Shown here one piece after another: positions 1 to 64,000 of a DNA stretch of 64,000 nucleotides. Position 1 is the first letter of the stretch. Each line of letters begins with the position of its first letter. The stretch lies in contig OZ020260.1 of the NCBI GenBank assembly GCA_963971285.1, positions 4,250,798 to 4,314,797 of the forward strand, read 5' to 3'. The stretch comes from Astropecten irregularis. Taxonomy: Eukaryota > Echinodermata > Asteroidea > Paxillosida > Astropectinidae. Position numbers and translations under genes: made by a program. The notes under the pieces were generated by a model. That model did not search any database and was not told where the DNA came from. It was given only the letters and a program-made list of their open reading frames with translations.

Positions 1-59
1 CATCAATTATAACATTGATCATTATTAACATAATTTGGATTGTTACAAATTCAGAGGCA

Positions 60-215
60 ATAAAATACTGACTGAATTATTAAGTTATTGAAAAGTGAAC
101 AAAAGAAAAAGTGACTGGAGTGAGATTCGAACCAGCGACCTCCGGAATACTGTAGGTGCTCTTACCAACTGAGCTACCCAGCCCTATCAGTGCCATCCGG
201 GCAATCTCCAAGAAG
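60..215 (-). mobile_element. tRNA-derived SINE, antisense copy
   Basis: The segment contains the motif GTGAACAAAAG followed by a tRNA-like block in antisense: a T-arm/B-box (GATTCGAACC at about 126-135) and an A-box region (ACCAACTGAGCTACCCAG at about 165-182). The same block recurs at 14.4, 18.3, 26.9, 45.8, 46.9 and 57.2 kb. Dispersal and a shared non-tRNA tail mark it as a SINE and not a tRNA gene. The element edges are approximate. Confidence 0.75.
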
Positions 216-710
216 ATTATATAGCATTCATCTTTTAAGTGTCATATAATTTTTCTTAGGGGTGGTGAGAAAGTCCCAGAAAAGTGACTTTGGTACCAGC
301 AAAGTTTTCCTCTTACACAGGATGTAGTTGGTTGCATCCAAGTTGCCTGTAAAAGTTGCCTCGTGTCACATAATATGCCTATGCTCCCATAACAAAGAAC
401 TAAATATAGTGTGGGACTTTGGCAGATTCCACAATGTTCATGATAATATTTCAATAATGATGAGTAACAAAATGTCTTTTTCAAGGATGTAATTAGTAAC
501 ATGATCAAATGGCTGGGCTCAGACCTACACATGGAATTATCCATCTAGGTTACATTATAGCCTACAATGGCATCAGACTTCACTCATTCATAGCAGTCTG
601 GTATAAACTGATACAACACTGACTTCAATTATCATTTTGGAAATATGAATCATGCTATATACATTGTAATTATGTAAGGCACACCAGCTGTCCCATATAC
701 TGGACACGGT
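216..710. other. non-coding, no gene seen
   Basis: AT-rich sequence downstream of the candidate minus-strand terminal exon at 711-845. It may include that gene's 3' UTR. I see no protein-like reading frame. Confidence 0.4.
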
Positions 711-845
711 TCACGAGGAGCAGACAATAATGAGGGTGATCCCCCAGAAGAACTGTTCTGAGAGGCAAACCACCTGATCTAGCCTGAACTTGACAAGCTC
801 GTTCATGTTCTCGATCTTGTCCCAGGTGGGATTCGTACCAGGGTC
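711..845 (-). CDS. candidate last exon of an unidentified gene
   Basis: On the minus strand a plausible acceptor (TTTTTCTAATAG) is followed by 45 codons ending in TGA at 713-711. The translation is protein-like, running from DPGTNPTWDKIENMNELVKF to a C-terminus ITLIIVCSS. It starts in phase 0. Amino-acid composition and the well-placed acceptor support a real exon, but I do not recognise the family. The other candidate exon of this strand (2011-2298) ends in phase 1, so at least one exon would have to lie between them if they belong together. The alternative is a chance open frame. Confidence 0.35.
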   Translation of the reverse strand, partial: DPGTNPTWDKIENMNELVKFRLDQVVCLSEQFFWGITLIIVCSS

Positions 846-914
846 CTATTAGAAAAATGAAGTGTGAGGATGTGTTATAAATAACCATCTTCACACAAGT
901 TACCTAGATTGTGG

Positions 915-1085
915 AAAGATTTTAGGCTTTGCATGATGATAATTGGTATGTGAATCGGTTTGCGGAAACGCCATGTAATATTCGTTCGTACTTTTGCACT
1001 TGTTATTTCGTCCCACTTCTGGTAAGGTCTCAACGTTTCAACTAGTCTGCCCTAGTCATCATCAGGAAGAACTTAGTCTGTGTTT
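915..1085 (+). repeat. dispersed repeat, CTTTGCATG family
   Basis: The segment contains TTTAGGCTTTGCATGATG, then GGTTTGCGGAAACGCCATG, then a block with CTCAACGTTTCAACTAG. A close copy lies at about 28755-28925 and more diverged copies at 20805-20990 and 55435-55575. The relatedness was read by eye and the class of element is unknown. Confidence 0.6.
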
Positions 1086-1790
1086 ATGGTGGTCTAAGTC
1101 ACTGTGTTGTACCAGTAGTTGCAGTCTAGTATCAATGCAAGGTGCCAAGGCCTCCCTGCAGTCCCACACTTTAGAAATACAAATATTTGGACTGGCATCC
1201 TCCTGGGACATTTATTCACTAGACTGCAACTGGAGCACAGTCTGGCCTGCTATGCACCCCAGGGTCACCATTCAGCCCCTCAGCTGACCTAGCACTTTTC
1301 TGCCTTCTTGCATTCAACACCAATTTTTGTTTCTCACTTGCCTAAACTGCACATCTTCACTGATGCCACCCAATAATTAATGGTACATGTAAGCCCTGTC
1401 CCCCAGGATTCTAGCAATCAGAGGTGACTATGGACTAACTTTCTGGATAGCAGGTTGAGTGCAGGAATCCAAGTTCAGCATTCTTGGCCACCTGAGAATT
1501 CAGTGGAAGCCACATTTTAGCATATAATTCATATTCTGGCTGGCACTTCAAACTTCACTCTAAAAGAGTGGAAGGCAGCTTGAAAAGAGTTGTCCCTCAT
1601 AAGTCTAATGGCTCTTCAGTGGTTCTTTTGCATTAATAGAGAGTGCCCCACCCTGGCAACAAAATTCCTGGATTTTTTTTCTTCAGAATCCTCTCAAACT
1701 CATTGCTAGGCAGAAGACTACTTTTATGATTTGTATCTGTATTTTTTGTATGTATTTTCTGAAACTGCCATCAAGGCTGAGAAAACCCTG
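1086..1790. other. intergenic or intronic, nothing recognised
   Basis: No protein-like frame, RNA gene or clear inverted repeat was found in this stretch. It would be intronic if the two left-edge exon candidates are one gene. Confidence 0.35.
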
Positions 1791-2031
1791 GGGCCTTTAT
1801 GAAAGCTCGGCTCTGGCTCAGGCTTGGCTTCGTTCCAATTTGTAAATCCATTCTAAAACTACGGGTAGCAAAATAGAGACTTTTGGCTGCGGTACGGAAG
1901 TAGATTCTCTGGTTTGAATAAAGACAACAGAGCTACAGCTTCAATGAAAAAGCACAACCTATATTTTCAGCGTATGGATGACAGAGACGAAGCCAGAGCC
2001 TGAGCCTGACCTGAGCTTTTGAGAAAGGCCC
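1791..2031. mobile_element. foldback MITE with CTCAGGCT-rich ends
   Basis: The left end GGGCCTTTATGAAAGCTCGG and the right end are imperfect inverted repeats; the complement of the right end begins GGGCCTTTCTCAAAAGCTCA. Both arms carry runs of GGCTCAGGCT-type hexamers. The interior has a conserved core with AACCTATATTTTCAG. Related copies are at about 18650-18875 and 20205-20405. The right arm overlaps the 3' end of the candidate exon at 2011-2298. Confidence 0.65.
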
Positions 2032-2298
2032 TTGCATGGTCAAGAAATAAAAAGTTCAACTGCTGTTTCCTGTATTCTTTAGCATTATTCAGAATGAATT
2101 TGGCCAGCAATGTTGCACGGTGCTCCAAATCAGTCTTGATATGTGGTGTCAACACCCCTGGCAAATCATTTTGTAGATTCTTGGGGGAGCTAGGATCAGT
2201 GAAAACAGGACGTAAATCAATTGTCTGTATCCTCACTTTGCAGCTGACCAAAGTGACCAGGCTCGAGCCGTCCCGGGGGATCTCGGGTTGAATTATAA
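2011..2298 (-). CDS. candidate internal exon of an unidentified gene
   Basis: On the minus strand an acceptor (CACACTAACCAG) opens an uninterrupted 288-bp frame, phase 1 at both ends, closed by the donor CAG|GTCAGG. The protein is plausible, for example GSSLVTLVSCKVRIQTIDLR and LLAKFILNNAKEYRKQQLNF, with hydrophobic/charged alternation typical of a folded domain. I do not recognise the family. The last roughly seven codons and the donor itself lie inside the right arm of the MITE at 1791-2031, so the exon end may have been created or altered by that insertion. It could belong with the terminal exon at 711-845. A decayed pseudogene remains possible. Confidence 0.35.
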
Positions 2299-4165
2299 CT
2301 GGTTAGTGTGACAAAAGTGGGGCAAATTCCTTTCAAGGACTGGAGAGCTGCTTGGGTCTTGGATAGAGGGGTGTGCAGAGTGCAGGGCGGGAGCTGCCTG
2401 GGCACTTGGGCTTCTCAAGGTGACAAGGTGCTTGGTAAGCCACAATACCTTCAACATGAACCCAAATGTTGTTCCTTTGCTGATGTTTGGGCAAAGGACT
2501 CTTTTAACCTTACAGAATCACCATCTGATTCCAAATGTATTATTTGATAATGTAACTGTTGAATAAAGATGATGCACTAATCAACTTGATGTCTTGAAAT
2601 TTGTTCTCGGTTCTGGGAACTTCTGATACCAACTCATGCAGGATTTATCATCTGGACACAGCCTCAATCCAACCAAATTAGCCAAATGTTAGGAATGAAT
2701 TCAAAGGATTCAGTAAGGTTAATCATTCCTTATGATTATTTTCTACAATTCAAAGGTTGAAAATGAACAAACCCTTAGCTTAGGCCAATATTATGATTAA
2801 GCAATATGGTGAAAGATAGGGCGACTATGCTGCACAAGCCGCAATTTTGAAACATAAATTCAAATTTGTAGGGCCTAGGGGGCCTATACACCTCATTATA
2901 GGCTTTTTAGTTCAATAACCCGGATGCAACTCATAACCCAATTACTCTTCATCAGTACCAATTGGTCAAGCCGAGTATAAACCTTATGTGAAAAATACTG
3001 AAATGAATGATGATATAAAATCATAACAACACACTGAGATGATGACTGCAATGTATGATATCCTAGGCCCTGAAGGTTACCAGACATTGCGGCTACCACT
3101 GAATCTACAGTGTAGTTTAACAACGTCCCAGTTGGAGGAGATTCTGAACCCAAACTGTCTGCAGTAGATTATTAATGTCCACTTTTAAATCAGGAATTGG
3201 ACGGCCGGGGAAATAATATTCCAATCATGACAACAATGAGGTCATTTCACCCTAGCTTCAGCTCGTTCATTCTCCCTAAAGTACCTCTACTATTTTCACA
3301 ATTCCTCTCCCCCTGGCCGGTCTTTATATGATGGGCAATCACTGCTGTTCCACCAGCAGCAGCAGCTCGCCAGCCAGGGCTTACTGGCTAATGGCTCCTA
3401 GGAGACTCATTCTGCTGGGGCTGGTAGTGTCTCTTGGAGAGATTCTATGACCAGGCTGACCTTGGTGTGACCTCAAAGCAAAGCTACACAAGGTCAATCA
3501 GTGCCACCTATAGAACTGGGGAGGGGTGGTCAAATATTCAAATGTGGTTTGTTTGCTTGATTGTTTGTTTGTTTGTTTGTTGAGTTGGCATTGGAATATT
3601 TAAAAACAAAAAATATCAAAGTGAATTAAACAAAACATATGTCCCTGTTATCAGAACTTAACATAGATGTTAAAATTCAAGCCAATATAGCCAAGACCAA
3701 ATTATTTGTACACTTTCTTAGTTGAGCCATGGAGCTAATAAGTAATAGCTCCATGTTTTGAGCTGATGAAGATTCAATAGCCGGATTGAAAATGGATTAA
3801 ATTTAAGACTCAAAGTGCAAAAGGCTGTTAATTTGTGGGAATATGACATATTTGGAGCTGGTCATCAGGTGACAAAAGTAGCAATCAGTGGCAAGATGCA
3901 TGTTTTAAAATCAGGTACCATGACAACAATGAAATGAAGACGATCTGTACATAGATATAATTCATAGATATCTTTTTCACTGGGCAAGAATATGTAACTA
4001 AAATAAACAGGAAAATATCATGTGAGGAAATAGAACCAAGTTTGTTTTGGCCAGTTTGGTGAACATTATCATACTAATAGTAATAAGTTATAAGAAAAAT
4101 GATATCTGTGTAGTTTTTATATAGGACAGATCACAATGAGGTTTAATAGTCACTATACACGTTAC
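2299..4165. other. gene-free stretch with one nuclear-receptor site
   Basis: No convincing exon. A GC-richer block at about 3170-3480 differs in texture from the flanking AT-rich DNA and contains the DR5 motif listed separately. A short TTTG microsatellite lies at about 3546-3583. Confidence 0.4.
3457..3473 (-). promoter_or_regulatory. perfect DR5 nuclear-receptor half-site pair
   Basis: On the minus strand the sequence reads AGGTCACACCAAGGTCA: two exact AGGTCA half-sites in direct orientation with a 5-bp spacer. This is the canonical RAR/RXR retinoic acid response arrangement. A single extra half-site is near 3239-3244. Whether it is bound cannot be judged from sequence. Confidence 0.45.
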
Positions 4166-4169
4166 TATT

Positions 4170-4302
4170 AACCCTGGGGTTGATATCACGAAACTCATCA
4201 TAACTTACTACAGATAGCCCTACGTAGATGTCCTAGGATACAATGGGTTATCATAACTAAAGTTACGATCAATCATAAGCCTTCATGAAATCGACCCCTG
4301 GT
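4170..4302. mobile_element. MITE with CACGAAA / ATGAAATCGACC ends
   Basis: The left end CCTGGGGTTGATATCACGAA is mirrored by the right end TTCATGAAATCGACCCCTGG. A related element with GATTTCACGAAAG and GTGAAATCGACC ends lies at 52497-52651. It is non-coding. Confidence 0.65.
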
Positions 4303-5732
4303 CATATTCCAAACTCCTAGAGTATAATTAATCACTGCCTATTTGTCACACTGGTCCATACCCCACAAGGTGGGCCAGTATAAAGTGCCAAACTTCAGCC
4401 AAAACCAAAATAACTCCAAAATGGGACGCCAAGGAATGTTCCAAAACTTTACACAAGTTGACAGAGGAACAAACTACACAGCTATTGGGATGGTTCTGAT
4501 AAAAACCCTGCCTCTTATGAACAGTTCTAGGGATGACAGTTGATCACACAATATGCCAACTTCAAAAGCCGACTGGTGCACTGGCCTAACCAATGTTTAT
4601 CCAATGGTTTGAAGTGTCTGACTCTGAGGTGATGTCAAGTCTACTCAGTACAGTTTTAAGTATAGCACAGATTTTATGTAGGATGAAAAATTAAGTGTCA
4701 AAAAACCAAGTAGGGAATTATGAGTTTGAGAACTCAACCAAAAGAAAGGAAACACAACAAAAACAACAACAAACAAATGAACACTGAAGGAAGATTGATG
4801 GATCTTGCCATAATATTGCACTGTGTGATTGCCAAATGCAATAGTACTTAACAGGTTGTTAATCTTGATGTCAGAACACCTCCTGCGTATTTTCAATCTC
4901 AGTATAGTACATTATGTACCAGAAAGACGCAGAAGCCGTCATACCTAACACGTTTTAAATGATGGTCAACATATTTGCAACACTTCTGAAATAGCCTAAT
5001 TTATCACCCTCAAAAGCCAGTATAGATTTACGAGGGAAACCCGGTTGCGGCCACACGCTGGAAGGCACTGGACACAAAAAAAACCGCTGGAATTGACCCT
5101 TTGCATAAATCTGCCAGTTTTCACACCTTCGACTGCCCCGGAATCTTGAGTGAGTGGAGTATATATATGATCCAATGATGGGTATCTCTCATGGCTCAGT
5201 CAGTCACTAGCGAGAACCTCTCGAAGAGGTTTCTAAAGGGAAACAGGAAGCCAAATTCATAGCACAGCAAAGACCAGAAAGGTGTCAGGTCACGGCACCA
5301 CCGGCTTGATGAGAGAGCCAATAAATTACTTTGTTTTCCTTGCTCATTTTGCGGCCCAGTTCAGGATGCACTTTTTAATTGCCGGTGCCCCGATTCGTGT
5401 CAAATTTAGCTCTGGGGGGTCAGCCTGTTGGGGAGGACGGGTCTCGGAGGTTCGGGTGATACGAGAGAAGGAAAAGTCTCATTTGGTGGGTGAGATCAAA
5501 CGGATTGAGGAACAAGATGTAATAGTGCTCCTGACACCAAATTTAAACCTTTATGGGCAGTGACGCTTTCATGCGATAGAACAACGGAGCTAATCAATTA
5601 AGATACAAATTAATTAGACATAATGGATGTTATTATTAATTACGGACAAAGAAGGTACCTGTTTAATTATAAATCGGCAAATTATTTAATGAAGTATGCA
5701 TCCTCAAACAATTAGCATTCTAGTGGAAATTA
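4303..5732. other. gene-free; unique block at 5040-5720
   Basis: The block 5040-5560 is GC-richer and free of the local repeats. An open frame at 5282-5563 in it has no recognisable domain and was not called. 5580-5720 is very rich in TAAT/ATTA cores (homeodomain-type), so the block is a candidate cis-regulatory region on composition only. Confidence 0.3.
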
Positions 5733-5948
5733 CAGTGAAACGTCGCTATAATGAACGTGGTGGGATGCACAGATATTGTCCGTTATAGTTGTCATTCGTT
5801 ATAGCATAGTGCTATAATAGCTCCATGGTTATAGTGATCAAAAGAACCATATTTGGTATGTATTGTACACACAATTGGGAGCCAAGGATGATGTTTGATA
5901 TAGCCAAATGTTCAGTATAACGGTCTTCGTTAAAGTGGTGTTCCACTG
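5733..5948. mobile_element. pogo/Tigger-like MITE
   Basis: A 216-bp element is flanked by TA dinucleotides (5731-5732 and 5949-5950). The left end CAGTGAAACGTCGCTATAAT and the right end, whose complement is CAGTGGAACACCACTTTAAC, are imperfect inverted repeats of the CAGT(G/C)GAACC...TATAACGAA kind typical of pogo/Tigger elements. The interior is full of degenerate TTATAG/CTATAA words and has no coding capacity. Confidence 0.75.
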
Positions 5949-8764
5949 TAGTGCAAAAAGAAGGAAAGATTGGGTTGCTTTGAAAAGCACACTAAGAGGG
6001 CTGTGGTGGAAGTCTAATTAGTCCTGTATAAATCCGATTGTCTAGAATTCTGTTACACTGAATCTCTACTAAATCCACAGGAATTATTTTCCAATCATTC
6101 CTTCTCGCAAGTTAGGAAAAGGACAGGGATCTGTACTGCGCTGCACTGGAATGACTTCAAGTCGTTCCTGCCAAACTAAAACTCGACCCCCTTGCTGATG
6201 GACCTCATCACAAAACTCCCTCTCATTTCCGCTGGCTGTAAATCTACTTGGGACTGGCCGGCCCTCTTCGCGGACAAAGCCGGTGTAACCAAGCCGGCCA
6301 AATTGCTCTTAACAGCCCACCAACAAACCCTTCCAGTCTGGGTCTGCCTGCCTGCACATCTTGGCACTCCAGCCAGTGACTGGCTGGCTGGCTGGTGCGA
6401 CCAACCGACCGTCCTATAAGCAAGGGGAGTTAAATCATGCCAAAATCTTGTCTCTCCGCTCCCGGCCGGCAAAATTGGTGAAGAAAAGCACCGGATTACT
6501 TGGGACGGATCGAGCATATTATCGAGCAATTTTCAAATTAAGGAGCGGATCCATTCTGATGACATATGGTTTATAGCACGGAGCTGCAGAAGGTACTATA
6601 GAGCCCCAGATCTGTTGAGATTGATTTTGGTCAACTTTTATGAAGATCACTGTTTAACCAGATGGCCAATACTACACACGGTTCATAAGATTGGTTTTCA
6701 ATTTGCTTTTCACAGAACTTTTATATGAAGTGTGTGACATGTAATCCCTTTCCAAACACATCAAATTATTATGACCCAAAATTCAGACAGGGCTATATCT
6801 ACCATGTTTCCAAAGTAATCGGATATTAAGTGTAATAATCATAATCAAATTATGACCTGTGAAATTTATGGACTATAACTGATTTTTAACTGGTTTTCAA
6901 GTCTACCAAGATTAAAAAAAAACCAGCAATCCCAGACAACCAGTTCAGTTTGATAGAGCAGTTTCCATGTGCAATTAAAAGTGTGCAGTATAATTTCTCT
7001 GGAATGACATTTATTGAACAAACGAGGGCGCTACTTACAATCACAAAGGGTGAAACAAGTGTAAAATCTAATCATTTGAAACAAGGTTTCGAGTTTACTT
7101 TGCAGATGAGACAGCAAGTTTTAGGCAGTCCAACTCCACCCAAGTCTTCAAAACTTTGAGGAGACCTTATTGACCCCACTTGGATCAAGAATCTGCAAAA
7201 GAGAATCTACACTGTTGAATGTAAGTACAAAATGACTAACATTGCTTATTCCTGCAGTAAGTTGTTCAGAAAAAAAATCATCAAACAGGGAATTGAACCA
7301 GAGCCCTGTGGTTTAAATGTACAGCATGCACTAGTATTCTACAACCTGAGCTATGCAGTCAATGATTGTATCTTAATACATGTATCATAAAAATTGTGAT
7401 TTTGTCTATTTTGGCCTCCTGTGTTAATATTGTTTTCAAAACAAGTGCACAAAATATCACTGCATTGTTTGAAATTTAACCCACCATGATTTACCTTATG
7501 TTTTTTCATCATTATTAATAATATTTCCATAAAATACTCAGAAATTGGCTTTAATAAGCATTTGAAGCCAGAAGCACAAACAGAGATTTGTGAATTTTAT
7601 CATTTATATTTTACAATTTAATTCTTTTATCACTGAAGATTCCTCATATTTCATTTTCATTTCAGAATGATCCAAATAACCACAAGCTAGAAGGAGAAGA
7701 ATATTCATTTCAAGAAAAAAAAATCTAACACTGCGATTTCCCTCGATTCAGAGTATATACCCTTCCATGCACGCAATTTCAAATTCTAAGTTAGGATTCT
7801 GAAAAGGCTAACTGACAAATCCTACGGTGGATTTCATATTCATATACTGTATTAACCCGCTGACTCAAGATAAGAAAAAAAAAAAAAATGACAGCGAGTC
7901 ACAAGTGTCTTTTTGCCTTATGTCCAATATCGCCAGTCAGAATATTGAGTGAAACATTGATATTATAAATAAACGTCAACAGTATTAGCAGAAGGGATGG
8001 GGGGGGGGGGGGGTTGAGGGAGGAGAAGAAGAAGAAAAAAAGACACAAAAAAGACACAAAAACAATAATGAAATTTGGATTGCCAGGCCATTGGGTAAAT
8101 GATTGACAGATAGGAACAATCTAATAGGCTCGTCTTCCCCTGGAATTACATCCGCTCCGGTGAGCGGTACGACGGAGCGCGGAGCTCGGAGCTCGCCGGC
8201 CGGCGGCTTTTCTAAAAAGGCCCCTCCGCGATAAGAAGGTGTGTTTGCCTAAGGCGCTGGCACAAAAGGGCAGATAAACAATGTTCCGGCTTTTGCAGAT
8301 ACTGAGCCGGAGGGCGGGAAAAAAAAAAGAAGATAATAATGCATTGTTAGGTGAACTTGACGAGTGGCGGACTGAGTTTTATTTTGATACTGGTATTGGT
8401 TTTACTTGTATACACCAGTAGCTTGGACAGACCACAGCGGGTTACTAGTAATTAAAAAGCAAGGCTTTTCATGGTGGACAGAAATCTTATTAAAGATTTC
8501 AGCAGAATCATGCAGCCAATTAGCTCTCAGATGAGCTTATAAACAACATAATTGAACTGTCACGCTTGTATCATATTAAATTCTCCTCTTATCAACACAA
8601 AGTCTAGAAATTGATATTTGATTGTTAAATTGAAATCCTAACCCTATCATTGGTCTTTATCAAAACACCAGGCAAGAAGTCAAACATCAAATCAGAGAGA
8701 TGGAACCGAATCTTTTAATCAAAGTCCCCTCCCGAATTTGGTTTAATTTTTATTTCCATTGGAT
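5949..8764. other. gene-free; candidate regulatory islands
   Basis: No supported exon. Two GC-rich islands stand out from AT-rich DNA: 6170-6580 and 8125-8330. The second contains CGGAGCGCGGAGCTCGGAGC and GATA-type words such as CGATAAGAAG and AGATAAACA. Both could be regulatory, on composition only. Homopolymer and purine tracts lie at 7875-7888 and 7998-8045. Confidence 0.3.
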
Positions 8765-8940
8765 TGCATGGAGAATTTGAGAAAGATCCTGCTAAAGGAT
8801 CAGGCCCTCCTAACTCTGAGCGGCCTTTGAGAAAGATTCTGCTAGGATCAAAACGTCAGGCCCTCCTAACTCTGAGCAGCCTTTGAGAAAGATCCTGCTA
8901 GGATCGAAACGTCAGGTCCTCCTAACTCCAAGCATTTTAT
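8765..8940 (+). repeat. GATCCTGCTAGGATC repeat array
   Basis: Three tandem copies of a unit of roughly 55 bp carry AAGATCCTGCTAGGATCG (or close variants) followed by AAACGTCAGGCCCTCCTAAC. The core GATCCT-N3-AGGATC is self-complementary. Further arrays or single units are at 27575-27965, 29775-29890, 33885-33935, 39560-39660, 42590-42650 and 45060-45250, in both orientations. Confidence 0.75.
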
Positions 8941-9843
8941 ATATCTCGGGTCATTGTTTTGGCTGATGAGCAGTTTAATTGCAGCCAAGTTATTTCTTTG
9001 TATCCATTGGACAAGGTTTAGAAAATTAAACAAAAAATGGTGTTTGTTTCCAAAATTCTTAAATTTCAATCCAAAACATTTAATAAGTAGCCTCTTTTTT
9101 AGTACATGTATTAAATTTCTTATCAATGAAAATTTCTTACAATGCCACATGTGATGCGTCTATTCCTCAGAAACTCTCTGGTACATTCATGATCTGCCTA
9201 TATAATTTGTAGCCTACAAGATAAATTGTGCTATGGTAGTAGTCGCATGTTTTGAGTTTTGATGCCACAATGCCAAAATAGCAATCAGTAGCGAGACCAC
9301 TATACTGCACTGGAACAGAGATGCCACAAACCATTGCAGTTTGGATAACAGAGCAGATCAGCTTACTTCTAATTCTCTAGTTATTAAACCTGATGTCGGA
9401 ACCAACTTGATAACACACTTCAAACAAAGTCGGTCCGAACAACCAAGTTAGTAATAATGAAGTTGTGTAACGGATCCGTCATTGGCAGGGAATGCTAAAA
9501 TGATTGGAGAAATTAATTGGCCAGGTAAATACGGACCTAGATTCATTAAGCTGTCAGTCATTATAACGAAAGATCCCCACCCCTCCCTTGCTCCTTCCCC
9601 ATCCCCTCACTACCAAATATTAAAAACCCAGCTAACGTCAATAATTGTCTCTCTTAATACTCTATGTATACACACACCAATCTCTGCACTGCTCTTTTGT
9701 ACACAAACTTTCCAGACATAACAATCCCTTCAGGTGATCCAATCCAACAAAATGAGTCATAAGTTGGCTCTAAATCCCGACTTGTTATTTTAGTGGATTG
9801 TACCGGCTATAGTGTGTAACCTACATGGCAGGATTATCTCGCC
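8941..9843. other. gene-free AT-rich stretch
   Basis: No exon or structured element recognised. The block 9455-9620 is less repetitive than its surroundings. Confidence 0.35.
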
Positions 9844-10094
9844 AGGGGCCAATTTCATAGAGCTGTTATTTAAGCAAAACAAAATTTGCTTAGCACAAAA
9901 TGTCTTAGCCAATGAAACAAACCACGATTCAAAAACTCCATTTGATACTCATGGTCAGAGAACAACAGCCAAAGAACAATCACAAGTGAAACACAACACA
10001 TGGAAATTTGGTTGTTAATCCTGTTTTTTGTGAAAGACAGAAATTTCATGGTTAGCAAAATATTTATGCTAAGCAGGGTCGTGAAATTGGCCCC
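9844..10094. mobile_element. MITE, GGGGCCAATTTCATAGAGCTG family
   Basis: The left end GGGGCCAATTTCATAGAGCT is mirrored by the right end, which reads GTGAAATTGGCCCC. Internal TTAGCAC/GCTAAGC words pair as well. The same family is at 10738-10981, 12757-12964, 42279-42500 and as a fragment at 18969-19030. There is no coding capacity. Confidence 0.75.
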
Positions 10095-10737
10095 AGATTA
10101 TAAGCGAAATATTCCACTCAAGAGGCAAGTAGCACCGACCAAAAAAAAAAAAAAACCAAAAAAAAACAAACCTCATGAAAAAAAATTCCTTTCCTAACTC
10201 TTTTGGGGCTCAATTCGCAGGAGCACACCGCAGCCCCCCACCATAACCTCCCTTGCAACACTGACAAAAAAACTGGCCTTGGAAATGGCTGGGGCGCAAA
10301 TGACCGAAAAGACAAGACTATTATAATGTACCTGCTGCCTTAATATGACAGTAAACACGGAAGACTAATTGTGACTGACGGCCTGTCAATTTGGGAAATA
10401 TAATTATATTGCTGGCAACGTGGAGGTAATGCTTTACGCTCGGTTGGGCAAATCCTTCTTTTGAAGCTGCCAGCGCTGACACTACAGTGTGTAAGATGCA
10501 GAGGGGCGCACATACTTAACAAGTTATTACCTGGGGAAAAGCAAGTGTGTCTTTTTTTTATCCCCTTCTTTTTTGGGAGGGAGGAGGGGGGAAAGTGACG
10601 ACCGGGAATCGAGGGATAGGTTTTATAAAAGAAGTACAAAAGTATGTGTACAATGGTTAGTACGACACTGCAGTCAATGCGCGTTTCTGTCCTATTCAAT
10701 GTTGCAGCTAGAAAAGGTTACATGCATGTATGTTCTA
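10095..10737. other. gene-free; unique block
   Basis: The block 10195-10690 is free of recognised repeats and of mixed base composition, with words such as TGACGGCCTGTCAATTTGGG. It could be a conserved non-coding element. No exon was seen. Confidence 0.3.
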
Positions 10738-10981
10738 GGGCCAATTTCATAGAGCTGCTTAAGCACCAACATTTCCTTAAGCGCTGAAAACCTAGGTAAA
10801 TAAAATCAGTATGCCTGCCAAAACTCCTTGTGAATGTTATATGCTCAGCAAACAATGGCTGAATACAATTCAAAAGCAGTAAACATCACATGAACATTTA
10901 GTTGGTAATCCTGTTTGATCAAGGAAGACTTTTCATGCTTAAGCAAATTTTGTGTTTAAGCAGCTCTATGAAACTGGCCCC
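10738..10981. mobile_element. MITE, GGGGCCAATTTCATAGAGCTG family
   Basis: A well-preserved copy: the left end GGGCCAATTTCATAGAGCTG and the right end, whose complement is GGGGCCAGTTTCATAGAGCT, are inverted repeats. Paired GCTTAAGCAC and GCTTAAGC words lie just inside. Confidence 0.8.
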
Positions 10982-12756
10982 TGATGGGAGGGTTTTCTAT
11001 AGTTGGAAGAAGCCAAATTTCATTTCAAATAAGCAGTTCCATTTATCTTATCTTTTCATCATCAAGCAAAGATGGTAGTCTATCTGACAGATAAATTTGT
11101 AGTAGGTTTATAAAACTATTCAAATGATCCAACACTTATTTCCCTATCAAAATTCAAATTCAAGTTCATCATTAGCAAACCGAAGTTAAAGATCGAGACG
11201 TCATTAAAAAATGAAAATGGATTCATGTTCCGTGAGTAACCTGAAACCAAAACAACAAGCTACCTTCGCACGATAGGATAGGTGGATTCTAAATGTAAGA
11301 AACATGATCCGAGAGAGTTAAAAAAAAAAGCGTATAGGCATCTAAGGATGTAACAGTGTAAAATGCGATTTGGGAATTATACACCGAGCATCAAATGACT
11401 ACAAAATGCTACAGACTCCATTTAGACCCATCATCAATCATTGTTCGTGCACTTATGCACGTCTGCACACTCTGCCATTTTGATTATATACACTGGGAAG
11501 AGAAAATAGCAGAGAGAGAGGTAACGGTACAGAGAATAGGAGATAGGTATGGAATATAGCAGACAACATCACCACTATGAAGCAAGTGCATCTATATATC
11601 TCATAGGCTACTGGAACTCAAGCCTGTATCAATGAATAACCTGAAGATTTCAAGAAACATTAAGTGTTGAGTATTAAGCAGCACTTAACAAAACTAACTG
11701 TTGGACTAATCTAAGCTATAGAACAGTAGATGGGTGGAAGGGATAGGAGAAAATGGAACTGGAGTTGCTAAACCCATCAACGTGGAAAATATAAGAACAT
11801 AGGAGACTCGGGAATGCAACACAGTCAATATTGGAACATGTTTCAATTAAAAGCTTGGATGTTGGTTAATGAGTAACCCCTAGTGGGGTGAAGCCTTGCC
11901 GGGGGGCACTTAGGGCCAAATGAGCGAGGAAAAAGCACTCAGACCAAAATCTAGAAACAAGGACTCCCACGGCTGGCTAAGAGCAACACGGGGAATCCAA
12001 GTAAACATTATCCAATTGGACTCAAGAGTCTGTGTACATAGTTCCTAATTAATAATTGACTGAGTGTGCGCTTTGTGATGAGTGGGGACCGGTTTCCAAC
12101 GGGTCGCCGGTCGGTCGGTGGTACGATAGGCAACTTTAAAGCCAGGCCAACAAACTGGATGCATTTTATGCCGTGTGTGTGCCCAGTGTTCCACAACAAA
12201 CAAAATACCATTTAACTAAAAGTTGCTCAAGTGCAGAGCCAGTGTCTCGATGGATAAAATAGCTTGTGTTTATTCCAGAAGATCTGAATGCACAAGGAAA
12301 CTCAAAATAATTGTTAGTTTGTTGCAGGTTTTGTTTACATTCCCAAACCTCCGTTTGAAAAAAGGCGAAGGAGGTCTAAAAATATTGTTTTGACAGACCC
12401 AGATACATAAAGTCATTTTGCCGCTGCTGAAGGCCTTATAGTAATCCTGAAATAAGGCCACCGTCTTTAAAAACCTAGTTTTGCATATTAATGAAGGAAT
12501 GATACAAGGACACTACATATGATATTATTCAAAATATCATGAAAACTAATGACAAAGTGAACTAGAAATGAAGAAATCGCATTTGCAAGGATAAGGAACA
12601 TCTCACATGTGTATGTCGAAAGTTAAAGCATTAAAAGCTTTTTCACATGATGCTAAAAAAACCTCTTAACCATTGAGAAATTCTCTTATGGGTTTGGACC
12701 TCGGTAAAAAAAAAAAGGATTCACCAGGGACATCGATCACTCTCAAGAATTGGTGT
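10982..12756. other. gene-free stretch
   Basis: No exon recognised. 12000-12460 is a non-repetitive block with a GGTCGGTCGGTGG tract. The remainder is AT-rich with short microsatellites. Confidence 0.35.
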
Positions 12757-12964
12757 TTCACGGCCCAGCTTAGCACAGAAAATTAGCTAACCATGAAATT
12801 TCTGTCTAATAATAAAAACAAAAAAAATAAATGTCCAAGTATTGTGTATTAATTTGATTGTTCTTTGGCTGTTGTTCGAATTTTTAATGGTGGTTTGTTT
12901 TAATGAGCAAGACATTTTGTGCTTAGTGATATTTTTAAGCTTAGCAGCTCCATGAAATTGGCCC
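12757..12964. mobile_element. diverged MITE, GGGGCCAATTTCATAGAGCTG family
   Basis: The right end GCAGCTCCATGAAATTGGCC is typical of the family. The left end is decayed (CGGCCCAGCTTAGCACAG). Confidence 0.55.
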
Positions 12965-14400
12965 AAAGCTACAAGGCTGTACGGTAGTCATTTCTGCAGA
13001 GATGTTCAACTGTTCAGCCCAGTAGTGTCACCTCACCATTGCAGATAGTGCACAGACTGCAGTGATACTGTAACATCAGCTAATACCCACAGGACAGAAT
13101 GTTGCCAATTGCCGAGGGAACGGCCCACAGCCCCGCCACAAATTCACAAAATAGTCGACAGAAAATGGCCAACTCAGTCACATGGAGGAATGTGCGTGCA
13201 TCCATCCACTGAGAGTGTGTTACACCTGGGACTAGGGAACCGGGGAGCCAAGCCAACTGCAGTACTGCACCTGATAGCGATCAGTCAGGTGACGGGCCCT
13301 CACGTACAACATGTTAGCTCCTGGGTTTTCCCAGAACACATACCGGTACATGTATATATCCATGGAGCCCTACTTCCATGCTCCGAACAGTCAAAGGATT
13401 GTGAACATACGGTTAAATTTTTTGCTGATGATTTCACAAATAAAACCAAAAAACCCTTAATTACACACAGTGTTATAGCTAGCTCATTTTGAGCACCGGC
13501 TAAATCTACATGTTGTGTGAAGCGTAGGAAGCGGAGCTCTCGCCCCTCACGGCCGGGGTTCAGGAGATATAATACATGGTAGCTAAATGCAAGTCAGTAC
13601 GTATGTGAGCGTGTCAGCAATATTCTGTTTTGTTATTGGGGATCTGGTCAATTAATCTTTCCATATTTGTCTCTGAGTCAAAATGAGTTGCAACATTTAT
13701 GTTGCAACTTGTGCATTTTCTGTGAGTTTCGGTAACATGGGTTTTCATCTCAGTGCCGGTCGGAAAGGCTGAGTGCCGGCTGTCCCCGACCGGTGCCGAC
13801 CGGCGTGGCTAAAACACTGATTAAACATTATGTAGATGCCACAGTATCAAAGTTACAAAAACTGCCAACTTATATGATACACTAACATAACACTATGGAT
13901 AATTTCTACGAATGACTTTACTCATAGATACAACTGGCCAACGCCCAAACAAATCTTAAAATGACTGTCTATGCAATATACGGTCCGGTAGTTACATAGT
14001 CAATTTGGACCTTATCAATCAAAAAATCATTGTATGATAATTTTAAACAATGAAAAGGTAAAATGGCAGTATGATACTATGATTCATGCAAGAAATTTCA
14101 TTCAAATAGTTAAATTTCTAATAATTTAACAAAACATGATGTTGTAAAAAAAAAAATGATCATAATAATGAAGTGCTTTTTAAAAGTTAGTAAAAACAAT
14201 GCAATGAAACAAGAAACATTAAAAAGTATGGAAAAATGCAGACCAATAGTTCATATTCATTGATGTTGACATTTTATTTTCCAATAAAATTGGTTACATG
14301 GGCAATATAATAAACTCTGTGATCCTAACAACTGCAAGTGCAATGCTCTGTCTTTGTGCTTGTGGCATTTAGCCTTTGAAAAAGAACCCGAGTTTTTATA
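12965..14400. other. gene-free stretch
   Basis: An open frame of 127 codons at 13109-13492 has no domain, no splice context and low-complexity composition, so it is not called. The rest is AT-rich non-coding DNA. Confidence 0.35.
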
Positions 14401-14404
14401 AATC

Positions 14405-14632
14405 CCATCTTTGAGTCATTGAAATGTGAACAAAGAAAAATTGACGGAGCGGGATTTGAATCAGTGACCACCGGAATACTGTACCAACTGAGCTATCCAG
14501 CCCTATGTTGGCAGTGTCCCTAGTAGTCTTTGTTCGTTTGGCAGTCAGAAGCTATGAAACCACCCACACACAGCTATATCCCAAGGATCGTTAAAGATAT
14601 GTGTAGCAATGCTCCAACCTGAGAAACAGTAA
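14405..14632 (-). mobile_element. tRNA-derived SINE
   Basis: An antisense SINE copy: GTGAACAAAGAAAAATTGAC, the tRNA-like block GGATTTGAATCAGTGACC to CCAACTGAGCTATCCAGC, then the conserved non-tRNA part (CTTTGTTCGTTTGGCAGTCA, AAGGATCGTTAAAGAT) ending near GCTCCAACCTGAGAAACAG. Confidence 0.8.
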
Positions 14633-15169
14633 ATCCTGTCTTTGAATATGGTGGCTCATGACACCTGGTGACCCCCTCCAACATTTTGTGATGCCAGTGC
14701 CACATTTGGCAATTCTAGCGATCTCAAGCTGCAAAATGAATTTCATTTGGTCATGTTGCCCCAGGGGAGGCAACAGTCACCTCAGCAAATCAATCAATGA
14801 TAGATGCCATAACAGGGAATGTTCATTATTGATGACATGGAAACTTGATGTGCACAACTGTCATAAATTGCATATCAAACTGAATCAGCGGGAACATTGA
14901 GTTGTTCCGTATTCTCCTTCGGGCTACCAAATCGTTCCCTTCATTTTTTTTCATTTGGCAGCATGAATGGGCATATCAACAGCAGATTTGCTTATTTTTG
15001 TGGATGTGCAAACCAAAAAGGCTGCAATTTCCCCAAATCTTGGGAGTTTAGTTATGTGTTAATAATTCAGCAAGCATTGATACAATGCGAAACGACAGGT
15101 AGGAAATGTTAGTCATAAGAATGTTGCATGGGTCAACAAAAAATGTGATGAATACAATTCTTGTCTTAA

Positions 15170-15530
15170 AGGTAGTATCATACTTTGGTAGCATAGGCCT
15201 ACCGAAACAGAAATCTTCACAGATTTACTAACTTACAGGGTATAAAGATGGTGATGGTAGAAATATACCGCTTAAGGTTTTTTTGCCTGAAATGCTTCAT
15301 TTATCCAGAAAAAGAGTAAAACCAATTGACCAAAAACATTTTGATCTTCGGAAGATAAAAAAACCCTGTGAAAAGATTTTAAAATACTGCAGGCATTTTT
15401 CAATGTTTTTTTAAAAGTGGGCACTGTATGGGACTAGGAATTTCACAGATGACTGTTATTGTATTTCCTTTGATATTTTTGCCCATGAATCTGCATTTCT
15501 TTGACAAAAACCAAAGTCTGAAATTACCTT
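15170..15530 (+). mobile_element. TTAA-flanked MITE, copy 1
   Basis: Begins after TTAA with AGGTAGTATCATACTTTGGT and ends with the inverted form CCAAAGTCTGAAATTACCTT. The interior is shared with seven other copies in the window (AAATCTTCACAGATTTAC, GATGGTGATGGTAGAAA, TTTGCCCATGAATCTGCATT). TTAA borders resemble piggyBac target sites. No protein is encoded. Confidence 0.8.
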
Positions 15531-15905
15531 CAAAGTCAGCTTCACCGAGCTTGACTCTACAATTATTACATAAAAAAATTGGGATGGAATGAGAACTTGT
15601 GGCCAACAGAGGGCAGCAAACACAAAACATATGCACAGTACAAAATGGAAAGATTTTGCCAGAACAAATGCTTCAGTCTTAAAATGAGCACAATTACAGA
15701 TAGCACTCTCTAATGATTAATTCAACCAAAGCATCATTCCATAGGCCACTTTTTGTCAAGGATGCCAAATTTTATGTCAACCACCAGGGGAATTCCACGA
15801 ATTTAATCCATACTCTGCAACTATCTGAATAAGACAGCTAGACTTGTTTAATTCATACTTGTCAAGAACAACTTGAGCCATGTTTAAACTGAGATGGGTA
15901 CAGAC

Positions 15906-16251
15906 CATAGAGTTAAATAAAAAACTAGAGTGTGCACTCTGCGCGTCATGCTCGAATCATGGCCAGCGCCATTGCTTAAGCAAAACCAAACAAGGGCAAA
16001 CGCGCGCGTCCCGTTTTAAATTGTGCGTATATTCTTACCCTGGTTCGTGCACGCAGCACTGTGCATAAAATACACGTCGCGTCACGCTCAGTGCGCGCAG
16101 TTCATCGAGTAACATCCGGGTACCGTATTTGGACTCTACTGCGGTTGCTCAGTCACCCCAGTTAAAATGGCGGCGCGCGTCCATGCCAGAGTGCCAAGAG
16201 CACGCACATTGAATACGAAGCGCGCACTCTAGTTTTTTATTTAACTCTATG
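15906..16251. mobile_element. P-element-like MITE with 8-bp target duplication
   Basis: A 346-bp element has perfect 27-bp terminal inverted repeats beginning CATAGAGTTAAATAAAAAAC and is flanked on both sides by the 8-mer GTACAGAC (15898-15905 and 16252-16259). The termini share CATAGA, TTAAATAA and ACTAGA with the full P element at 58526-63759, whose duplication is GTCCAGAT. The interior is rich in CGCG words and has no transposase. It is therefore a likely non-autonomous member of the same or a sister P family. Confidence 0.85.
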
Positions 16252-16841
16252 GTACAGACTCCCAGAATCAGAAATCTCTGTGCAAATGGATTCATGCAGC
16301 CTGCACCTCTTGTAACAGGCACAAACAACACCCTCTGTCACCAGTAAATAGCAAGAACATTTTAAATGGAAAACAAAAAAAAATAATGCTAATCCAAACG
16401 CAATCCAATATACATTTTTATATATTTACACTCTATATTTATACTACAAAATATATTGAGTAATCCATGTTTCATTTCTCCACAGGAGCTATTTATAACC
16501 ATAGCAACATATGGAGACCAACCAGAACATAAACCAGGCATCAACTGTGTACAAACAACCAATCATACAGAGGCTTCATACAGGTTGAAGCATCAACCGG
16601 GCACACACAGCCCAATTGAGCTGGTAACCAACCACTAGGAAGTGGGTAGGCCTACAAGGAACCGGTGAAAAAAAAAAGTCCCTGGTTGAGTGGTTGGTCT
16701 TCATATGTTGGAATGGTTACACATGTTTAATATTGCCTGCATGGAGCAACTCAGCACGGGGCAGGACTACAGAGGGCGCCAAACACCCAGAACATATCAG
16801 GCACATAATGCCCAATACAATTGACAGAATGTTTAAATTAA

Positions 16842-17147
16842 AGGTAGTATCATACTTTGGCAGCATACCGAAACAGAAATCTTCACAGAATTATCGATAA
16901 CTTACAAGGCATAAAGATGGTGATGGTGGTAGAAACATACCATTAAAATTGTTCTGCCTGAAATGCAGTATTTACTCACAAAAGAGTGACCAAAAAAACG
17001 GGAGAATCAAAACTCCTGGGAATAGATTTGAAAATACCGTCAGCAGTTTTCTATAAAAAACAAAGTGGGCACTGTTACTTTATCTTTCTTGATATTTTGC
17101 CCATGAATCTGCATTTCTTCGGCAAAACCCAAAGTATGAAGTTACCT
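16842..17147 (+). mobile_element. TTAA-flanked MITE, copy 2
   Basis: Preceded by TTAA (16838-16841), begins AGGTAGTATCATACTTTGGC and ends with CCAAAGTATGAAGTTACCTT. Shorter than its relatives because part of the centre is missing. Confidence 0.75.
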
Positions 17148-18304
17148 TTATTAAAAAAATGGTTTAAAGTGGAATGGTATCATGCAAATGTGACGTGATA
17201 TGAGTGGAAAGTCCCCAAAACCCTGTACTGCAATTTAATGGCAACATTTTTGTTGACCCTGGCTCTTTCAGTCAAATCTTTTAGTTCTCGCGAAAAGAAA
17301 AAGCTCCCAAAAGAGACATGCACAATTGGAAAGCTGTTTTTCCAGCTCATTACAATAGCAATATGATAACATCTTAGCAGTTTTGGGGATTGGTTTGACT
17401 TTCACTCATTTAGTACCGTTGGCAAGTGAGGAGTCAATAGCATTAGTCAAAATGGATGTAATTAACTTATATTAATAACATTATGCAAAAGACCATTATG
17501 AAACATATGTGGGCCTTTACGAAACCAGGCTTGAGGCTAGGCTGGGACTTATTTCAGTGGCAGCTTTTGAGGCACACATAAGGGATTGGGCCGCATGACA
17601 AAGCCAAAGAAAGGCACCGGCTTCAGCATGTATCTCAAGAAACTATCTTCGATATAGAAATACAAAATTGCTGTAGCAAAATATATCTCAAGTCATAGCC
17701 TCAAGCCTCATTTTGTAAAGGTAATTCTCAAAAATTTAACAGCATTATATGAGACAAAACATCTTCAACATCTAAAGTTTGATTAAGCGAGGCAATGCAC
17801 AGGTACTAAGGCCTCGCATTCATGTCAATCTTCAAACCGATTCAACTCAATGTACATTTATATGAGTAAATATTTTACACATAGATGGTCTTCTTGCACC
17901 CTAACCCACCTGCATACCACAGTGTACCAAACATGTTTATTTGGAAGGAAAATTACGTATAAAATAGCCCAAAGACGTCACCCTATTATCTACATAATTT
18001 ACAACAGAACTGCTTAAACAGTAAACCAGTGGCTCTCACTGCTTGCTGGCTCATACATGGAGATTTCCATAATGTCAGAGATTACAACCGGCAATGTCTA
18101 CTAGTTTTGGCAACTCTTTCATGATCTCAATGAATTTAAAATCTTTCATTGAGCAGAGGAAATTCACAAGATTAAACAGTGATTTGCCTTAAAATTGAGT
18201 TCTTATGCATGATACAGCATCCTGTGGAAGGGGTAAGAAACAAGTCCCAGGACCGGTAGCTGGTGACGTCTTTTAATATCCAATTCATTCTTCCAATCAG
18301 CACC
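17148..18304. other. gene-free apart from one MITE
   Basis: Non-coding sequence downstream of DSN1, containing the foldback MITE at 17511-17722. No exon was seen. Confidence 0.35.
17511..17722. mobile_element. MITE, GGGCCTTTACGAAACC family
   Basis: The left end GGGCCTTTACGAAACCAGGC, followed by TTGAGGCTAGGCTGGGAC, is mirrored by ATAGCCTCAAGCCTCATTTT at the right. Other copies: 35133-35351 and 51916-52471. Confidence 0.7.
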
Positions 18305-18510
18305 ATCAACTAGAGTGAACAGAGAAAAATTGACTGGAGTGGGATTCGAACCATCTACCACCAGAATACCGTACCAACTGAGCTACCCAGCTGGCTATGT
18401 CCCTAATAGTCAATGATCTTTGATCCATGCAACCACTCACATAGTGCTATATTCCAAGGATCATTTGAGATAGGTGCAGTGCTAGCAATGCTGCAACCTG
18501 AGAATTACCT
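18305..18510 (-). mobile_element. tRNA-derived SINE in the DSN1 3' flank
   Basis: GTGAACAGAGAAAAATTGAC, then GGATTCGAACC and ACCAACTGAGCTACCCAG, ending near CTGCAACCTGAGAA. It lies just beyond the DSN1 stop codon (18541-18539) and so probably forms part of the 3' UTR. Confidence 0.75.
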
Positions 18511-18538
18511 TGTTTGTGGTTGTCCTGGGAGTGAGATG

Positions 18539-21500
18539 CTACTGGATGGAGCTTGCATCCCCTGCCGCACCCTGGATCAGCTTCCTCGGATCCCTCAGAG
18601 CTTCCTGGAGAGTCTTCTTGGCTGTCGAAGTAAAACAAAATTACGTCAAAGCAGAATTACAAAACCCAGGCTCAGGCTCAGGCTAAGGCTATGGCTCAGG
18701 CCCAGGCTCCATTTTGTGAATCCATTCTTAAATTACGGGTATCAAAGTATACATTTGTGGCTGCAGCTTGGAAGTAGATTCTCTGATTTATTGAAGAAAA
18801 CAGAGCTTCAGCTTTAATGAAAAACCACAACCTATATTTTCAGTATATGGATGACAGAGCTGGAGCCTGAGCCGAAGCCTCCACATCGCAAATCCCCAAA
18901 GACTCTTTTCACATTACACCGAAAATCCCCAGGTTGTACACAGGTCCGACACCTGTAAAAGTGACTGACCTGGGGCCAATTTTATGGCCCTGCTTAGCAC
19001 AAATATTTGCTAACCATGAAATTTCATTACCTCATTCCTCAGGGTCCAACAGGAGGGAAAACAGTTGGCACAGAAATAGGTTACCCTCCGCGGATGTTGA
19101 ATAAACCCCTCACGAGCATCAAGGATCCCACCCTTAGTCTATATACGCCTTATTCACGGTGCATTCATCCTACACTCGAAGCAGACCCAGTAATAGAGTC
19201 AATGTATTAGTCAGGTTATATGCTTGCTTCCTTCACTGTCCTAGAATTGAAGTAGGATGTTTTACCTAATATCCTGGTCTGTTGATTCAAGTATGCCTCT
19301 GCATACTGTGCAAACTGCATCATCTGCTGGCCGCCTTCATGAATGCGACCGGCCTGCAGCTGTAGTTTGTCGGACGTCTGCCTCGCCCAGCCGGTCATCC
19401 TGCGGAGGTCGGGCAGTCCGGAGAGGATCTTCTTCTGGTCCTTGGTCAGACTCTCCGGTGCCTTGAGGATGGGTGGCTCTGGCTGTGGGTCGGCTAATGC
19501 ACTAGGACGACAAATTGAAGGGCAAAGGAATCAAACTCATGCACAGGTTGACAGAGCACCGCGTGAATACTTCTTCCTGGGCCAAAGAGGTGGTGCTAGC
19601 CAGTGTGCCTAAAACATTTTAAGGGAAGAACTTACTCGAGGAGAGCATACTGACTAAAAGTGTATTACCTGGTCTTTCTCTTTCCTCAGTGATCTCTCAC
19701 CTCTCTGCGGAGCTTGCTTCCTCCGAGTGCATCTGTAGCAGCTCATTCCACTTCCCAATCCTTCCCCTCCCCCAGTCATCTCTCCCTTACTTCTCAGTGG
19801 CGTCTGCTTCCTCTGAGTGCATCTGAAGCAGCTCTTCCCACTTCCTGATCCTTCCCCTTCCCCCAGTCATCTCTCACTTTAATACTCTCTGTAGAGTCTG
19901 CTTCCTCTGAGTGCATCTGTAGCAGCTCATTCCACTTTCCGATCCTTCCCTTTTCCCCAGTGATCTCTCACTTACCTCTCTGTGGAGTCTGCTTCCTCCG
20001 TGAGCGTATGTAGCAGCTCTTCCCACTTGTTGCTCTCATTGGTCAACCTCTCCGTCTGTTGTTGGATCTCTCCTATAGTCTTCTGCAAGGCTTCATTCTC
20101 GGGGTTTGGAAGGAAGCTGGAAAAAACAAGAAGAGACAGAAGCTGGTTCTAAGATGGCGAATAAACACAGCAAAATCATTCAGCACACATTGGGGACTTT
20201 TCCAAACCTCGGCTCAGGCTCCGGCTGCATTTTGTGAATCCATTCTGAAATAACGGGTATAAAAATATAGGCTATTGGCTGCGGTTCGGAAGTAGATTCT
20301 CTGCTTTGAAAAGGAAAACAGAGCTTCGGCTTCAATGAAAAATCACAACCTATATTTTCAGCATATGGATGACAGAGCCAGAGCCGGAGCCAGAGCCGGA
20401 AAATGGACAGAGGTTATTCATTATTTCATTCAAACTTGCCATTGCATGGGAGATACAGAAGTCATACCAAGAACCCCAGATACAGAGGTGAAAGTGTTCT
20501 CACCTATTTTTCCTGCTACAGACTTTGTCCAAAACGCCATCATCCTCCAGTTTGTCCAGTGTGCTCTTAAACGCGTTTGTGGCTGGAATGATAAAACATT
20601 CAAATAATCTGATAGATGGATGGCTACATTTAACATCTTGAAACAGGTATGGTATTCCGGAGGGGTGCTGGTTCGAATCCCGCTCCGGTTAAACTGTCTT
20701 TGATAATTTTTCAGTGTCTGATCCAGTTAGTTCTGATATAAAATGATATATGATTAGTCATTACTTCTGATTTATCTTTGATATATAAATCAGACGGCTA
20801 AGTTAGATTGAAGGCTTTGCATGGCAGAAGTACTTATAAAAGGTAATTGATTTTGCGGTAACACCATGAGACGCAAATTGATTAGGGTGGCTCTGAAAAG
20901 AGCCGGTTGACTTGATGTTCTGGCCAGTATGCTTGTGAATACGGCTAGCATACTGGCCAGAACATTGACTGTATGTGGTTATCTGGATATTAGTGGAATG
21001 GCACTCGTAAAGCTTCATACGACAGAGATAGGAATGGGGTTTAGAAAGAGGCTTAGATAGGACAGTGAAACAAGTTTATTATCGCGTCTGGTTCCTCACC
21101 CTCTTCTTCAAACTCTTCCCATCCTTCCATGGCAGGGCACTCCATCCTCAGTTTCTGCATGGTGAACTGGTGTCAAGAAACAATGGAATGTTACGCCATA
21201 TCAAGAAATGCTAACATGTAATAGGCTGACCGGTTCGAGAATGTGTGAGAATGTTCATGAAGGCATATTTGACAAACCAATGCAGGGTACCCATTTTATC
21301 CTGGGTGAAGAAAAGCAATCATAGGCCTTATTCACGGTGCATCCATCCTACATCCGAAGCAGTGCAATCAAGCCGAGGCTTGGATTCAAAATAGTCTGGT
21401 ACCCATCTTCATTTTAGAATTGGTGTTATCTTTTCCATGGGGCGCACAAGAAAGGTGACAAGATGGATGCCACATGAATAAGGACTATATGTGACAAAGT

Positions 21501-22345
21501 GTCTAGAGTAGCCTAAAGAACGCAATCAGTATGAATCTATGGCAGGCTGGACTTGAACCCAGAATCCTTATTTTGACCACAGGACCTTGAGCTGAGTATG
21601 GCAACACACTCAACAGACTACTAGGCCACAGCCGCCACAGTACCCCAAAAGACACCAACCTGTGATCTTGTCACTGGCCACATTTCCCTAGTGAGACCAC
21701 ACTCTCTGTATTAAGACTTCATTTACTATTACCTCAAAGCAAGCATCTTGTAGCAGGTACAGCCTCTTAGCCTCAGGTTCATCCACTGGAATTTTCTTGT
21801 GCAACTCTGTACAATATACAAATAATACTGTATTATAAAGCTAAGTGTTCGATGGCTCACGATGTTGGCTGAAAGGTAAAGCAACGTTTCGGCTGCAGAC
21901 TGCTAGCCTTTATCAAGCTGAAGAAGATACTTGCGCGGTCTCAATTTTATGTACCCGTTACTCGTGCTTGGTGTTGGCTGTGTTGGGTCTTGGTTCTTGA
22001 TTGGTGTACATGTATGTCCCGTCCAATCCAGAGACAGCATGCTTCTGATTGGTGGCTTGGGCAAACACAGTGGATCACCGGATTAGCGGTGGTTTGATTG
22101 GATCATGCCAGAAACCAGATTAGCAGTGGGATTATCCTGGGGATTGGCAGGGCATTGATTGGATCATGTCTATTTCCTTGAGTGTATCTATCAGTGAAAG
22201 TCTAACCCGAAAGGCTGCTCATGTAATTTGGATACTGACCTGCACATGATATGTCTGTTGGAGGTAAGGACTTCCTTGACCGCCCTCTCACAAAACTGGA
22301 CCGCCGCTTTTTGCTCGCACTTTTCCTTTTACTGGTGCTTGACAT
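18539..22345 (-). CDS. DSN1: DSN1, MIS12 kinetochore complex subunit
   Basis: Seven exons, minus strand: 22345-22240, 21806-21733, 21166-21100, 20582-20504, 20116-19976, 19501-19266, 18621-18539. They join in phase to 261 codons plus TAG. DSN1 links the centromere to microtubules: in the MIS12 complex it contacts CENP-C and supports KNL1/NDC80. Recognition rests on the central PVDEPEAKRLYLLQDACFE-FTMQKL segment (about residues 42-66), the EDDGVLDKV segment (95-103), a coiled-coil part with KWEELLHTLTEEADS, and a C-terminal EALRDPRKLIQ. The N-terminus has RRSS (14-17) and RKSLPP (24-29), with serines 17 and 26 nine residues apart like the human Aurora B sites. The first coding exon begins exactly at the ATG, so a 5' UTR exon is expected (see 23393-23470). 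It is shorter than human DSN1 at the N-terminus. Confidence 0.85.
18650..18880. mobile_element. CTCAGGCT-rich foldback MITE in DSN1 last intron
   Basis: CCCAGGCTCAGGCTCAGGCT at the left, CCTATATTTTCAGTATATGG inside and GAGCTGGAGCCTGAGCC at the right. Same family as 1791-2031 and 20205-20405. Confidence 0.6.
19680..20045 (-). repeat. tandem duplication of the end of DSN1 exon 5 with its donor
   Basis: Units of about 100 bp repeat the 3' part of DSN1 exon 5 (19976-20116) and its intron start. Three extra copies downstream (coding sense) carry the frame for a KW(N/E)ELLQMHSEEA motif; two still end in donor-like AA|GTAAGG and AG|GTGAGA. The inter-unit sequence is purine-rich on the coding strand, so no convincing acceptors separate them. 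They are most likely intronic duplicates that could offer alternative donors. Confidence 0.65.
20205..20405. mobile_element. CTCAGGCT-rich foldback MITE in a DSN1 intron
   Basis: CTCGGCTCAGGCTCCGGCTG at the left and AGAGCCGGAGCCAGAGCC at the right are inverted. The core CACAACCTATATTTTCAG is shared with the copies at 1791-2031 and 18650-18880. Confidence 0.65.
20640..20720 (+). mobile_element. SINE fragment (sense)
   Basis: GGTATTCCGGAGGGGTGCTG, then GGTTCGAATCCCGCTCCG, the 3' half of the tRNA-like part, in a DSN1 intron. Confidence 0.6.
20805..20990 (+). repeat. dispersed repeat, CTTTGCATGG family
   Basis: GGCTTTGCATGGCAGAAG, ACACCATGAGACGCAAATTG and GAAAAGAGCCGGTTGAC. Related to 55435-55575 and more distantly to 915-1085. 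Confidence 0.5.
21840..22200. other. DSN1 intron 1 sequence, no gene
   Basis: Intronic DNA between DSN1 coding exons 2 and 1. It contains AAGCAACGTTTCGGCTGCAG and several GATTGGNNN words suggestive of an old repeat, with no coding potential. Confidence 0.35.
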
Positions 22346-22965
22346 CTAGACACAATACAAAAAGTTAATAAAACAACACATAACTGATTGATCATAATAA
22401 TTATAAGTTCCGAAGCATCACAATAAATGGCAAAATAGTGTTGAGTGGTTTTAGCAGTTTCAGGCAGAAACACCCATGCATTGCAACGTTACTTTGGTCC
22501 ACGAATGTGCCAAAGGAAAAGTGCAAAGACAGGACGAAATAACTTAGGGTGTTGAAGATCAATTTGGCAATCTTCATCAAATAATGATTTTCAACAGACA
22601 AATCAGCAGTACTGTACTACTACTAGGGCCTACTTGATTTTAAACTTTCATTTCTGGAAAACAAAATCTGAAAGAAGAGAAGTTATGTGTAATTTGTACA
22701 AATGTTATACCTTATAAATTATAGCCTTCTTGTTTCTCCATTAATTTCTGAAAAGAAATAAACAAACAAACTAATTTACCATTGACTAAAGTCACACAGG
22801 ATAGGTCAGTAATGCAAGTTGCAATGCAATTTCAGTAAACTGAGTAGGCCTAGGAACAACTGAGTTCTCTTAAATACTTAGTTTAATATAGGAACGGGGT
22901 GCTATTTTGTAAACCAATGCGGAAATAATAGTAACTAGGCCCTAGGCCCTATGTGTAAAAGAAGG

Positions 22966-23128
22966 GCGATTGTAAAGTTTGGGAACCCCCCACCTGGCAC
23001 CCTGTGTTTTTAATTTTATCACACGCCGGAATCATTTGTGAGCAGGTGAGTGTGAATACGTTCCTGGCTTTTGCGTATGCTGTGCATATCATGATAAAAA
23101 CACAGGAGGTCCCGAACTTTACAATTGC
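22966..23128. mobile_element. foldback MITE with GATTGTAAAGTTTGGGA ends
   Basis: GCGATTGTAAAGTTTGGGAA at the left and GAACTTTACAATTGC at the right are inverted, and CCCTGTGTTTTTA pairs with TAAAAACACAGG inside. A half copy is at about 24585-24652. It lies in the 5' intron of DSN1. Confidence 0.7.
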
Positions 23129-23392
23129 CAATAGAAGAAGGGTTGCACTCGGGCCCTAATTTACGTTAGGCCTAATTTATGATTTTTTTATCGCAACTGG
23201 TAAAGGCAAAATTCAACATTATTCCTTGAGATAATACACATTCGCAACTTAAATCAAAGTGATTTACACTTTCCTCCATTTTCATTGGTCCATAACAACC
23301 TACAAATGAACTTCATCGTTGATTTGAAATATCACAGGGCAGTTTTCACCAAGAAGTGGAATATTTGTTGTTTAAATTAAACTTTTACTTAC

Positions 23393-23470
23393 ACTTTTGA
23401 TAGCGGAAGAACTCTGCCTTCAATTTCGTTTCTCGCGCTGAATGGACGATTCCATTATTTCAAGGGTATA
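23393..23470 (-). promoter_or_regulatory. DSN1 promoter and probable 5' UTR exon
   Basis: The minus strand carries a donor AAAGT|GTAAGT at 23393-23392, preceded by a CpG-containing segment, so this is the likely untranslated first exon that splices to the ATG at 22345. The start site is inferred. A short upstream frame (ATGGAATCG..., 11 codons) would be in the leader if transcription starts beyond 23460. Confidence 0.45.
23429..23438 (+). promoter_or_regulatory. E2F-like site TTTCTCGCGC
   Basis: The sequence TTTCTCGCGCTGAA matches the TTT(C/G)(C/T)CGC type of E2F core. It sits in the presumed DSN1 leader, which would suit a gene used in mitosis. Motif match only. Confidence 0.35.
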
Positions 23471-23689
23471 TCTGATTAGTTGAAAGCATCAAACAATGCT
23501 CAGATTACTATTTTTTCACATTACGTTCTCGTAAATTATTATTCTATTTTAAAATTAGATTTGCACTAATTCTATCAAGATTGAATCATCTTTATCTTTA
23601 GAAAAAAAATATTATAAAATGTGTGTAGTGATAGGTTTCCCTTTTTTGTAATGGTTGCATCTTACACAAATGAAACGTACGTGTACATA

Positions 23690-23742
23690 ACAGCTGCAAA
23701 AAGCTAGCTAAGCCTGTTGCTAGTGCTAACATTTCAACTTCG
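23690..23742 (+). promoter_or_regulatory. probable non-coding first exon of POFUT1
   Basis: A segment ending CATTTCAACTTCG|GTAAGT supplies a strong donor at 23743 in the direction of POFUT1, whose first coding exon (27116 onward) begins with an acceptor and 74 bp of leader. It lies about 300 bp from the divergent DSN1 first exon, suggesting a bidirectional promoter. Confidence 0.4.
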
Positions 23743-23935
23743 GTAAGTGTATTTTGGGTTGAAATTCTGGCTTAAATCGGGTAACTTTTAGACTTTGGTA
23801 TTTATGAATCGATTAGATTACAGAGTGAGGATGATTAGACAGAGAATTCCACAGTGTTGTGGGAACCTTTTGGTGGAATAGGGAGTTTTCTGCCTCAGCT
23901 TTTTGGGACGTAGGCCTAACGTTAGGCCTGCATTT

Positions 23936-24023
23936 CTTCCAATGTTGTAAGCTAAGGCGGACTCCCGTGTTCACTCCTGTGCGGGAGTGTTGAACACGGG
24001 AGTCCGCCTTACAACATTGGAAG
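23936..24023. repeat. 88-bp near-perfect hairpin
   Basis: The left arm starts CTTCCAATGTTGTAAG and continues GGCGGACTCCCGTGTTCA. The right arm is its complement (TGAACACGGGAGTCCGCC, CTTACAACATTGGAAG) with a 5-nt insertion in the left arm and a loop of under 15 nt. AGGCCT words extend the symmetry outside. It is in the presumed first intron of POFUT1. It could be a foldback insertion or a hairpin RNA; the sequence cannot decide. Confidence 0.75.
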
Positions 24024-24231
24024 TAGGCCTACATGATGTAGGAACGATCCTAAGCTTCAAGGTCATTATGGTTGAACAACAATGGAGAAAGTAAACATAA
24101 TTGCCTGGAATATTGATGTGTTGTACTTGTACTTTGTAGTACATCATGATCATGTACATGGAGGAAGGAAAGGCTTCCTCTAGTAATACTTTCCGGGGTT
24201 AGTGTCACGTCAGTTTGCTTTAGTCATGTTA

Positions 24232-24397
24232 GTCCACAAGGATTATTTTCAGACTCGCCTAAAGCTAAATTAATATGTTCACCAGTTGTGATGTCCCCTT
24301 CACTTCAATATCAAGGTTTAAATTTGGTGGAAAGAGGGCAGGGTTTAATTGCCATTTTTGAGGGAAGTTATGGGGTCTGAAAATAATCCTTGTGGAC
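24232..24397. mobile_element. MITE with perfect 23-bp inverted ends, TA flanks
   Basis: The termini are exact inverted repeats (start GTCCACAAGGATTATTTTCA), flanked by TA on each side (24230-24231, 24398-24399). The 166-bp non-coding element fits a Tc1/mariner-type non-autonomous transposon. Confidence 0.75.
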
Positions 24398-24779
24398 TAA
24401 AGCACACTTACCCCATCTTTCCTTCCTCCGTGGTTGCAGTACACGTTCCAATGCATTGCATGTCAATATAGTTTTTTCCTTGTCTTCAGCTTAGGGTTTC
24501 TTTAGTCCTATTCGCTATGACAAGTAATTGTGTGTATGACTTATGAGTATATTGGAGTTTCTTTATTGTGTTGTAAAGGTCACAGGTGATTATAAAGTTT
24601 GTGCATAAAATGATAAAAAACACAGGGGGTTCCAAACTTTACAATTGCTGTTGTAAAAACAAGTGGAGATAGCAAACAAGATACCGGTAGTTACCACTTT
24701 GAGAGAGACAGTCGAGTCTAACCATGAAGGTAGAAATAGAGGTCTAACTCAGCCTACCCATAGAGCAGGACTTGGTCTA

Positions 24780-24875
24780 AGTTGCGAGGTCCCAGTCCCC
24801 ATGTCAGACCTAGGGTTACGATCATCGCATAGGTCCCAGTCCCCATGTCAGACCTAGGGTTACGATCATCACAAC
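24780..24875 (+). repeat. short tandem duplication, 44-bp unit
   Basis: Two nearly identical units begin with AGGTCCCAGTCCCCATGTCA and end in ACGATCATC. They lie within the POFUT1 5' intron. Confidence 0.6.
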
Positions 24876-25927
24876 TAGACTTGGTCTATGGCCTACCCAA
24901 GTATACGAGATGTAGTTTACAAATTAAATCAAATTTATTTTTTACTATGGAATGGATAATAGTCCCAATATTAACAATGTAACGCTGATACCAACTTGTG
25001 CATGAAATTCTTGTGTTGTAGTTTAATGATATGTGATATCCACAAAAAAAATGCAGTTGCTAGTACCAAACCCTCATCCTGGCAGTTTGAAAGCAGTAGT
25101 CTAGAGGTATTACTCTTTGCGAAATGAGGGGAACAGTACTTGTATTTAAATTGAATCCAGCTCTTTAGCATCCACATTTTCCAGCTGAAAGCTAAACAAA
25201 GGTACTTTACTAGATAAGAAGCCAAGGCCTATTTACAAAATGATACAACCTTTTGTGGCAGATTGAAATTGAAACATGAAAATTGTGCATTAATAGTCTT
25301 TGTACGGACTTGAACCGTGCGGTTCCATGAAATTAGTATAAAATATACAGTTTGTGTTTAGACTGTAGACAATGTTTTTTTCTAATAGCAGTTTTTGTCC
25401 GGTTGACAAGTAAATTAATGTTATTTACGCAGCTGCAGTCTGGTTGAAATGTACATTGAAATGTAATTGTTTGGATACATGTGCAACTATCACTAACTCT
25501 ATGAACTTTGGACATTGATAATTGTTCAAACGCTCGTTTGTTCTAATACATTCACTGCAGTGCTTGAAAGCCATCTGTCCGATATCCCATAATAACATAG
25601 GTTAGACAATAGAGCAATTTGAACGGGTATCTGTAACATCAGTGGAATTGAGACATAATTTCTTTGCATTTTTTTTTTTTTTTGTATACCTTTGGTCAAA
25701 CATAGACCTATGGCATTGCACCAGTTTGGGACGAGATGTGTTGAGGATATTTCCACAAATACACTTGCAATATTGTCTTTTCTGACTCCTTCAACATTGT
25801 TATAATTTCCTTGAGGGCTGGTAGCTTCTTTCTTGTACTGTAGGGCAACACAATTTCCCCTTTGCCAGGGGAGATAATGGACTTCCTGCTGGAACTTTTG
25901 AAGGTTTACTGAGGCATGTAGGGCTCT
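24876..25927. other. POFUT1 5' intron, nothing recognised
   Basis: AT-rich intronic sequence upstream of the POFUT1 coding exons, with no exon-like frame and no clear repeat structure. Confidence 0.35.
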
Positions 25928-26466
25928 GGCTAGGGCTACAGCTAGGGATATGGCTTGGGCTACGGCTACAGCTAGGGCTATGGCTACGGCTCGGGATTGG
26001 GCTATGGCTAGGGATTGGGCTATGGCTATGGCTACGGCTAGGAATATGGCTACGGCTATGGATTGGGCTATGGCTACAGCTAGGGATTTGGCTATGGCTA
26101 CGGCTAGGGATTGGGATACGGCTAGGGATTTGGCTATGTCCAGGGATTGGGCTATGGCTACGGCTATGGCTAGGGATTGGGCTATGGCTAGGGATTTGGC
26201 TATGGCTAGGGATTTGGCTATGGCTTGGACTAGGGCTAGGGCTTCGACTATGGCTACGGCTATGGCTAGGGATTGGGCTATGGCTAGGAATTTGGCTATG
26301 GCTACGGCTATGGCTATGGCTAGGGATTTGGCTATGGCTAGGGATTTGGCTATGGCTAGGGATTTGGATATGGCTAGGGATTTGGCTATGGCTAGGGATT
26401 TGGCTATGGCTAGGAATTTGGCTATGGCTAGGGATTGGGCTATGGCTAGGGCTTGGGCTAGGGCAG
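25928..26466 (+). repeat. GGCTAT/GGCTAGGGATT hexamer-based satellite
   Basis: Over 530 bp of degenerate 6-bp and 18-bp periodicity built from GGCTATGGCTAGGGATTT, GGCTACGGCTAT and similar words. Because the period is a multiple of three, both strands stay open (AMARDL... on plus, SHSQIPS... on minus). These are artefacts of the repeat and not genes. It lies within the POFUT1 5' intron. Confidence 0.9.
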
Positions 26467-26884
26467 GGGTTTTCTATCATGTCCATGACCACCGTGTAAG
26501 TAGCGCAATGGGCAGGGGTACATCTAGGCAATATAAGACCAATCCATTAAGCCCTGCCTCCATTTGTTTTTTGACCAATCACAGCTGTTGTTTGTTGCCG
26601 ACATCTGTTGACTATTATCGGTAGTTCGACATTGACGTTTTTGTGTGTGAAGCATGCTACTGTATAACTCAGTGTGGCTTGGTCTATTGTCTTTCTTGCC
26701 TCCTTGAAGTTTGTACCCTGTTCCAATAACAGAACAGAAATTGATAAGTTTTACATTACCGGTACTTAGTTGAAGTGGGTTTTTGTCGTACAAATGTTTG
26801 TATCGTGTTCTTCGAATTTGACAAAAAAATGCTGACATGGGTCTGGCACAGTATGATAAATAACGTGTAAACATACAAATTGCC

Positions 26885-27050
26885 ATTGAAAAGTCAACAA
26901 AGAAAAATTGACTTGAGCGGGATTCGAACGGGCGACCTCCGGAATACCTAACAGGCGCTCTACCAACTGAGCTATCTCTAATAGTCAACTATCTTTGTTC
27001 GTTTGGCAGTCAGAAGCCATGAAGCCACGCACATGTATGTACAAATCTTA
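26885..27050 (-). mobile_element. tRNA-derived SINE upstream of POFUT1 coding exon 1
   Basis: GAAAAATTGACTTGAGCGGG, ATTCGAACGGGCGACCTCCG, CTACCAACTGAGCTATC, then CTTTGTTCGTTTGGCAGTCA. Ends about 65 bp before the acceptor at 27115. Confidence 0.8.
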
Positions 27051-27189
27051 CCCTAGCTTGGTAACATCAAACCGTACTTATGATTTCCTGTTGATTTATT
27101 TCATTTGTTTTGCAGAATAGCAGTTAGCAGAATAGCAGTTGTTACATATTCTACAGTGTGGCTTTCCAGGGACTCGACGAGCCGTCACA

Positions 27190-30100
27190 ATGATGACTAA
27201 ACTACTGACTGCCTTTGCTGTCCATGTGGTGCTGTGCTTTGTCTTAGTGCATGGCGGGGAACCGGTGATCGACCCTAAAGGCTATGTGCTGTACTGCCCA
27301 TGCATGGGTGAGTAAAATCTTGAGGTTTCAGGGAACCAGTTTGAGACGGTACGGTATTCCAGAAACAGTTGCTGCTACTCCGCAGTATTATTATGTTCTA
27401 GATATTTAGTCTTGAGGATATTTTTGTCACAGTGGATTAAGTGGAATCCTGTTGAAACAATTAAAGTGAATCTCAAAAAAAAGATCCAGGATTTATCATT
27501 TTCTTTTGATGAAATATTATTCACATAATCCACTTTCAGAATGAAACCCCTTTGCTAGGTTTCCGCTCAAACCTAGGACTTTAAAGATCCTGCTAGGATG
27601 GAAACGCGTCAGGTCCTCCTATAAACTCTAAGCAAAGTAATGACCTGAAATATATCTAGAGTGCTTGGAGTTAGGAGGGCCTGCTTTTCGATCCTAGCAG
27701 GATCTTTCCTTTGATAAAGCCTTTAGCTTTTTGATAAAGTTCCTGCTAGGAGCGAAACGTCAGGCCCTCCACCTTTGAGAAAGATCCTGTTAGGATCGAA
27801 ACTACAGGCCCTCCTGACTCCTTTGAGAAAGATTCTGCTAGGATCGAAACTACAGGCCCTCTACCTTTGAGAATTATCCTGCTAGGATCGAAATGTCAGG
27901 CCATCCACTACCTTTGAGAAAGATCCTGCTAGGATCGAAACCTCCTGCCCTCCTAACTCCAAGCATCTCTTTGTCTTGTGTATCGTTAAAGTGAAGCCTT
28001 GTGTGGTAGGCGCTTGTACCAGGCATTCGTGCTTCTAAATGTTACCTCCACCTGCCCGACACTTTGATGACAATGACACGGACCTTCTTTCTTTTACCAC
28101 CAGGTCGTTTCGGGAATCAAGCCGATCAGTTTCTAGGAGCCTTGGCTTTCATCAAGGGTCTTGATCGCACCATGGTGTTGCCTCCGTGGGTAGAATATAA
28201 CAAGCCAGGTGCTCGACCTCCATCAGTAAGTAGTACCTCAGTGGATGTTATCTAAACTCTACTTAGGTAGGGTCTGTCTTGAGGTTGTGCTTGTAGAGCT
28301 TGTTTGCTTCTCACCATTCATCAACACATTCTGGGAAGATCTGGTAGCAGGGCGTTGACTATTAAGCTTGACTAAGCTTGGCTGAACATGCCGGAAGACA
28401 TCCAGAGATCATACTTAACAGGGTTCTGTTGTGACAACCAAGGCATGGTGAAACACGTTTATTTTGAGCTCTTTAAAACTGTTTCTTTTTCATTTATGCA
28501 GGTCCAAATTCCTTTTGATACGTACTTCAAAGTGGAACCACTGAGAGAGTACCACAGAATGATCACCATGGAGGAGTTTATGGAGAAACTGGCTCCAAAG
28601 ATTTGGCCCCCTGGAAAGAGAATAGGTCAGTTCATACTCTCTTGATCTGCGACCGTAGACCAGTTTGAGAAAAGGAAATATTTCAAGGATGTAGATATAG
28701 CTCATTAGTAGACTGAATATCCGACAAGACAAGAATGGTTTCCACCAACATAGTCCTGAAAGATTTTAGGCTTTGCATGTTGACAATTGGTATGTTGATC
28801 GGTTTGCAGAAACACCATGTAACATTCGTTCATACTTTCGCACTTCTTATTTTGTCGCACTTCTGGTTAGGTCTCAACGTTTTGACTAGCCTGCTCTAGT
28901 CATCGTTTAAATATAGTCTCCTGATGAGAACTGCTTACCACACAGTCTCCATAGGAGGAACTGGATCATAAACCACGCAATTACCACATAACCCACATTG
29001 TGGTATGTTGTATTCTGGATACCACACTTACCACATATGAAAAACACTATGTATGGTTAACCGTTGGCCAGGGTTAACATTTTTGAACTTTTGACCGTTT
29101 ATTCCTCCGATTAGGCAATGTACATGTACAAGCCATACAGCATTGATGTCTCTCATGACGTTTCTGTTTGTCTTTCCGTCCAGGTTTTTGTCACACTTTC
29201 CGCGGCGGCAAGTCCTGCAAGATGAAGGACGGCAATCCCTTTGGCCCGTTTTGGGATAACTTCAAAGTTGACTTTGATTCCTACGAGGCCTTCGGCAACG
29301 GTCTGGCCTACGACCACTCCAACAGAAACTTGAAGAAGTGGACAGACAAGTAAATAAAATCAAGCTGAAAATAAAATAATTTATTTTGTTTTAATACATT
29401 TTTAGCCTTTAAAGGTACAGAACAGGATTGGTAACGTACCCAAACAGGTCAAATGTTCACAGATTTACGTATAACTTTCAGGATTTGAAGATGGTGCTGG
29501 TAGAAACATACCGTTAAAATATTTTTTGTCTGAAATGGTGTATTAATCCAGAACTTAGTCAAACAAAGACCGAAAACAGTTTTGATCTGGGGGTAAGAGC
29601 AAAACCATTCTTCATGTTTTAAAAGAAAAAATGAGTCAGTTTTTCGCTATTTTCGTGTGACTCAGATGTTGGATTGAGCTCAAATGTTCACAAGTGTGTT
29701 ATTATATGTACATGTTAGATTAGACAAAGTGTGAGTGCTGTTCTGTGACCTTTACCCATCATTTATTATACCTTTAAGAAAGATCCTGCTAGGATGGAGA
29801 CGCCTGGCCCTCCTAACTCCATGCATTTTGCAAATTTCAGGTCATTATTTTGGCTGATGAGCAGTTTGCAGCAGTTTATTAATACTTGCATTGATCATTT
29901 GGTTTCGTTATTTAGATACCCTGCGTCTGAGTTTCCCGTGCTTGCATTCGCCGGCGCGCCTGGCAGCTTCCCCGTTAAAGAGGCTGATGTCCCTCTCCAT
30001 CGATACCTTGTATGGTCCGATCAGATCGAGCAGCAAGCCAACGACTTCATCTCCAGGAAACTCCCAGAGGGACCTTTCCTCGGAGTACACATGAGGAATG

Positions 30101-32793
30101 GAGTGGACTGGGTGAGTGATGTGCATACATGCAAGTGTTAAAGGTAGTATCATACTTTGGTAGCATATCGAAACAGAAATCTTCACAGATTTACCTATAA
30201 CTTACAGGGTATAAAGACGGTGATGGTAGAAACATACTGTTACAATTTGTCTGCCTGAAATGCTGTATTTATCCAGAATTTGTTTTATTTTTGATCTTTT
30301 AAAGATCAAAAATAAAAGAAAAGACTTCAGAAATACTGTGGCGTTTTTCACTGTTTTCTCAAAAAGTGGGCACCGTATGGGACCGAAATTTTCACAGATG
30401 ACTGTTACTGTATCTTCCTTGATATGTTTGCCCATGAATCTGTATTTCTTTGACAAAATCCAAAGTATGATATTCCCTTTGAAATTTGCTCCATTTCGTA
30501 AATCCTCATAGAATCAGTGCTTACAGAGGCAGCCAATACCATTCTCACAGAGATCCTATTTCATGGATTAGGGACAAATTGTCAATTGTTCGCATTAACC
30601 AAGGACTTGGCGTCATGTTTGATACCTGCAGCTGAACGTCTGCGACAATCACCTAGACAAAGAGCGCAAAGAGCACATCTTCGCCTCGGCCCAGTGTCTA
30701 GGCTACCACTTTGAACACGGCCAAGTGACCAAGGACATGTGCCACCCACCGCGCGACATGGTCAAGAGACAGATCCGACGATGGGTCAAGAAGATCAAAG
30801 CCAAGTCCGTGTTCGTGTCGGCCGATGCCGACCCCATGATCTTGGAGCTGACCAAGATGCTGGAACCCTTAAAGGTATGCTTTATAGTCAGTCTAAGGTT
30901 GCACGGTTTCCAATTTTGCCTAGCCGGTATACCGGCTCCAAAAAAAACGTGGTATTCGGTATTACCGGCAACTTCTAAAAGCACAAATTACGTCATCTTA
31001 TCTTGTGATCGGACACCCACAGGAGTGTGTCATACATCGTGAGTGGTTCAGCCGCTAGTTTTCTTGGCAATCTTAAGATTAAGAAATGTTACAAAATGTT
31101 TTTTATTGGTAGGAATTTAATTCAATAGCTTTGAAACAACATCGTTCAACCATGAATAACTTTTTTTTTTCGTCCGACGTCGCACCCAGAGGATCGTGTT
31201 TATTCTTTTTTTTATTATAATCGAAGTTTAGGAACAGTTTCGCAGCCGCGGAGACAATTTTCCTACCTTCCGTTTGCATTTATTTACTTCCCGAGCCAGG
31301 TATATTCCATGGAAATAAGACTCCAAATCTAAGTCAAGTGTCTGCATTTTTATCGACAAAAATGGATAAAGTTAAGCCAAATCTACGTCCAGTCTGCTGC
31401 ACAAAGTGCACACATGCATCAACCACGAAAGATGTTTACTTTGCCTTCCTTGGTTGGTGCCCGACAATATACCACATAGATTGGCAACCCATTAAATGGG
31501 ACCAGCGATTTGCCTGACCACGTGCAAACTTCCCAGTGGCAAGTTCAGCTGTCACAAAATGCAGTTACCACCAATAACATTGATCGTGAGAGCCAGCCAA
31601 GCATTATTATTGGACGAAGCTTTTATATGAAAGGGTCACCAACCTTTTTCCCAGGAATAAATTCACGATCTTTTCCCACGCACCCTATTATGTCTGCAAA
31701 TGAACTGTCTCCAGCTGTGTCTACACATCTTCTATACATAATTGACAGGTCTTTTGTTAAGCTGGGTTCAGATTTCTGGGTCAAGAAACCAGAAACCACA
31801 AACTCTCTTTTGTCGGCAAACACAAAGGGATCTCTAAGATCTTATCTCCATTTTAGTTTACAATCTGGCTGTTGCCAACAGAAAAATAACAAGTGGGGCT
31901 CTTCAAATCTTACAATACCGCAGTTTTTTTTTCTAAACCGACTTGGCCGGTATTTCGGTATTTCAAAAAAGCTTCGGTTCGGTTTCGGTTTTTGTTTTAA
32001 ACCGCCACTACTCGGTAATACCGAAAAACCGTGCAACCTTAAGTCAGTCAAAGAAATCTGACTGATGTGGGATTCAAACCCGTGACCTGTGGGTCACAGC
32101 ACCAGTGCTTAACTAGATGAGCTATCTAGCCCTGTAAAGGTGATGTCCCAAATATAATAGTATTTTCCCAGTGGCATTTCTGATCCTATAGAGGTTATTC
32201 ACGTGACGTCATCAGCTTGGATTGGCCGTCAAGCACACAATGATTGTACACGTGTAAACAATATGCTTCAGTGCACACGCACTAATACAGTGTCGTACGC
32301 GTAACCATGGTGGAACGTAGACAAGCTTGACGGCCAATCACGTGATTTTATGACGCCGGTGAATAACCTCTATAAAAATCTACACATTCCACTGTATCCC
32401 AAGGATCATTTGAAATACTAGAAATGTTGGAAGCACAATAAACCTGAGAAATTGCAACTTATTTGTGAAATAGAAACCATTCCAACCTTTATTCAGTCTT
32501 GTGAATGATTCCTGTTCTCTGAGCTTGATGGAATGACCTACCTTACAATTTGTTCCTCCCGTCAGGTCAAGGTAATCCAGTTGGACGGCGGGGAGCCTCA
32601 CGTACAGCTAGCCGTCCTTGGCAAGGCAGACCATTACATCGGTAACTGCCTGTCAACTTTCTCAGCAGTTGCGGCGAGGGAACGAGGCTTCACTGGCAAG
32701 ACCACCACATTCTGGGCACACGACCACGTGCTGACCAAAACTGCCAATTTGCACAAGAAGAAGAAAAGCGCCCATGCCGACGATGAACTATAA
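27190..32793 (+). CDS. POFUT1: GDP-fucose protein O-fucosyltransferase 1
   Basis: Seven coding exons: 27190-27307, 28104-28225, 28502-28625, 29184-29349, 29916-30111, 30632-30874, 32566-32793; all phases join to 398 codons plus TAA, close to the human protein. POFUT1 is the ER enzyme that adds O-fucose to Ser/Thr of EGF repeats, notably in Notch, using GDP-fucose. A signal peptide ([20 protein letters not shown]) leads into [20 protein letters not shown], where Asn44 matches the conserved GDP-fucose-contacting asparagine. Other family blocks are [42 protein letters not shown] with the conserved Arg237, and [14 protein letters not shown]. The C-terminus ADDEL is a KDEL-like ER retrieval tail. 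The leader begins at 27116 after an acceptor; a distant 5' exon near 23690-23742 is likely. Confidence 0.95.
27575..27970 (+). repeat. GATCCTGCTAGGATC array in POFUT1 intron 1
   Basis: About seven units, one in inverse orientation near 27660-27710. Each has AAGATCCTGCTAGGATCG plus a variable AAACGTCAGGCCCTCC part. Same family as 8765-8940. Confidence 0.8.
28755..28930 (+). repeat. dispersed repeat, CTTTGCATG family, POFUT1 intron 3
   Basis: TTTAGGCTTTGCATGTTGAC, GGTTTGCAGAAACACCATG and TCTCAACGTTTTGACTAG. Close match to 915-1085. Confidence 0.6.
29405..29775 (+). mobile_element. TTAA-flanked MITE, diverged copy 3
   Basis: TTTAAAGGTACAGAACAGG at the left and ATACCTTTAAG at the right, with the family interior GAAGATGGTGCTGGTAGAAA and CCAGAACTTAGTCAAAC. 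In POFUT1 intron 4. The termini are more decayed than in other copies. Confidence 0.55.
29776..29895 (+). repeat. single GATCCTGCTAGGAT unit, POFUT1 intron 4
   Basis: AAAGATCCTGCTAGGATG, then CTGGCCCTCCTAACTCC and the tail GGTCATTATTTTGGCTGATG, which also occurs at 8950 and 45220. It ends about 20 bp before exon 5. Confidence 0.7.
30139..30482 (+). mobile_element. TTAA-flanked MITE, copy 4, POFUT1 intron 5
   Basis: Starts AAAGGTAGTATCATACTTTG after a TTAA and ends CCAAAGTATGATATTCCCTT. A central palindrome GATCTTTTAAAGATC is present. Confidence 0.8.
30894..32041. mobile_element. 1148-bp non-autonomous hAT-type element, POFUT1 intron 6
   Basis: The 16-bp inverted termini TAAGGTTGCACGGTTT are flanked by an exact 8-bp duplication AGTCAGTC (30886-30893 and 32042-32049), which is the hAT signature. 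Inside each end are further inverted GGTATTCGGTATTACCGG / CGGTATTTCGGT words. The interior has open frames but no recognisable hAT transposase, so the element would need one in trans. It appears to have inserted in a SINE. Confidence 0.85.
32043..32450 (-). mobile_element. SINE remnant split by a MITE, POFUT1 intron 6
   Basis: A tRNA-like block (GGATTCAAACCCGTGACC to AGATGAGCTATCTAGCCC) at 32070-32133 is followed, after the MITE 32191-32370, by the SINE's other part (CTGTATCCCAAGGATCATTT to AACCTGAGAAATTGC). Confidence 0.6.
32191..32370. mobile_element. 180-bp MITE with GAGGTTATTCAC termini
   Basis: GAGGTTATTCACGTGACGTC at the left is mirrored by GGTGAATAACCTC at the right, with GGATTGGCCGTCAAGC / GCTTGACGGCCAATC inside. 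Flanked by TA on both sides. Confidence 0.75.
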
Positions 32794-34430
32794 CTTACTT
32801 CAATACGTTTTTTTTTCTTTAAAGATCCGTGCAAATAGGTGTTCAAATCAAATTTTTTTTCTCTAAAATGTATTCATTTATTTGGTAATGTAAACTTTTT
32901 ATAAAGACACTTTAAATGTATTCAATATGGACACTGTGGTAAGTTAAAGTGAAAATACAATCTTAGCTTTCTTGAATTGGAGACGCTGGAAAACTACAGA
33001 AGTAAATTTGTACATGGGCTGCCATTTAGTCTCAAGAGTTTTCAGGTATTTTTGAAAGGTTCACATGTTTTTGGTTGATTTTTGGAAGGAGGGGGAGGGA
33101 TTTTGTGGTCATTTATACTTTATATTAGATTAGTTTTTTCACTCCAAGTGCCTTGATAGTAGAAATATAGAAATACATAAAGCGAAGGTCCAGACACATT
33201 TTTGTCCCAAATTTGCTTAAAAAGCCTCATTTTTTTTTTAAGGACATCGGTGCTCAGCAAATAACCGCCGGCATAAATACACGATATTCATGTACATGTA
33301 CACCTTTCCAATCCAAGTCAACCATTGTGATTATTCAATATGAAATACAGCATTGCATAATATTGAGCATTACAAGTCTAACTTGCACTTTATAATAGAC
33401 AGAAAATTATGGTAGCACTTAAAGTCTAACTATGAGAAAAACTACAAAAGCTTTCGTAGTAACAACTACTTCATCAAGATGTAATGAAGTGGAGCATCAT
33501 CCATATACAGTGTGTATAATAGATGTACATTTTAACAACAAAATAATTTCCCAGCAGTTTTTTTTGTATCTACTTTATATTAAATGGCAGGGGTCACGAG
33601 TCTGTTCTTTTTTATGAAGTGATGTATATTTTTTTATAAAATTGTACTTAACGCAATTTTTCTATAGTCTCGATTTGAAATTTAAATCAAGCAAATGTAA
33701 AAGAAAAACAAAATAATTCTTAGACAGGATTAATATCCTAACTATTTAAAAACAAACAAATGAAAAGAGAAGATATTGTCAACACCGAAAAGCAAATTAT
33801 AATAAAAAAATAATAATGAATGTTTTTCTATTTACAGTATAGTGCTTAATTAGAAGTACAATAAAGTGTATTGAAATACTTGTAGTTAGGTGGGCTGGGC
33901 GCTTCGATTCTAGCGGGATCTTTTTCAAAGGCTATGTATTTATTAAAAAAGAATTAAATTCACTGGAAATATTTCTTATTAGTAGGGTTACTTTTGCTGT
34001 AGTTTTTAAATAGAAACGCTATTTTACGATTTGGTATTGCAGTAGGTACCGGTATTCAGGGTGACAAAAGAAAATGCTGCTTAAGTAGGGCAGAGTTTTC
34101 ACGCAGCTGAATTATTTCTGTTTTTGATGTGCTGTCATTGCCATGAGTGTAGTGGTTTGTATTGCATTTTAATATCAATATTTAACCAACACCCTCTGCA
34201 CATATAACAAGACAACAGCTGTTTACTACACAATAGGGCTCCGCACTCGTGATGTCACATTCAGTTGTTCGGACAAACAAGTCGTACGTCAAAAAAACGT
34301 GTGGTAAACTGTGGTATGCAGGTAAAAAGGGGTTAGGGTTAATTGCCATTGTATGAAGCCAAGCCTTGGGCTTAAACTCAAAAACATGGCTCAACCATCG
34401 TGATGTATCCTGAGCATCAAGCATCTTGGG
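32794..34430. other. POFUT1 3' UTR and intergenic DNA
   Basis: AT-rich; a polyadenylation-type AATAAA lies near 33861. One inverted GATCCTGCTAGGATC-type unit is at 33885-33935. No further gene is seen. Confidence 0.4.
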
Positions 34431-34435
34431 GCCTG

Positions 34436-34540
34436 TTTATTTAACGCACCGGATCCCAGATTTGTTGATCCACGTCACAGGGTATGCTAAAATGGGATCC
34501 AGATCCGCAGGATTCGTGATCCTGTGCATTAAACAAACCC
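34436..34540. mobile_element. short MITE, GTTTATTTAACGCACCGGATCC family
   Basis: GGGCCTGTTTATTTAACGCA at the left and GTGCATTAAACAAACCC at the right are inverted, with several GGATC words inside. A second copy is at 46208-46325. Confidence 0.6.
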
Positions 34541-34587
34541 TTGATCTGGGTGCCAGTCAGAAACCATAACCCAGGGATCTCACTCAA

Positions 34588-34727
34588 TGGGAGACATTGG
34601 AGAACCGGTCTTCAAGTCAACAGCGCACGTGCACGCACAACAGCGCAGGCACAAAACAATGCGCGCATGCTCACAAGTGCGTGCGCGTGCGCTGTTGACT
34701 TGAAGACCGGTTCTCCAAAGTCTCCCA
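34588..34727. mobile_element. 140-bp foldback element with about 50-bp arms
   Basis: TGGGAGACATTGGAGAACCG through GTCTTCAAGTCAACAGCGC is mirrored by GCGCTGTTGACTTGAAGAC through CTCCAAAGTCTCCCA. The loop of about 40 bp contains GCGCGCATGC. Both strands show open frames because the arms mirror each other; these are not genes. Confidence 0.75.
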
Positions 34728-35132
34728 TAGATAATGCTCATAAGTTGTAAACATCTTGTAAACCAATTATAGTTACTCTGAGATATATCCCGCTTGTAAC
34801 ATTCCGAAATATTTTGTTGCAATTACTCTATGTTTTAAAACCCATGGGTAATGTGTTGTGTGCATTGAAGATATACATGTACCAGGGAAATGTTTTTTTG
34901 TTTTTAAATTATGTCCTTTATATGAACTTCTAACATTAGCTTGGATGGTACTTTTTATAAATAACTTTACTTGGTATATTATTTTCTAGTTTCATATTTT
35001 GTGATAATATCATTGAACTTTTGCCTAAGTTTTGTCAACTACAATTGGCAGTTACTGGTTTGGTTATCGACATAGTAACCATATGAATGGACAGAAATTT
35101 CAAAGTAGCAATTAATGTCTTAATAATTCATA

Positions 35133-35351
35133 GGGCCTCTACGAAACCTGGCTTGAGGCTATAGCTCAGGACTTATTTCGCTATCGCCATTTGAGGCTCA
35201 CAAAACAAAACAAAGGGATAGGGCCTAGTAGTGACGAAGCCGAAGAAAGGCTCCAGCATGTATCTCAAGCCCTTCAATTCATTTAGGACACAAAATAGCA
35301 GTACCAATATAAATCCTAAGCCTAGCCTGAAGCCCCATTTCTTAAAGGCTC
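35133..35351. mobile_element. MITE, GGGCCTTTACGAAACC family
   Basis: GGGCCTCTACGAAACCTGGC at the left, and CTAAGCCTAGCCTGAAGCCC followed by CTTAAAGGC at the right. Relatives are at 17511-17722 and 51916-52471. Confidence 0.65.
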
Positions 35352-35859
35352 CCAGTTACCAATGGTTATACCTGCTGTCCAGTTTCCTCAAACAAAGTTG
35401 GGTACCCAACTCCCACCTTTTCACTATTTTTATTCTTGATTAAATAAATTTGTAAGAGAGAATCATATTATGCTGACTGTAATACGTATTTGGTGATTAA
35501 TTAAAGCAATCAATTTAGAGAAATTGTACTTGGTATTAATGAATGGAAAACAAATAAAGAAAATAAAATTCTTTTATGGAGTTTTTTTTATTGAAGATGA
35601 TGGTGTGTGATTGTCATTGATTTGAAAGTCTTGAGAAATGTATCTTTTCAATTTCATATTCTTTGCCTTAAAACCCACATTTTTCGCATCTGTTTTTAAG
35701 GGAAGGGTTGTGTAGAAATATAACTAGATTAAAACATCGGTAAAACTTGGTTGAAGTTTTTGCAATAATAATAATTTTATCCAGATTTAGTTTTTTTTTT
35801 ACAAGGCATGGTTGGCGGAGCGCCCTCTCTTGACAGCATGAAACAGCTGTACACATCAT

Positions 35860-35993
35860 GCGCAATGAACTCCGTACATATTCAGTGTGCTTTGGATTTT
35901 CGCGGGAAACAACCGGAAAAGTGCCAGCAACGTCTCCACTTTTTACTCCGTTTCGTCGAGTTTTTCGCTGAGACACGGCCGGATCTAACGCAG
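35860..35993 (+). promoter_or_regulatory. promoter and probable 5' UTR exon of the Polycomb-like gene
   Basis: A CpG-containing segment ends in the donor TAACGCAG|GTAACG at 35994. The coding exon of the Polycomb-like gene opens with an acceptor at 37046, so an upstream untranslated exon is required and this is the best candidate. Confidence 0.45.
35897..35909 (+). promoter_or_regulatory. E2F-like site TTTTCGCGGGAAA
   Basis: TTTTCGCGGGAAA closely fits the E2F consensus TTTSGCGCSAAA. PRC2 genes are known E2F targets in mammals. Match only, no functional proof. Confidence 0.45.
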
Positions 35994-37046
35994 GTAACGA
36001 GACCAGATATCAGGAAAGGTGTAGGATCGGGTTGTATGTGCATCGGTGTTTCATTTTCTGCGATTTCAGACGATTTCGTGGGCATTCCCGTGGGTTTGAT
36101 CGGGTTGGTACATGGCGGTCGTGTACCTAGTGTTGTTAGACGGGTTAGTGACGTGTGTTACGTCTTGGGCACTGACTCACCCTTATTGTTGTGACTCATT
36201 GGTGACTTGCATGCTTGCACAACTCGTGCTAAACTGCTAGTGCTACTCCGTATTAAATCGCCCAAAGGCCAAAAGCCCAAGGGAGCCATTGGGAAAATTA
36301 ATCCCCTGACCAATAATCGTTGACCAATGACCAGTGACAGTGTTATTTTGTAATTTTGTCTCTCAGACGTTTTGGTAGAATTGATAATTTGAGCATGAAA
36401 AGCATTGTTGTTATTCAGCTTATTGTCATCTTAAAATTTTAATATTTTTTTTTTTGGTAAACAAGAAGACCCTCATTTAATTTACATATTGCCAAATGTC
36501 TACCCTTGCCTAGAGCCCCCCCCCCAACTTTTTCATAATTTAAATTAAAGTGATGTTTTTGGGGAAAGAATTCCATTGATGACCATTACGGAAAAGGGTT
36601 ATCCTCTAAGACTTATGTTACTCAACTTACTGGATGCAAATTATGATAAACTTCAATATACACTTCGAATGCAACGGCAGCCAATATCTCAAAACGGTGC
36701 TTAAAAAGAACGTCACTCAGACTGTCCGAACGTAAGTGGTTGGTGGCGCCCTATCAACCCTTGATCATCCCATAATTCCTAGCACTTTGCTATTTGCGAT
36801 ATACCTTAAACCGTAGTTTGCTGAATTTGCCACTTTCCTGTTCCGGTATTCTGAATACCACAAATCACCACACTGTGGTTTGTATGGTATAAATGCATGC
36901 CTTATGACCCAGTCCCCATGTGGAGCCTACAGTGGTAATGTGTGGTAAACAGTTTCTGGTCAACATTTTGTTCAACTTGATTAAGATTGATCAGATTTAA
37001 ATGACATACATAATCTAACATTTCTACATTTCTTTTGTCTTTCAAG
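35994..37046. other. first intron of the Polycomb-like gene
   Basis: Non-coding. It includes GTGGT/ACCAC-rich sequence around 36840-36960. No other gene is seen. Confidence 0.35.
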
Positions 37047-37102
37047 ATGCAATCAACCTGAATAAAAGCTGAGCTCATTTGAAGCTTCGACCCGTTTCTG
37101 AG

Positions 37103-40100
37103 ATGGAGAAATCCCCGGTGCGCAAAACCCAAACAATGTCAGAAACTCCCGCAGGACCAGACCCACTGCCAGTCTCCAATGCCAACACGTCACATTGTAA
37201 GTCCTTGATCTTTGACAACAACAATATCACAGCAGAGACCAAGACGACGACTACGATCACAGCCTTGAAACAAGACCAGCAGGACAAGCCAGTGCATGCT
37301 AATCCCACAGAAGCAGACTCTTCCATTAAAGCCAGTAGGGAGAAACAGGACATAGATGGAGTGGGTGGCGTGGAGGGAGGGGGCTGCTCGTCTTGGAGTA
37401 CTACGGGCAGCCCAAGCAAAGATTGCGAGTTTGTGGAAGGGCTGGATGTTCTTGCCCGGTGGAATGACGGACTCTTCTACCTTGGAACAGTATCAAAGGT
37501 CAGTTTTGCTGATATTGGAGCCAAACAATAGAAGAGATTGTTGAATTGAAGAAACAATAGAAGAGATTGTTGAATTGAAGAAACAATAGAAGAGATTGTT
37601 GTATTGAAGAAACAATAGAAGAGATTGTTGAATTGAAGAAACAATAGAAGAGATTGTTGAATTGAAGAAACAATAGAAGAGATTGTTGAATTGAAGAAAC
37701 AATAGAAGAGATTGTTGAATTGAAGAAACAATAGAAGAGTTTTCTGAATTGAAAAAAAAAACAATAGAAGAGATTGTTCAATTTAAGAAACAATATATAC
37801 AAAAAACAAAAGCAAATGTTGAATTGAAGAAACAATAAAAGAGATTGTTGGATTTCAGAAACAATAGAAGAGATTGTTGAATTGAAGAAACAATACAAAA
37901 AACAAAAGAGAATTATGAATTGAAGAAACAATAGGAGAGATTGTTGAATTGAAGAAACAATACAAAAAACAAAAGAGAATTATGAATTGAAGAAACAATA
38001 GGAGAGATTGTTGAATTGAAGAAACAATAGAACAATCGGTATATTGTCATGTTATTGCAGGTAATTCCACATCAGAAGAAATGCCTCGTGATTTTTGAAG
38101 ACAGCTCAGAGCATTGGGTGCTTTTTAAACATTTACAGAAAGGTACGTTTTGCATTTTATGTGGTAAATTCTCTTGTTTGATAGAACACAAATTATTACC
38201 ATTGATTTTCATATTTATTAGAAAAAAATGTAAATGTTGACACGACGTTTGCTATGTTTTGGATTTAGATTGACCATGTACTTGTCACTGACTGTATATT
38301 GCATCTAGTGTGTGACTATGGGAAATGTAAAGACAAGCTATATTTGGTCTATTCCGGGGTTCTTCACGGTTCTTCGGAATTGTTCAGTAATTGTTGGTCT
38401 TTGGATGTTTGACTTGTAGGTCGGACACCGAACAGTGAGATAATCTGCTGTGTATGCGAGGGGGACCAGTCGGAGCCTCCGAATGAGATTGTCATCTGTG
38501 ATCGTTGTGGCCTAGGTAAGTCATATGATTCGTCACATGATCACATAAGTCACATGACTAGCTCCTTTGTGCCATTCTTATCCATTATGAACAGTGCATT
38601 ATTTTGTGCAAGACGTCTGTTATGCATCTTTACAAAAGCTTGCCCCATATCATGCGACATAGCAACAGAATCTTTAGTCTGGAAAATTCAAATTGGGGTG
38701 TTTATGTGCAGTGAAAGAAGTCTGTGTACTAGATACTATTCAGGGTCTAACTCGCAAATGGCTTATTGAATGTAATATTTGGTGATATGGTCTGGTTTGT
38801 ATACAGGATATCACCAGCTATGCCACCAGCCAGCTATTGATAGTAGGAAGCTGCTCTGTCCTGATGAATCTTGGCATTGTAGACAGTGTGTCTTCGTCAA
38901 CTCAGCCAAGGTTCGATATCATCATTTCATCTCCCTGCCTCTCCGACCAATCCAAGTGTGCCCAAATCCCTTTCAAATGTACAGATTTTAGTTTGATAAA
39001 TTTAGGTAACTACTGTATGTGTGCAATGTTTTTATAATTAAAAAGGTACATGTATTTGTTTTTATTAATTAATTCCAATACTAAACTATTTTGTTTTTTA
39101 AGTCGCCCCCCTTTTTTTTAAACTAATAAGTTTTACTGGTGGTTAATATCTTTTCCCCTTGTTATTGTCTTCATCGTCTTAAGAATCATATGGTCTTGTG
39201 TGTATAATTCTTGTATATTGTTTTATATGTGCACATTGGGAAAAAGAATTTCACTTTTAAAGTTGTTTAATTGTGAGGAAAGAAATATTGAATTTTGGCA
39301 AAAATACGTCACCATGCGTGCCACAGTTGGCATGATCTTACTTTTTTGTTTCATTTGTGTTCTTCCCTTTTCTGTCTAGGTTGGGGGAGCCCTGAAGAAA
39401 GGTCCTGCAGGTAAATAGTTATTTTAAAGATCAAATTTACATGATGTTCAAATTGCAAAGACTGCGGACTACCCAGGCCTTGTGCTAACCTTTTTTCTAG
39501 GTGGCCAGGACAACTTAAGATTTCACTGTCCCTTTTTTCTGCCAATCAACCAAAATAATGACCTGAATTATATCAAATGCGTGGAGTTTGGAGAGCCTGA
39601 TGTTTTGATCCTAGCAGGATCTTTCTGGGAGTCAGGCCCTCCTCCTAACTCCAAGCACTGAATAAGACTACATTGGAGCTGATGCAATATGACAAATAAT
39701 CGGCAAATAACCACAAGAGAAACTGACTGATTTTTAAGTCATTAAAAAGTGAACAAAGACAAATTGGCTGACAAAACAAAAAGCCAGTGGTACCTTGACT
39801 TAGAAGCTGCAGCACTGCCCAAGAGTCACTTGAATCACGGCAGATAGTGTAGAGCATCAAGATTGTCTTTTCATTGTACTCCAACACCCTGCTGTATTAA
39901 AGAAAAAACGGAAAACGTTGAATTACATGTTGTCAAATTATCCCTAAAATGGTGTTGGTTTTCCCGATGTTTATAACCGGTATTTGTTCTGTTGATTTAT
40001 TTTTTGCAGCCAAAGTATTTCAAGAAATGAAACAGTCTCTGCCATACGAAGTAAGTGCACAGGGCCCAAATAAATAAAATATATTTCATGGAATCTGTAA

Positions 40101-43100
40101 GCAAGACTTTCGGCGCTTAATTGGTTAGTGAAGAATTTCTTAGCTAACCTTGTTTTTTTTTCTGCCGACGCTTCTGTGGGTATTCACAAGTTTGTATGGA
40201 AATTTGAATTTCTGTATTCACAAGCGAAACTGTGATGTCTTCAAGGTAAAAAACGTTATCTACATTTATGTGAATTTTTTGTCTCCGTTCAGCTCAAGAA
40301 TTTGCACTGGGATGCAGCACATAGGACCAATACAGAGCATTGCTACTGCTACTGTGGTGGACCCGGGGAGTAAGTACATAGTTCCTAAATATTTCACAAC
40401 TTCAGAAAGAATCTTCTAGACAACTGCGTACAGGTTTGAGATTTCAGACTCTTATCCTGAGCAATGATATTTGAAAATAACAAGGCTCTGTTAAAGTCGA
40501 ATTTCTCCTGCACACTGTTTAAAAAAACCCTTGTGAATTGTATTGCTACTTGCTAGAAATCTTGAAACCAATAGACACAACAAAATTTGTTTAACAATAT
40601 TTGAAAGATTAAGAGGTGAACGTAGGTTTATTAGTGCTTAGCAATTTGGACGATGTATTTTAGGTTCCCCTCAAAAAGCTTGTACTTTTTGGTGACCAAT
40701 GGCTTTTGGACCTTTTAACTCGGGCTCTGGCTAAAATTTTTTGTTTTTTTTTCATGTAAAAGCTGAAAATAAAAGCTGTGTTTTTTGTTCATGATAGTAA
40801 TTGGTGTCTTGCTCAAATCTTTTTCCAATCCTTTTTCCGCTGTTAAGGTTTTATTTTTATTAGGTAATATGCTTTGCATTTGAATATGCTTTACAAAACA
40901 TTTGATTTTTCTTTCTCCATGTCAGATGGTATCTGAAAATGCTGCGATGTTGTAGATGCATGCAATGGTTCCACGAAGGTGAGAAAAGTTCTTTGGAATT
41001 GGTTCTAAAGCGGAACTGGTGAGAGTTGTTTAAAGGTGGAGACAACTTCTTGTATTGTTGGCACTTGGCTTCACGGGTGGAAATCGAACCTGTGACCCCA
41101 CAGCTTGCAAGAGCACTCCTCTGACCAGTATAAGAATCTGAATTTTTTGGATAATACTGGATAATGCTGTCAGTCATGTCGATAAGATATTGGCAAATTT
41201 ACATTTTGAAAAAGCAATAAGTAGCAGTTTCATGGCTTCCGACTGGCAAACGAACAATGAAAATTGATAACTTGGGACACCGTCAACTCAGTTGGTAAGA
41301 GCGCAGGGTATGGTATTCCGAGGGTTGCAGGTTAGAATCCCTCTCCAGTCAATTTAACAGGTTATGATAGTAAGCATATTGTCTTTGAAATACTAAAAGT
41401 CCAAATGGGAATATTTTTGGAAGGGAAACTTCATTTCAGCATTTACTGATTTGTATTGCTCAATATTTGATATTTTGTATTTATCAGTGGATAAATGGTT
41501 GACATTTTAAACTAATAAGTTGGACTTTTATTTTCAAAATGTTTGTATGTTGTTTTGACAGCTTGCGTCCAGTGTCTTGAAATGCCCATGCTATATGGAG
41601 ACGGGTAAGGAGAATAATTTTGGAACTCAATTTTAAATTTGATAGTTTCAGACTCAGTCCATTGCATTTCCGTTAGGATGGATTGTTATTAATGATTTTT
41701 CTTGTCTATCTTCTTTCCTTTTTTTTTTTTTTTTCTGTTCAGGTTTTATATCTTTGTGTGTTCGGTGTGCAATTCGGGGCCAGAGTACTTAAAGAGATTA
41801 CCGTTAAAATGGTACGTGATCAGGGATTGCTTGCTCATTGAATGCCATCTTGTACACTATAGATTTTGTGTTTGTGTATTTGTCAAGGGACTTTTTGATT
41901 ATTATGGACCTTTTCACTTTGCTATTAACTTTATAATTCAAAAAGGTATTTACCAATTTAACTATATTTGACCTAATGAATTTTGTGTTTGTCTTTTTTT
42001 CTTCATTTGTTGCCATGGACGTACGCATCTTAGGCAAGACCTGGCCCAGCTCATTCTCTACAACTTGACCTTAATGCACCGCAAGAAATACTACGAATTC
42101 GAAGAGGAGATTATGCCCTATCTGACAGAGCAGTGGTACAACTTGCAGGTATCTCATGTAAGTCTTTAGCGAGTGACCTGTTCCTTCAAAATGAGTCATT
42201 TAAATGTTTAAAAACAGAGTAGGGTTGTGTTTGCGCCATCACTTCCAGCCATGCAGTTATAATGTGCTGATAGATCAGGGGCCAATTTCATAGAGTTGCT
42301 TAAGCGCCAATATTTGCTTAAGCACCAAAAACCTTGATAAATAAAATCAGTATGCCAGCCAAAACTCCTTGTGAATGTTATGCTCAGTAAACAATGGCCA
42401 AATACAAGTCAAAAGCAGTAAACATCACATGGAAATCTGGTTGGTTATCCTGTTCGATCAAGGAAGACTTTTCATGCTTTAATAAGCAATGTTTGTGTTT
42501 GTTCTTGCTACAGCTTGGTGCTACAACGAGATCGGAGAAGCAAGAAGGATTTCTAGATGCTTTACAGAGCTCAAAAGCAAGGTGACTCATCTTCTTATAT
42601 CCTGCTAGAATCAAAATGCGTCAGGGCCCTTCTAACTCCAAGCTTTTTACAAAGAAATTACAAATCCTCAGGCTACATATACCATCCATGTACAATTTTG
42701 TGAACACGATTTGAGGCGTTTCATGGTGAAAGTAAAATTGTTACAAGTTACGGTTTGGGTTTGGGTGCCGTCTTGCTTCATGTCCAAAACAAGCAAATAG
42801 GGTGTAAGAAACAGCTAACAGCACCCTAAAACAGACAAAGACTAAGAGGGTGTCCAAAACAGCCAACAGGCTGTCCAAGAAATGTTGAGAAACCTTTTTG
42901 GATGAATCTATGAGCGGATTCACGTTTTTCATATTTTCCACAGATTATTTTCAGTCAGGCTTTTCTCGTTTGATTCCCGAAGGTTCGCTTGCGGCAAGGA
43001 GGTCAAGAAAAAGCAGAACATCTGGGGACTGCGGATAAGAAAACCGCCGATTCCGCCCACCATCATCCTGCCGGCTATCGGTCAGATCACGGATGACGTC

Positions 43101-44891
43101 ATGAATGACCTCAAGATGACCGGCCGGAAAGTGGTGACCTTCATCCCCGTAGAAAGGTAGATATTGTTCTTAGGCCCCATGCTAGGAAGAGGAAATAATG
43201 ATAGGGCAACAACTTGCAAAAGCTTACTTAATATCAGATCCATTTTGAGTATCCATGTGAATGTTATGAATAAAGTGTACTTAACCGTCTACTTAAAGGT
43301 GCTATCATAATTTGGTAGCATACCGAAACAGAAATCTTCACAGATATACCTATACCTTACAGGGTATAAAGATGGTGATGGAAGAAAAATACCGTTAAAA
43401 TGTTTCTGCCTGGAATGCTGTAGACCTATCAAGAAAAGATCAAACCAATAACCAAAAATAATTTTGATCTTCGAAAAATCAAACATGACAGTCAAAAGAT
43501 TTTTAAAATACCGTTTTTCACTGTTTTCTAAAAAAGTTGGCACTGTATGGGACTTACACATAGATAACTGTTACTGTATCTTTCTTGATATTTTTGCCCA
43601 TGAATCTGTATTTCTTTGACAAAATCCAAAGTATGATATTACCTTTAAAGTATGTAGGAAATTACCATTAATTGTGGTGACAACATGGAAAGGGTCTCAT
43701 CTTAGTCTAATTAAGTTGACAGCAGACTTCTCCAAAACAGACCTTAATAGTAATCGAGTAATTTTCACTAGTTAATGGGAAACATCTCTGAATTCTTTTG
43801 GTCAAGCAACTCACCCGTACCCCTGAAACCTGCCAAGAGGAAACGGAAGAATGTAGCGGAGACACCGGAGGAACTGGAGCAACGGAGCCTGAATGCAAAG
43901 AAGATGTTTGAGCAAGCTGTGAAAGATGTGAGTAGTGTGCTGGCCCTAACTTGTCTAGAAAGGTTGGGGAGGATAGTGTATCTGAGCTGGTATCAGAGTC
44001 TGCCAAACTGTGTAATTGCCCGGAACTTCAGCTTGGCTTCGGGTTCCAGCGAATCATTGGAACGATGGTGACCTTGGGAGGTATCTGTTTGTCCTCTGCA
44101 CAGTTTGCTCATTATGACAACTCCTTGGCCAAGTTTGACATATTTGAGTTTCGTTTATACTGTCGGTCATTACTGAAAGCTAAAAGCAAGAGGTCAGTTT
44201 ATTAACCAATACTTTAACGATTGTTTCGTTATGATACCTTGAATAACTAGTTGGAGAAGCAGTTTATAACATGAGATTGTATGTTTTTTGTTGACAGGGT
44301 GCAAACAGGCAACCTTTCAGCCCCAATCAGTCCTACGCGGGATACTCGGGCGGAGGAGCATCCCTCTCAACTCTGACCCCCGTCTCCGAAGGTCAGTCGG
44401 TCCTCGACACCATCCGACCATTTGAGACGGTCTACGCAGGCAGCACCGGGGTACCGATCCCCATCAGTTTCAATCAGCATTCTTCGTCCTCCGCCGACAC
44501 CAATTCCGACTATTCGGCGACGACGATACCAGCGGGGCAGAGCAGCGAGGACAGCGAGAGCCGAGAGAGCGGGATGAAACCGCACCGGAAGCACGGCAGC
44601 TGGAAGAGGAAGAGGAAGACCCCGGCCACCGGAGAGGCCACGGCGCAGAGCCCCAAGTCCACCACCAGCAAAACGTCTTCTTCGAACACCCCGAAGAAGG
44701 ATGACTCGGCGAGACTCGCGACTCGTTTGAACGGGGCCGTGACCATGACCGAGCTAAAAAGGACCATGTCCAGCCACTACGGACCAGAGGGAAGACTGGC
44801 TTGCGGAGAGAATTACCAGCTGCTCGGGAAGAGGGTGACCACTGACGGCAAGATACAATACCTCATACAGTGGGAAGGGGTCACACCATGA
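37103..44891 (+). CDS. MTF2: Polycomb-like protein (MTF2/PHF19/PHF1 orthologue)
   Basis: Fifteen coding exons: 37103-37498, 38061-38142, 38420-38515, 38807-38910, 39380-39410, 40010-40050, 40293-40369, 40926-40978, 41562-41604, 41743-41811, 42034-42148, 42514-42581, 42983-43156, 43807-43927, 44298-44891; phases agree throughout, giving 687 codons. Polycomb-like proteins recruit PRC2 to CpG islands and read H3K36me3. Domains: disordered N-terminus; Tudor (109-158; cage W120, Y126, F144); PHD1 (about 172-222, CVC...CDRC...HQLC...CRQC); PHD2 (about 264-318, CYCYCGGPG...CSVC); winged helix ending in GKEVKKK (396-402), the CpG-DNA contact loop; a Ser/Thr-rich linker; and the C-terminal chromo-like domain ([20 protein letters not shown]). 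It is longer than the vertebrate proteins mainly through the N-terminus and linker. Exon 4 has a weak donor (AAG|GTTCGA). The leader has a five-codon uORF at 37047. Confidence 0.93.
37528..38035 (+). repeat. 29-bp minisatellite in the first coding intron
   Basis: About 15-17 copies of a 29-bp unit with AACAATAGAAGAGATTGTTG and AATTGAAG start about 30 bp after the donor of the Tudor exon and end just before the next acceptor. ATTGTT and AACAAT within each unit are complementary. Several units carry an insert ACAAAAAACAAAAG. Long minus-strand frames here are artefacts. Confidence 0.9.
38560..38770 (+). repeat. dispersed repeat shared with 47.7-48.05 kb
   Basis: CTTTGTGCCATTCTTATCC, TGCAAGACGTCTGTTATG and TGAAAGAAGTCTGTGTAC. 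The same order recurs at 47850-48045 and, inverted, at about 47690-47830. Intronic in the Polycomb-like gene. Confidence 0.6.
39560..39790. repeat. GATCCTAGCAGGATC unit and SINE tail fragment
   Basis: 39600-39625 has GATCCTAGCAGGATCTTTC, then CAAATAACCACAAGAGAAAC and GTGAACAAAGACAAATTGGC, the SINE tail, at 39700-39770. Intronic. Confidence 0.6.
41040..41360. mobile_element. SINE-related fragments, intron of the Polycomb-like gene
   Basis: An antisense tRNA-like piece (GAAATCGAACCTGTGACC) is at about 41077-41150. A sense piece (CAACTCAGTTGGTAAGAGCG, GGTTAGAATCCCTCTCCAG) is at 41283-41350. Confidence 0.55.
42279..42500. mobile_element. MITE, GGGGCCAATTTCATAGAG family, beside exon 12
   Basis: A clear left end GGGGCCAATTTCATAGAGTT and interior (ATAAAATCAGTATGCCAGCC, TCAAGGAAGACTTTTCATGC). 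The right terminus is missing and the sequence passes into the polypyrimidine tract and acceptor of exon 12 (42513). Confidence 0.7.
42590..42655 (+). repeat. GATCCTGCTAGGATC-type unit
   Basis: ATCCTGCTAGAATCAAAATG followed by CGTCAGGGCCCTTCTAACTC, immediately after exon 12. Confidence 0.6.
43297..43650 (+). mobile_element. TTAA-flanked MITE, copy 5
   Basis: Starts AAAGGTGCTATCATAATTTG after TTA and ends CCAAAGTATGATATTACCTT-TAA. In intron 13 of the Polycomb-like gene. Confidence 0.8.
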
Positions 44892-45734
44892 TAGACACTC
44901 CCACCTCTAGTCATTCAAACTCACCTAAGAATCACCTTGAGCAGTCCCTCATATGTCTCATCGAGGCTGCCAAATTCTTCTCGCTGTTCACCCGCACAAT
45001 GCATATAAAATGATGGATGTGTTTTTGTACAGTTTATACGAACCAGGAGATAGGAAGCATTTTAACATACTTGGAGTTCAGTTAGGAGGGCCTGACACGT
45101 TTCGATCCTAGCAGGATCTTTATCAAAGTCTCTTAGACATTTAGCCTTCGATAAAGATCCTGCTAGTATCGAAACGCGTCGGGCTCTCCTAACTCCAAAC
45201 ATATGATACATTTCAGGTCGTTATTTGGCTGATGAGCAGTTTGCAGCAGTTTATTACTTGTATTGATTGCATTTTAACATACACGGTATAGCTAGCCTTG
45301 GTCATGGGAGAAAAAGTTTGTTTGTGGCTGGTGAAGTTCTCACACAGAAAAGTTAGGGTCTACATTTTAAGTTTCATTGTTTCTGATCATTTTGCTAAAA
45401 AACAAAAAACTACATCTAAATCATTTTGTTATTGTTTGGTCTAAAGAACTAAAACAATGCTGACAATGTTTTTGTCTTGTAAAAAAAAACTTGGTTTCAT
45501 GGGGTTTTTTGTATATTATTTCTAGCTATGCACTTTTAATCACTTGTTTATAAATAGAAAATCTCTACAAAGACGATTAATTTTGTTGGGAAAAATATTA
45601 TAATGCAATAATGGTGATTAATTAAGATTGGTTAACTCATGGTGTAACATACATGTGTCATTCGAGTGTAATATTTGTAACGTCTGTGATATCTTACAGC
45701 AGGTCTTACTTTATTTGTTAAAACCCAAAAGAAT
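44892..45734. other. 3' UTR and flank of the Polycomb-like gene
   Basis: Non-coding and AT-rich. Two GATCCTGCTAGGATC-type units in inverse orientation lie at 45060-45120 and 45140-45210, followed by the associated tail TGGCTGATGAGCAGTTTGCA. Confidence 0.5.
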
Positions 45735-45961
45735 AATCATCAAATAACCACAAGGGAAACTGACTGAATTTTAAAGTCATTGAAAAGTGAACAAAGACAA
45801 ATTGACTGGAGCGGGGATTCGAACCGGCGAGCTCCTGAATACCGTACAGGCGCTCTGTACGGTATTTAGGATATAATTCAGTTGGAAGAGCGCCTGTACG
45901 GTATTCAGGAGGTCATTGGTTCGAATCCTGCTCCAGTCAATTTTTTCTTTGTTCACTTTTC
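45735..45961. mobile_element. palindromic SINE dimer with 15-bp target duplication
   Basis: Two SINE arms lie head to head: the left antisense arm (GTGAACAAAGACAAATTGAC, ATTCGAACCGGCGAGCTCC, ATACCGTACAGGCGCTCT) is mirrored by the right sense arm (GAGCGCCTGTACGGTATTCA, GGTTCGAATCCTGCTCCAG, TTCTTTGTTCACTTTTCA). The whole is bracketed by the direct repeat AAAACCCAAAAGAAT (45720-45734 and 45962-45976), so it inserted as one unit. Confidence 0.85.
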
Positions 45962-46207
45962 AAAACCCAAAAGAATCGACAATCTTGTTTGTGTACTCGT
46001 GTTTGGACTAAATCCAGGAGCTTTTTTTTAAGATAAAAAGACTCAGAAATATGTCTAGAATTCTAGAAACCAATCAGATATAGCTGCCAAGTGCAAGGAA
46101 TGAGATTGGACCAGAAAACCATGTTGCTTAGCAACAGCAATGGTTACCATATCAACCAGAATTTGTTGTATTCTATAGATCCCTATCACAGGCTGGTTGT
46201 CATCTTT

Positions 46208-46325
46208 GGGCGTTTGTTTAACCCTCAAGATCACAAATCTTGCGGATCCGGATCCCATTTTTGCATACCCCGCATAGGACGTGGATCCCCATATCTGGGA
46301 TCCCGTGCGTTAAACAAACAAGCCC
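46208..46325. mobile_element. short MITE, GTTTGTTTAAC family
   Basis: GGGCGTTTGTTTAAC at the left and GTTAAACAAACAAGCCC at the right are inverted, with GGATCC words inside. Relative of 34436-34540. Confidence 0.6.
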
Positions 46326-46920
46326 TAAGTAGCACAGTTATTATAGCAATGTATTCAATGCTACCAGCATTCATAAGGTTTTCAACCTATAAGCACCTAT
46401 TTGTTTTACATGCTGTCCGAGAACGAGGTATTGTCTTTTCTATTGTCCAAGTACTGTCATACACTCCCAAGTACACATGTGTATATCCGAGGACAAGTTT
46501 TGAACAAAATAAGTTCATTTGAGGACAAGAATGGTTTCATTGTTATCCCTTTATCCTGTTGTACATGTACACATTGTTTGAAATTCCAAGCAGATACACC
46601 AAGCAGCCAAAGTGTGACATATGTTCATCTGAAATGCTAGGCGCATGGTAGTCTGTACACATTTATATCACATGAAGGGAGAGAGATTTGTGTTTTTCTG
46701 CAGAATTTTTACTTGAATTAAGCTGCCTTTTCTACTCGGTAAATCTGTGAAATTGGGTCCCGGTTTTGGTACGATTTAGGACATTGTCCATGTTATATTA
46801 GAGAGAATTATGTGCGATGGCAGCAGATTTTTATTGTTTTATAATCCCGTTAAAAGCCCAGTCATGGTACCTGCAAATTTCAGTGCAAGGTGATGCAACA
46901 ATCAGTTAATATTTTTTGTA
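46326..46920. other. non-coding, nothing recognised
   Basis: No protein-like frame and no clear repeat. Confidence 0.35.
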
Positions 46921-46921
46921 T

Positions 46922-47178
46922 TGTAATCATCAAATAACCACAAGGGAAACTCACCGGAATTATTTGAAGTCATTGAAAAGTGAACAAAGAACAAGTGGCT
47001 GGAGTGGGATTTGAACCAGCGACCTCTGGAATACTGTACCCTGCGCTCTTACCAACTGAGCTATCCAGCCCTATGTTAATGATGCCCCTAATAGTCAATT
47101 ATCTTTGTTCATTTGGCAGTCACAAGTCATGAAACCATGCATATACCGCAATACGATGCTGCAACCTCAGAACAGTAC
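46922..47178 (-). mobile_element. near full-length tRNA-derived SINE
   Basis: The most complete single copy: tail AATCATCAAATAACCACAAG, GTGAACAAAGAACAAGTGGC, tRNA-like block GGATTTGAACCAGCGACC to CCAACTGAGCTATCCAGC, then CTTTGTTCATTTGGCAGTCA and an end near CTGCAACCTCAGAAC. A partial second tail lies at 47222-47320. Confidence 0.8.
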
Positions 47179-47689
47179 GTGGGGGATCACTCAAAGAGGA
47201 TGCTTCTTTTTAATCAATTTAATCATTAAATAACCACAAGTGAAACTGATTGGAATAATTTTAAGTCATTGAAAAGTTCACAAAGATAAATTGAGTGGAA
47301 CAGCCAACTGTGACGCGAGGATATTCATTCGGTCTGCTATTCACATGAAGTACGAACTTGGCATAAAGATTCATTTCAGTCTAATATGAACATGCACTTG
47401 TTTAACTTAAAAGTACTGTATGTAGTTTGCTGAAGCTACATTGGCACTGTAACTGTTGGAATGAGAACAAGAATCAAATTTGTACCTCTTATCTTAAAAA
47501 CAAAATAATAATAAAAATAGATTGACATGTGATCTAACTTGAAGAAATGTTGTGAATGTGCAGTCATTTATGGATAATGTGTATGATTGAATGTGGATGT
47601 AACAGTTTGGACACTCAAAAACTCTCAACGGAGCAAAAGGTAAAAAGTCAATAATTTCTACACAAAGACTCGTCAACTGATTAAACAAA

Positions 47690-48050
47690 GCCATTGATAA
47701 GTTGAAACAATAGCATCTGGTACACAGACTTCTTTCATTGCACATAAACACCCCAGTTTGAATTTCCCAGACTAAAGACTTTGTAGCTATGGTGCATGAT
47801 TTGGGGCAAGCTTTTGCCTAGCTGCAATACCCATCTCTGGAATGGACTGGTTCCTTTGTGCCATTCTTATCCCATTATGAACAGTGCATTGGTGCAAGAC
47901 GTCTGTTATGTAACTAAGTAAAAGTTTGCCCTGAATCATGTGATATAGCAACAGTGTCTCTGGAGAATTCAGGTTTTGATGTTTATGTATGTGAAAGAAT
48001 GCAGTGTACCTTATATTGTAAAATTTGTACTCGCGAAAGGCTTATTAAAA
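47690..48050. repeat. inverted pair of a dispersed repeat
   Basis: 47690-47830 is the reverse complement, and 47850-48045 the direct copy, of the repeat at 38560-38770 (TGGTACACAGACTTCTTTCA against GTGAAAGAATGCAGTGTACC). A head-to-head arrangement. Confidence 0.6.
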
Positions 48051-48462
48051 CCAGCTTCCATCACACATGAAAGCTTTGTTTTGTCAAATGTTTAGTAAAA
48101 TGAAACATGAAGTGGGGAATGTTATTACAAACATGGATAGAAATCATGAAATGAGGAACTGGATTGAATATGTGGAAAGTGAGTAAAGAAACACACGTAC
48201 CTTTCAACACTAAACCGTAGGTTCTAAGATAATTTAGATTTCTATTCATTCAAAATTCAGCATTCATGAAATAGCTGGCCAGTTCAGTACTAAACACTAC
48301 AATAGAAAATTTTTCTCCATTACACTTTATAATCACCTTTTGAAATTCAATTTTTTTTTTTTTTTTGGTCATTTGTCAAAACAGACAGACATGCATTTGA
48401 ACAGCCCAACATGTAATGGCTAACTCTCATCTGCAAATGTTAAACATGAAAACATCTTTTAA

Positions 48463-48815
48463 AGGTAATATCATACTTTGGTTTTTATCAAAGAAATACA
48501 GATTCATGGGCAAATATATCAAGACAGAGACAGTAACAGTCATCTGTGAAAATTTCAGTCCCATACGGTGCCCACTTTTTGAGAAAACAGTGAAAAACGG
48601 CCACAGTATTTCTAAAGTCTTTTCTCTTTTATTTCTGATCTTTTAAAAGAAAGATTTTTGGTCGTTGTTTGACTAATTTCTGGATAAACACCATTTCAGA
48701 TGGAAACATTTGAAAGGTATGTTTCTACCACCACCATCTTCATACCATGTAGGTTATACGTAAATCTGTGAACATTTCTGTTTTGGTTTCTTACCAAAGT
48801 ATGATACTACCTTTC
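48463..48815 (-). mobile_element. TTAA-flanked MITE, copy 6 (reverse)
   Basis: AAAGGTAATATCATACTTTG at the left and CCAAAGTATGATACTACCTT at the right. The interior is in the opposite orientation to the other copies. Confidence 0.8.
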
Positions 48816-49205
48816 AAAAGATTTATTTCAGAACAGGTAAACGAGACCAATATTGGGAATTTTTCACTCAAACCAGCAGCCACAGGTACTCAATTTTATT
48901 AATAGGCCTACATATACGGATTACAACTTCAATTTGTTTTCAAACCCAACAACTTACATGATTTTGATAGGGATATAATTGGATCCCAAGGCAATAAATT
49001 CTAGGTTGGTAATTGCCGGCAGTGTTTTATATTAGGCTGTGGATGCTAGAGATAGGTATGTTAATTTCTCAGGCAACCTTGCCGAACATAATGCAATAAT
49101 CGCATGATATAATGCAGGATGGTTCACATGCATGGAATGAAATAAATCCCTAATATTAATACGGTACATGTACAGTAAAGCAATAAATGCCTTATTGCTA
49201 TCCAC

Positions 49206-49572
49206 TTAAAGGTAGTATCATACTTTGGTAAGAAACCAAAACAGAATTTTTCACAGACTTACGTGTTATAACTAAACTTACAGGGTATGAAGATGGTGGA
49301 GGTAGAAACATACGGTTAAATTTTTTCCGCCTGAAATGGTGTATTTATCCAGACATTAGTAAAACAACGACCGAAAATCTTTTGGATCTTTTAAAAGATC
49401 AAAAATAAAAGAGAAAAGACTTAAGAAATACTGTGGCTGTTTTTCACTGTTTTCTCACAAAGTGGGCACCGTATGGGATTGGAATTTACACAGACGACTC
49501 TTACTGTATCTATATTTTTGCCCATGAATCTGTATTTCTTTGATTAAAACCAAAGTATGATATTACCTTTAA
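49206..49572 (+). mobile_element. TTAA-flanked MITE, copy 7
   Basis: TTAAAGGTAGTATCATACTT at the left, CCAAAGTATGATATTACCTT-TAA at the right. The interior contains the palindrome GATCTTTTAAAAGATC. Confidence 0.85.
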
Positions 49573-49820
49573 CATCGTGGTGTTGCTGAAGCATAAAATT
49601 ATTACTCACCTTAAAAAACCTTCTTAAAAAAACAGGATTACCAAGCACTGAAATTTCCGTTGTGTGGTCTCTGACCTGAGTCTGGCTTCTGTCGCGGCCT
49701 GCAAAGCGCAACTTTCACAAGGACATATCTTTTATGGCAGCCATATTTTGTGTTGCAAGGTTTATTTGTGATAACAAGATACTTGAAATGGACTCCTTTT
49801 GGTAAAAAAAAAAGCAATAA

Positions 49821-49950
49821 TGGGCGATGCTAAATTGTGCGCCACCAAGAGTTTGCAACGCGTTGACCAATCACAATGTGCGGAAACTTCCGTGCATCGT
49901 GATTGGCCAATGCGTTGAAATTGCTTGGTGGTGCACTATGGAATCGGCCC
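49821..49950. mobile_element. foldback MITE with GTGCACCACCAAG ends
   Basis: TGTGCGCCACCAAGAGTTTG and CAACGCGTTGACCAATCAC at the left pair with GTGATTGGCCAATGCGTTG and GCTTGGTGGTGCAC at the right. Ends GGGCGAT / ATCGGCCC. Confidence 0.65.
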
Positions 49951-50084
49951 GAATTGTAAAGCTGTAAACTGGGTCACAAAAACTCAGAAATTACTTGGCT
50001 TTTTTGTTTTGCTAAGGCATTTTTTCAGACCGAGCAATTAAACATAATTATGTTATAAGTACATGTACATGTACGTCCCTATTA

Positions 50085-50459
50085 AAGGTAGTATCATACT
50101 TTGGTAAGAAACCAAAACAAAAATGTTCACAGATTTACGTATAACGTACAGGGTATGAAGATGGTGCTGGTAGAAACATACTGTTAAAATATTTCCACCT
50201 GAAATGGTGTATTTATCCAGAAATTAGTAAAACAACGACCGAAAATCTTTTGATCTTTTAAAAGATCAAAAACAAAAGAGAAAAGACTTAAGAAATACTG
50301 TGGCTGTTTTTCACTGTATTCTCAAAAAGTAGGCACCGTATATGGGCATGATGGGACTGAAATTTTCACAGATGACTGTTACTGTATCTGTATCTGTCTT
50401 GATATTTTGCCCATGACTGTTTTTCTTTGATAAAAACCAAAGTATGATATTACCTTTAA
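50085..50459 (+). mobile_element. TTAA-flanked MITE, copy 8
   Basis: TTAAAGGTAGTATCATACTT at the left, ACCAAAGTATGATATTACCT-TTAA at the right. About 90% alike to copy 7 by eye. Confidence 0.85.
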
Positions 50460-50739
50460 ATTGACCACAGTAACAGTGCAACAGAAGTGCACACTAAATC
50501 ATAATGTACTTTTAGTGAGTTTCGTAATAGTACACTTACATTATGTGTCAATTATCGTTGACGAAATTGCGCGGCAATAAACATCTTGAGAGAGAACCTG
50601 GTGAAACTAACTGTCTTTCAAAACGATGCTATTTTTATCATCTATTCTTCCTTAGGATAACGTCAGCGCCCTTTTAATCGTCCTACAGACCAGGGACGTG
50701 TCGTAAAAATAAAAACTTAACTCCAATGTTGCAGTACTT

Positions 50740-50918
50740 CGTACCCATTCGTAGACGAGAATTTTGCCGCCGCAGCGGTCTTCTCTTATCATCTGAGCTT
50801 TTATAACTCCTGCAAAACGCAACCGTTTCATCTTAAAAACTGACAGTCAGCAACAACTGCAAAGCTCACAAGGAACGCCTCGCCGCCCTCTCGTGCTTGG
50901 AAGTGACACAAAGCAGAG
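50740..50918 (+). other. diverged duplicate of the GPCR 5' exon
   Basis: GGTCTTCTCTTATCATCTGAG and TCGTGCTTGGAAGTGACACA, followed by the donor CAGAG|GTAAGTTCA, correspond block by block to 53295-53445. It may be an alternative first exon and promoter of the GPCR gene or the remains of a local duplication. Confidence 0.5.
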
Positions 50919-51034
50919 GTAAGTTCAGACTTATGTGCTAGTGAGGTATCCGCTGGTGTAAACTATACCAGCTGGAGGAAATGTTTTCTGGCAATCCGCT
51001 GGTGTGGTATCTAGTACTGAATTATCTGCTGGCG

Positions 51035-51672
51035 AGGTTTCTGCTGGTGAGGTATCTGACGCTGGCGAGGTATTTGCTGGCGAGGTATCTGACGCTGGCG
51101 AGGTATTTGCTGGCGAAGTATCTGACGCTGGCGAGGTATTTGCTGGCGAGGTATCTGACGCAGTTTGGCGAGGTATTTGCTGGTGAGGTATCTGACGCTG
51201 GCGAGGTATTTGCTAGCGAGGTATCTGACACAGTTTGGCGAGGTATTTGCAGCTGAGGTATCTGACGCTGGCGAGGTATTTGCTAGCGAGGTATCTGACG
51301 CTGGCGAGGTATCTGACGCTGGCGAGGTATTTGCTGGTGAGGTATCTGACGCTGGCGAGGTATTTGCTGGTGAGGTATCTGACGCTGGCGAGGTATTTGC
51401 AGGTGAGGTATCTGACGCTGGCGATGTATTTGCTAGCGAGGTATCTGACACAGTTTGGCGAGGTATTTGCAGGTGAGGTATCTGACGCTGGCGAGGTATT
51501 TGCTAGCGAGGTATCTGACGCTGGCGAGGTATCTGACGCTGGCGAGGTATTTGCTGGTGAGGTATCTGACGCTGGCGAGGTATTTGCTGGTGAGGTATCT
51601 GACGCTGGCGAGGTATTTGCTGGTGAGGTATCTGACGCTGGCGAGGTATTTGCTGGTGAGGTATCTGCATGA
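51035..51672 (+). repeat. 33-bp minisatellite
   Basis: About 19 units of GAGGTATCTGACGCTGGCGA followed by GGTATTTGCTGGT, with a few carrying an ACAGTTTGGCG variant. Decayed units extend to about 51900 and reappear at 52725-52755. Since 33 is divisible by three, several frames on both strands are open; they are repeat artefacts. Confidence 0.9.
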
Positions 51673-51915
51673 CGAGATCTGCTGGTGAGGTACCTGTTGA
51701 GGTATCTGTTGACTAAAGCATTGACTGGCGATATTTGCTGGTGCGTTATCTGCTGGTTTGCTTTGTGTTGACTTTAGGTATCTTCTCTGTGATGTATAAC
51801 TGCTACTGTGCTAGTGAGGTATCTCATGGTAGTGTATCTGGTAGTGATTGGGTATCTGGTGGTGAGGCATCTGGTGGTAACTTTTGCTGAGGTATCTGAT
51901 TAGAAGTTTGACGAG

Positions 51916-52471
51916 GGGCCTTTACGAAATAATTAGGCTTGAGGCTAGGTTTGAGATTGATTTTGCTGCCGCTATTTTGTGCCCTTGAAGGACTTGAGAA
52001 ACATTCAAGCAGGCGCGGTTCTAGAGCCAAACTTTTGGGGGGGCTAGAAGAGCCATTATCATTTTTTGGGGGGCTAGAAGACCCAATATTTTGGGTTCTT
52101 CTAACACTCGCTTCTGCTATGTCTTATTAGGGGTTGAAAAATATGCACAGTATAGCCCACACAGCGTGTTTTTATGTAATTGGCGCTTAATAACTGAAAA
52201 AAATCCAGTATTTTCAATATTTTCTTTTCACTTGTATTTTTTTTGGGGGGGGGGGGGGGGCTAGACAAATTTTTTGGGGGGCTACAGCCCCCCCTAGCCC
52301 CCCCCCCCCCCCCCCCCCCGTAGAACCGCGCCTGCATTCAAGGCGAAGCTGGAGCCTTTCTTCGGCTTCATCATTTGCCCCAATCCCCAATTCGTTTCGT
52401 TCTGTGGGTCTTAAATGTCGACAGCGAAATAAGTCCCAAGCCTAGCCTCAAGCCTGGATTCGTAAAGGCCC
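51916..52471. mobile_element. GGGCCTTTACGAAA MITE carrying a nested hAT-type MITE
   Basis: The left end GGGCCTTTACGAAATAATTA and TTGAGGCTAGG, the right end AGCCTAGCCTCAAGCCTGG and CGTAAAGGCCC. Its middle is interrupted by the element at 52010-52334. Confidence 0.75.
52010..52334. mobile_element. hAT-type MITE, 8-bp target duplication
   Basis: The 14-bp inverted termini CAGGCGCGGTTCTA are flanked by the exact duplication CATTCAAG (52002-52009, 52335-52342). The interior contains long G and C runs. No coding capacity. Confidence 0.88.
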
Positions 52472-52496
52472 TATGAATCTGTCGAAAAGGTATCCC

Positions 52497-52651
52497 CTGT
52501 GCTCGATTTCACGAAAGGCTAAGACAGATCGCAACATGCATATCAATTTAAATTGCTAAGCAAAGTGTGATGTCACAGTACTAGCTGCTATGGAAACATA
52601 AACAACTCATCTTAAAGATTAATCGCAAATCTTTGTGAAATCGACCACAGG
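52497..52651. mobile_element. MITE with GATTTCACGAAAG ends
   Basis: CCTGTGCTCGATTTCACGAA at the left, TTTGTGAAATCGACCACAGG at the right. Relative of 4170-4302. Confidence 0.7.
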
Positions 52652-53253
52652 AGAGGTACACACCTCTTATGAGGTGTAAATGCCTTGCAAGTTAAATGCT
52701 ATAGGTATACCTCACGGTTGAGAGTTTGCTAGCGAGATATCTGCTGGCGATAATTATATGTAACAGCTCGACAGTATATCTTCCATTTTCTATAAATCTA
52801 TTTTTTGTAATGTATATAAATAAATTATTTTTTTCCGGAGAGAGCAGTGGTTATACGAGCAAGCTATACCTTAAATCAACAACTTGGGTAATTATGCACA
52901 GAAATACTCGTGGATGGTATAGGTCTATTTGGTAATTTTTATAAGTCCCATGTGGCCACGTATCTATATTGCTGTCTGTGGGACGCGCATGTTCGCATAT
53001 AAATTGGATACGCCAACTTGCTCTTCGCAGTTGGGGGCAATCATAATATGCAATAGATATACTTAACCGTCAACAGGCTTAATTTGCAATGCACGAATGA
53101 CATTAACATTTCACCGCTCATGAAAGGAACCGCATTATCAAGTATTTCGAGACATTCATGTGCCATTTCACTCACGTTCCGTTTCCTGTCTTTCCTTTCT
53201 ATTCGTCTGAGAGACCAATGTCGTGCTGTTGAAAATCTATAAGACAAATTCCG
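52652..53253. other. upstream region of the GPCR gene
   Basis: No exon or repeat other than minisatellite traces at 52725-52755. Possible promoter territory. Confidence 0.35.
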
Positions 53254-53445
53254 ATGTTGATGGGGTTGTTGCTACACGAAGGCGAGAATCGGTTGGTCTT
53301 CTCTCATCTACCGAGCTTTTGGAACTCAACCGCGGAGAGAGCGCACAGCCGTCCCCTCTTCAAACCTGACGGTCTACAACATCTGCAAAAACTCATCCGG
53401 AACACCTTGCATCGTCGGTGCTTGGAAGCGAAACTATCAGCAAAG
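53254..53445 (+). promoter_or_regulatory. probable 5' UTR exon of the GPCR gene
   Basis: A GC-richer segment ends in the donor CAAAG|GTAGGTT at 53446. The coding exon is preceded by an acceptor (TTTCCACAG, ending 54136), so an untranslated first exon is expected. It is similar to 50740-50918. Confidence 0.5.
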
Positions 53446-54272
53446 GTAGGTTCAAAATGTTTTCTTTCTTTTTTGAGCGAACATATCACTCTTCGTGAGA
53501 CAGAGTTGCTGTCATTAATTGCACTTTGCCCTCATCAGTTTGAAAATTCAGAACAGATTTTTATCTGACAGTTAAATGCAAGGTCCACGTCACACGGGCA
53601 ATTTACAGGCAATCAGTTCCAAACAATCTCAAAGAGGAACACAGAGCTATCTTCAATATTTCCAAGAAAATGTTCTTAGAGACAGCGATCAACTGCTAGA
53701 AAGAGGACGTTAGTACCACCGACATGTTGCTTTTGCATGTTGGTTGCCACCAAGTTGCCCGTGTACATTTTGCTATGGCCCTAAGACTTCAATGCCAGGA
53801 GAGAGGGCCTGCTTGAAAAATTGTAAAATTATAATTGTGAGACGTTTCTTGACATGAGTTTGTGAATGAATTCCACATTGCAGATTTTTGTGTGGTTCTT
53901 ACAACAGTCACCAATACGCGGCGAAAATGCGAATTCATGGCTACCAGCTTGATGTAGGTCTATCGTCCATTAGTTCATGACAATTTTCCTAGAAAAATTG
54001 TTAACCTAATGTTCACAGCCTTTTAGGGTTTCAGTTTATACTGCTTATGAGCTGCAAACTCTGTGAAACGTCATTCCACTTAACCACTTTGGTCAATAAT
54101 GGACAATTATATGTGGCCTTTCCTCCATTTCCACAGCCGGGAAGCAAGTTCGTCAAACCGTGGCTTTTCCGGATCACTTAATACCTGGAGGGAATTTAGC
54201 TGGGACTCAAAGTGACCTGAGGAGGGAGCACTCCTGAAGTAATAACCGTCACTGATCTCTGAGGTGCCGAGA

Positions 54273-55364
54273 ATGGAGCAATCGAACGTCATTGTCGTCT
54301 CCTTTCGAACTGGCTTCATCATGTTAGACGTGATTTGCACAATACTGGGCAACGTGGTATCCATATTCGTCATCAACCGAGTGAGCGAGTTTCCGGACAG
54401 CATCCAGATTCTCATGACCTCCCTGTGTGCTGCCGATCTTGGAGTTGGCCTGGCGCTGCTTTCTTCCATCCCGTCCTCGGCAGCAGACCGGTGGCTATTC
54501 GGGGACCCTTGGTGCAAGATCACGGCTGGCCTGTTGGCCGTCTGCCTGAGTATGTCCGTCTTCTCGCTCTTGGGAGTCAGTGTGGACCGGCTGGTTGCGA
54601 TACGCTGGCCTCTGAGACACCCAATGCTGATAACCAAACGGAGGGTACAGATTGTATGCCTCAGTCTCTGGCTGCTCAGTGCAGTTATTGCGGCCGGGAA
54701 TGTCATGATAAACGTCGACTTCACCACCTATCTGCAAAAGGCAGCCATATGTTACATCAACTACGTCCCATTTTATGGCATCGCCGGTGAGGTCTTCACT
54801 GCGGTCGTTCTATGCGTGATGCCTTTCACAATCATCATCGTCATCTATGTGAATCTTATGGTCATCAGTTCAAGGCATATACGGCGACTGCGCAACAACG
54901 TCCATCGACGCCATGTTGAACCCGCGAGCTCAAACGGTGAAACGTCTTTGAACGAGAACAACGACAGAGACAAGGCTTCCAGAGATAAACATGTTTCGAA
55001 CAGGAAGGCTATCCGGACCTTCCTCGTGGTATCTCTTGGCTTCACCCTATGCTGGGCTCCTCACTTTGCTTGGAGGTTGTACGGTGCCTCTGCGACAGCC
55101 CATCTGCCTTCGTGGTGGCAGTTCTTCTACGCGTGGTTACCGATGTCCAATAGTTTCTGGAACGTCATCATCTACACCTTAATGAACGGTTTGTTCAGGG
55201 AAGAGATTAAGAAGCTCATCAAAAGAAGTCCTTGCTACATCCAGCAAAGAGTGAGGCCAGAAATATCAATTACCGATCACACTGGAGAAACTAATTTCTC
55301 CAATACAAATCATGAAATAGGTCTACGTGAACCCAGTATAGCTGGATCAATCTTACAGGTTTGA
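54273..55364 (+). CDS. orphan class A (rhodopsin-like) GPCR
   Basis: A single coding exon of 363 codons, seven hydrophobic segments. The ATG at 54273 is chosen because the upstream in-frame codons lack an ATG; the extracellular N-terminus is then only about 12 residues. Landmarks: GN27 in TM1, L..AD55 in TM2, W80-C81 before TM3, DR106L at the end of TM3, a long third intracellular loop, CWAP in TM6, and NVIIY in TM7 where most receptors have NPxxY. Position 3.32 (25 minus 7 residues before Arg106, residue 88) is Leu, so it lacks the aspartate that amine receptors use to bind ligand. No ligand can be assigned. The leader exon starts at 54137. Confidence 0.9.
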   Translation: MEQSNVIVVSFRTGFIMLDVICTILGNVVSIFVINRVSEFPDSIQILMTSLCAADLGVGLALLSSIPSSAADRWLFGDPWCKITAGLLAVCLSMSVFSLLGVSVDRLVAIRWPLRHPMLITKRRVQIVCLSLWLLSAVIAAGNVMINVDFTTYLQKAAICYINYVPFYGIAGEVFTAVVLCVMPFTIIIVIYVNLMVISSRHIRRLRNNVHRRHVEPASSNGETSLNENNDRDKASRDKHVSNRKAIRTFLVVSLGFTLCWAPHFAWRLYGASATAHLPSWWQFFYAWLPMSNSFWNVIIYTLMNGLFREEIKKLIKRSPCYIQQRVRPEISITDHTGETNFSNTNHEIGLREPSIAGSILQV

Positions 55365-56919
55365 GCCACGCACGGGGGCTCTCTAATGTATCAAAATACA
55401 TGGGACGGTTATCCTTCTTAGACCAGTAGGAAGGATTTGAAGCTTTGCATGGTGGAAGTCACGTTATAAGGAAAGGTTTGCGGAGACACCATGTATAAAC
55501 TCTTAATATAGATGTGTGGTTCTGAAAAGAACCGGTGAGAAGTTGGATCTTGACGTTCCGGCCATTGTACTCTGGCCGCCCTCAGTTAACATCTTCCTTT
55601 ACTCCCAGGCAAGATGTGCAAACGGCTGTACATGTATAACTTAAGACTTCCAAAGACAAAACTGGGCCTTGGGAGTTGGGTGAATAGCCAATTGACTTGT
55701 ATTTAAAAACCAGATGTTATCTTATAGGGGTTTCTCGCACTGCCTTGTTTAATATTGGAGTTCCTTTTAACTAGAAACTCACAGAGCAACTCATTTTGTC
55801 ATTTCAGCTTCCAAAGCTGACGTAAAATAAGAAGGCTCCCTTTTCCTTACAAGCGAAATGAAAGGATTATGTTAAAGAGGGCCTCTAATCATGAATAAAA
55901 TTAGTTACAACTCACTGCCTGCCTGCAAATGTGTTTATGGGTATACCATACATGTTTTTATGTTACATTAATATATGATGTCAGAGTTTCTGACAGAGAC
56001 GTTCAAATGAACAATCACGTTGTCATTGCCAATTTTGGGCAGGTCTTCATTGATACTAAAAAATAATGTGCGGCTGGAAATAGATAAAGTGCATGACACG
56101 AAGCAAAATGCCGATATTAAATCATTGTTCAGTAGCGCTTTCAGGCCGAGTAATGAGTTATGTTTCACTTCAAAGTGTTATTAAAACCGCCCCCAACGGC
56201 CTATAAAAAAACTCATCACTTATCTGAAAATTAACACTATTTTTGGTCATAATGGATGACATAAATCATTACGCCCATTGATGTCCATAGACAAGGCTTC
56301 CAAATTTGTTATGCTTGTGTCACAAATCCTGCATTCATTCAAGTTATACGTTATTGATGGTTATAATTGGTTTTAATTGTAAATTAATGTAAGTACTGCA
56401 GCAACAAAATCAGCTGCCAACTCAGCGATGCCCTTCATTTATCAAGCTATAAATGCCATTTAAATTAAAATGTCTTCTCACACCACACACACATTTTGGA
56501 TTATGGTCAAGTTGCTTGAATTCAAAAAGGCAAATGTTGTCATATAAAACTGACCTGCACTATGACCAGTTACTCGTGAATATAACTTATAAGAGAAATG
56601 AATTTGTAAAGAATTGAGACTGAAAATCTGTTAATTTTCTCAGTCGGGTACAAATTGACGAACATTTTCATTGTTGTCTGTGTGTAAAATATTGTTGTCT
56701 TGAGTATCTATTCAAATGAATAAATTGAAAATGTACATAATAACATAAAGTATTTAACTATAGGCTATACAGTCGAGAAAGTATAATGTATAATACACAT
56801 CAACATTGAATAAAATTAATTTAAAAATTGCACTCTCTATATAAAATGATTGGTGTTTGATATGAATTCAACTTTCAAAGTATAAAGTGAGCTGAGAACA
56901 TGGGTATCCAAGTATCCAA
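55365..56919. other. intergenic between GPCR and TMEM249
   Basis: AT-rich. A CTTTGCATGG-family repeat is at 55435-55575 (GGTTTGCGGAGACACCATG, GAAAAGAACCGGTGAG). Otherwise nothing recognised; it holds the 3' ends of both convergent genes. Confidence 0.45.
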
Positions 56920-58307
56920 CTAAGCTATCTGAGACAAGTTCTCCACCGATTCGTCGGGCGAGGTATAGGGACACCGGTGACGGATGACGTGTTTAGCCGA
57001 CCTGTCCACGCAGTCGAAGTAGTTGACATTGAGTCTAGCTGCCAGCTTACGGCCGAGCCTCTCCAGTTTGTGTCTCTTGATGGTAGAGGACGTCAGGACC
57101 TGTTCCTCCAAATGAAACCCGTTCAACACGACTCTGTAGTACGTGTCACCACCACCTAGAGATATACGTCGAGAAAAGTGGCTGTTATACATTCGAACCA
57201 GCGATCCCCTAGAATACCGTACCGGGGCTCTACCAACTGAATAATCCATCCATGTTGGTGGTGTCCCCAATAGCCAATTATCTTTGTTCGTTTTGCCAGT
57301 CAGAAGCCTTGAAACCCCTCACATATACTGCTATATCCCAATTAATGATCATTATTTTTGCGACGCAACAGTGAGAAACGTATACTGTCCAACCATTTGA
57401 AAATGGTATAATGAACCCGTTGCCGTTTTTCTACAAAGGAAAATGGACAAACAAACCGTTTACCGATAACAGCTTCTGAAACTGTCAAAATACAATAAGT
57501 AAAAGGTATGCATCATTGCAAAAGTGAAAAACGAAATTCAACAACGAGATCTACGGAGCTCTGGAGGTGCCAACCGACTTGTTGAGTATAGGCATTATTA
57601 TGGGCAAGATGACAACATCCTCAGATAATTTATCACAGGATGATGATATCTTAACATTAAGATGAATGAAGGGGGGGGGGGCTTTGCCCCCACGACCCTC
57701 TGGATCCGCCCCCGTTTAGTTCAAAAAGGTTGATTCCAAGTTTAATTAGTCCATTAGGCCTAACGTTAATTATTCCTGGAGTGTTTCCCATGTTTGGTAT
57801 TTCAATGATTCCTTGAAAGAGACTGCCTACAAAGTTTTGTCATCCTCCTAGGCTAATTAAAGTATGTGATTTGCCTTGCTCACCACTCTTTTGACCGACC
57901 AATCTGATGTAGACATTATGGATGTGACCTCGATACACCAATCTGCTTCCAGTGTGAAACTCGTACTCATTCCTAGCCGTGTCAATAACGAACTTCCGTA
58001 CGTCCGTGTAGACGAAGGTGGCATACAGGCACACCATAAAACCCATGATGAAATAAGTCAGGAACTGATCCAAGGGGTTTTTCATGTAGTAACCCAGTGT
58101 GCTTACGAAAGTCACGAGGAGACATATAGCGGAGATCCAGAGCCACGGGGACCGGAGAGACATCTCGAAATGATCGGGGGAGATCTCCGTGAATGGGTGG
58201 AAGGGATTCTTCTCCAGTTTGGCACGGAAGACCTCCTCGGGCGAATCCCAGAAGTTCAAATTCCACGTGCCGAATATCCCCACGTGTTTCTTCTTAGACA
58301 TACTCAT
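56920..58307 (-). CDS. TMEM249: TMEM249, CatSper channel accessory protein
   Basis: Two coding exons, minus strand: 58307-57884 and 57155-56920, joined in phase 1 to 219 codons plus TAG, near the size of the human protein. TMEM249 was found as a small membrane subunit in the mouse sperm CatSper complex. Seen here: a cytosolic N-terminus, two membrane segments (WLWISAICLLVTFVSTLGYY and FLTYFIMGFMVCLYATFVYT), then a soluble part with YIRLVGQKSGG, YYRVVLNGFHLEEQVL and the family-typical RLGRKLAARLNVNYFDC. An acceptor at 58318-58319 lies just upstream of the ATG, so a further 5' UTR exon is expected; a P element sits 218 bp upstream of the start. The intron contains a SINE. Confidence 0.85.
57170..57390 (-). 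mobile_element. tRNA-derived SINE in the TMEM249 intron
   Basis: CATTCGAACCAGCGATCC, CTCTACCAACTGAATAATCC and CTTTGTTCGTTTTGCCAGTC. It starts about 15 bp upstream of the last exon's acceptor, on the intron side. Confidence 0.7.
57391..57883. other. rest of the TMEM249 intron
   Basis: Non-coding. It contains a G-run with GCTTTGCCCCCACGACCC at about 57671-57712, possibly from an old repeat. Confidence 0.4.
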
Positions 58308-58685
58308 AATGATGATCCTGTAAATTATATTGCTCAAGGGTATATTTGGGAGGATGTAGGCCTATCAGAACAATATAGCCTTAATCGTGGTGCTGACTCA
58401 ACTGGTTTTGGTGTTGGGAGATCGCCGTTAAAATGTATCGATTACTGTTGATGATAATGACTGACGTATGGTACGCGCGGCAAACGTAAACGCGCTCGAA
58501 TGTCTTGGGCGCGGCGTGTCCAGATCATAGATATAGAATTAAATAACTAGATCGGACGCGCGTTCAATACGCGCGTTCTTACTGGGCGCTGCCATTAGTC
58601 ACGTGAATAGGGCCAAATCATTCAAACGCGCTTTTTCTTGACGTGACGATCACTTCATAAGTCAGTGAAAACTTGCAGCAACAAG

Positions 58686-61600
58686 ATGGTGGCGAATTGC
58701 GCTGCCCCTGTGTGTAACAGCCGGAAAAAGAGGAAAGGCCCCGACGGACAGACGCTCAAAAAGCTGACCTATCATGTGTAAGTTATTTAACTTGTATCAT
58801 GCAAAAATCATTTCCAACTTCGACTTTTAATTGAGAAAAAATGTATAGGAAGTGCCAAATGTATACTGTACACATGTACAGTTTTTAGTTAAACTTAGGC
58901 TAAGCGTAAGCTTACATAAATTGATAGGGGGCCTAATGGGCCCACTCCGTAAAACCCGTTTTCACCCCCAGCCTTTATGGTTAGACTCGTAGACTCAATG
59001 ATGGAATTCTCCTTCGGTTGAAAAGCACGATTGACCTGAATTTACATTAGGCCTAATAGGCCTAATAGGCATTCGTCTTTCGGATTCTAATCATCAATCG
59101 CAAAATCCAAAATCAACATTTTCATCTCAGTGATTTAGTACAGGCCTAGTTATACCTTTGTCTGCCTGCAGATTTCCCCGCCGAGACCCCAAGAGACTGA
59201 AAGCGTGGTTGCACAGAATCAAGCGGGTAAATCCCAATGGCAGTAAATGGCAACCAACAAGTCGCGACAGACTCTGCAGCGACCACTTCCCAGCAGATTG
59301 TTTCACAGTGAAATGGGGAAGAAGACAACTTCGTGAGGATGCAGTACCATCCATCTTTGAGGACTATCCGACTCATTTGCAGCCTGTATGTATCAGTATA
59401 TGATTATTGATTTATTAAAATCGCTGTACTCGTAACATTACAGTATATGTACATATATGCTTCTACCAGATTTCATTGTACCATTGTCCTTCGTGTTTCT
59501 TTTTTAATTCTTCGATTAATTTGTACTTTCGTTCATAGAAAAATGAATATTTGATAACCGGAGATCTTCCGACTGTGAAGAGATCACAGGTCAAATCAGT
59601 GTCAAGGAAATCGTGTGCTCAAGTGTCGGTCAACGCCCCCATGCAGACAGATCACTCATATGCCTTGTCTCCAAAGATGAATCTACCATCAACCTTGAAA
59701 GGCCGCATCACTGAGCTAGAAGAAGAAAAGAGACGGCTACAACGCAAATGTCGACAACTGAAGAAGAAGGTATCAACCGTCAAGGACATAGTCCAAAGTC
59801 TGAAGAAGGAACGGCTTGTTCCGAATGACAAAGCTCAGGCATTGGAGTCTGATTTTCCTCATCTGCAACTTGAAATGATTGGGGAGAATGGACATACCTC
59901 ATCCAATGAGTACAGTGAGGAAATGAAGAAGTTTTCCATTTACCTGTATTACTGCTCCCGAAAGGCATACGACTTCGTACGAAAGACGATTGCGCTACCA
60001 AGTCTGCGTACAGTCAGACGATGGTTGGCAACTACGTCCTGTTATCCAGGATTCACACAAGAGGCTTTTGAAGTTCTTCAAGAGAAGCAAGCTTCTTCAA
60101 GCCATGACTTGTTGGTGTGCCTGATGGTGGACGGTATGAGCATCCGGAAGCAAGTGGAATTTGACGGATCACGTTATGTAGGGTAGGCAATATTCATGAG
60201 TTTCAAATTATAGGTGTTCGCCTTCTGCATGCCTTTCCGTATAAAGCAAGGCTAATTCGACTTATCTATCATGTATACTGGCAGGTATGAGGATCTCGGT
60301 TATGGACACATCAGCTGTCGTCCTGCGACGGAATGTATCGTCCTAATGGTCGTAGCAATGAATGGTGACTGGAAACTTCCAATTGGATACTTCCCTGTGG
60401 CAGGAATGTGTGCTGAGACACAGGCCAGACTGGTCACCGAAGCTTTGATTCTCTTATGGGATACTGGTGTAACTGTAGTTTCACTGACTGGTGAGTTTAT
60501 GTAATTATGAAAACGTTCCACCTTTCTATAAAATAATGTATGGAAGGTATTTTGAATTCAAGCAAAAACTGTTTGTTTTTACAGGTGACGGATTAAGTGC
60601 AAATATGGCAGCAGCCGAACTCCTTGGTGTCACCTTGCATCCAGCGCACAACATGAAGACTTGGTTTACACATCCATGCGACCCAGCTTCTAAGATCTGG
60701 TATATACTTGATCCATGTCATATGCTGAAATTAATGCGGAATCTGCTCGCCACTTGGAAAATTTTGCTCGATGGAGAATCCAACTCACTTGGTAGGCACC
60801 CACTTAAAGAATACATCAGAATACAACACTGTGTCAACGACTCCACGGAAAAGTTTCGAAGTTAAAATCATGTACTTATAAGTTATTTGGGTTGGTTTTT
60901 TTTTTTTTTTGGCCGTTTCGTTTTGCATACATGTATACATGTACATGTACTTGGTATGAAATCCCGGTGTTTATGCAGTTTAAGTAGGCCCGATTCCTCG
61001 ATTCAATTAATTTTTTTGCCCATTCGTGCATACAGTGTGCTGGCAGTTTATCGAAAACCTCGACAGAACTCAACAGATAGAAGGATTGAGAGTTGCAAAC
61101 AAACTTCGCACAGCTCACATACAGTGGCAGAAACAAAAAATGAAAGTGTCACTTGCTGCACAGACGATGAGCAATTCCGTCGCAACAGCTATCGAATTCA
61201 TGAGAGATATGGGACAACCAGAATTTCAGAACTGCGATGCAACGGTAACCTTCCTGAAAATGATCGACAGGTGCGTTTTTCAGTTCTTTGTTTTATGCTG
61301 ATGATGCTATTGTTTTGTTATCGTCTTGTTTTATTTTGAAAAATCTACATTACGAGATTGGCGATATATACATTAGATTTATTGAACTTTGCGGTTTTTA
61401 GGTAACAGTACTTTTATTTTGAAACATTTAATCAGGCTGTTTGATATCTGCAACGTCAGGCACCCATTTGCTAAGGGTTTCAAGGCGCCCTTAACACTCC
61501 AGAATGTGTCCTCATGGCAGCCGTTTCTGCAAAGAGCTAGGAACTATTTACTGGAGTTAATGGACAAAGATGGTACTCCATTGTATAAGTCAAGACGGAA

Positions 61601-62722
61601 GACACCAGTTGTCGGTTTCCTGACAGACATTGAGTCAGTCACTGGAATGTTTGCTGACCTGTGTGCGGGCCCACAACCCAAGCTGAGGTAAGTTAATAAT
61701 CAGTCAAGAGATTCCCTTCATGAAACATCTTGTATAGTTGTACACTCGTTTCCTTTTCATCAATGATTCTCTATCTCTTTGTTTATTTTTCAGTTATTTG
61801 CTGACGTACAAGTTCAGCCAGGACCACCTTGAATTGTTTTTCGGCGGCATCAGAGGTAGAGGAGGCTTCAATAATAACCCATCTGTGACACAGTTCAGGT
61901 GAGAATAGATTTGCTTATGTAAAACGCACGCAGCAAAACAAAGAGTGGAAAGTGCGTGTCTGAACATTTTAAATTATTTTATTCGAATCCCGCTCCAGTC
62001 AATTTTTCTTTGTTCACTTTTCAACAAATTTGATTTTATTGTAATTTTATTTCATTAATAGACGAGCTTACAGGCAGCTTCTGAGTTGTCATTTCTGCCC
62101 GACTTCCAACACTAATTCGACCGTCCAAGACAGCACTGGCCTCCTCGCTCTCTCGCAGGATCATCCTGCGTTGACAACCATGCCAGGTGATCCTCAGATT
62201 CTCAGCGAATTTAACTGCAACGTGGTGGCCTACATTGCCGGGTGTGTTATCAGGACGCTGCTGAAATCAAGCAAGTGTACTGAATGCATGGAAGCACTGG
62301 TACAACATCCAGTACGGCATAGCGCCATTCCTGCTCCTGATCTATATCTTATCCATCTCAGGGATAACGGGGGACTCATTTACCCATCTGATGACGCTCT
62401 AGTAGTTTGCAAAACTGCAGAGCAGGTATTCCGCATGTACAACGACGATCAACCATCTCCAATGCCCCAGCTAATGCAAACCATGGAATGTCACACCGTG
62501 CAATTGGTGACAAGCAGCGGTGTTTTCATGTCAATTGATCACGATAATGACGCACCCACTGGTACTGGTGAGACCGGCCATAGAATCCTCCTGATTCGTC
62601 ACATAGCTCACCAATACCTACGGATCAGGTCATTTGATTTTGGAAAGAAAGTTACCGAGCAGCTACAGGGGGACAAGGTTAGAAAAGTGTATTCCAAATT
62701 AGTATTGTTCAAAGGCCAGTGA
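58686..62722 (+). CDS. P-element transposase (THAP9-like), intact
   Basis: Nine exons: 58686-58777, 59172-59385, 59539-60182, 60285-60490, 60585-60791, 61036-61270, 61436-61687, 61794-61898, 62062-62722; all GT-AG, all phases agree, 871 codons plus TGA (human THAP9 is about 900). The enzyme would bind the transposon ends and cut and paste the element. Domains: THAP zinc finger (C5, C10, C66, H69; W43; AVPSIF 88-93), a coiled-coil (about 150-190), RNase H-like core with candidate acidic residues D300 (LMVDGMSIRK), D387 (LTGDGLSANM) and E630 (FSQDHLELFFG), an inserted GTP-binding-type region containing DPCHMLKLMRN, and a GRGGFNNNP motif right after the last acid. The ATG is 69 bp from the subterminal repeat. 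Introns are short; intron 8 holds a SINE fragment (61981-62026). Assignment of D387 is by motif only. Confidence 0.93.
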
Positions 62723-63646
62723 AAACCTGTGTACATGTGAGGTTGGAATTTCAAAGATAGCATTCATAATTATAAAGAAATAGGATTCTAAAATGTGCGA
62801 CACCGTCAATTTTGTATGATAAAGCGATATTTATGACTGCATTAACGTGACGTTAAATTGCTAACATTTTGACAACTTGTCTTATTTTTCGTTCATAGCA
62901 TATTCCATTTTGCGGGCAAATATTATTGATTTCAGTCAATTTGATTTATTGCATTTTTGCTCCAAATATACATGAAATAAAGATACTGTTTAAGGGCAAG
63001 TTTGTAATAAGATTCTCAATATGTAGGACAACGAATGATTGCATTTTTATTACAAGAGGCATCCACAATGAACCTGGCACCCTTTCCCTCAAAACCCAGC
63101 TGACTGTATTATTATATCTATGTGTTCTTCTTCTTGAAGGATGCCTCTCACAAAAATTGCCCGTAAACTGCCTCATTTGCCGGCCGCCATGAATCTATAA
63201 TAAGGAACAGTCCGATATGCCTATGTAATTGTATATGTCATGCATGTTAAATGTCAAGAATTGACAATTGCCTTTCATTCTGTTTCTTTCACCAAACTCT
63301 TTCACAGAAATGAAAAAGGAGGACTTTCCATAATGATTGATTTCAATATGTTTATATGATTTTGTTCATTGATGAAGATGTCGTCTTATCTTCAATTATA
63401 GATAATGCCCAACGAAATGCATTACGGATTGAATTAAAGAGCAGTTTGAAGATAACTTGTGTATATTTATCATCTATTATTAATTTGTAAGCGTCATTAT
63501 GTTTAATGCTCATAGATTTCTTCTCAAGAAACACAACTTTATAGTTTCGTAATCCACGTTTTATTTTGTTCGCTTGGAAAAGACTATTGGTAAACGTTCA
63601 CAGCTGCATTTACAGAGCCAACATGTTTCCAGCTGTCCTTCCGCGT
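62723..63646. other. P element 3' non-coding region
   Basis: About 920 bp between the transposase stop and the right subterminal repeat, AT-rich, with no second gene seen. It presumably contains the polyadenylation site (for example ATGAAATAAAG near 62971). Confidence 0.5.
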
Positions 63647-63767
63647 GGCCCTATTCACGTGACTTTTTAGCGCGTCCATGGACGACAAGAAAACTTTGTG
63701 CACAGTGAATGGCGCGCGCGGACGCGCGTCCAATCTAGTTATTTAATTCTATATCTATGGTCCAGAT

Positions 63768-64000
63768 GCGTCTTATACGCGGAAAGTACTCCCGCGCTAT
63801 GGACCAACGCGCAGCCTTTTTGCCTCTTCCCGTTTTTGGAAATGCACGGGTTTCATTTTTCAAAGGCGATTCCAAAGCACATAATGGCATTAGGCTCAAA
63901 GAGTGCGGGTCCCATCGTTATCCAAATTCGAGCGAGAATCCTTTCAACCAAAACTCAAGCAATGTATAGTTCGTAGCCCTTATATGGGGAAAAGTTGTCA
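63768..64000 (+). other. flank right of the P element; open frame across the empty site
   Basis: The right flank carries an open frame to a stop at 63969. Read through the single-copy target site, it is in frame with an ATG at 58500 on the left flank, giving 75 codons. No family is recognised. Confidence 0.3.

Follow-up and report, generated by a model that had tools for sequence, protein, structure and literature searches.

P elements are textbook invading transposons, and the locus described here raises the question whether a complete member of this superfamily, possibly one that can still move, resides in a genome outside insects. The element was found in a 64-kb stretch of DNA (henceforth termed the window), which sits in a 15.1-Mb contig of a 475.7-Mb assembly. 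The original prediction, drawn from the letters of the window, proposed a structurally intact P element that had inserted recently and could be active.

The mitochondrial code and gene order point to an echinoderm host: AAA has to be translated as Asn for COX1 on contig C168 to show the expected residues at conserved positions, and COX1 and COX2 have a nad4L-like frame between them, both features that we take to fit echinoderms. Amphioxus had also been considered as host; the GFP family returned no match in this genome, a result of no weight against amphioxus, as the control genomes gave none either. A further COX1-like gene, on contig C131 (32162–33484, L053), has no in-frame TGA, unlike the mitochondrial COX1; this contig is probably bacterial or derived from a symbiont within the assembly. 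In the window, six of the eight frames submitted to Pfam matched (E 0.001), and animal genes were recognized for TMEM249, a rhodopsin-type receptor, an O-fucosyltransferase and an MTF2-like protein. At 25500–26600 and 51000–51800, both strands contain long frames that encode repeated peptides, probably tandem repeats rather than genes. An exon of TMEM249, a CatSper subunit, occupies 57840–58361 on the minus strand, and the P element lies approximately 210 bp upstream of the first Met in the TMEM249 frame. P elements prefer promoter regions, with which this position agrees as a single case.

Borders, gene and predicted transposase

The element spans 58526–63759 of the window, i.e., 5,234 bp (Table 1). 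P-superfamily elements are recognized at their borders by 8-bp target site duplications and by terminal and subterminal inverted repeats, and all three were found. The predicted exact duplication (GTCCAGAT on either side) and the 38-bp terminal repeats with a single mismatch gave the same values on re-measurement, whereas the subterminal repeats, also correctly predicted, are longer than the 17 bp proposed, with a perfect pairing over 19 bp. Within the window, the 19-mer is confined to its two subterminal sites even when up to three mismatches are allowed.

Table 1. Coordinates of the P element in the window and domain boundaries of its predicted protein.
Feature	Position	Strand	Remarks
Left target site duplication, 8 bp	58518..58525		GTCCAGAT
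Left terminal inverted repeat, 38 bp	58526..58563	+	1 mismatch vs right repeat
Left subterminal inverted repeat, 19 bp	58597..58615	+	AGTCACGTGAATAGGGCCA; 71 bp from left end
Exon 1	58686..58777	+	start codon, first part of THAP domain
Exon 2	59172..59385	+	remainder of THAP domain; acceptor not cleanly common to relatives
Exon 3	59539..60182	+	linker, HTH, RNase H start with D300; acceptor not resolved in relatives
Exon 4	60285..60490	+	RNase H
Exon 5	60585..60791	+	D387, GTP-binding domain start
Exon 6	61036..61270	+	GTP-binding domain
Exon 7	61436..61687	+	GTP-binding domain end
Exon 8	61794..61898	+	RNase H C-terminal part, E630
Exon 9	62062..62722	+	C-terminal part, stop codon
AATAAA, possible polyadenylation signal	62976..62981	+	motif only
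Right subterminal inverted repeat, 19 bp	63646..63664	-	complement of AGTCACGTGAATAGGGCCA; 95 bp from right end
Right terminal inverted repeat, 38 bp	63722..63759	-	1 mismatch vs left repeat
Right target site duplication, 8 bp	63760..63767		GTCCAGAT
THAP (PF05485)	residues 5-93		Pfam
P-element HTH (PF12017)	residues 189-264		Pfam
RNase H N-terminal part (PF21787)	residues 270-400		Pfam
GTP-binding insertion (PF21788)	residues 430-551		Pfam
RNase H C-terminal part (PF21789)	residues 622-656		Pfam

Joining the nine predicted exons yields 2,616 nt that encode 871 amino acids and a single terminal stop, with GT–AG borders at all eight introns, in agreement with the THAP-type gene originally proposed. 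The model gains support from the recurrence of its splice sites in the two full-length copies of a sister subfamily (L031 and L032): each of the eight matching donor positions has GT in one or both of them, and AG is shared by both at six of eight acceptors (exons 4–9); for exon 2 the acceptor is shifted or unclear there, and for exon 3 it was not resolved. Pfam places five domains along the predicted protein in the order of P transposases, namely an N-terminal THAP domain, a P-type HTH and an RNase H domain split by a GTP-binding insertion, as is characteristic of the superfamily. The best match among solved structures is the Drosophila P transposase (6p5a, phmmer E 4.4e-29), from which the window protein is distant. 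In the alignment, the Drosophila catalytic triad D230, D303 and E531 corresponds to D300, D387 and E630 of the window protein, and D339 of the [C/D](2)H motif to D428 (in DPCH); the Drosophila residues are those named in PMC8230255.

The sequence parts that a Drosophila-type mechanism would call for are present. For Drosophila P, PMC7776569 describes binding of inner sites by THAP, GTP-dependent pairing, cleavage and joining 8 bp apart, and for the superfamily GTP use and a staggered cleavage with a 17-nt overhang. By analogy, the window gene, if spliced in vivo as modeled, would give rise to a THAP/RNase H/GTP-binding transposase whose THAP domain would recognize internal sites close to either end, the 19-bp repeats being the likeliest candidates. 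The two ends would then be paired in a GTP-dependent manner and cut at the terminal repeats, and the element would be joined to target strands 8 bp apart, which would account for the 8-bp duplication.

Copies and relatives in the host genome

A search of the host genome for other copies, proposed along with the original prediction, returned at least three further distinct long copies, a sister subfamily and more distant families. At least 41 matches were obtained for the left end (40 of 133 candidates scored) and at least 43 for the right end (40 of 130). The long copy on C28 is 98.7% identical to the window element and retains the open 871-aa frame and intact splice sites, and the outermost part of its left terminal repeat is missing. 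The copy on C15 (98.1% identity) stops short at the right end, carries a 4-bp insertion in exon 5 and has lost the exon 5 acceptor to a deletion. A further copy on C20 is broken at assembly gaps, and its right part also occurs on C19; since the two (L029 and L030, each beside 200-N gaps) are 100% identical over 2,735 bp, they probably represent a single locus that the assembly contains twice and are counted once. This locus is truncated at its right end, beyond which lie filler sequence and a repeat of a 70-bp piece of the element; exon 3 contains 4 inserted bp, and the exon 4 donor is altered. Outside exons, these copies differ from the window element by about 1% (33/2581 for C15, 30/2585 for C28, 11/977 and 12/1616 for the C20/C19 parts). 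Among the matches listed, the window copy alone of the four distinct long copies has both ends and a duplication; in the other three the terminal repeat is incomplete on one side, and in two of those the gene is broken.

The sister subfamily was delineated by setting aside matches to the window's own family (four at the left end plus one partial piece, five at the right end plus three pieces), which left 36 left and 35 right sister ends among the matches listed. Pairing within 12 kb gave at least 26 pairs, with no partner for 10 left ends and 9 right ends. Of these pairs, two represent full-length elements (6.76 and 6.80 kb), and 20 of the 24 others measure 2.0–2.4 kb. Outer flanks were inspected for 20 of the 26 paired elements: exact 8-bp duplications are present in 17 and absent in three, and no shared target-site motif was evident by eye among the relatives' duplications. 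Both full-length copies have the duplication and carry frame shifts in their exons. Comparison of the window gene with these two gave dN of approximately 0.20, dS of approximately 2.0–2.1 and a ratio of approximately 0.1 over 791 and 796 codons in matched stretches devoid of stops, a value far below 1, though rough, because dS approaches saturation and conserved parts are overrepresented in the matched stretches. For two shortened sister elements, one of which contains a stop, the values were 0.20 and 0.24 over 218 and 220 codons. BLAST matches between window and sister DNA fall on exons and on two ends of about 130 bp, one match crossing the short fourth intron. The resemblance is almost limited to exons, splice sites and ends.

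The inner repeat reads ...AATAGGGCCA in the window family and ...AATGAGGC(A/G)A in the sister subfamily, with the same difference at both ends. Such a parallel change is compatible with recognition of the site by the transposase; an alternative route to it is exchange between the ends. The inner repeat lies 72 bp from the end in one full-length sister copy, compared with 98 bp in a shortened copy. Both ends were inspected in three short elements with window-family ends: an exact duplication flanks one of them (421 bp), and the other two are missing outer bases on one side; for a fourth, a single end was inspected. For the shortened relatives with similar ends, mobilization in trans by the window or sister transposase is probable.

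A protein search of the host genome additionally revealed more distant P families with long open frames. One of them (L033–L038, L049–L052) has six copies that are nearly identical to one another (pairwise differences of 1–17 of 2,427 nt) and share an open frame of 809 aa (39% identity); this family appears to be younger than that of the window. The corresponding element measures about 8.8 kb and has terminal repeats that begin CACTGATCTATAC; of two copies with ends read, the one on C14 has an exact duplication (CAATAGTC) and the one on C8 has none. An RNase H profile gave 87 matches in the host genome, a count in which a gene with an intron at that place appears twice. Forty of these 87 P-type RNase H_N matches lie inside a 3.1-Mb stretch of contig C11 (18.99–22.09 Mb; L056–L061, L102), 36 of the 40 on the minus strand. 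At one locus there (L102) two unit copies are about 3.2 kb apart, and among six members read some have altered catalytic residues or broken frames. The stretch could represent either an array of P-derived genes or a region rich in repeats.

Nature of the element and its present activity

Taken together, the ends, the duplication, the domains, the catalytic residues, the 8-bp duplications of relatives and the low dN/dS against the sister subfamily argue for a structurally complete P-superfamily cut-and-paste transposon that inserted in the manner proposed above, a reading to which we assign a probability of about 90%, present activity not being part of that figure. With ends, domains and triad in place and an echinoderm as the likely host, the core of the original prediction, a structurally intact P element outside insects, is borne out. 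A domesticated THAP9-like host gene would likewise show a low dN/dS against the sister subfamily, and such genes are described in a sea cucumber (PMC13228809), yet this interpretation is very improbable given the terminal repeats and exact duplication around the element, three further long copies at other sites, conserved ends and the duplications in 17 of 20 relatives. Domesticated THAP9 is immobile and lacks terminal repeats or further copies, a description from which the window element departs. Still harder to credit is an assembly artefact or foreign contig. The assembly does hold bacterial-type sequence elsewhere (contig C131), and one family copy is divided at assembly gaps (C20), but the element lies in a 15.1-Mb contig next to animal genes, both of its flanks matched at the window only, and related copies occur on many contigs.

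Whether the transposon is active is a separate matter. From its sequence, the chance that the window element can still jump today appears about even. A serious contender, at somewhat below even odds, is an intact-looking immobile copy, of the same identity as the transposon inferred above and differing solely on present activity: a young copy complete by chance, silenced or carrying amino-acid changes that inactivate it, the last good-looking member of a declining lineage. In its favor, no other long copy among those found keeps both ends, divergence outside exons has already reached about 1% between copies, and no constraint is visible between the window element and the C28 copy, because six of the eight codons that differ change the residue. 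The open 871-aa frame, the three catalytic residues, both ends and the exact duplication weigh against it. The window lineage may indeed be dying, as sibling ends are incomplete, genes broken and sister frames shifted. The exact duplication, the small difference between copies and the many duplications in relatives nevertheless argue for fairly recent movement of P elements in this genome. As for the recent insertion claimed for this copy, the duplication and the sibling difference support it indirectly, whereas an empty site did not emerge: joined flanks searched against the host assembly matched only the window's own two flanks.

Comparison with known P elements

According to PMC7776569, the Drosophila melanogaster P element likewise has 8-bp duplications, terminal and subterminal inverted repeats, shortened non-autonomous copies and a THAP-HTH-RNase H transposase with a GTP-binding insertion and a catalytic triad. 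The window element is larger (5.2 versus 2.9 kb), with nine exons instead of four spliced ORFs, imperfect 38-bp instead of perfect 31-bp terminal repeats and 19-bp instead of 11-bp subterminal repeats (same source). Its unequal inner-repeat spacing of 71 and 95 bp recalls, by analogy, the unequal spacing of the 10-bp transposase sites in Drosophila P. In Anopheles gambiae, an insect host unlike that of the window element, several P subfamilies per genome with perfect 8-bp duplications are also found according to PMC1562414, with terminal repeats of 27–31 bp and MITEs or short derivatives that share both ends. Ciona P transposons, judged by the title of a paper cited in PMC7776569, come from an invertebrate deuterostome.

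The novelty attached to the original prediction was overrated. Zebrafish THAP9/Pdre2, a non-insect system, already combines terminal and subterminal repeats, 8-bp duplications, many shortened copies and excision, as described in PMC7776569 and PMC10983969, so that P elements with terminal repeats outside insects are known and the window element adds another. It differs from Pdre2 in its terminal repeats (38 versus 13 bp) and its inner repeats, which in zebrafish are 12 bp long and follow 400-bp spacers (PMC7776569). THAP9-homologous genes are said in PMC10983969 to occur from sea urchins to humans. For echinoderms, no P element with described ends was seen among the papers listed by searches of an open-access library.

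It is a tentative and rather unlikely possibility that several P families in this genome are still jumping, transposition-competent copies included, and that they are perhaps controlled by the C11 stretch, acting as a domesticated or repressor locus. If true, this would establish full transposition competence outside insects, which was not found shown in the literature searched. In the literature considered, non-insect P activity rests on zebrafish THAP9, which excises the zebrafish element and could not transpose it (PMC10983969). A complete element with matching ends, its sister subfamily and a family of younger appearance, all within one echinoderm genome, constitute natural substrates, which allow asking whether full P transposition and its control by the host exist outside insects.
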